Source: Geodermatophilus chilensis
GTDB taxonomy: Bacteria > Actinomycetota > Actinomycetes > Mycobacteriales > Geodermatophilaceae
Direction: 5' to 3'
Assembly (NCBI RefSeq): GCF_002802985.1
Contig: NZ_NVPT01000035.1
Span: forward strand, 1 to 34,811
Length of the DNA: 34,811 nucleotides
The notes under the pieces: model-generated
Database searches by the model: none
Seen by the model: only the letters and a program-made list of their open reading frames with translations
Told to the model about the DNA's origin: nothing
Shown: one piece after another, positions 1 to 34,811 of the stretch
How the letters are laid out: each line of letters begins with the position of its first letter
Numbering within the stretch: the stretch's first letter is position 1
Made by a program: the position numbers and the translations under genes

Positions 1-15
1 TGATAGTTTTATGTG

Positions 16-85
16 AACGAGCCGCCGACCACGGGGAAGTGCGAGGAAGGGGTCGTCGGCAGCGTCGGATGGGTATAAGAGACAG
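16..85 (+). other. Illumina Nextera P5/Read-1 adapter (assembly artefact)
   Basis: Positions 53-85 match the 33-base Nextera Read-1 adapter with only two mismatches (31/33), ending in the transposase mosaic end GTATAAGAGACAG. Upstream, 16-44 aligns at 18 of 29 bases with the P5 flow-cell oligo, and exactly eight bases (45-52) lie between, the length of an i5 index. Nearly all mismatches are changes to G or purine, as in low-quality reads. Genomic sequence therefore probably begins near base 86; bases 1-15 are of unknown origin. Confidence 0.93.
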
Positions 86-100
86 CCCGAGGAGGAGCCC

Positions 101-1728
101 GTGCCAGGACGACCGCCCGCCCCCGACCCCCGCAGCGCCGCCGCGACGGCGAGCCCGGGGACGCACTACGACGCCATCGTGACCGGGGCCGGCGCCGGCG
201 GGCTCACCGCCGCGCTGACGCTCGCCCAGCAGGGCGCGCGGACGCTGCTGCTGGAGAAAAACCCGGACGTCGGCGGGTACGCCCACGGCGACGGGGAGCA
301 GGGCTTCACCTGGGACCACGGCGGCCACATCCTGCTGGCCTACCGGCTGGGGTCGCCGGCGCGGCAGGTGTTCGAGCGGCTCGGGATCGACCAGCGGATC
401 GAGATGGTCCCCGACCGGCAGACCTTCCAGTGCGTCTTCCCGGACGCCCGGACCGAGATCCCGGCCGACCTCACGATGGCCGCCGAGCGCCTGTCCCGCC
501 GGTACCCCGACGAGCGGGCGGGGATCACCCGGCTGCTGCTGGACATGGAGCGGATGGTCGCCGACCTGGAGACCGTGGTGCCCTCCTTCCGGATCGCCGA
601 CGCCCCCGGGCAGCGCCGGCCGCTCGACCGGCTGCTCGAGCAGTTCCAGCGGCCGTGGCTCGGGGACGCCGTCGCGCCGCTGGCCGGCCGGCTGCACCTG
701 CCCGGGCACACCCTGCTGAAGTACCAGAACCGGACGCTGCAGCAGATGCTCGACGAGCACCTGCGCGACCCGGACCTCAAGGCGACCCTGTCCATGCTCT
801 GCGTCGGGATCGGCACCGCGCCCTCGGAGCTGTCCGCGGTGATCGCCTCGGTGTTCCTGGTGCACGCCCTGCGCCCCATGTGGATGCCCAAGGGCGGCTT
901 CGGCCGGCTCGCCGAGGTGCTCCGGGAGATGTTCCTGGACGCCGGCGGGACCGTCGTGACCGGCGCCGAGGTGGACCGGGTGCTCGTGTCGGGCGGTCGG
1001 GCGCGCGGCGTGCGGACCGCCGACGGCCGGGAGTACACCGCGGGGGCGGTGGTGTGCGCCTCCGACGCCCGCCGGCTCTACACCGAGCAGCTGCCCGCCG
1101 ACGTCGTCCCCCGCCGGCTGCGCACCCGCGTGGAGACCATGCCCACCACACCGACGTTCTTCCAGGTCCAGCTGGGGGTCGACCTCGACCTGTCCGCGCC
1201 GGAGCTGGACCTCAAGCGGCTGAACTTCGTCTACCCGCACCGCGACGTCGACAAGGCGATGGCGAACTTCCCGATGGGCAACGTCGAGGAGGCGGCCTAC
1301 TACCTCTACGTCGCCTCGTTCCACCAGCCGGAGCTCGCGCCGCGCGGGATGCACTCGGTCAAGCTCGAGTGCCCGACCCGGCTCGACAGCGCCGGCATCG
1401 ACTGGGACCGCGACAAGGAGGCCGTCGCCGACACGTTCGTCCGCCGCGCCGAGGAGCTCATCCCGGACCTCGGGAAGCACGTCGTCGTCCGGCGCGTGTA
1501 CACGCCGCAGGACATGGTCCGGCGCACCCACAACGCCGACGGCGCCTTCGCCGGGTGGGCCTTCGTGCCGGAGACGCTCACGCGGGCCCGGCCGCAGCAG
1601 CGCTCGCCGCTGCCGGGCCTCTACCTGGCCGGGCACTGGACGACGCCCAGCGCCGGCCTGCCTTGGGTGGTGCTGTCGGGCTACAACACCGCGGGCATGG
1701 TGCTCGCCGACGCCGGAGGGCACCCGAC

Positions 1729-1741
<13 letters not shown>
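101..1741 (+). CDS. NAD(P)/FAD-dependent oxidoreductase, phytoene desaturase / retinol saturase-like
   Basis: A 546-residue flavoprotein of the CrtI/amine-oxidase fold. A Rossmann FAD-binding motif (GAGAGGLTAALTLAQQGA, about residues 29-46) is followed by an acidic residue and the second glycine motif DVGGYAHG. The C-terminal FAD-closing segment includes GLYLAGHWTTPSAGLP near residues 505-520. The family oxidises or saturates conjugated polyene lipids such as carotenoids and retinoids; the substrate here is unknown. The GTG start has a GAGGAGG ribosome site at 89-95, directly after the adapter, so the upstream promoter is missing from this contig. Its stop overlaps the next gene by 13 bases, suggesting translational coupling to the SnoaL-like protein. 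Family assignment is firm, substrate is not. Confidence 0.85.
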
Positions 1742-4928
<3,187 letters not shown>

Positions 4929-5024
4929 CGCCTCGTACAGGAGCCCGGAGCGGCCCCTCGGCGGACGTGACACGCCGACGAGGAGGACGCTGCGGGGCGG
5001 TATGCCCACGCTTCGTGTAGGAAG

Positions 5025-5044
5025 TCCTCCTCACAGTGGGAGGA
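5025..5044 (+). promoter_or_regulatory. Possible hairpin over ribosome-binding site
   Basis: TCCTCC (5025-5030) can pair with GGAGGA (5039-5044) across an 8-base loop. The right arm is the best ribosome site for the downstream GTG at 5048 and contains the alternative GTG start at 5036. Pairing could hide the site and tune translation, but a short inverted repeat of this kind can also occur by chance. Confidence 0.3.
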
Positions 5045-6973
5045 AACGTGCGCCGCCGGAGATCCAACGGGGCCTGCCTGACCCTGGTGCTCGCCTTCCT
5101 GACCGGGCTCCTGGTGGTGGCGGCCCCGGCGACCGCCACCGCGGCCCCCGGCAACGTGCCGTGTGGTCCGGCCTACGACCGCATCCTGTACGGCACACCT
5201 GCGACCGCGCCCCGGACGGTCGCCCTCACGTTCGACGACGGCCCCAGCCCGAGGTGGACCCCGCAGCTGCTCGACATCCTGCGTCGCAACGGCGTCAAGG
5301 CCACATTCTACCTGGTCGGCGCCGAGGTCGAGAAGTACCCGGACCTCACCCGGCGCATCGCCGCCGAGGGGCACACCATCGGGAACCACTCCTGGGACCA
5401 CCCGCTGTTCGATCGGCTGTCCCGGCGTGACCAGGCGTGGCAGATGGACATGACCACGGACGTCATCCGCCGCACGACGGGGGTGACCCCGTGCTCGTTC
5501 CGTGCCCCGTACGGACAGGCCTCCGACGTCACGCTGCAGGAGGCCCGCGCCCGCGGCATGAGCGTGGCCAACTGGACGCACAACACCGCCGACTACACCA
5601 CGCCCGACGGCCTTTCGCCGCAGTTCCAGGACGAACTCGTCGGTCGGGCCGTCGGGCCGTGGCACGACCACGCCAACGTCCTGATGCACGACGGCTCCAA
5701 CGGCAACTACCGGCAGAACACGGTCGGCGCAGTCCAGCGGATCATCGACCACTACCGCCAGCACGGGTACTACTTCACCGACGTGACGGGGCGGTGGTCG
5801 GGGACGCAGATCTCCGACCACTACAACCGGATCAACGGTGAGTGGGCGCTGGGCGCTCCGGTCTCCGGCGAGATCCCGCTCCCGGGCAACCGGGGCCGGG
5901 CCACCGTCTACCAGGGCGGGGGCATCTACTGGAGCCCGTCCACGGGCGCCCACGCGCTGCGTGGCGCCATCTGGGACCGCTACCGGCAGATCGGGTACGA
6001 GACGAGCCACCTCGGGATGCCGGTCACGGACGAGGCCCTCTCGGCCGACCGTCGCGGCGTGTACCAGCACTTCCAGGGCGGCTCGATCTACTGGACGGCC
6101 ACGACGGGCGCCTGGGAGGTGTACGGGGGGATCCGGCAGCGCTGGGGTCAGCTCGGCTGGGAGTTCGGTCTGGGCTACCCGGTGACCGGCGAGCTCACCA
6201 GCCCGGACGGCATCGGGCGCTCCAGCGTGTTCGAGCGGGGGGCGATCTACTGGAGCCCGGCCACGGGAGCGCACGAGCTCCGTGGGGCGATCCGGGACCG
6301 CTGGAGCCAGCTCGGACACGAGTCCGGTCTGGGCTACCCCACGACCGACGAGCGGTTCACGGCCGACAAGAAGGGCGTGTACCAGGAGTACCAGCGAGGC
6401 GCGGTCTACTGGAGCCCGACGACCGGTGCGCGGGAGGTCCGTGGCGCGATCCGGCACCGATGGAACTCGGCCGGCCGGGTGACCGGTTCGCTCGGGTACC
6501 CGACGAGCAACGAGGTCCGGCTCTCGGGCGGCAAGGGCGTGCTGCAGGCCTACCAGAGGGGCTGGGTCTACTGGTCCCAGAGCTCCGGTGCGCGCATCGT
6601 GCGCCCGGGTGCGATCCGCGACACGTGGGCCTCGATGGGCTGGGAGAACGGATCGCTCGGCTACCCGGTGGGCGAGGAGTGGACGCTCCCGGACCGCAGG
6701 GGCCGGCAGCAGTCCTTCCAGCACGGTCACCTGTACTGGAGCGCCGCCACCGGCGTCCAGCCCGTGATGAACGGCCCGATCCGCGACAGGTGGGCCTCGC
6801 TCGGCTGGGAGAACGGCGTCCTGGGCTATCCCGCGGCGGGCGTCGTGACGACGAGCGCCGGGAGCTCGCAGGAGTTCCAGGGCGGCACCGTCGCATGGAC
6901 CGCGCAGGGCGGCCCCCAGGTCCTCCGGGGCAGCCTGCGGGACGCCTGGGTGGCCCTGCAGCGAGAGCGGTGA
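5036..6973 (+). CDS. Secreted polysaccharide deacetylase (NodB) with LGFP repeats, ended by premature TGA
   Basis: 645 residues. A basic N-terminus and hydrophobic segment ending ATATAAPG form a Sec signal peptide. The NodB deacetylase domain follows: TFDDGPSP (Asp67/68), the metal-binding HSWDH (about 118-122), FRAPYGQ, and LMHDGS near the end. Then come about seven LGFP-type repeats of 50-55 residues, each with a LGYP/LGxP core and an IYWSPxTGAxxLRGAI-type strand, known in cell-wall proteins that bind arabinogalactan or peptidoglycan. The probable role is remodelling of wall polysaccharide. Start is either GTG 5036 or GTG 5048 (SD GGGAGGA 5038-5044). The TGA at 6971-6973 falls inside a repeat where Gly is expected (W-E-N-G-V-LGYP becomes R-E-R-stop-A-LGYP); the same frame continues to 7510. 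Confidence 0.85.
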   Translation: MGGNVRRRRSNGACLTLVLAFLTGLLVVAAPATATAAPGNVPCGPAYDRILYGTPATAPRTVALTFDDGPSPRWTPQLLDILRRNGVKATFYLVGAEVEKYPDLTRRIAAEGHTIGNHSWDHPLFDRLSRRDQAWQMDMTTDVIRRTTGVTPCSFRAPYGQASDVTLQEARARGMSVANWTHNTADYTTPDGLSPQFQDELVGRAVGPWHDHANVLMHDGSNGNYRQNTVGAVQRIIDHYRQHGYYFTDVTGRWSGTQISDHYNRINGEWALGAPVSGEIPLPGNRGRATVYQGGGIYWSPSTGAHALRGAIWDRYRQIGYETSHLGMPVTDEALSADRRGVYQHFQGGSIYWTATTGAWEVYGGIRQRWGQLGWEFGLGYPVTGELTSPDGIGRSSVFERGAIYWSPATGAHELRGAIRDRWSQLGHESGLGYPTTDERFTADKKGVYQEYQRGAVYWSPTTGAREVRGAIRHRWNSAGRVTGSLGYPTSNEVRLSGGKGVLQAYQRGWVYWSQSSGARIVRPGAIRDTWASMGWENGSLGYPVGEEWTLPDRRGRQQSFQHGHLYWSAATGVQPVMNGPIRDRWASLGWENGVLGYPAAGVVTTSAGSSQEFQGGTVAWTAQGGPQVLRGSLRDAWVALQRER

Positions 6974-7510
6974 GCCCTCGGCTACCCCCTCGGCGGGCAG
7001 CGCACCGGTGCGGAGCCCGGTACCAGCTGGGCGGAGTTCACCGGCGGCGTGCTGTACCTGACGCCCGACGGTGCGATCCCGGTCCTGGGCGCCTTCGCCA
7101 CGACGTGGACGGCCGAAGGCGGCGACGTCGGCCTCGGCCGGCCGATCTCGGCGGCAGTGGTGGAGGCCGACGGGGTGACGCGGCAGCACTTCACCAAGGG
7201 GGTCCTCGAGGCGGGCTCGGACGGCACGGTCCGCCTGCAGGTGGTCGTGGCTCGGTCCCAGCCCGACCCGATCCCCCTCCAGCCCGACGCGGAGGTCGTG
7301 ACCGAGCCGCAGGCGCCGAGCACGGCGCACCGGACGCCGTCGGCCCCGACGCAGGAACAGGGGGCTGCCGAGGAGACCCAGACGCAGAGCACCCCGACGG
7401 CCACGACGGCTGTTCCCACCGAGGCTCCGGCCACGGCGGAGGCTCCCGCCACGGCGGAGGCTCCCGCTCAGGCGGAGCCGGACCGGGCCGGCACCGCCGC
7501 GCAGGACTGA
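6974..7510 (+). pseudogene. In-frame continuation of the LGFP deacetylase after the TGA
   Basis: Starting at the codon after the TGA, the same frame encodes ALGYPLGGQ, a second partial LGFP unit (VGLGRPISAAVV) and a Thr/Ala/Pro/Glu-rich tail with EAPATAEAPATAEAPAQAEP from an 18-base tandem repeat near 7424-7480. It has no credible start of its own. It is best read as the last 178 residues of the deacetylase, cut off by one nonsense codon (GGA to TGA would be a single change), or a base-call error. A terminator-like hairpin follows the 7508-7510 stop, not the 6973 stop, which supports the longer gene as the ancestral state. Confidence 0.75.
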
Positions 7511-7526
7511 TCTCGGCCGGCTCGAG

Positions 7527-7548
7527 GGTCCGGCCCGAAAGGGGGACC
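7527..7548 (+). terminator. GAAA-loop hairpin after LGFP gene
   Basis: GGTCC-(GG)-CCC, a GAAA tetraloop, then GGG-GGACC: eight base pairs with a two-base bulge, 17 bases after the 7510 stop. No T-run follows, as is common in actinobacteria. Confidence 0.4.
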
Positions 7549-7755
7549 GACGGCACCTGCGGACTACCGGGGCGTCGTGTCGGTGTCCACCATGGTTCGA
7601 CGGCGGCGCAGACCGCAGGGCAGCCCGACCTCGCGGGGCACCGCGATCCTCGGCGCGCGTGCGTGCGAGCGCGCTGCGTGGGCATGATGCGGACAGCGTC
7701 CGCCCGTGCACCGCTGGGTCGCCGGGCGGGGGAGTCGTGGGAGAGGGGAACCGGC

Positions 7756-9450
7756 ATGGCATCGGTGGACGACACGCGTGAGGTGGCCGGGGCGGCGGGG
7801 CCGCTGGACCTGCTGCTGACCCAGGCGGCGCAGGGGACGCTGCGCCGGCTGTCCCCGGGGAAGCCGGGGCTGAAGTTCCTGGGCGGGCTGGCCCGGCGTC
7901 CGGACAAGGTGGCCGCGCGGGCCCGGTCGCTGGCCGGCCAGCTGGTGCAGATCGCCGTCGGCACCTGCGAGCTGGCCCCCTCCAGCCGGGACCGGCGCTT
8001 CGCCGACCCGGCGTGGACGGAGAACCCGCTGCTGCGGCGGCTGGTGCAGGCCTACCTGGTCACGGGCGAGACCGCGCTGGGGCTGCTGCACGACGTCCCG
8101 CTGGAGTGGCGGGACGCCGAGCGGGTGCGCTTCGCCGGCACCAACCTCGTCGACGCGCTCGCGCCCAGCAACAACCCGCTGCTCAGCCCGGTCGCGTGGA
8201 AGGCCGTCATCGACACCGCGGGCGCCAACATCGTCCGCGGCCCGCGGAACCTGGTGCGCGACCTGGCCACCGCGCCGCGGGTGCCGACGATGGTGGACCC
8301 GAGCGCCTACGAGGTGGGCAGGGACCTGGCGGTCACGCCCGGGGCGGTGGTGCTGCGCACGCCGGTGTTCGAGCTGATCCAGTACCGGCCGACGACGCCG
8401 ACCGTCCGGACGGTGCCGGTGGTCATCGTGCCGCCGACCATCAACAAGTACTACGTGCTCGACCTCGCGCCCGGGCGCAGCCTGGTCGAGCACCTCGTCG
8501 GCCAGGGCCAGCAGGTCTTCATGGTCTCCTGGCGCAACCCCCACGCCCGGCACCGCGACTGGGGCTTCGACACCTACATCACGGCCATCCTCGACGCCCT
8601 CGACGCGGTCGAGGAGATCTGCGGCGTCGAGGCCACGCACCTCATGGGCACCTGCTCGGGCGGCATCCTGGCCAGCATGACCTCCGCCGTCCTGGCGGCC
8701 ACGGGCCGGCAGGACCGGCTGGCCAGCCTGAGCCTGCTGGTGACCGTGCTGGACCAGACCCGCGCCGGCCTGACCGGCGCGATGATGGACGAGGACACCG
8801 CCGCAGGGTCGGTCGAGGCCTCCCGGCGCGCCGGCTACCTCGACGGCCGCAAGCTGGCCGAGGTGTTCGCCTGGCTGCGGCCCAACGACCTCATCTGGAA
8901 CTACTGGGTCAACAACTACCTGCAGGGCAAGCAGCCGCCGAAGTTCGACATCCTCTCCTGGAACTCCGACACCACGCGGATGACCGCCCAGCTGCACGCC
9001 GACTTCGTCGACGTCGCGCTGCACAACAAGCTGACCCGCCCCGGCAGCGTGACCGTGCTCGGCACCGAGGTGGACCTGAGCCAGGTCACCGTCGACTCCT
9101 ACGTGCTGGCCGGGTCCGCGGACCACATCTGCCCGTGGCAGTCCTGCTACCGCAGCAGCCAGCTGCTCGGCGGCAAGATGCGCTTCGTGCTCTCCACCAA
9201 CGGGCACATCGCGGCGCTGGTGAACCCGCCGGGCAACCCCAAGTCCAGTTACCGGGTCACCGACGACAACTCGGCCGCGGTCGAGGAGTGGGCCGACACC
9301 GCCCGCACCGAGAAGGGCTCCTGGTGGCCGGACTACTCCGCGTGGCTCGGGGAACGGTCGGGACCGGACAAGGACGCGCCCGAGCAGCTCGGCAGTGCCC
9401 GGTTCCGCGTCCGCGAGGACGCGCCGGGCAGCTACGTGCGGGACAAGTGA
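7756..9450 (+). CDS. phaC: Class I-type polyhydroxyalkanoate synthase
   Basis: 564 residues, the usual size for PhaC. It polymerises (R)-3-hydroxyacyl-CoA onto granule-bound polymer. The N-terminal domain has FADPAWTENPLLRRLVQAYL (about 82-101). The alpha/beta-hydrolase core has the PHA-synthase lipase-like box GTCSGG with nucleophile Cys300, Asp456 in GSADHICPW and His484 in NGHIAALVNPPG. The ATG at 7756 has GAGAGGGGA just upstream; an in-frame ATG at 7684 would add 24 residues without family similarity. It is followed immediately by an acyl-CoA dehydrogenase and phaZ, so polymer synthesis, acyl-CoA oxidation and polymer breakdown are encoded together. Confidence 0.95.
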   Translation: MASVDDTREVAGAAGPLDLLLTQAAQGTLRRLSPGKPGLKFLGGLARRPDKVAARARSLAGQLVQIAVGTCELAPSSRDRRFADPAWTENPLLRRLVQAYLVTGETALGLLHDVPLEWRDAERVRFAGTNLVDALAPSNNPLLSPVAWKAVIDTAGANIVRGPRNLVRDLATAPRVPTMVDPSAYEVGRDLAVTPGAVVLRTPVFELIQYRPTTPTVRTVPVVIVPPTINKYYVLDLAPGRSLVEHLVGQGQQVFMVSWRNPHARHRDWGFDTYITAILDALDAVEEICGVEATHLMGTCSGGILASMTSAVLAATGRQDRLASLSLLVTVLDQTRAGLTGAMMDEDTAAGSVEASRRAGYLDGRKLAEVFAWLRPNDLIWNYWVNNYLQGKQPPKFDILSWNSDTTRMTAQLHADFVDVALHNKLTRPGSVTVLGTEVDLSQVTVDSYVLAGSADHICPWQSCYRSSQLLGGKMRFVLSTNGHIAALVNPPGNPKSSYRVTDDNSAAVEEWADTARTEKGSWWPDYSAWLGERSGPDKDAPEQLGSARFRVREDAPGSYVRDK

Positions 9451-9479
9451 CCGCCGGCACCCGGCTGGAGGGGACCTCC

Positions 9480-10670
9480 GTGGACCTGGCAGAGGGCATC
9501 GGCCACGCGCTGTCCACCGACTACTTCCAGCTGCGCGACGAGCTCTCACCGGAGCAGATGGACCACCTGCTGCGCACCCGGGCCTTCGTCGAGGACGAGG
9601 TGCTGCCGGTGATCAACGGCTACTGGGAGCGCGCGGAGTTCCCCCGGGAACTGGCCGGGAAGCTGGGCGCGGCGGGCCTGGTGGGCGACGGCATCGAGGG
9701 CTACGGCTGCCCGCCGATGGACGCGCTCTCCGCCGGCCTGGTGCACATGGAGCTCAACCGCGGCGACGGCAGCCTGGGCACCTTCCTCGGCGTCCAGGCG
9801 GGGCTGGCGATGAAGTCGATCGCCATGCTGGGCTCGGAGGAGCAGAAGCAGCGGTGGCTGCCACCGCTGGCCCGCTGCGAGGAGCTCGGTGCCTTCGCGC
9901 TCACCGAGCCCGAGCACGGCTCGGACTCGATCGCGCTGGAGACGTCGGCCCGCAGGGACGGCGACTCCTACGTGCTCGACGGGTCGAAGAAGTGGATCGG
10001 GAACGGCACCGTCGCCGACGTCGTCGTGGTCTGGGCCCGCGACACCGACGACGGGCAGGTCAAGGGCTTCCTCGTCGAGAAGGGGACGCCGGGCTACCGG
10101 GCGCGCCGGATCGAGGGGAAGGGCTCGCTGCGCGCGGTGTGGCAGGCCGAGATCGAGCTGGAGGACGTGCGCGTCCCGGCCGAGAACCACCTGCCCGGCT
10201 CGCGCAGCTTCAAGGACGCCGGCGCGGTGCTGGCGACCACCCGCGGCTCCTGCGCCTGGATGGCCCTCGGGCACGCCGTGGCCGGGTACGAGGCGGCGCT
10301 GACCTACGCCGGGCGCCGCAGGCAGTTCGGCAAGCGGTTGGTGGAGTTCCAGCTGATCCAGGAGCGACTGGTCGGGATGCTGGCCAAGGTCACCTCGATG
10401 CAGCTGTACTGCCGGCGGCTGGCCGACCTGGCGCTGGCCGGCCGGGTCGAGCCGACGCTGGCCGGGCTGGCCAAGGCGCACAACACCAGCACCGCCCGCG
10501 CCGTGCTCGCCGAGGCCCGCGACCTGATGGGCGGCAACGGGATCCTGCTGGACTTCCACGTCATCCGGCACATGGCCGACATCGAGTCGATCCACACCTT
10601 CGAGGGCACCGAGACCATCCAGACCCTCATCGTCGGCCGGGACATCACCGGCGCCTCGGCGTTCGCATGA
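9480..10670 (+). CDS. Acyl-CoA dehydrogenase (glutaryl-CoA dehydrogenase-like)
   Basis: 396 residues with the three acyl-CoA dehydrogenase domains. FAD/substrate motifs AFALTEPEHGSD and KKWIGNGTVADV are in the middle. The C-terminal domain has RRQFGKRLVEFQLIQERL and MGGNGILLDFHVIRHMADIESIHTFEGTE cut by the catalytic base, probably Glu375 in TFEGTET. The overall pattern is closest to glutaryl-CoA dehydrogenases, but the context suggests a medium-chain acyl-CoA linked to PHA turnover. GTG 9480 is chosen for its GGAGGGG site at 9467-9473; a GTG at 9447 overlapping the phaC stop (GTGA) would add 11 residues. It ends in an ATGA overlap with phaZ. Confidence 0.88.
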   Translation: MDLAEGIGHALSTDYFQLRDELSPEQMDHLLRTRAFVEDEVLPVINGYWERAEFPRELAGKLGAAGLVGDGIEGYGCPPMDALSAGLVHMELNRGDGSLGTFLGVQAGLAMKSIAMLGSEEQKQRWLPPLARCEELGAFALTEPEHGSDSIALETSARRDGDSYVLDGSKKWIGNGTVADVVVVWARDTDDGQVKGFLVEKGTPGYRARRIEGKGSLRAVWQAEIELEDVRVPAENHLPGSRSFKDAGAVLATTRGSCAWMALGHAVAGYEAALTYAGRRRQFGKRLVEFQLIQERLVGMLAKVTSMQLYCRRLADLALAGRVEPTLAGLAKAHNTSTARAVLAEARDLMGGNGILLDFHVIRHMADIESIHTFEGTETIQTLIVGRDITGASAFA

Positions 10671-11548
10671 CGCCGGCGCAGGTCCGCACCATCCGGGTGG
10701 GGGAGGTGCGGCTGCGGACGTCGGTCCGCGGCTCGGGGCGGCCGCTGCTGCTCATCACCGGCCTGGGCGCCAGCCTGGAGCTGGCCGAGCCGTTCGAGCA
10801 GGAGCTCGTCGCCCGCGGCCGGCAGGTCATCAGCTTCGACGCGCCCGGCATCGGCGGCTCGACGCCGTACCGGAGCCCGCGGCGGATGCCGGGCCTGGTG
10901 CGGACCGTGACCGGGCTGCTGGACGCCCTCGGGCTCGACCGGGTCGACGTCTTCGGCGTCTCGCTCGGCGGCGTGGTGGCCCAGCAGCTGGCCCGCCAAG
11001 CGCCCGAGCGGGTTCGGGGCCTGGTGCTCGCGGCCACCGCCCCCGGGCTGGGTGGCATGCCGGGGGCGCCGTCGGCCCTGCTGGCGCTGACGACGCCGCG
11101 CCGCTACCGCGACCCCGAGCACTACCTGCAGATCGCCGGGCGCATCTACGGCGGCATGGCCCGCACCGACCCGCGCCGGCTGCTGCGCACGGTCATCGGC
11201 CGGGTGCGGCCTCCGTCGCTGGCCGGGTACGTCGGCCAGCTCTACGCGATCACCGGGTGGAGCAGCATGCCGTGGCTGCACACCCTCCGGCAGCCGACGC
11301 TGGTCCTGGCGGGGGACGACGACCCGATCATCCCGCTGGTCAACGGGCGGATCCTCGCCTGGCGCATCCCGAACGCCGCGCTGCACGTCGTCCGGGGCGG
11401 GGGACACCTGTTCATCCTCGAGCGCCCGGCCGAGATGGCCGGCCTGGTCACCGGGTTCCTCGACGGCGAGCCGGTGCCGGCGATGGTCGGAGTCGGTGCG
11501 TCCAGGCCGACAGCCCGCCCGCGCGGCGGAACCACAGCGCCTCGGTGA
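10667..11548 (+). CDS. phaZ: Intracellular poly(3-hydroxyalkanoate) depolymerase
   Basis: 293-residue alpha/beta hydrolase that closely follows the Pseudomonas-type medium-chain PHA depolymerase from end to end: GLGASLELAEPFEQEL, DAPGIGGS, GVSLGGVVAQQ with nucleophile Ser99, TPRRY, IYGGMARTDP, QPTLVLAGDDDPIIPL (catalytic Asp about 219), LAWRIPNAALHVV and GGGHLFI (His247). It releases 3-hydroxy acids from granules. Its start overlaps the acyl-CoA dehydrogenase stop (ATGA). The last 20 residues are an Arg/Thr/Pro-rich tail beyond the usual family end, possibly from a lost stop. Confidence 0.92.
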   Translation: MTPAQVRTIRVGEVRLRTSVRGSGRPLLLITGLGASLELAEPFEQELVARGRQVISFDAPGIGGSTPYRSPRRMPGLVRTVTGLLDALGLDRVDVFGVSLGGVVAQQLARQAPERVRGLVLAATAPGLGGMPGAPSALLALTTPRRYRDPEHYLQIAGRIYGGMARTDPRRLLRTVIGRVRPPSLAGYVGQLYAITGWSSMPWLHTLRQPTLVLAGDDDPIIPLVNGRILAWRIPNAALHVVRGGGHLFILERPAEMAGLVTGFLDGEPVPAMVGVGASRPTARPRGGTTAPR

Positions 11549-11581
11549 CCGCGACCACCCGCCGGGTGGACTGCGTCTCGT

Positions 11582-11606
11582 AGGTGCTGATCCGCCGTCC
11601 GCACCT
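11582..11606. terminator. Weak hairpin between convergent phaZ and quinone oxidoreductase
   Basis: AGGTGC (11582-11587) can pair with GCACCT (11601-11606) over a 13-base loop, in the short gap between two converging genes. Only six base pairs, so it is a weak candidate. Confidence 0.25.
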
Positions 11607-11639
11607 CCCGGTTCCCGCCAAGGTGCAACGCGTTTCCGG

Positions 11640-12608
11640 TCAGGGGACCAGGGCGAGCTTGCCGACGACCTCCCGCCGGGCCAGCAGCGTCAGGGCGCGC
11701 GCGGCCTCGTCGAGCGGGAGCCGGGTGGGCACCGGGGGCCGCAGCTCGCTGCGCGCGACGCGGCCGAGGACGTCGGCCACGAGCGCGGTCGCCGCGTCGG
11801 GCTGCGTCCGGGCCCAGTCGCCCCAGTCCACGCCGATGACGCTGCGGTTGCGCAGCAGGACGACGTTGGCCGGCAGCCGGGGGATCTCCCCGCCGGCGAA
11901 CCCGAGTACGCAGAACCGGCCGTGGGCGGTGAGCGAGCGCAGCGCCGTCTCGGCCAGCGGGCCGCCGACCGGGTCGACGACGACGTCCGCCCCGCCGCCG
12001 GTCACCTCCCGGACGCGGTCCTTGAGGTCGGTGTAGTCGAGGACGACCTCGGCACCGGCGGCCTCGGCCGCGGCCCGCTTGGCCGCGCTGGAGGCGGCGG
12101 CGACCACCCGGGCACCGGCCGCGCGGGCGACGTCCACCGCGGCCAGGCCGATGGCCCCGCCCGCGCCCAGCACGAGGACCCACTCGCCGGGCTCGACGCG
12201 CACGCGGTGGGTCAGGGCGAAGGACATGGTGCTGTAGTTCTCGATCGCGGTGGCCGCGAGGTCCGGCGCCAGGCCCGGCGGCAGGGGGCACAGTGCGGAG
12301 GCACGGACCACGAGGTCGGTGGCGAACCCGCCACCGGCCATCGACAGCACGGCCACCGGGTCGCCGACCGCGGCGGTGTGGACGCCGGCACCGACGGCGC
12401 GCACCCGGCCGGCGACCGCGGACCCCGGCGTCCAGGGCAGCGGCGGCCGCACCTGGTAGCGCCCCTCCACCATCAGGCCGTCGACGAAGCTGACCGCCAC
12501 GGCCTCGACGCCCACGACGACCTCGCCGGGCCCCGGTGCGGGGTCGGGTTCCTCGACGATCGACAGCCGGTCGACCGGACCGAACTCCCGACACACGATG
12601 CGTCGCAC
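11640..12608 (-). CDS. Zinc-less NADPH:quinone oxidoreductase family protein
   Basis: 322 residues of the medium-chain dehydrogenase/reductase superfamily. The GroES-like N-terminus has VCREFGPVDRLSIVEEPDPAPGPGEVVV and the entry loop PWTPGSAVAGRVRAVG. The Rossmann half has VLVLGAGGAIGLAAVDVARAAGARVVAAASS and the typical end of the nucleotide site VVVDPVGG. Catalytic and structural zinc Cys ligands are absent, as in quinone reductases. It reduces quinones or enones with NADPH in the cytoplasm. GTG 12608 has GGGAGGA upstream on the minus strand. It converges with phaZ and has no evident operon partner. Confidence 0.9.
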   Translation of the reverse strand: MRRIVCREFGPVDRLSIVEEPDPAPGPGEVVVGVEAVAVSFVDGLMVEGRYQVRPPLPWTPGSAVAGRVRAVGAGVHTAAVGDPVAVLSMAGGGFATDLVVRASALCPLPPGLAPDLAATAIENYSTMSFALTHRVRVEPGEWVLVLGAGGAIGLAAVDVARAAGARVVAAASSAAKRAAAEAAGAEVVLDYTDLKDRVREVTGGGADVVVDPVGGPLAETALRSLTAHGRFCVLGFAGGEIPRLPANVVLLRNRSVIGVDWGDWARTQPDAATALVADVLGRVARSELRPPVPTRLPLDEAARALTLLARREVVGKLALVP

Positions 12609-12982
12609 GCGTCCTCCCGATCGGCCGCTCCGAGGTCCTGCACCGCAGCAGACCACGGATCCGGGTGCTCGTCTGCCGCGGCGCTGCGCGCCGAGGCGTT
12701 CCCGCAGGAACGCGGCCAGGGTGCTCGGCTCGCACAGGCCCGCGCCGAGAGTCAGGGGAGCGGTGGCCGGGGTGGGCGCGGTCGGGCGCGCCCACCCCGG
12801 GTGCCTGCACAGGCCCGGCTCGAACGGGCAGCTCCCCTCCACGACGGACGCACGGGCCAGGCGTGGCAACCCGTGGGCCGAGGCTGTGGCCGAGGCCGTC
12901 GGGCCACCATCCCCGCCGGCGCCGTCGATGCCGGCACGGGCCTCCGGTCTCCGCCTCACCGTGTGCGGATCGAGCGGCTGGC
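12609..12982. other. Intergenic stretch without a convincing gene
   Basis: About 370 bases. Open frames exist on both strands but their translations are Arg/Ala/Pro-rich with no recognisable fold and no ribosome site. The only structured element is a one-mismatch copy of the CGTTCCCGCGGGAACG palindrome at 12697-12712. Confidence 0.5.
12697..12712. repeat. Degenerate copy of 16-bp palindrome
   Basis: CGTTCCCGCAGGAACG, one mismatch from the palindrome that forms the array at 25.2-25.9 kb. It lies outside any convincing gene. Confidence 0.7.
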
Positions 12983-13324
12983 TCAGCCCTCGTCCAGGAA
13001 GCGCAGGACGTCGGCCACCGGGTCCTGCTGACTGCGGCGGTCCCGGTCGGGACCGACCCCCCGCCAGAACGAGGACAACCGGTCCTCGGACCGAGCCCGC
13101 CAGCGTCGAGGCTGGCGGCGCGCACCGGTGAGGACCTCGACGGCGGCCGCGACCAGCAGCTGGTCCACCTGGCAGTGCGGCCAGGAGCCCGTGGACGGCT
13201 CAGCGGCGAGCTCCATGATCCGCCGGTGGGTGGTGTCGTCGGTGTCGAGCACGGCTCGCGCCAGGTCGTGCTCTTTATGCAGCCAGGGTTGTTCTGCGAT
13301 GTCCTCACGACTGGCCACGATCAC
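12983..13324 (-). CDS. Hypothetical protein, possibly 5'-truncated
   Basis: Not recognised. A 113-residue frame with good codon use in its 3' two-thirds (Leu CTG, Ala GCC, Asp GAC) but less GC-rich codons at the start (AGT, CGT, GAA, CAA, CAT, AAA). It has an amphipathic stretch DLARAVLDTDDTTHRRIMELAAEP, a Cys/His pair in GSWPHCQVDQLLVAAAVEVL, and ends ADVLRFLDEG. GTG at 13324 or 13318 could start it, but neither has a clear ribosome site, so the true 5' end may be lost. It sits in a region of decay and palindromes. Confidence 0.45.
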   Translation of the reverse strand: MIVASREDIAEQPWLHKEHDLARAVLDTDDTTHRRIMELAAEPSTGSWPHCQVDQLLVAAAVEVLTGARRQPRRWRARSEDRLSSFWRGVGPDRDRRSQQDPVADVLRFLDEG

Positions 13325-13539
13325 GGAACGACCATCGCACTGGTCGGGTCGCCCTGGAGTGCAGGTAGCGAGGACCCTCCGCCGGCCGAGGTCCCCTGGT
13401 AAGCCGTGCCTCGGGCCGGCCGGGTCCCTCCGCGCGGGGGCCGACGCGATCGACCAGCGACCACGGCGAGCACGTCTCAGCGGGGCGAGCATCACGCGGG
13501 CGACTGGTGCGGGCGGCCACCACGCCGACGACGGCCAGG

Positions 13540-13865
13540 ACAACGGCGTCAAGGCGTACCGCGCTGCCGTGCCGACGGCCGGTGGGACTGGGCGCCCACA
13601 CCGACACCCCCCGGCCGACCTGCGCGGGGTCGGCCTCGTTGCCGACCGCCTCCACGGCTCCGGCGCCGTCGCTGTGCGGCAGACCCGCGGAAGACCATCG
13701 GGTTGCCCAGCAACCCGCTGCGCTTCTCGGTGTCGCCCGGGTCGACCCTGGACAGGACAGTCGGACCGCACCTTGCCGAAACCGGGGTTGAGGGCGGGGA
13801 GTTCGCCGACCTGCAGCACGTCGGCCGACAGTCCCTGCCGCGCACACCAGGCCGTTGCGGGCCAC
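13540..13865 (-). pseudogene. Decayed NADPH:quinone oxidoreductase (N-terminal part, several frameshifts)
   Basis: On the minus strand, pieces in three frames reconstruct the start of a quinone oxidoreductase: ADVLQVGELPALNPGFGKV, then in another frame VDPGDTEKRSGLLGNPMVF, then in a third GLPHSDGAGAVEAVGNEAD and VGRGVSVWAPS, then GAQSHRP and GTAARYALTP. Each piece corresponds in order to a segment of the family. At least three frameshifts separate them and the catalytic Rossmann half is missing, so it cannot make a working enzyme. It is unrelated in detail to the intact oxidoreductase at 11.6-12.6 kb. Confidence 0.65.
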
Positions 13866-13958
13866 TGTGCCCCGGCAACGGCCCGCGCACAGGCGGTCTG
13901 CGCAGCCGCCTCGGCAGGCGGGTCAAGCTGCGCAGAGGACGCGGTCGGACGTCGCCGG

Positions 13959-13974
13959 ACGTCCCGCGGGAACA
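13959..13974. repeat. Degenerate palindrome copy
   Basis: Contains TCCCGCGGGAAC; the left arm lacks one T relative to the consensus CGTTCCCGCGGGAACG. It is 40 bases from a perfect copy. Confidence 0.55.
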
Positions 13975-13999
13975 GTGGTCGAGGCGGGCGGCTTGACGA

Positions 14000-14015
14000 C
14001 GTTCCCGCGGGAACG
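14000..14015. repeat. Perfect copy of 16-bp palindrome
   Basis: CGTTCCCGCGGGAACG, identical to the core of the array at 25.2-25.9 kb and 11 kb away from it. Confidence 0.85.
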
Positions 14016-14159
14016 CTCGACGGCGATGACCCCGACGCCCCTGGCGCCGGCCCGTCTGGCCACGGATACGACCGCATGTCCCTGAGCGGCCCATTTAGGG
14101 ACACAGGTGCGGCCTCATCGACGTTGCGCGCAGCCACCGATCCGAGGAGCCTCCCCGGC

Positions 14160-14336
14160 GTGACTATCCGGTGGTTCACCGATCGGGACCGGCAGGACAT
14201 GCGCGACGCGCAGGAGGAGCGCCGGGTCCTCGATGAGCTGGAGCTGAAGTACGCGACGGAGGCTTCGGTAGAGGTGACTGCCGAGCAGATCCGACTGATC
14301 GAGAACCTGCAGATCGACCCGTACCGGCGCAGCTAG
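14160..14336 (+). CDS. Small hypothetical protein
   Basis: Not recognised. 58 residues, highly charged and helical, with RDRQDMRDAQEERRVLDELE followed by TEASVEVTAEQIRLIENLQ. GTG 14160 has GAGGAG at 14144-14149 (10-base spacing). It is one of only two genes in the window ending in TAG. It could be a small antitoxin or accessory protein of a lost element, but nothing in the sequence proves this. A strong terminator-like hairpin lies about 110 bases downstream. Confidence 0.5.
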   Translation: MTIRWFTDRDRQDMRDAQEERRVLDELELKYATEASVEVTAEQIRLIENLQIDPYRRS

Positions 14337-14354
14337 CGCTGTGAACGGTCAGGA

Positions 14355-14427
14355 GATGTCCACGCTGGCCCGGACAGCGATGTCCCGAGTTCGGACAGCG
14401 ATGTCCCGGACGTGGCCAGCGGGACAT
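14355..14427. repeat. Cluster of TGTCC/GGACA half-sites
   Basis: Two 17-base direct repeats, CGGACAGCGATGTCCCG, occur at 14371-14387 and 14392-14408, each with an internal GGACA/TGTCC inverted pair. They are flanked by a larger inverted repeat, ATGTCCACGCTGGCC (14356-14370) against GGCCAGCGGGACAT (14414-14427), one base shorter. It looks like a transposase- or regulator-binding region, perhaps the end of a lost insertion element. Confidence 0.6.
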
Positions 14428-14448
14428 TCCGACTAGCTCACCACGTTC

Positions 14449-14481
14449 CCGGCCCGGCTCTGCTCTGCAGAGCCGGGCCGG
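14449..14481. terminator. Strong 14-bp GC-rich hairpin
   Basis: CCGGCCCGGCTCTG (14449-14462) pairs perfectly with CAGAGCCGGGCCGG (14468-14481) across a five-base loop. It separates the small gene ending at 14336 from the RHH regulator's promoter. A terminator is the most likely role. Confidence 0.7.
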
Positions 14482-14566
14482 TGGCGTTCGGGGACCTTTC
14501 GCGGTGGCTGCCCCCGCGGCGGTTCACGCACCCACGCGCGGGGAGGCTGCGCGACCATCGCTTCTC

Positions 14567-14596
14567 TTGCACCATCCCATGGGATGGTAGAAGGAT
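14567..14596 (+). promoter_or_regulatory. Promoter with 18-bp palindromic operator
   Basis: A perfect 18-base palindrome, ACCATCCCATGGGATGGT, occupies 14571-14588. It overlaps a possible -35 box TTGCAC (14567-14572) and lies before a possible -10 AAGGAT (14591-14596, 18-base spacer), about 30 bases upstream of the RHH gene. This is the arrangement expected for autorepression by a ribbon-helix-helix dimer. The promoter boxes are inferred; the palindrome is directly visible. Confidence 0.65.
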
Positions 14597-14617
14597 GGCC
14601 TCGGAGGGAGGGCGCAG

Positions 14618-15013
14618 GTGGCCGAAGTCGACAAGACCGAGAAGATCACCATCAACATCGGGCTCGTGGACCTCGGCCAGATCGACCTGCTCGTCAACGA
14701 GGGCTTCTACGCCAACCGCACGGACTTCATCCGCACGGCGATCCGGCGCCAGCTCGAGAGCCGGGCCGCCACGCTCGACGACACGGTCGCGCGCCGGACG
14801 TTGACGCTGGGCGTCCAGCACCTCAGTCGGCGCGATCTCGAGGCGCTCCGGGATGCGGGCCAGACCATCGAACTCAGGGTCCTCGGGCTCGCGACCGTCG
14901 CTGACGACGTCACCCCCGAGCTGGCTCTGGCGACGATCGCCTCCGTCGAGGTCCTCGGCGCCTTCCGTGCCCCACGGGCGGTGAAGGCCGCCCTCGCGCC
15001 CCGCACGACGTGA
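14618..15013 (+). CDS. Ribbon-helix-helix (CopG-type) transcriptional regulator
   Basis: 131 residues. The N-terminal 45 residues are a classic RHH: strand TEKITINIGLVDLGQIDLLV, then helices with GFYANRTDFIRTAIRRQLESR. In dimers the strand enters the DNA major groove. The remaining 85 residues (TLGVQHLSRRDLEALRDAGQTIELRVLGLATVADDVTPELA) recall the all-alpha/beta C-terminal part of RHH repressors that sense a ligand, but this is not certain. GTG 14618 has GGAGGGAG at 14603-14610. Its likely operator lies in its promoter. The next gene, an esterase 113 bases downstream, is the probable co-regulated target. Confidence 0.85.
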   Translation: MAEVDKTEKITINIGLVDLGQIDLLVNEGFYANRTDFIRTAIRRQLESRAATLDDTVARRTLTLGVQHLSRRDLEALRDAGQTIELRVLGLATVADDVTPELALATIASVEVLGAFRAPRAVKAALAPRTT

Positions 15014-15126
15014 ACAGCCGCAACACCTGAGCGCCGCTGCGTCTGCCAGCCGGGCGGAGCAGCAAGCGTTGCACGGCACCGGCCGACCGGTCTGCGCCGA
15101 CATCCCACACCCCCGAAGGGGCTCCC

Positions 15127-16305
15127 ATGGATGACGATCGTGGTCCTGGCATGTCCGAAGCACTGAGGCTGACCCGTGCGGGCCAGCTGAACGAGGCGTT
15201 CGCCGTCCTGCAGCGAACCCTCGGCGCCGCGCCCATCGTCCCGACCTCTGGGCCGGAGGGCACCCGCTCGGGGTTCTCGGGACTGCTGCTCCCAGGACAC
15301 CCGGGGGTGCCGAACGCCGACGCCCTGCTGGACGGGCTCCGCGCGGCGCTGCCTGCACACCGGCGCGCGGGCCTGCGCAGCGTGCTCGCGGACCTGCTGG
15401 GCCGCGGGCCCACCGTCGACCGGGGGCCGGCACGTCCCGACATCGCCGCAGCGGCCGCCGCGCCCGGCGGCGAGATCCGCCACCTCAGTCACACCGAGCC
15501 TGCCGGGACCCGGGCGTACGACCTGTACACACCCACCCGCTACTCCGGCGCGCCGCTGCCGCTGATCGTCATGTTGCACGGCGGCAGGCAGGACGCCGTT
15601 GACTTCGCCGCCGGCACCCGGATGAACGACCTCGCCGAGCAGCACGCCTTTCTCGTCGCCTACCCCGAGCAGTCCGGTTCGGTCAACAGCGGCGGCTATT
15701 GGAACTGGTTCTCCCGGGCCGATCAGCAGGCCGATACCGGGGAGCCGTCGATCATCGCCGGCATCACGCGACAGCTCATCTCCGACCACGCGGTCGACCC
15801 GGGACGGGTCTACGTCGCGGGGCTGTCCGCCGGCGGCGCAATGGCGGCCGTGATGGCCGCAACCTACCCAGACCTCTACGCCGCGGTGGGGGTCCACTCA
15901 GGCATTGCCTACGGCGTTGCCCACGACGTCGCCTCGGCGTTCGTCGCCATGCGGATGGGGGGCTCCCCGGCGGCGGGCGGCAAGGCACCGTTGATCGTGT
16001 TCCACGGCGACCGGGACGGGATCGTGGCCCCGGTGAACGCCGATAACCTCGTCGCCGCTCGGCTCGTTACGGCTGAGATCTCGATGGCGGAGACGACGCA
16101 TCTGGACGCGGGAAACCGCCACGCCTGCACGAAGACTATCTACACCGACGGCCACGGTGCCGTCCTCGCCGAGTCTTGGACGGTGCACGGCGGCGGCCAC
16201 GCGTGGTACGGCGGCAGCCCGGTCGGGTCCTACACAGATCCGATGGGTCCCGACGCGTCCGCCGAGATGGTCAGGTTCTTCCTCGCGCAGAGCCTCGGGT
16301 CCTGA
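15127..16305 (+). CDS. PHB depolymerase-family esterase
   Basis: 392 residues of the extracellular-type short-chain PHB depolymerase / feruloyl esterase family. The first 35 residues ([24 protein letters not shown] as part) form the amphipathic helix seen in actinobacterial and rhizobial members; there is no signal peptide. The alpha/beta-hydrolase core has the oxyanion region IVMLHGG, lipase box GLSAGG with Ser234, the acid in FHGDRDGIV and His358 in [10 protein letters not shown]. It probably hydrolyses short-chain 3-hydroxybutyrate esters or related polyesters. ATG 15127 follows GAAGGGG; that site lies in a small CCCCGAAGGGG hairpin (15110-15120). It pairs functionally with the phaC-phaZ operon 4 kb upstream. 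Confidence 0.85.
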
Positions 16306-16546
16306 CTGGTACGCCTGGGGTGTTCCGTGGCCGTCAGAGTGGACAACGGATGACCGTTGAGAAGCGCACCAGGCGGCATCACCACACGAGGCTAGCTTCG
16401 CCGACCGTCACGGTGTCACTGAGGCCGCCTTGAGGGCGAGGCGCCTCGAGCTGGCGCAGCCGGACGGCATTCCCTTCCCCTGATAAGTCGTACTCGCCCG
16501 CGTCCGCACGTGGCCCTGGGTTCCCGCGGCGCTCGGTCAAGTCGGT

Positions 16547-17761
16547 TCAGCGCAGTCGCACCGGGAGGTGGGTCAGGCCGCGCATGAGGATGCTCTGCCG
16601 CCAGGTCAGCTCGGCGGGATCGACGGCGAGGGCCAGGTCGGGGAAGCGGTCGAGCAGGGTGCGGAACGCGACCTCGCCCTCGAGCCGGGCCAGCGGCGCG
16701 CCGAGGCAGTGGTGGATGCCGTGCCCGAAGGCGAGGTGGCCGGCGTCGCGGTGCAGGTCCAGCTCGTCGGGGTCGGCGTAGTGCTCCGGGTCGCGGTTGG
16801 CCGACGCGGGCGACACCAGCACCACCTCGCCGGCGGGGATGGCGGTGCCGCCGATCTCGACCGGCGCGGTGGTGTGCCGGAACGTGGCCAGGTTGACCGG
16901 GCCGTCCAGGCGCAGCAGCTCCTCGACCGCGGCCGGCACCAGGCCGGGGTCGGCGCGCAGCTCGGCGAGCCGGTCGGGACGGCGCAGCAGCGCCAGCACG
17001 CCGTTGCCGATGAGGTTCACCGTCGTCTCGTGGCCGGCGACCAGCAGCAGGAAGGCCATGGACACCGTCTCGTCGGCCGAGAGCCGGTCGGCGTCCTCGG
17101 AGGCGGCGACGATCGCCGACAGCACGTCGTCGGCCGGGTGCGCCCGCTTCTGCGCCACCAGGTCGGTCAGGTACACGGCCATCGACATCCCGGCGGCGGC
17201 GCGCGCGTCGACCGCGCCGTCGGAGGCCAGCAGCGTGTTCGACCAGCGGCGGAACGACGTCCGCTCGCCCTCGGGCACGCCCAGCAGCTCGCAGATGACG
17301 CCCATCGGCAGCGGGAAGGCGAAGGCGTCGATCAGGTCCACCTCCGCCGGCCCGGCGGCCATCCGGTCGGCGAGCCGGCCGGCGATCGACTCGATCCGCG
17401 GGCGCAGCGCGGCGATGGCCCGCACCGTGAAGGCCCGGCTGACCAGCTTGCGCAGCCGCGTGTGGTCGGGCGGGTCGGTGCTGAGCATGTGCCGGTTGAG
17501 CTCCTGGGCGAACACCGCCTGCGCCCCCGGCGGCAGCGGCTTGCGCTCCAGCACCCGGGCGAACCCGTCGGCGTCCTTGGCCAGCCGCGGGTCGGTGAGC
17601 GCCGCCCGGACGTCGTCGTACCGGGTCACCAGCCAGACCGGCATGCCGACCGGGGTCACCGCCCGCGCCACCGGCTCCTCGACGCGCAGCCGCGCGTAGA
17701 GCGCGTGCGGATCGGCGAAGAAGGCCGCGTCGAGCGGGACGACCGGGGCGGCGAGGTCCAT
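16547..17761 (-). CDS. Cytochrome P450
   Basis: 404 residues, a soluble bacterial class I P450 of the CYP107-like type. I-helix oxygen-activation motif LLVAGHETTVNLIGNG; K-helix ExxR in EELLR; heme-binding loop FGHGIHHCLGAPLAR with thiolate ligand Cys352. It hydroxylates an unknown substrate using ferredoxin electrons; no ferredoxin gene is adjacent. ATG 17761 is used; GTG 17794 would add 11 residues without family similarity. It lies 57 bases downstream of the FAD monooxygenase and is probably in its operon, so both may act on one small molecule. Confidence 0.92.
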   Translation of the reverse strand: MDLAAPVVPLDAAFFADPHALYARLRVEEPVARAVTPVGMPVWLVTRYDDVRAALTDPRLAKDADGFARVLERKPLPPGAQAVFAQELNRHMLSTDPPDHTRLRKLVSRAFTVRAIAALRPRIESIAGRLADRMAAGPAEVDLIDAFAFPLPMGVICELLGVPEGERTSFRRWSNTLLASDGAVDARAAAGMSMAVYLTDLVAQKRAHPADDVLSAIVAASEDADRLSADETVSMAFLLLVAGHETTVNLIGNGVLALLRRPDRLAELRADPGLVPAAVEELLRLDGPVNLATFRHTTAPVEIGGTAIPAGEVVLVSPASANRDPEHYADPDELDLHRDAGHLAFGHGIHHCLGAPLARLEGEVAFRTLLDRFPDLALAVDPAELTWRQSILMRGLTHLPVRLR

Positions 17762-17818
17762 CGCCCGAGGCTGTCGGGACGAGCCCGCCCGCACCAGGTC
17801 CGGAGGTCCCCGGGGGAG

Positions 17819-19056
17819 TCAGCCGGCCACCGGGCTGCGTCGGGCGAACGGCGGCGCGTGCTCGGGCCGCAGCCCCACCCCGATCAGGTATGCCGGGACG
17901 ACGGAGAGCTGGGGGAACCGGTGCAGCAGTGCCAGCACCGGCTTCGGCGGACCCGCCCGCCGGCCCTCGACGAGCGGCGCCACCAGCGCGCGGTGCAGCG
18001 CCCGCTGCAGGGTCTGCACGGCCACGGTCGGCAGGATCCGGCGGGCGCGCACGGCGGCCAGGTCGGAGGGGCCCACGGCCCCGTTCCGGAGTGGTTCGGC
18101 CAGCAGGGTGGCGGCGGCCACGGCGTCCTGGACGGCGAGGTTGATCCCGACCCCGCCCACCGGCGACATCGCGTGCGCGGCGTCCCCGATGCACAGCAGC
18201 CCGTCGACGTGCCACTGCACCAGCCGGTCGACCCGCACGTCGAGGTGCTTGACGTCGTCCATCGAGCGCAGCGTGTCCATCCGGTCCCGGAACTCCGGGA
18301 CCAGCTCGGCGACGTCCGCGCGGAACGCCTCGATGCCGCGGGCCCGCAGCTGCGCGTCGGTACCCTTGCGCCCGATGTAGGCGACCTGCAGGAACGTCTC
18401 GCGCGGGATGACGACGGCGAACCGGCCGGGGGCCGCCTTCGGCGCCAGCGCGGCCGGGCGGTCGCCGGGCAGCCGGGGGACCCGGAACCACCAGGCGTCG
18501 ATGGGGACGGCGAACTCCCTCGGCCGCAGCCCCGCCTGCCGCCGCGCCAGCGAGTGACGCCCGTCGCAGGCCACGGTGAGGTCGGCGCGGATCTCGCCGG
18601 TGACGCCGTCCGCCGTCCGGTAGCGCACGCCGCGGACCCGGCCGTCCTCGCGGACCAGCTCGGTCATCTCGGTCGACATCCGCAGCGTGAACGTCGCTCC
18701 CGCCGGCCGGCGTCGGCCAGCAGATCCAGCAGGTCCCACTGCGGCGTCATCGCGATGTAGGGGTAGGGGACGGGCAGCCGGCGGAAGTCCCCGACGGTCA
18801 CCGTGCCGCCGTCGCCCGTGGGGAAGACGACCTGCTCCAGCTTCGTGTGCGGCAGCCGGGCGAACTCCTCGGCGAGGCCCAGCTCGTCGAGCAGCTGCAG
18901 CGTCGAGGGGTGCACGGTGTCGCCGCGGAAGTCGCGGAGGAAGTCGGCGTGCTTCTCCAGCACGGTCACCTCGACGCCGGCGCGGGCCATCAGCAGGCCC
19001 AGCACCATGCCGGCGGGACCGCCGCCTACGACCAGACACGTGGTGCGCTCGGCCAT
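17819..19056 (-). pseudogene. FAD-dependent monooxygenase, split by a 1-nt frameshift
   Basis: The first part, from ATG 19056 (GAGGGAG upstream), reads MAERTTCLVVGGGPAGMV (FAD GxGxxG) through QWDLLDLLADAG; the frame then ends early. From about 18700 the family sequence continues in the next frame: AGATFTLRMSTEMTELV, a DG motif in VACDGRHSLARR, and GLLCIGDAAHAMSPVGGVG, which binds the FAD phosphate. The change of frame equals one missing base in the GC-rich run at 18697-18712; adding one base gives 412 residues, normal for PHBH-type flavin monooxygenases. Both halves keep intact motifs, so the event is recent or a sequencing error. It probably hydroxylates an aromatic or polyketide-like substrate, with the P450 downstream. 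Confidence 0.85.
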
Positions 19057-19115
19057 GGTCGGTCTCCCTCGCAGGCGGTCCCTGTGCCGGCCCAGTCTCC
19101 TGCGCCGCTGGGGTG

Positions 19116-19152
19116 CGGCACCACGGGTCGGCGCGCGCGGCCCGTGGTGCCG
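19116..19152 (-). terminator. 12-bp hairpin after the OsmC selenoprotein gene
   Basis: CGGCACCACGGG (19116-19127) pairs with CCCGTGGTGCCG (19141-19152) over a 13-base loop. On the minus strand it starts 12 bases after the OsmC stop and before the FAD monooxygenase start, so it probably separates these two genes. Confidence 0.65.
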
Positions 19153-19164
19153 GTGCATCGCCGG

Positions 19165-19620
19165 TCAACCGAGCTGCGTGGTGATCTCGATGGCTCCCCT
19201 CAGGCTCCGCGCCACGGGGCAGCCGTCGGCGTGGACGGCCAGCACCCGCTGGACCTTCTCGGCGTCCTGGTCCGCGACGTCCAACCCCGTGTAGGTCACC
19301 GCGATGCGCTTGAGCACCAGGACCTTGCCTTCCAGTTCGACCTCACCGCGCGCGTGCCCCACCAGACCGGTGGGGTCGATCCGCCGGGCCGTCAGGGCCC
19401 CGGCGAACGTCCCGGTGAGCTAACCGAGAGCCGCGCCGACCACGTGGTCGATCGTGCTGGCGTGGCTCGGGGCCCCACCCGGCTCCATCCCGTAGTGCTC
19501 GGCGATGGCCCCGTGCATGCCGTACACGATGGGCTCCTCCTCGCCCGGCAGGTAGGCCGCCCGGAGCGGTCCCCCCAGCCGTTCGACGCGGACCTCTGAC
19601 ACGTATGCGATCTCGGACAC
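19165..19620 (-). CDS. OsmC family selenoprotein (in-frame TAG read as selenocysteine)
   Basis: 151 residues if TAG at 19420-19422 is decoded. Before it: SEIAYVSEVRVERLGGP...GAPSHASTIDHVVGAALG; after it, same frame, LTGTFAGALTARRIDPTG...HADGCPVARSLRGAIEI, ending at a TGA. The TAG is codon 67, the position where OsmC/Ohr-type proteins carry the first redox-active Cys (usual pattern D-h-V-V-A-A-L-G-x-C-L-T-G). The second family Cys (Cys134, DGCP) is present. OsmC proteins reduce organic peroxides, and Sec-containing members are known. A hairpin follows the TAG. GTG 19620 has AGGAGG five bases away. Gene is divergent from the UGSC partner. An alternative is a simple nonsense mutation, but the exact Cys position and the UGSC case nearby argue for Sec. 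Confidence 0.85.
19382..19405 (-). promoter_or_regulatory. Candidate SECIS element in OsmC gene
   Basis: On the minus strand, beginning 15 bases after the TAG, CGCCGGG-(G)-CC pairs with GGCCCGGCG: nine base pairs, one bulged G and a five-base CTGAC loop. Distance and shape fit a bacterial SECIS hairpin, which binds SelB and directs Sec insertion; the bulged U and loop GU of the E. coli element are not seen. Confidence 0.5.
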
Positions 19621-19754
19621 CGGTCCTCCTGATCTCGTCGGTGGTGGTCGTCGGGCTTTCCCCGCCGTGGCGGATCGGACACACGCCGGCGGGGACGACC
19701 CGCGGGGCGGTCTGCCGGCACGGCCGCGGCGCGCCGGGTCGGGTCTGGTCGGGC

Positions 19755-19760
19755 TAGGGT
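19755..19760 (+). promoter_or_regulatory. -10 box of a probable leaderless promoter
   Basis: TAGGGT at 19755-19760 fits the actinobacterial TANNNT -10 and ends six bases before the GTG start at 19767. No ribosome site is present, so the transcript may begin at the start codon. A -35 is not clear. Confidence 0.45.
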
Positions 19761-19766
19761 CGCGGC

Positions 19767-21161
19767 GTGCAGCTGCCCGACGGACTGGTCGCCGTCGTCA
19801 AGCGGGACTGCCCGACCTGCGTCCTGGTCGAACCGGTGCTGCGCGGGCTCGGTGCCGCGGTGTGGTGCCAGGACGACCCCACCTGGTTCGACCACGACGA
19901 CACCGACCTCGAGTTCTCCTACCGCCTCGGGATCGAGACGGTCCCGACCCTGCTGCGGGTGGCGGACGGCGCGGAGACGGCCCGGGCGGTCGGCTGGAGC
20001 CGCGAGCAGTGGGAGCTCCTGACCGGCGTGGCCGGCCTGGGGGAGGGGCTGCCGGAGCACCGGCCGGGCTGCGGGTCCCTGTCGGTCGACCCGTCGCAGG
20101 TCGACGCGCTCGAGGCGCGGTACGGGGACGGGCTGGCCAGCCGCCGGGTGGAGCTGGCCGACCTGGAGGACGAGCACGAGGCGCTGTTCGACCGTGGCTG
20201 GACCGACGGGCTGCCCGTCGTCCCGCCGACCCCGGAGCGGGTGCTGCGCATGCTGCGCGGCACGACCCGGGACCCCGGCGAGGTGGTCGCGGTCGTCCCG
20301 CCGGACCTCGTGCCGTGCACCGTCGAGAAGGTCGCGGTCAACGCGGTGATGGCCGGCTGCCTGCCCGAGCACCTGCCGGTCGTCCTGGCGGCGCTGGAGG
20401 CGGCGTCCGCGGAGGAGTTCGCGCTGCACGGGCTGCTGGCGACCACCTACTTCGCCGGCCCGGTCGTGGTCGTCAACGGGCCGGTCGCCGGACGGACCGG
20501 GATGAACAGCGGGGTCAACGTCCTCGGGCAGGGCAACCGCGCCAACGCCACGATCGGCCGGGCGCTGCAACTGGTCGTGCGCAACGTCGGTGGCGGCCGT
20601 CCCGGCGAGGTGGACCGGGCCACCCTCGGGAACCCGGGGAAGTACACCTTCTGCTTCGCCGAGCGGGAGCAGGACAGCCCGTTCGCCCCGCTGGCGGCCG
20701 ACCGTGGGGTGCCCGGGGACGCGGTGACCGTCTTCGCCGGGTCCGGGGTGCAGCCGGTGGTCGACCAGCTCAGCCGGGATCCGGAGTCGCTCGCCCGCAG
20801 CTTCGCGGTCTGCCTGCGCGTCAACGCGCACCCGAAGCTGCCGATGGCCTTCGACGCGATGCTCGTCGTCTCCCCGGAGCACGGCCGGGTCTTCCGGGAG
20901 GCGAGCTGGGACCGCGCCCGACTGCTGGCCGAGCTCGACGGGCTGCTGCGGATGCCGGCCGGCGAGCTGGTGCGGGGGGCCGGCGGCATGGCCGAGGGCC
21001 TGCCGCCCGGGACCGCCGCCGACGAGTTGCCGAAGTTCCGGCCCGGTGGCCTGCTGGTGATCCATGCCGGCGGCGACGCCGGGTTGTTCAGTGCGGTCGT
21101 CGGTGGCTGGGTCGCCGGCGAGACCGGGAGTGCTCCGGTGACACGGGAGGTACGGGCGTGA
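19767..21161 (+). CDS. Thioredoxin-fold / UGSC-partner fusion protein
   Basis: 464 residues. The first 95 or so form a thioredoxin-like domain with an active-site CPTC motif (VKRDCPTCVLVEPVL, Cys15/Cys18) and the cis-Pro region GIETVPTLLRV. From about residue 140 begins the large conserved domain that commonly neighbours UGSC proteins: WTDGLPVVPPTPERVLRML, TVEKVAVNAVMAGCLPEHLPVV, VVNGPVAGRTGMNSGVNVLGQGNRANATIGRA and LGNPGKYTFCFAEREQ. Its biochemical role is not established; fusion to a dithiol domain suggests it passes electrons to or from the selenoprotein. It probably starts at GTG 19767 as a leaderless message. Its stop overlaps the UGSC start (GTGA), so the two are co-translated. Confidence 0.8.
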   Translation: MQLPDGLVAVVKRDCPTCVLVEPVLRGLGAAVWCQDDPTWFDHDDTDLEFSYRLGIETVPTLLRVADGAETARAVGWSREQWELLTGVAGLGEGLPEHRPGCGSLSVDPSQVDALEARYGDGLASRRVELADLEDEHEALFDRGWTDGLPVVPPTPERVLRMLRGTTRDPGEVVAVVPPDLVPCTVEKVAVNAVMAGCLPEHLPVVLAALEAASAEEFALHGLLATTYFAGPVVVVNGPVAGRTGMNSGVNVLGQGNRANATIGRALQLVVRNVGGGRPGEVDRATLGNPGKYTFCFAEREQDSPFAPLAADRGVPGDAVTVFAGSGVQPVVDQLSRDPESLARSFAVCLRVNAHPKLPMAFDAMLVVSPEHGRVFREASWDRARLLAELDGLLRMPAGELVRGAGGMAEGLPPGTAADELPKFRPGGLLVIHAGGDAGLFSAVVGGWVAGETGSAPVTREVRA

Positions 21162-21685
21162 GGACGGTCCTCGATCCCACGGGTGAGCGCCGGGCGCCGG
21201 CCCGGGCGCTGCTGCCGCGCCCGGCGTCGCTGCGGGGCCGCACGGTGGGCCTGCTCGACATCAGCAAGGCGCGTGGCGACGTCGTCCTGGACCGGCTGGA
21301 GGAGCTGCTGCGCGAGGACGGCGTGACGGTGCGCCGCTACCGGAAGCCCACGTTCGCGCGGATCGCCCCGGTGGACCTGCGGCACGAGATCACCGAGCAG
21401 TGCGAGGTGGTGATCGAGGCGCTGGCCGACTAGGGCTCGTGCACGTCGTGCAGTGTGCACGACATCGCCGACCTGGAGCGCCGGGGCGTGGTGGGGGTCT
21501 TTCTCGCCAGTGCCGCCTTCGCCGACGCCGCCCGGGTGCAGGGCGCGGCGCTGGGCTTCCCGGCGCCCCACGTGCTGGTGCCGCACCCGGTGCAGGACCG
21601 CACGGACGCCGAGCTGCGTGCGGTCGCCGAGGAGGCCTACCCGGCGATGCTGGCGGCGCTGACCGCGCCGGCCTTGTCGGCCTGA
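21158..21685 (+). CDS. UGSC family selenoprotein (in-frame TAG read as selenocysteine)
   Basis: 175 residues if TAG at 21431-21433 is decoded. The 91 residues before it (SLRGRTVGLLDISKARGDVVLDRLEELL...EQCEVVIEALAD) and the 83 after it (GSCTSCSVHDIADLERRG...TDAELRAVAEEAYPAML) lie in one frame, and the TAG is immediately followed by GSC. The family is named for the motif U-G-S-C, with Sec or Cys at that very position. Here the codon is UAG, not the usual UGA. UAG-directed Sec is experimentally known in Geodermatophilus and Blastococcus. GTG 21158 has GGGAGG at 21145-21150. A hairpin starts three bases after the TAG. The exact reaction is unknown; a Sec-Cys redox centre is likely. A conventional caller would end the protein at residue 91. 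Confidence 0.92.
21437..21462 (+). promoter_or_regulatory. Candidate SECIS element in UGSC gene
   Basis: TCGTGCAC (21437-21444) pairs perfectly with GTGCACGA (21455-21462) over a ten-base loop GTCGTGCAGT that contains exposed G-U. It starts three bases after the Sec codon, so the apical loop is 12-21 bases downstream, as expected for a bacterial SECIS. The same bases encode conserved residues, so pairing could partly reflect coding. Confidence 0.6.
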
Positions 21686-21724
21686 CACCGGGCTCCCGGC
21701 GTCCGACCGACGGTCCCCGGCCGG

Positions 21725-22114
21725 TCAGGGCTTGACGGCGAGCACCGGGCGGTCGGCGTCGAGCAGGATCCGCTGCGCGGTGCTGCCCATGAGCAGCTTG
21801 CCCACCGGCGAGCGCCGGCGCAGGCCGATGACGATCACCGCGGCGTCGACCGCCCCGGCGGTGCGCACCACCTCGTCGGCGACGTCCCCGGTGTGCGGCT
21901 CCTGGTGCACCTCGACGTCGACGCCGGCGGCCGACGCCCGGGCCACGAGGTCCCGGACGACGTCCTCGCCGGCCATGGCCGCGCTGACCGGGGCGCCCTC
22001 CCGCGGGGTGTTGAGCAGGACCAGCCGGGTGCCGCGGCGGGCGGCCTCCTCGACCGCCGCGGCGAAGGCGGCGTCCCCCTCGGGCGTCGGGACGTAGGCG
22101 ACGAGGACGGTCAC
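21725..22114 (-). CDS. Universal stress protein, UspA family
   Basis: 129 residues, a single Usp domain. It opens with the strand VTVLVAYVPTPEGDAAFAAAVEEAARRGTRLVLLN and ends with the ATP-binding signature G-x2-G-x9-G-S/T variant GLRRRSPVGKLLMGSTAQRILLDADRPVLAV. Family members bind ATP and help survival under stress or dormancy. GTG 22114 has AAGGAG five bases upstream. It converges on the UGSC gene with only 39 bases between the stops; a weak inverted repeat (CCTGAC/GTCAGG) spans that gap. Its position next to two redox proteins fits a stress-response island. Confidence 0.9.
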   Translation of the reverse strand: MTVLVAYVPTPEGDAAFAAAVEEAARRGTRLVLLNTPREGAPVSAAMAGEDVVRDLVARASAAGVDVEVHQEPHTGDVADEVVRTAGAVDAAVIVIGLRRRSPVGKLLMGSTAQRILLDADRPVLAVKP

Positions 22115-22151
22115 ACGAGCTCCTTGGTGGTGTGGGCGTCGGCGGTGTCGG

Positions 22152-22616
22152 GCGCGGGTGCTCGTCGCGCCGCTGACCACGCCGGTCGTCCTCGGGTGCG
22201 CGCTGGGCGTGCTGGTCGCCGCGACCGGGGTGCGGCTGCCGGCGCTGGTGCTGCAGCCGGTGGAGCTCACCGCAGGGCTGGCCGTGCCCGCGGCGCTGCT
22301 CGCCTACGGGATGAGCCTGCACGGCGCGCCGCGGCCGGCGGCCGGGGAGGGCAAGGGGCCGGTGTGGCTGGCGGTGGCGCTCAAGACGCTGGGGCAGCCC
22401 GCGCTGGCCTACGCGCTCGGCCGCTGGGTCGCCGGCCTCGACGGGGTGGCGCTGCTGGCGGTCACGGTGACCTCCGCGCTGCCGACCGCGCAGAACGTCT
22501 TCGTCTACGCCGCCACCCACGACCGGGGCACGCTGCTCGCCCGGGACGTCGTCCTGCTCAGCACCGTGCTGTCGGTCCCGGTGCTCGTCGGCATCGCACT
22601 GCTGCGGGCTGAGCCC
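22152..22616 (+). pseudogene. AEC family transporter, C-terminal remnant
   Basis: Encodes about 150 residues of the second half of an auxin-efflux-carrier-type permease: LTTPVVLGCALGVLVAATGV, ELTAGLAVPAALLAYGMSLHG, VALKTLGQPALAYALGR, VALLAVTVTSALPTAQNVFVYA and the final helix LLSTVLSVPVLVGIALL. The first five or so helices are missing, and after IALL the frame runs on without a stop into sequence that belongs to the next gene on the other strand. It is truncated at both ends and has no plausible start signal. Confidence 0.75.
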
Positions 22617-22622
22617 GCGCGG

Positions 22623-22859
22623 TCACCAGCGCAGCGGGTCGACCAGTCGGGACTGCGCCGTGCGGCAGGCCCGGCAGTTGCCCCACGTGACGATGGCCAG
22701 CGGCGTGGTCGGCGAACCGCACTCCGGGCAGTCGACGGGCTCCCCCGATCGGCTGCGGGCCTCGGTGATCTCGCGGGACCGTTCCTCGTGGATCTTCTCG
22801 TCGCCCCGGCAGGGGCAGCCCAGATGGGCTTCGGCGCAGCGTCCATGGTGTGTGGGGAT
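22623..22859 (-). CDS. Small zinc-ribbon protein, non-canonical or damaged start
   Basis: About 78 residues with clustered Cys: CAEAHLGCPCRGDEKIHEERSREI then VDCPECGSPTTPL and WGNCRACRTAQSRLVDPLRW. The CPxCG...CxxC pair is a zinc ribbon, and CxC/CPC at the start may bind a second metal. Function unknown. The frame is open from a TAG upstream to the TGA at 22623-22625 but has no ATG, GTG or TTG; the best start by position is ATC at 22857-22859, four bases after a strong GAGGAGG site. Either this is a rare ATC start or the start base was miscalled or mutated. Confidence 0.6.
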   Translation of the reverse strand: MPTHHGRCAEAHLGCPCRGDEKIHEERSREITEARSRSGEPVDCPECGSPTTPLAIVTWGNCRACRTAQSRLVDPLRW

Positions 22860-22898
22860 GGGGCCTCCTCGTTCCGGGGGTCCACGCTACGCGGCGAC

Positions 22899-22913
22899 AC
22901 CCTCCGTGAGGGT
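22899..22913 (-). terminator. Short hairpin downstream of 22934 gene
   Basis: ACCCTC-CGT-GAGGGT, six base pairs with a three-base loop, about 20 bases after the stop of the DUF4258-like gene on the minus strand and before the zinc-ribbon gene. Confidence 0.4.
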
Positions 22914-22933
22914 CGACGGCGCGGGGCCGCGGG

Positions 22934-23275
22934 TCAGCGCTTGCGGCGGCTGACCCGCAGGACCATCCCGTCGTTGCCGGCGAGCACCACCAGCGTGCCG
23001 CGGCGGAACAGGGTCCGCGTGGGCTGGTCGGGGCGCGGCGAGACGTCGTCGGGCGCGTCGAGGCAGCGCTGCACGTCGGCGTCGGTGATCCCCATGCCGG
23101 TCGCGGCCTCCCGGGCGCCGCGGGTCATCCGCAGCGCGGAGGCCTGCTGCCGGTCGCGCGGCGGGGGGCCTGCCGAGTGGATCGGAACGGTGGGGTCCGC
23201 CACGTCCGCGGCGGTCTCGTCGGGGTCGTACCCCGTGGACGGGGGCGCGAGGAAGGTGAGAGCGGGTGCGCTCAT
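22934..23275 (-). CDS. Conserved hypothetical protein, DUF4258-like
   Basis: 113 residues. The N-terminal half is disordered (Pro/Asp/Ala-rich); the C-terminal half reads RMTRGAREAATGMGITDADVQRCLDAPDDV then RTLFRRGTLVVLAGNDGMVLRVSRRKR, which resembles a small DUF4258/RelE-like fold: an N-terminal helix with a basic residue, then strands ending in a basic tail. Members are often stand-alone small proteins of unknown role. ATG 23275 is the only good start; its ribosome site is weak. It may be co-transcribed with the zinc-ribbon gene downstream. Confidence 0.6.
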   Translation of the reverse strand: MSAPALTFLAPPSTGYDPDETAADVADPTVPIHSAGPPPRDRQQASALRMTRGAREAATGMGITDADVQRCLDAPDDVSPRPDQPTRTLFRRGTLVVLAGNDGMVLRVSRRKR

Positions 23276-23500
23276 GCAGGTGTCCAGACTCGAGGGCGGG
23301 GACCGGAGGTCGCTCCGCGGTGGTGGGCGCCGGTCGGCGCCACGGGCCCGGGCGCGTGTCGCGCTGCCGTCGGGCGGTGGTCGATGGAGCGAACACCGAG
23401 CGTGCTCGCGACGGCCACGCTACGCGCTCGACGTCGCCGCCGCTGGACGTGACCGATGGACACCGCGCCGTGCTGCCCCGCTCATCCGGCCGGTCCTGCT

Positions 23501-25126
23501 TCACCCGGCCGACGCCAGGCCGGCCTCGACCTCGAGGTGGCGGACGAAGTCCCGATGCCCCATGAGGACGCTGACGACGTATCCGACGTCCATGCGCTCG
23601 CCGTTGACGTGCATCGCGTCCGGCAGCGCGGGGCTCCCGTCGAGACCGAGGATGCCACCGACCGTGGCCGGCGCAGCGGGTGTCACGGGAGCCGACCGCA
23701 CACGACGCGCGATCCCGGAGCGACGTCCCGGCCCGACCGGCCCGGTGGACCTCTGGGGCCGACGATCCACCGGGCGGCGGCCGGCCGCCGGAGCCGGCGG
23801 CCCGGCCGACCCCCGCGGGGTGTCGGGGCGGCGGGCAGCGTGCTGATCGATGGGGTGGACGCCGACGAAGGCATCGGCGGTGTCCGGCTCGGCTCTGCCG
23901 GCGGGGTCCGGGAGGCCGGTGGTGAAGGCGGCGTCGGACGGCCCCCACACCCGGCGGCCGTCCGGGGCGGTGACGACGAGTCGGCCGTCGCGATGGGTCA
24001 TGACGAGCTCCAGGTCGTGGACCACGCCGTGGTCGGCATCGCAGAGCAGCACCAGGTTGGCCAGGTCGGTCCGGCCGCCGTGCCGCCAGTGCCGCATGTG
24101 GTGGGCGTGCAGCCGCTCGATGCGGGTCTCGGGGCAGCCGGGGCGGGCGCAGCCGCCGTCGCGGCGCAGCAGCGCCAGCCGCTGAGCGGCGGTGGCCCGG
24201 CGTCTCCTCCGGCCGACGGCGAGCGGCTCCCGGTCCCGCTCGAGCATGGTGACCACGGTGGCCTCGCAGAGCATGCGCCGCACCTGAGCAGGGTGCAGGG
24301 CCGGTCCGCCCTCGAGGTAGGCGCGACCGGCGGCGGTGTCGTCGTCCAGCAGCGCGGCGTCGACGTGCACGACGACCTCCCGGCGCGGCGGGTCACCCGT
24401 CCGACGATCAGTGCGCACCGCCGCACGGGCGAGCTGGCGGAGCGCGGCGCACCGGCGGGCGGCGGTCACCCCGGACGGCTCCTCTGCCGAGCAGTCGTCC
24501 GTGTCCTCGGTCGGGGCCCTCCCGGCGGCGCCTGCCGACCGCTTGCGCGCTGCGCGGTCGCGGCGAGCTGCCCGCTCGGCCAGCGAGTCGACGGAGGCCA
24601 GCAGGTCCGCGCCCTCCTCGGCGGGCACCCGAACCTGGAGGACGAGCATGCCGGCCTCGTCGGTCCACGTGTCGAACCGCCGCCGTTCGGCGACCGTGCC
24701 GTCGTCCACCGCGTCGGCGCGTCGCCACTGCCGCACCACCCGCTCGGTCTGCGAGGCGGTGGCCTCGAGCGCGAAGTCGAGCAGCGCCGCCTCGGTCCCG
24801 GGCTCGGCCACCCGCGTCAGCGCGCGCACCTTGGAGTAGGACAGTCGCCCGGTGGCGAACGCCTCGCCGATGAGTGGTAGCCGGGGCAGGGCGCGGGCGA
24901 CCCGCACGTGCTCCCGCGCCGTGCCGGGACCCATGCCGCACTGCCAGGCCAGCCAGTGCGCGCACGAGCAGATGCCGTATTCACCCCAGCCCTGCCGCCG
25001 GTCGAACTCCGCGACCAGGCAGAGCCACGCCGCCGTCGCGGCGGCCAGCCGCACCGCCCCGGCCGTGATCTCCCGTGCCAGCTGCGCCACGGTCAACCCG
25101 GACGCGAGATCTCCACTCGAACCCAT
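23501..25126 (-). CDS. DUF222 / 13E12-repeat HNH endonuclease-like protein
   Basis: 541 residues. The N-terminal two-thirds is the DUF222 (13E12) helical domain: ITAGAVRLAAATAAWLCLVAEFDRRQGW, CAHWLAWQCGMGPGTAREHVRVARAL and LSYSKVRALTRV. It is followed by an HNH nuclease domain, CARPGCPETR...LHAHHMRHWRHGGRTDLANLVLLCDADHGVVHD, with its His-His, Asn and His ligands in place. A low-complexity linker leads to a conserved end, GERMDVGYVVSVLMGHRDFVRHL. These actinobacterial proteins are multi-copy and linked to repeats and phage sites, but their role is unsettled. ATG 25126 lacks a ribosome site; TACGGT, six bases upstream of it on this strand, suggests a leaderless transcript. The palindrome array lies just upstream. 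Confidence 0.88.
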   Translation of the reverse strand: MGSSGDLASGLTVAQLAREITAGAVRLAAATAAWLCLVAEFDRRQGWGEYGICSCAHWLAWQCGMGPGTAREHVRVARALPRLPLIGEAFATGRLSYSKVRALTRVAEPGTEAALLDFALEATASQTERVVRQWRRADAVDDGTVAERRRFDTWTDEAGMLVLQVRVPAEEGADLLASVDSLAERAARRDRAARKRSAGAAGRAPTEDTDDCSAEEPSGVTAARRCAALRQLARAAVRTDRRTGDPPRREVVVHVDAALLDDDTAAGRAYLEGGPALHPAQVRRMLCEATVVTMLERDREPLAVGRRRRRATAAQRLALLRRDGGCARPGCPETRIERLHAHHMRHWRHGGRTDLANLVLLCDADHGVVHDLELVMTHRDGRLVVTAPDGRRVWGPSDAAFTTGLPDPAGRAEPDTADAFVGVHPIDQHAARRPDTPRGSAGPPAPAAGRRPVDRRPQRSTGPVGPGRRSGIARRVRSAPVTPAAPATVGGILGLDGSPALPDAMHVNGERMDVGYVVSVLMGHRDFVRHLEVEAGLASAG

Positions 25127-25243
25127 GTTCGGACCGTAGAGCTGGGTGGTGACAGAACCGCAGGTCGTGTGGGGCATGGGGTGGGAGCTGTCCCGCCAGG
25201 ATCGGTGTCGGCGGGCGGGTTGGCCGAACCGTGAGGTGGCCGA

Positions 25244-25869
25244 CGTTCCCGCGGGAACGCGGTGCAGACGAGTGGAGCAAGACGGCCGGGGACCGGTGGC
25301 GGGGGGCGTGCCCCGGCGGGAACGCGGCCTGCTCAGGCGGAGGGGACACGACTGGAAGACCGGTGACGCAAGGGCGTTCCCGCGGGAACGTGCTGTCGGC
25401 GCGCGCACGGAGACGGCCGGGGGACCGGTGCCGCGAGGGGCGTTCCCGCGGGAACGCGGCGCGGTCAACGGGTGCGAGGCGAGGGCATGGGCCTGCCCAG
25501 GGGCCAGGTGGTGTGCGGCGGTGGGGGGTGCCGTGGGGTGGGCCGGCGTTCCCGCGGGAACGTGCTGTCGGCGAGCGCAGGGAGACGGCCGGGGGACCGG
25601 TGACCTGAGGGGCGTTCCCGCGGGAACGCGGCGCGGTCAACGGGTGCGAGGCGAGGGCACCGGGCTGCCGATGGGGCGAGGTGGTGTGCGGTGCTGGTGG
25701 TGCCGTGAGGTGGACCGGCGTTCCCGCGGGAACGCGGTGCGGTCGGGCGCAGGGACACAGCTGGGGGACCGGTGACGCGAGGGCGTTTCCGCGGGAACGT
25801 GCTGCCGGTGAGCGCAGGGAGACGGCCGAGGGACCGCCCGCTGACCTGAGGGGCGTTTCCGCGGGAACG
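25244..25869. repeat. Array of nine 16-bp palindromes in a 172-bp higher-order repeat
   Basis: The palindrome CGTTCCCGCGGGAACG is exact at 25244, 25375, 25441, 25547, 25613 and 25719; it has one change (CGTTTCC) at 25784 and 25854, and is degenerate at 25307. Start-to-start spacings are 63, 68, 66, 106, 66, 106, 65 and 70, so two linkers alternate: a short one with TGCTGTCGGCG...GGAGACGGCCGGGGGACCGG and a long one with GGTCAACGGGTGCGAGGCGAGGGCA...AGGTGGTGTGCGG. Together they form a tandem unit of 171-172 bp. The last unit fades into the start of the BTAD gene, where GACGTTCACGCC is a decayed tenth core. No protein-coding gene is convincing here. A binding site for a dimeric or ParB-like protein is possible. 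Confidence 0.92.
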
Positions 25870-25942
25870 CGTTGCGGTTCACGGGAGTGAGGCGAGGCCA
25901 CCGGCCTGCCGGGGCGGGGCGTTGGGCGGCACCAGGGGCGCC

Positions 25943-26571
25943 ATGAGGCGGACGGACGTTCACGCCGTCCCCCACGCCGTGCAGCGGCTCGTCGCCCACG
26001 TCTGTCTCACCGGCCGGGTGGCGGTCGCCGGGCAGCTGTGGAGCGACGCCCGCGAGCAGCAGGCGCAGACGAGCCGGCGGTCGGCGCTGTGGCGGCTGCA
26101 CCGGATGGCACCGGGACTGTTCGACACCGCCGGAGGCGCGCTCGCGCCCGCCCCGGGCGTGCGCGTCGACGTGGGTGACCTCTCCGCGTGGGCGGCCCGG
26201 ACCCCGGCACCCGCCCTGGACGACATGGTCCTGCCATCCGCGGAGCTGCGGGGCGACCTGCTGCCCGGCTGGCGCGACAACTGGTTGCTCATTGAGAGGG
26301 AACGGCTGCGGCCGCTGCGGCTGTACGCGCTGGAGACCCTCGCGGGCGAGGCGGTGGAGGCGGCCCGCTCCGCCGTGCGGGCGAGCTGCTGCGGGAGAGC
26401 GCGTACCGCCTGCTCGTGCGGGTCCACCTGGCCGAGGGCGACGTGGCCGCCGCCGTCGGCACCTACCGGCAGTTGCGCACGATGCTGCGCGGCGAGCTGG
26501 GGCTCGAGCCGACCGACCGGTTGACCCGGCCGGTGGCGCACCTCGGCGAAGGACGGCGGGTGGCGTCCTGA
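25943..26571 (+). pseudogene. BTAD-domain transcriptional regulator, truncated and frameshifted
   Basis: The sequence follows actinobacterial AfsR/DnrI-type regulators: AVQRLVAHVCLTGRVAVAGQLW and TSRRSALWRLHRMAPGLFD (winged helix-turn-helix), then the BTAD region LLPGWRDNWLLIERERLRPLRLYALETLA. At about 26385 the frame changes: AARSAVRA ends in one frame and ELLRESAYRLLVRVHLAEGDV, TYRQLRTMLRGELGLEPTDRL continues in the next, consistent with loss of one G. About ten residues between ETLAGEA and AARSAV are also missing compared with relatives. The usual N-terminal strand (LLGGFEL type) is absent, and the start lies in the repeat array. It is probably non-functional. Confidence 0.75.
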
Positions 26572-26704
26572 GGAAACTCCCGACGGCGGTGTATCAGGCG
26601 GGCCGGCGCCGACTCTGTCCGGTGTGGGGTCGGGCCCGGCCACGGTGACGAGGGGGGTGGCCGGACCCGCCCGCCCGGCACCTGAGAGCCGCAGGAGGTC
26701 GTCG

Positions 26705-27088
26705 ATGACCACGCAGCCGCCCGACCCCGCGCGCCCGTGCCGCGAGGTCGCCTACGGGGAGCTGCTCAGCGGACTGCGCCGCTTCCTCCGGACCGAGGGC
26801 CGGCGCTACCTGGACGACCCGAACATCGCCTCGATCGGCCTCGGCTACCGGGCGGTCGAGGGCCGGGGGACCGGGGAGCTGGTGGTGCAGTTCACCGTGT
26901 TGGAGACGTGTGCCGTGCCGGAGACCGTGACCCTCGCCGGCGTCCGCGTGCCGACCGACGTGCGGGAACGCCGCGCCCAGCCGGCCCCGGCCGCGCCGGC
27001 CGCCCCAGCCCGCCCGGACCACTCGGACCGCTCGGGCCGCCCGGATCCCGCGGAGCGCCGGGGCCCGACCGGGCTCCGGACCCGGTGA
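26705..27088 (+). CDS. Stand-alone N-terminal domain of effector-type hydrolase
   Basis: 127 residues. The core RRFLRTEGRRYLDDPNIASIGLGYRAVEGRGTGELVVQFTV...VTLAGVRVPTDVRER resembles the N-terminal domain that precedes trypsin-like or DNA/RNA non-specific nuclease domains in large bacterial effector proteins. Here no catalytic domain follows; instead there is an Ala/Pro tract and a charged tail (DHSDRSGRPDPAERRG). ATG 26705 has a strong AGGAGG at 26693-26698. It overlaps the ribosome site of the next gene, so the two are probably co-translated. It may be a truncated effector or an adaptor that keeps only the recruiting domain. Domain match is by eye. Confidence 0.6.
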   Translation: MTTQPPDPARPCREVAYGELLSGLRRFLRTEGRRYLDDPNIASIGLGYRAVEGRGTGELVVQFTVLETCAVPETVTLAGVRVPTDVRERRAQPAPAAPAAPARPDHSDRSGRPDPAERRGPTGLRTR

Positions 27089-27097
27089 GGAGGGGCC

Positions 27098-27949
27098 GTG
27101 CCCAAGCGGCTCGTGCTGTGCTGTGACGGCACCTGGAACACCGCCGACCAGCGGCGCGACGACCGGCCGTGCCCGACCGACGTCACCAAGGTCGCGCTCG
27201 GCATCGCGGACGTGGACGCCGCCGGCGTCGAGCAGCGGGTCTGCTACCAGCCGGGTCCGGTGGCCAGGGCCGGGGAGCGCCTGCGCGGCGGGGCGTTCGG
27301 CGCGGGGCTCCACGACACCCAGCTGAGCCGCAGTGTCGACGCCGCCTCCCAGGCGCTGGCGATCGACGAGCAGCACACCTCCTTCGCCCCGGCCGTCTGG
27401 CAGCTCCACCCGGACGCCGGGCGCCAGGAGGTCGAGCAGGTGTGGTCCAGCGGCGTGCACTGCGACGTCGGCGGCGGCCACCCCGACTCCCGGCCCGCCG
27501 ACACCGCGCTGCTGTGGATGGGTCAGCCGGCGCAACGGGCCGGCCTGGCGTTCCGGGACGACGCCTCCGCCCGGCCGGGGCGGGGCGGACCCGACGGGTA
27601 CGACGGGTGCGACGGGTGCGACGGGTGCGACGGCCGGACCTCCCCGGTCGACCCGGACCCCCGTGGCCGGCTGCACCGCTCCCGCAGGGGCCTCTTCCGG
27701 CTCCGCCGGCCGCACTCCCGGCCCATCGGGGCAGCGCACCCGGCCACCGAGTCCGTCGCGGACACCGCGGTCGTGCGCCACCGCGACGCCGGCACGGCCC
27801 ACGCACCGAGGCGGCTCGGGACCCACCGGCGCACCGCTCCGCGGACGACGCAGGTCCCCCTGGACCGGCCGCCACCGGCGCCGGTGCGCCCGTCCGGCCG
27901 TCGGGCGGGCGCACCGTCCGCGGTCCCGACGGCCGGCCCGCCGTCCTGA
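27098..27949 (+). CDS. DUF2235 (Tle1-like) hydrolase with internal deletion of the nucleophile region
   Basis: 283 residues. It begins with the family signature KRLVLCCDGTWNTADQRRDDRPCPTDVTKVA (split: CCDGTWN near 8-14) and continues to ERLRGGAFGAGL. Normal members then have about 130 residues containing the GFSRGA nucleophile motif; here the sequence jumps in frame to HDTQLSRSVDAASQALAIDE, then GVHCDVGGGHPD and the C-terminal RGLFRLRRPHSRPIGAAHPATESVADTA. The catalytic Ser is therefore missing, while the Asp/His region remains. An inserted 9-bp tandem repeat at 27592-27633 encodes DGCDGCDGCDG. GTG 27098 has GAGGAGGGG. The protein should be catalytically dead, or the locus is decaying. Confidence 0.75.
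   Translation: MPKRLVLCCDGTWNTADQRRDDRPCPTDVTKVALGIADVDAAGVEQRVCYQPGPVARAGERLRGGAFGAGLHDTQLSRSVDAASQALAIDEQHTSFAPAVWQLHPDAGRQEVEQVWSSGVHCDVGGGHPDSRPADTALLWMGQPAQRAGLAFRDDASARPGRGGPDGYDGCDGCDGCDGRTSPVDPDPRGRLHRSRRGLFRLRRPHSRPIGAAHPATESVADTAVVRHRDAGTAHAPRRLGTHRRTAPRTTQVPLDRPPPAPVRPSGRRAGAPSAVPTAGPPS
27592..27633 (+). repeat. 9-bp tandem repeat, 4.7 copies
   Basis: Units of CGACGGGTG (first copy CGACGGGTA) run head to tail inside the DUF2235 gene and keep its frame, giving a Gly-Cys-Asp repeat. Copy number could vary by slippage. Confidence 0.85.
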
Positions 27950-28105
27950 GCGCAACCGTCGGGTACGCAGACGGCGGCGAGCGCGCGCCTCACATGGACC
28001 GGCTCTCCCGGTATCTTCAGGCCCCTGCCCGTCCTCTGTCCGGGGTGGACCGTCAACCCCCTCTGCGGGACGCTCTGCGCCCCTCGATGGCAGGAGGTGG
28101 CACGC

Positions 28106-28738
28106 ATGCTCGGAGACGACGACGTCGCCCGGCTGGTCGCGGCCGCGTCGCACGGCGACCAGGGGGCCTGGAACGCCATCGTCGACCGGTACCTGCCGCT
28201 CGTGTACTCGGTGACGCGCGCCTACCGGCTCTCCCGGAGCGACGCCGAGGACGTCAACCAGACGGTGTGGCTGCGCCTGGTGGAACACCTCGACCAGCTC
28301 CGCGAGCCGCGCGCCCTGCCCCGGTGGATCCTGACGACGGCCCAGCACGAGTGCAGCCGCCTGACCAAGGCCGGCCGCCGGGAGCAGCCCGTCGACCCGC
28401 AGACGGACCGCGCCCTCGGCGGCGCGGTCGACGACGACGTCGTCGAGGCCGACCTGCTCCGGGCGGAGCGGCAGCAGTCACTGCGGGACGGCCTGGCGCA
28501 GCTGCGCCCGGCGGACCGCCGTCTGCTGCTGCTCCTGACGGAGGACCCGCCGCGGAGCTACCGCGAGATCTCCGCCCTCACGGGCATGCCGGTCGGCAGC
28601 ATCGGCCCGACCCGGGCCCGGTGCCTCGAGCGGCTGCGGGACACCCCTGCCGTGCGGGCCCTGCTCGCGGGAGAGTCTCCGGCAGCCCACACGGGAGGGG
28701 ACCGGGATGAGCGCCAACCCACGCCACAACGGCGATGA
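28106..28738 (+). CDS. ECF-like sigma-70 family RNA polymerase sigma factor
   Basis: 210 residues. Region 2: AIVDRYLPLVYSVTRAYRLSRSDAEDVNQTVWLRLVEHLDQL with the -10-binding helix, then EPRALPRWILTTAQHECSRL. Region 4: LRPADRRLLLLLTEDPPRSYREISALTGMPVGSIGPTRARCLERLR, a helix-turn-helix for the -35. The proline/Gly-rich tail overlaps the next gene by 32 bases. ATG 28106 is preferred over GTG 28097 because AGGAGG at 28092-28097 then has eight-base spacing. It is the first gene of the CHAT operon and is the likely output of that system: when released it would switch on target promoters. Confidence 0.9.
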   Translation: MLGDDDVARLVAAASHGDQGAWNAIVDRYLPLVYSVTRAYRLSRSDAEDVNQTVWLRLVEHLDQLREPRALPRWILTTAQHECSRLTKAGRREQPVDPQTDRALGGAVDDDVVEADLLRAERQQSLRDGLAQLRPADRRLLLLLTEDPPRSYREISALTGMPVGSIGPTRARCLERLRDTPAVRALLAGESPAAHTGGDRDERQPTPQRR

Positions 28739-29171
28739 CCCGCTGCTCGCCGAGCTGGCGGAGGCCCAGGACGCGGCACGGGCCGTACCCGAGAGCATGC
28801 GGGTGGCGGCCCGGGCGGCGTTCGCCTGGAGGACGGTGGACGAGGAGCTCGAGCTGCTCGTCCTCGCGCACGACTCGGCGCTCGCGGCGGGCCCGGCCGG
28901 GGTCCGCGACGTCCCCTCGGACGGCCCGCGCGCGCTGACCTTCCAGGGCGCCGCGCTGTCCGTGGAGATCGAGGTGGGTGCCGACGTCATGGGCCAGCTC
29001 GTCCCGCCGCAGCCCGGCCGGGTGACCCTGTCGGGCACGCGGGAGGTCCTGGCGGAGACGGCGGCCGACGCGCTGGGGTGCTTCCGGCTGCCGCGGCCGG
29101 AGGGCGGACCGGTCCGGTTGGTGTGCCGGACGGACGACGCCGCGGTCACCACCGGGTGGATCCGGCTGTAG
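28707..29171 (+). CDS. Conserved small protein between sigma factor and CHAT protease
   Basis: 154 residues, family without known function. The N-terminal third is helical (PLLAELAEAQDAARAVPESMRVAARAAFAWRTVDEELELL) and resembles small anti-sigma-like helices; the rest is beta-rich (LTFQGAALSVEIEV, MGQLVPPQPGRVTL, LGCFRLPRPEGGPVRLVC, VTTGWIRL). No membrane segment. A clear paralogue lies beyond the CHAT gene on the other strand. The start (GGGAGGGG upstream) lies inside the sigma gene, and the TAG stop overlaps the CHAT start as TAGTG, so all three proteins are made in a fixed ratio. I infer a regulator of the sigma factor or a substrate of the protease. Confidence 0.8.
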   Translation: MSANPRHNGDDPLLAELAEAQDAARAVPESMRVAARAAFAWRTVDEELELLVLAHDSALAAGPAGVRDVPSDGPRALTFQGAALSVEIEVGADVMGQLVPPQPGRVTLSGTREVLAETAADALGCFRLPRPEGGPVRLVCRTDDAAVTTGWIRL

Positions 29172-31939
29172 TGGCGACCCGGACCGGCCTCCCGACCGGC
29201 ACGGGCGTCCACGAGGAGGTGGGATCGGCGAGCCTGCACCAGGCGGAGGAGGCGCTGCGGCTGGCCGAGGCCGATCCGGGCCGGGCCGTGGCCGTGGCGG
29301 CCGAGGCGGTGCGGGCGGCCCGCTCCGCACGCGACCTGCACGCCGTGTCGGTCGCCGAACGGGCCCTCGGCATCGCGGCCCTGCACCAGGAGGACCTCGA
29401 CGCCGCGATGCGGCACCTGCGGGCGGCGATCGCCTCCGGCCGACGGGCGGGAGCGGCCGGCCTCGTCGCCGAGGCCCGGATCAGGTACGCCTTCGCGGTC
29501 AGCGTCCGGGGCCGGCCGGACCAGGCGCTGCGGGAGCTCGACGACGTCCTCACCTCCGCCGTCCCCGGGCACCAGCGGGCCCGTGCGACCGCCCAGCGCG
29601 GCGCCGTGCTGCACCAGCTCGGACGGCTCGACGAGGCGCTGGGCTGCTACCAGCGGGCCGTCCCCGGACTGCGCCGGGCCGGCGACCGGCTGTGGCTGCA
29701 GCGCGTCCTGTTCAACCGCGGCGTCCTGCACGGGTACCGGCACGCGTTCGCCGCGGCCGAGGCCGACCTGCGGGAGGCCGAGCGCCTGTGCCGGGCCCTC
29801 GGCCTCGAGCTCTCCCTCGGGTTCGTGCACCAGAACCTGGGCTGGGTGCGCTCCCTCCAGGGCGACGTCCCCGCGGCCCTGGCCCACCTGGACGAGGCCG
29901 AGCGCCGGTTCCGCAGCACGGGCGCCGGGCTGGGGGAGCTCCTGACCGACCGCAGCCAGCTGCTGCTGACCGCCTCCCTCGTGTCCGAGGCGCGCGAGGC
30001 CGCGCGGCAGGCCGTCGAGCTGTTCGCCGGCGACCGTCGGGGGCTGCTGCTGCCGGAGGTGCGCCTGCTGCTGGCCCAGGCCGCGTCCCGCGACGGGCAT
30101 CCCGAGCTGGCCGCGGAGCAGGCGCGCCGCGCCGTCCGGGAGTTCACCCGCCAGCAGCGCCCGGAGTGGGCGGTGCTGGCCCGGTTCGTGCGGGTGACCT
30201 CGGCCGACGGGACGTCCCGCACCGGCGTCCGGCAGCTGGTCGCACTCGCGGACGAGCTGTCGGCGGCGGGCTGGCCGGCCGCGTCCCTCGACGCCCGCCT
30301 GATGGCGGGGCGGGGGGCTCTCGAGCGTCGGCAGCACGGCGAGGCCCGCCGGCAGCTGGAGCTGGCCGGACGTCGACGCCGCCGGGGCCCGGCCCTGCTG
30401 CGCGCGCGGGCCTGGTACGCCCAGGCGCTGCTGCGCCACGCCGACGGTGACCGGCGCGGCGCCCGCGTCGCCGTCCGGACCGGGCTCACCGTGCTCGACG
30501 AGTACCGCGCGGCGCTCGGAGCGACCGACCTGCGCGCCCGTGCCGCCGCCCACCGCACGGACCTGGCGGAGCTGGGCCTGACCATGGCCCTCGAGGACGG
30601 CCGGCCCGACGTCGTCCTCGCGTGGGAGGAGGAGCGCCGCGCCAGTCACCTGCTGCTGCCGTCGGTCCGGCCGCCCGACGACCCGGCGCTCGCCCAGGCC
30701 CTCGGGGAGCTGCGGCTGACCGCCGGCGAGATCGACCAGGCCCGCGGGGCCGGCCCCGTGCCCGCGCACCTGCTGCGCCGGCAGCTCGAGCTGGAGCGGG
30801 CGATCCGGGACCACTGCCGCCGGCTGGGCGGGGGCCCGGCCGGCCCGGCGCGCAGCGCCCCGGCCCTGGGGTCCCTCCCGTCGGCGCTGGGGGACGCGGC
30901 GCTCGTCGAGTTCTTCACGCGGCGGTCGGCGTTGCACGCGGTCAGCCAGGTGGACGGGCGCACCCGCGTGCACGACCTGGGCGGGCTCGGCGAGGTGGAG
31001 GAGCTGCTCGACCGCGTGCCCTTCGCGCTGCACCGGCTGGCCCGGCAGCGCGGGGACGGGCCGAGCTGCGCCGCGGCCCTGTCCCTGCTCCGGCACACCG
31101 CCGAGCAGCTGGACGCCCGGATCCTCGGGCCACTGGGGGCGGTCCTGGCCGACCGGCCCCTCGTCGTGGTCCCCACCGGGCCGCTCCAGTCGCTCCCGTG
31201 GCAGGTCCTGCCCTCCTGCCGGCAGCGCCCGGTCACGGTGGCGCCGTCGGCCGCGCTGTGGCTGGAGGCCCACCGGCGGACCGGTACGGGGACGGCCACG
31301 GTCGTCGCGGCCGGCCCCGGCCTCCCCGGGGCCCGGGCGGAGGCCGAGACGGTCGCCCGGCTGCACGGGTCCCCGGCCCTGGTCGGGCCCGCGGCCACCG
31401 CCGGCGCCGTCGCGCGGTCGCTGCACGGCGCGCGGCTGGCCCACCTGGCCGCGCACGGGCGGGTCCACCCGCACAACCCGCTGTTCTCCTCGATCGGGCT
31501 CGCGGACGGCCCACTGACCGTCTACGACCTGGAGCGCCTGGGACAGGGGCCGGGGACGGTGGTGCTCTCCGCCTGCAACAGCGGGCGCTCCGTCGTCTGC
31601 GCCGGCGACGAGCTGCTGGGACTCACCGCCGCCTTCCTGTCCCTGGGCACGCGGCAGGTGGTCGCCTCGGTGATCCCGGTGCCCGACGCGGAGACCGCGC
31701 CGCTGATGACCGCCTTCCACGAGCTCCTGGCGGCCGGCCGGTCGGTCGCCGCGGCGCTGGCGGAGGCGCAGGCCCGCACGTCGGCAACCGAGCCCGCCGT
31801 CGTCGCGGCCGCGGCCGGCTTCGTCTGCGTCGGCGCCGACGCGCCCCTGACCCCGGTGGCGGACGGCGGGCCCGCGGCGGGCCCGGCGGTGGGGACGGCC
31901 CCCGCGCTCACGCCGGCCCGACCCGGACCCAGACGGTGA
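29171..31939 (+). CDS. TPR-CHAT caspase-like protease
   Basis: 922 residues. Residues 20-480 are a tetratricopeptide superhelix with repeated A-x-G-x-L/A...A-x-x-Y/F units (for example GRLDEALGCYQRAVPGLRRAGD, GDVPAALAHLDEAERRFRSTG). After a linker, residues 600-890 form a CHAT domain: VVVPTGPLQSLPWQVLP, AHLAAHGRVHPHNPLFSSIGLADG with catalytic His762, and TVVLSACNSGRS with catalytic Cys802, then FLSLGTRQVVASVIPVPD. CHAT proteins are caspase/separase-like Cys proteases in conflict and signalling systems; the TPR part normally senses or binds a partner. GTG 29171 follows the previous stop directly. The end overlaps the converging gene by 32 bases. Both catalytic residues are intact. Confidence 0.92.
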   Translation: MATRTGLPTGTGVHEEVGSASLHQAEEALRLAEADPGRAVAVAAEAVRAARSARDLHAVSVAERALGIAALHQEDLDAAMRHLRAAIASGRRAGAAGLVAEARIRYAFAVSVRGRPDQALRELDDVLTSAVPGHQRARATAQRGAVLHQLGRLDEALGCYQRAVPGLRRAGDRLWLQRVLFNRGVLHGYRHAFAAAEADLREAERLCRALGLELSLGFVHQNLGWVRSLQGDVPAALAHLDEAERRFRSTGAGLGELLTDRSQLLLTASLVSEAREAARQAVELFAGDRRGLLLPEVRLLLAQAASRDGHPELAAEQARRAVREFTRQQRPEWAVLARFVRVTSADGTSRTGVRQLVALADELSAAGWPAASLDARLMAGRGALERRQHGEARRQLELAGRRRRRGPALLRARAWYAQALLRHADGDRRGARVAVRTGLTVLDEYRAALGATDLRARAAAHRTDLAELGLTMALEDGRPDVVLAWEEERRASHLLLPSVRPPDDPALAQALGELRLTAGEIDQARGAGPVPAHLLRRQLELERAIRDHCRRLGGGPAGPARSAPALGSLPSALGDAALVEFFTRRSALHAVSQVDGRTRVHDLGGLGEVEELLDRVPFALHRLARQRGDGPSCAAALSLLRHTAEQLDARILGPLGAVLADRPLVVVPTGPLQSLPWQVLPSCRQRPVTVAPSAALWLEAHRRTGTGTATVVAAGPGLPGARAEAETVARLHGSPALVGPAATAGAVARSLHGARLAHLAAHGRVHPHNPLFSSIGLADGPLTVYDLERLGQGPGTVVLSACNSGRSVVCAGDELLGLTAAFLSLGTRQVVASVIPVPDAETAPLMTAFHELLAAGRSVAAALAEAQARTSATEPAVVAAAAGFVCVGADAPLTPVADGGPAAGPAVGTAPALTPARPGPRR

Positions 31940-32378
31940 CCACCCGGGCGCCCGCGGCGGTGCGCAGGTGCAGGCGGAAGCACCCCCGGGGGGCGGGCCG
32001 GAAGGAGAAGCACCCCAGGGGGTCGATCGGCACGGGGACCCGGTCCCCGGCCAGGGTCTGCAGTTCCGCCCGTCCCGGTCCGGGTGGCACCACCTGCCCG
32101 AGCAGGCGCTGCGCGCCGAGCTCCACCTCGACGGTGAGGTCGCGGGCGACGAAGGTCAGGTCCCGGAGGGCGGCGACGTCCTCCCGGCCCGCCCGGCGGG
32201 CCCCCGGGACGGCGGGGGAGTCGTGGGTGAGGGTCGCCAGCTCGGCGTCCAGCGTGCGCCAGCCGTAGGCCGCCCGCGCCGCCACGGCGAACCGGGTCGG
32301 GACCGCCCGCGCCTCCCGCACTGCCTCGGCGAGCTCGCGCGCCAGTTCCGTGTCGTCGATCCTCCGTCGTCCGGGCAC
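31908..32378 (-). CDS. Paralogue of the CHAT-associated small protein
   Basis: 156 residues, same architecture as the 154-residue protein at 28.7-29.2 kb. Shared blocks are ELAEAVREARAVPTRFAVAARAAYGWRTLDAELATL, RDLTFVARDLTVEVEL, LLGQVVPPGPGRAELQT, PLGCFSFRPAPRGCFRLHL and VVTVWVRV. The pair flank the CHAT gene in opposite orientation. GTG 32378 has GAGG-type sites upstream. It lies between the CHAT gene and the subtilase, about 65 bases after the subtilase stop, and is probably transcribed with it. The duplication suggests that the sigma/CHAT and subtilase branches each have their own partner. Confidence 0.8.
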   Translation of the reverse strand: MPGRRRIDDTELARELAEAVREARAVPTRFAVAARAAYGWRTLDAELATLTHDSPAVPGARRAGREDVAALRDLTFVARDLTVEVELGAQRLLGQVVPPGPGRAELQTLAGDRVPVPIDPLGCFSFRPAPRGCFRLHLRTAAGARVVTVWVRVGPA

Positions 32379-32444
32379 GTCCCTCAGCTCCTCGTCCTCC
32401 GCTCGCCCCGGCGTCCCCGGTCGAGGCCGCCCGCGTCCCGCACC

Positions 32445-33722
32445 TCACCGTCGCGGTGGGTGGACGTCGTGGCCGTCCTCGGGACGGCGGGAGCGGATGA
32501 GCTGGAGGGCCGCCCGCGCCGACACGCCCTCGTGCTGGGCGACCCGGGCGATCTCCCCGGTGACGTCGGCGGCGGCGAAGGAGGTGCCGTGCCAGCGGGC
32601 GCAGCCGCTGGGGAACCCGACCCGCCGGGGGTCTCCGAGGACCACCTGGCCGTCGGCGAGCTGGACGTCGCGGACGTCGACGTCGCCGGTCAGGAAGGTG
32701 CTCTCGACGTCGACCCCCGGTGCGAACAGGTCGATCCACGGCACGCCGGGCGGGTTGAAGCCGGCGGGGCGACCGTCGGCGTCCTCGGCCCCGACGGCCA
32801 CGACGTTCGGCAGGGCCGCCGGCCACATGGGCGAGTCGGGACGCACGGGCACGGTCGCGAGGTCGTCGGGCGCGTCGGCGGGGTCGGCGTCCTCCGGCGT
32901 GTTCCCGTGGTTGCCCGCCGCGGCGACCAGCACCATCTCGCCGGCGAGCACGTTCACGGCCCGCTCCAGGACCAGGGGGGCGTCCCCGTCCCGGGTGAGA
33001 CCGCCGAAGGACATGTTGAGCACCTGCACGCCCGAGCCGAGGAAGGAGGCCATGCCCGCCGCCACGTCCCAGGAGGAGGCGCGCCCGCTGTCGTCCCGGA
33101 GGACCCGGCGGACGTCGACCACGGCGCCGGGCGCCCGCTGCAGGACCCGGCCGGCGACGAAGGTCGCGTGGCCCTGGAACGGCCGGAAGGGGGCCTGCCC
33201 CCGCAGGAAGTGGCCGGTGACATACCTGCCGTTGAGGGCCGGATTGGGGACCATCGCGCTGTCCAGCACGCCGACCGTGAACGGCGCGAGGGAGCCGTCG
33301 GGCCGGGGCTCCAGGGTGAGCGCGTCCACGGGCACGGGCGCGCCCTCGCCGCCCCCGATGTGCGGCAGGCCGCCGATCGACTCCAGGTCGCGGTTCTTGC
33401 CGATGACCGGTGTCCACCCGGCGTAGCGCTCCCGGGCCTGCTCGCGCAGGTGCAGCAGCAGCGCGTCGAGGTCCGACGCGTCGTCCCCCAGCCGTGCCCG
33501 CAGCCGTCGGAGGCCGGGCAGGTCCCGGACGCCGGGGGACGCCAGCCCGGGGACGGTGAGGAGGGTCAGACCGAGCGCGGGCAGCGGCTGGTCGGTCTCG
33601 GTCACGTCGGTGAACCCGCTCTCGGCCAGCAGGTCCACGACGACCTGCCGGTGCTCGAGGTCGACCACGATCTGCTCGCGGTCGTACCGCTCGCCCCGCC
33701 GGATCCCTGTGCTCGAGGTCAT
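32445..33722 (-). CDS. S8 family (subtilisin-like) serine peptidase, cytosolic type
   Basis: 425 residues. Catalytic triad in order: Asp154 (TVGVLDSAMV), His185 (FQGHATFVAG) and Ser381 (WHGTSFAAADVTGE), with oxyanion Asn271 (VAAAGNHGN). The first 140 residues (REQIVVDLEHRQVVVDLLAESGF...LTLLTVPGL) are a prodomain-like alpha/beta segment. No signal peptide or membrane anchor is visible, so it should act inside the cell. ATG 33722 has GGGAGGA just upstream; the longer GTG-type start would add 11 residues without support. It shares a locus with a CHAT protease, a sigma factor and two related small proteins, suggesting a two-protease regulatory circuit. Confidence 0.9.
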   Translation of the reverse strand: MTSSTGIRRGERYDREQIVVDLEHRQVVVDLLAESGFTDVTETDQPLPALGLTLLTVPGLASPGVRDLPGLRRLRARLGDDASDLDALLLHLREQARERYAGWTPVIGKNRDLESIGGLPHIGGGEGAPVPVDALTLEPRPDGSLAPFTVGVLDSAMVPNPALNGRYVTGHFLRGQAPFRPFQGHATFVAGRVLQRAPGAVVDVRRVLRDDSGRASSWDVAAGMASFLGSGVQVLNMSFGGLTRDGDAPLVLERAVNVLAGEMVLVAAAGNHGNTPEDADPADAPDDLATVPVRPDSPMWPAALPNVVAVGAEDADGRPAGFNPPGVPWIDLFAPGVDVESTFLTGDVDVRDVQLADGQVVLGDPRRVGFPSGCARWHGTSFAAADVTGEIARVAQHEGVSARAALQLIRSRRPEDGHDVHPPRR

Positions 33723-33842
33723 CTCGTCCTCCCTGGTCGCCGCTCCCGTGCCCATCCGGAGCGCGCACGGGGCGCCGTGATACCTACCGCTCCGGCGGCG
33801 GCGGTTCCAGGGATCCGGCCGGGGGGCCGGCGGCCGTCCCGC

Positions 33843-34088
33843 TCAGCGCCCGCACGTCTCCAGGAACAGGTCCAGGACGACGTCGACCCGGGCGGCGCAC
33901 CCCTCGACGGCCGCCCGGTTCTCGCGGCTGTCCCGGTGGCGCCGGCGCAGCCGTGCCCGGGCGAGCTCGGCGCAGGCGGAGACGAAGTCGGCGCCGAGCT
34001 GGTCGGCGAGGGTGCCGGGGACGACCGGCGGGGACGTGGGCACCGGGTGCAGCGCGGTCCGTCCCGGGCCCGGTCCGGCGCCGGTCAC
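33843..34088 (-). CDS. Small hypothetical protein near subtilase
   Basis: Not recognised. 81 residues. The first 25 are Pro/Gly-rich; the rest is a helical, charged segment, DQLGADFVSACAELARARLRRRHRDSRENRAAVEGCAARVDVVLDLFLETC (shown in part), with four Cys. GTG 34088 overlaps the stop of the preceding small gene (GTGA). It lies 120 bases upstream of the subtilase on the same strand and may be in the same operon. Confidence 0.5.
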   Translation of the reverse strand: MTGAGPGPGRTALHPVPTSPPVVPGTLADQLGADFVSACAELARARLRRRHRDSRENRAAVEGCAARVDVVLDLFLETCGR

Positions 34089-34258
34089 CGGTGCACCCGG
34101 CGGGTGTCGGCCGGGGCGCCGCCCGTCAGCGCGGCCCACCGGGCCGCGGGGGCCGCGTGCTCCCGGTGGGCGGCGGGGCGGACGCCGAGGTGGGTCCGCT
34201 GCTCCTCGTGGTCGAGCCCGGCCGGCGGCCGCGGCGGCAGGAACGGTCGGTCGGGCAC
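34085..34258 (-). CDS. Very small hypothetical protein near subtilase
   Basis: Not recognised. 57 residues, Pro/Arg/His-rich: RPFLPPRPPAGLDHEEQRTH, then AAPAARWAALTGGAPADT. The strongest support is translational: GTG 34258 has AGGAGG six bases upstream, and the stop overlaps the next gene's start by four bases. It may be a short partner peptide of the CHAT/subtilase locus, but the sequence alone does not show a function. Confidence 0.5.
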   Translation of the reverse strand: MPDRPFLPPRPPAGLDHEEQRTHLGVRPAAHREHAAPAARWAALTGGAPADTRRVHR

Positions 34259-34410
34259 CGTGCGCCTCCTCTCGGGCCCCGGCCGGCGGGCGCGCCCGTC
34301 AGCCGGCTGTCCACCGGCCCCGCCTCGCCCGGAGGCGCGTCGGCCGGTACCCCCTCTGAGGCGCGGCCCGCCCGGCAGATACCCGGCCCGTGCCGGATCG
34401 CCGAGGTGTC

Positions 34411-34429
34411 GGCGCCGCGGTGCGGCGCC
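34411..34429 (-). terminator. Hairpin after whiB gene
   Basis: GGCGCCGC (34411-34418) pairs with GCGGCGCC (34422-34429) over a three-base loop, 19 bases downstream of the WhiB stop on the minus strand. Confidence 0.5.
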
Positions 34430-34448
34430 CGTCGGGAGGCGGCTCGGG

Positions 34449-34688
34449 TCAGGCGCTGAGGTGGGTGCGCTGCTGGAGGCGCAGCCGGCGCCGCTCGCGC
34501 TCGGAGAGGCCGCCCCAGATGCCGAAGCGCTCGTCGCTGGCCAGCGCGAACTCCAGGCACTCGGCCCGCACCGTGCAGCCGCTGCACACGCGCTTGGCGT
34601 CGCGGGTCGAGCCGCCCTTCTCCGGGAAGAACGCCTCCGGGTCGGTCTCGGCGCACAGCGCCTCGAGCCGCCAGGACACGTCGCCCAC
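34449..34688 (-). CDS. whiB2: WhiB2-like iron-sulfur transcriptional regulator
   Basis: 79 residues, a complete Wbl domain. Cys12, Cys35, Cys38 and Cys44 (LCAETD, CSGC, RAEC) ligate a 4Fe-4S cluster; the turn motif GIWGG and basic tail SERERRRLRLQQR follow and contact sigma region 4 and DNA. The block DPEAFFPEKGGSTRDAKRVC is typical of WhiB2/WhmD, which acts in division and sporulation-type septation. GTG 34688 is the only canonical start; similarity to relatives (WTDLSP just before) continues a little upstream without a start codon, so the true start could be an unusual codon. The promoter would lie within the last 100 bases of the window. Confidence 0.88.
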   Translation of the reverse strand: MGDVSWRLEALCAETDPEAFFPEKGGSTRDAKRVCSGCTVRAECLEFALASDERFGIWGGLSERERRRLRLQQRTHLSA

Positions 34689-34811
34689 CGGGGACAGGTC
34701 CGTCCACGGCGAGGCGGCGGGGGCAGCGGCAGATGCCGCCAGAACCCGTGGCCGCTTTCAGCTGATTTCTGCCAGTGCATCCGGGGACCGGCGTTCCGTA
34801 ACGTGACGGAC

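Follow-up and report, generated by a model that had tools for sequence, protein, structure and literature searches.

A UGSC-family gene of Geodermatophilus chilensis with UAG at its selenocysteine position, very probably read by a CUA tRNASec of the same genome

The UGSC gene and its in-frame TAG

The window analyzed here, a stretch of 34,811 nucleotides, is the entire contig C279 of a 5.51-Mb assembly (G000; 374 contigs, 99.98% complete). On its forward strand it harbors a UGSC-family (seleno)protein gene (21158..21685, +) that starts with GTG, has a TAG as codon 92 and would encode 175 residues if read through. Translation gives 91 residues, the single TAG and 83 residues, just as the initial annotation had described the frame, and then a terminal TGA. 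That annotation also placed the TAG (21431..21433, +) at the U, that is, at the selenocysteine (Sec) position, of the U-G-S-C motif. The codons directly 3′ of it do encode the Gly-Ser-Cys that completes the motif (21434..21442, +), both in the translation and in an alignment of 42 sequences. The two sides of the TAG had further been described as co-linear family sequence, and the Pfam UGSC profile PF24696 matches residues 3-169 of the read-through product (E 2.9e-42, 145.1 bits versus a cut-off of 25); the product also scores 142.7 bits against NF041046 (cut-off 125). The family is recognized by a Sec or Cys codon followed by Gly-Ser-Cys, and TAG-GSC is found at the aligned position. The G+C content of the three codon phases is 0.80/0.48/0.97 before the TAG and 0.80/0.55/0.95 after it, a similarity which argues that coding continues in the same frame past the TAG.

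Directly upstream lies a partner gene (19767..21161, +; 464 residues) that shares 4 bases (GTGA) with the start of the UGSC gene. Elsewhere in the window, a frame of 1066 residues is found at 28739-31939 (+), the end of which weakly matches the TPR-CHAT protein Csx29 (E 2.8e-5, far below cut-off).

A SECIS-like hairpin behind the codon

Counted from the first base of the TAG, a SECIS-like hairpin (21445..21463, +) begins 14 bases downstream and consists of an 8-bp stem, GTCGTGCA/TGCACGAC, with the loop GTG. It is conservation that identifies this hairpin. In a scan of named genomes, the best 80 of 281 relatives were kept as orthologues, and with the window included, each of the 81 sequences (28 with TAG and 53 with TGA) forms all eight pairs. 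Codons +4 to +11, which span the hairpin, have a mean synonymous entropy of 0.20 bits, compared with 1.30 for 53 other conserved codons, none of which falls under 0.3. The Ser codon at +7, located at the hairpin loop (21452..21454, +), is AGT in 81/81 sequences, whereas AGT accounts for 1 of 163 Ser codons elsewhere in the 28 TAG sequences. Among family loci with Ser at +7, AGT is used in 36/36 of the TAG type versus 0/5 of the Cys type.

With up to 3 mismatches allowed, the window contains a single copy of the 23-base hairpin motif, and 100 shuffles contain none. Paralogues keep the stem in other letters (GTCGTGGA/TCCACGAC), and the loop in formate dehydrogenase (FDH) genes is GGTCT. Folding energy by itself does not mark the hairpin and is not distinctive: z is -1.69 in the window, and the mean z from synonymous shuffles is -0.70 over 36 TAG loci, compared with -0.56 over 14 Cys loci.

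Selenocysteine machinery of the same genome

The initial annotation had pointed to a tRNASec with a CUA anticodon, together with selA, selB and selD, as what the rest of the genome ought to contain. All four are present, and on one contig (C345). The tRNASec gene (C345:9909-10000, -) matches RF01852 along its entire length (65.1 bits) and has the anticodon CUA (cta), while the selA, selB and selD genes score 415.1, 278 and 385.7 bits, respectively, against their profiles, each over the cut-off and without an internal stop. The genome yields seven other RF01852 matches, which are ordinary tRNAs for Ser (three), Gly, Leu, Thr and Met; no UCA tRNASec is found among the eight. UAG stands at the Sec site of three genes in this genome, namely the UGSC gene of the window, a second UGSC gene (L161; C90:27925-28425, TAG at U) and the gene for an FDH alpha subunit (L358, on C235; NQARI*HSATV).

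Since a matching CUA tRNASec is found in the same genome, insertion of selenocysteine at UAG is likely, and we consider it very probable that the TAG at 21431-21433 is read in this way by the genome's own tRNA. SelA and SelD would charge the tRNASec with Sec, and SelB would bring Sec-tRNASec(CUA) to the ribosome upon binding the hairpin just behind the UAG. The competitor for this codon would be release factor 1, not release factor 2.

ARAGORN, which reads the anticodon as CUA, labels the gene "tRNA-Pyl," which would favor pyrrolysine as the residue inserted at UAG. This assignment is exceedingly improbable given the end-to-end fit to the tRNASec covariance model, the long variable arm, the location of the gene next to selA, selB and selD, and the UGA or Cys codons that homologues carry at the site. 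The variable arm of tRNAPyl is three nucleotides long according to the excerpted text of PMC7609411, and on this point a tRNAPyl identity of the CUA tRNA was rejected.

Leaky readthrough of UAG is a general possibility, in which case a near-cognate tRNA would insert a standard residue. Such ordinary amber readthrough is very unlikely here, however, as the genome encodes a cognate CUA tRNASec, the hairpin is conserved and other sequences have UGA or Cys at the site.

The codon at the Sec site in relatives

The alignment of homologues around the TAG that the initial annotation had called for reveals TGA, TAG or a Cys codon at this position. Among the best 80 of 281 relatives, the aligned codon is TAG in 27, TGA in 53 and a sense codon in none, and all 27 of these TAG-bearing orthologues belong to Geodermatophilus or Blastococcus. 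The initial annotation had found the gene content to fit the family of these genera, and genomes from the genus group of the window are indeed identical with named Geodermatophilus assemblies, their tRNASec genes having equal coordinates. A survey of 112 genomes of the family yielded 95 UGSC matches, distributed over 54 genomes, of which 72 have exactly one internal TAG and 23 have no stop; an internal TGA or TAA is found in 0 of the 95. The codon at U was read in 50 of these 95 loci, in addition to the window, and is TAG in 36 and TGC or TGT in 14.

The sequence records at first sight suit a different explanation, in which the TAG is a true stop owing to a broken gene or a miscalled base, and the two halves represent a pseudogene or two small proteins. 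Among the best 120 homologues in the records, 91 stop directly ahead of the Sec codon, at residue 91, as had been anticipated from standard annotation, and the remaining 29 span it. Standard gene calling would give this result either way, and UGSC genes in sequence records are currently cut at the Sec codon. Against a true stop, the same TAG recurs in 27/80 orthologues (best 80 of 281) and 36/50 family loci and is therefore neither due to chance nor to a miscall in a single genome. Moreover, the coding signature is equal on both sides of the TAG, and the hairpin is constrained at the nucleotide level. A broken or miscalled gene is thus very improbable, and the TAG is best regarded as a Sec codon. 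One recorded homologue (P0002) carries Trp in place of U, as if a gene caller had translated a UGA with a code in which TGA is Trp.

In a protein tree of the 80 loci plus the window (81 sequences), the TAG label needs two changes, with one TGA metagenome row (L231) falling inside the TAG clade on weakly supported branches. Because the placement of this row is weak, the tree could still accommodate a single origin of the TAG form.

The FDH genes of the family also differ in their Sec codon. TGA is found at the Sec site in three genomes of genus g7 (G071, G073 and G074), a genus with UCA tRNASec. In the other genera, at least 45 FDH matches with a stop show one TAG, those of G097 and G098 among them, and the TAG was confirmed at the Sec site in nine genomes. 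The one exception among genomes with a CUA tRNASec is an FDH match in G079, which contains a TGA; this gene seems to be interrupted, and inspection of the match did not find the Sec-site motif.

The tRNASec anticodon in relatives

Both the family genomes and the named genomes were searched for tRNASec at a threshold of E 1e-9. In the family, a total of 110 tRNASec genes came from 108 of the 112 genomes, and all 110 anticodons were read, 102 as CUA and 8 as UCA. Counted by genome, 100 of the 112 have CUA only, 7 have UCA only, 1 (G058) has both and 4 have no match. The UCA-only genomes (G066, G068-G070 and G072-G074) are distributed over the genera g5, g6 and g7. Under the grouping used here, the dividing line of the UGA/UAG exchange runs within the family. 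No tRNASec match was obtained in G071 (genus g7; TGA in its FDH gene) or in G097 and G098 (genus g9; TAG in theirs). The fragmented genome G037 harbors two CUA tRNASec genes (G037:C168 and G037:C25).

Of the genomes of the best 80 orthologues, 28 were tested for tRNASec, 24 with TGA and 4 with TAG in the UGSC gene, and the tRNA was found in 22. These are 18 of the 24 TGA genomes, all with UCA, and 4 of the 4 TAG genomes, all of which carry a CUA tRNASec and one of which has UCA in addition. In the other 6 of 24 TGA genomes, for which genome quality is not given, no tRNASec was found at E 1e-9.

Taken with the codon counts, this distribution suggests that UGA was exchanged for UAG together with the anticodon of the tRNA and that the hairpin was left as it was. 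We infer that the target of SelB stayed unchanged when the codon changed. The counts separate the would-be target of SelB from the spelling of the codon: codon and anticodon changed together, and the hairpin did not.

The UGSC protein and its upstream partner

In an excerpt of PMC2398784, the UGSC-containing protein is described as a major selenoprotein family in a marine data set, with a UxxC motif and without a known domain. The structure model of the window's UGSC protein (pLDDT 91.9) is an alpha/beta domain in which a helix from residue 93 begins directly after U92; none of its fold matches names a function. The N-terminal part of the upstream partner is modeled as a thioredoxin-like fold with CPTC, and its large C-terminal part is conserved but without a family, with weak profile matches. 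Of 93 loci examined, 87 have the partner gene upstream of UGSC, other phyla included; in 4 of the 6 loci that lack it, fewer than 500 bases precede UGSC.

Because a partner with a thioredoxin fold and CPTC is encoded upstream, we take the UGSC protein to be a putative selenol oxidoreductase of the UxxC kind that would be served by this partner. Located where the helix begins, the selenol of residue 92 would form a UxxC redox pair with Cys95, and the partner is predicted to reduce the UGSC protein. A peroxidase-related AhpD-like gene without a stop is found about 0.2 kb from UGSC in three g2 genomes (G019:C152:12305, G020:C47:48840 and G005:C16:76126).

Relation to known UAG-decoding systems

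UAG-programmed selenoprotein synthesis in Geodermatophilus and Blastococcus was reportedly confirmed by labelling or mass spectrometry in the 2016 work of Mukai in Angew Chem. The initial annotation regarded recoding of this kind as established for the two genera, and the literature bears this out: recoding of UAG to Sec in Geodermatophilaceae, with UGSC proteins among the substrates, is already in print in the excerpted text of PMC5330540. The same text lists three Geodermatophilaceae genomes with a CUA tRNASec and attributes the FDH and UGSC-motif selenoproteins to Mukai 2016. An excerpt of PMC10778597 likewise reports the recoding of UAG to Sec in some species.

The window case shares with this Geodermatophilus/Blastococcus system, as presented in the excerpts of PMC5330540 and PMC10778597, the CUA tRNASec, the UAG in FDH and UGSC genes and the bacterial family, with no difference in kind. 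With UAG-Sec in UGSC and FDH already in print for Geodermatophilaceae, it is therefore not new in kind but a further instance of a known system, the code variant having been reported for the family. The AhpC selenoprotein of Blastococcus saxobsidens, which in the excerpt of PMC5330540 has a Sec-TAG with a bSECIS behind the codon, has in common with the window gene the UAG Sec codon, the bacterial family and the position of the SECIS element but belongs to another protein family. Conversely, the UGSC family of the UGA type (the excerpt of PMC2398784; NF041046, PF24696) represents the same protein family with the same motif and hairpin, yet its codon is UGA where that of the window is UAG. What is added here is the genome of the window, the counts of anticodons and codons, a hairpin that is unchanged across UAG and UGA, and a genome with two tRNAs. 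The window gene contributes a well-supported case to a bacterial family that spells selenocysteine as UAG.

Geodermatophilus marinus, a candidate genome with two Sec codons

The genome with both anticodons (G058) is that of Geodermatophilus sp. LHW52908, now Geodermatophilus marinus, which also holds the locus L234. In addition to the resident CUA tRNASec it has a second tRNASec gene with the anticodon UCA (L049:1173-1263, -, on G058:C17; 81.8 bits). The UCA gene is 76% identical to the resident CUA gene and at most 84% identical to the tRNASec of any other genome in the set. Around it, about 5 kb have a G+C content of 59-65%, the rest of the 20 kb read being at 69-77%, and this island is flanked by a piece of a DDE transposase (L049:3-545) and an IS110 transposase (6089-6865), with further transposase genes behind.

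An AhpD-like gene (L049:1579-2157, +; TIGR01926, 97.6 bits, cut-off 81.8) is located about 0.3 kb from the UCA tRNASec gene on the opposite strand. Its frame is interrupted by a single TGA at residue 98, where CFYU has its second Cys position, and the hairpin ACGCAGA-GTT-TCTGCGT follows behind the codon. Among the best 120 homologues of this gene in the records, 59 span the site, 58 stop at residue 97 and 3 start at residue 99. No AhpD-like gene with a stop was found in the other genomes when the 112 of the family were searched, the next matches being at most 40% identical and without stops. The same genome has TAG in its UGSC gene (L147) and in FDH, and one selB over cut-off.

Judging from these sequences, the balance tips toward G. 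marinus decoding Sec by two stop codons with a single SelB: UAG in the resident UGSC and FDH genes, and UGA in an imported AhpD-like gene that would move on the transposase-flanked island together with its own tRNASec(UCA). Genomes with two tRNASec genes are known from the excerpted text of PMC5330540; among the open papers listed in literature searches, no title or abstract opening reports two Sec codons in one genome. If this proposal is true, selenoproteins would spread as cassettes that set their own codon, and the UGA-to-UAG exchange in the family of the window could pass via two-codon states. Two Sec tRNAs with matching UAG and UGA genes would also allow the change from one Sec codon to another to be tested directly in a living strain.
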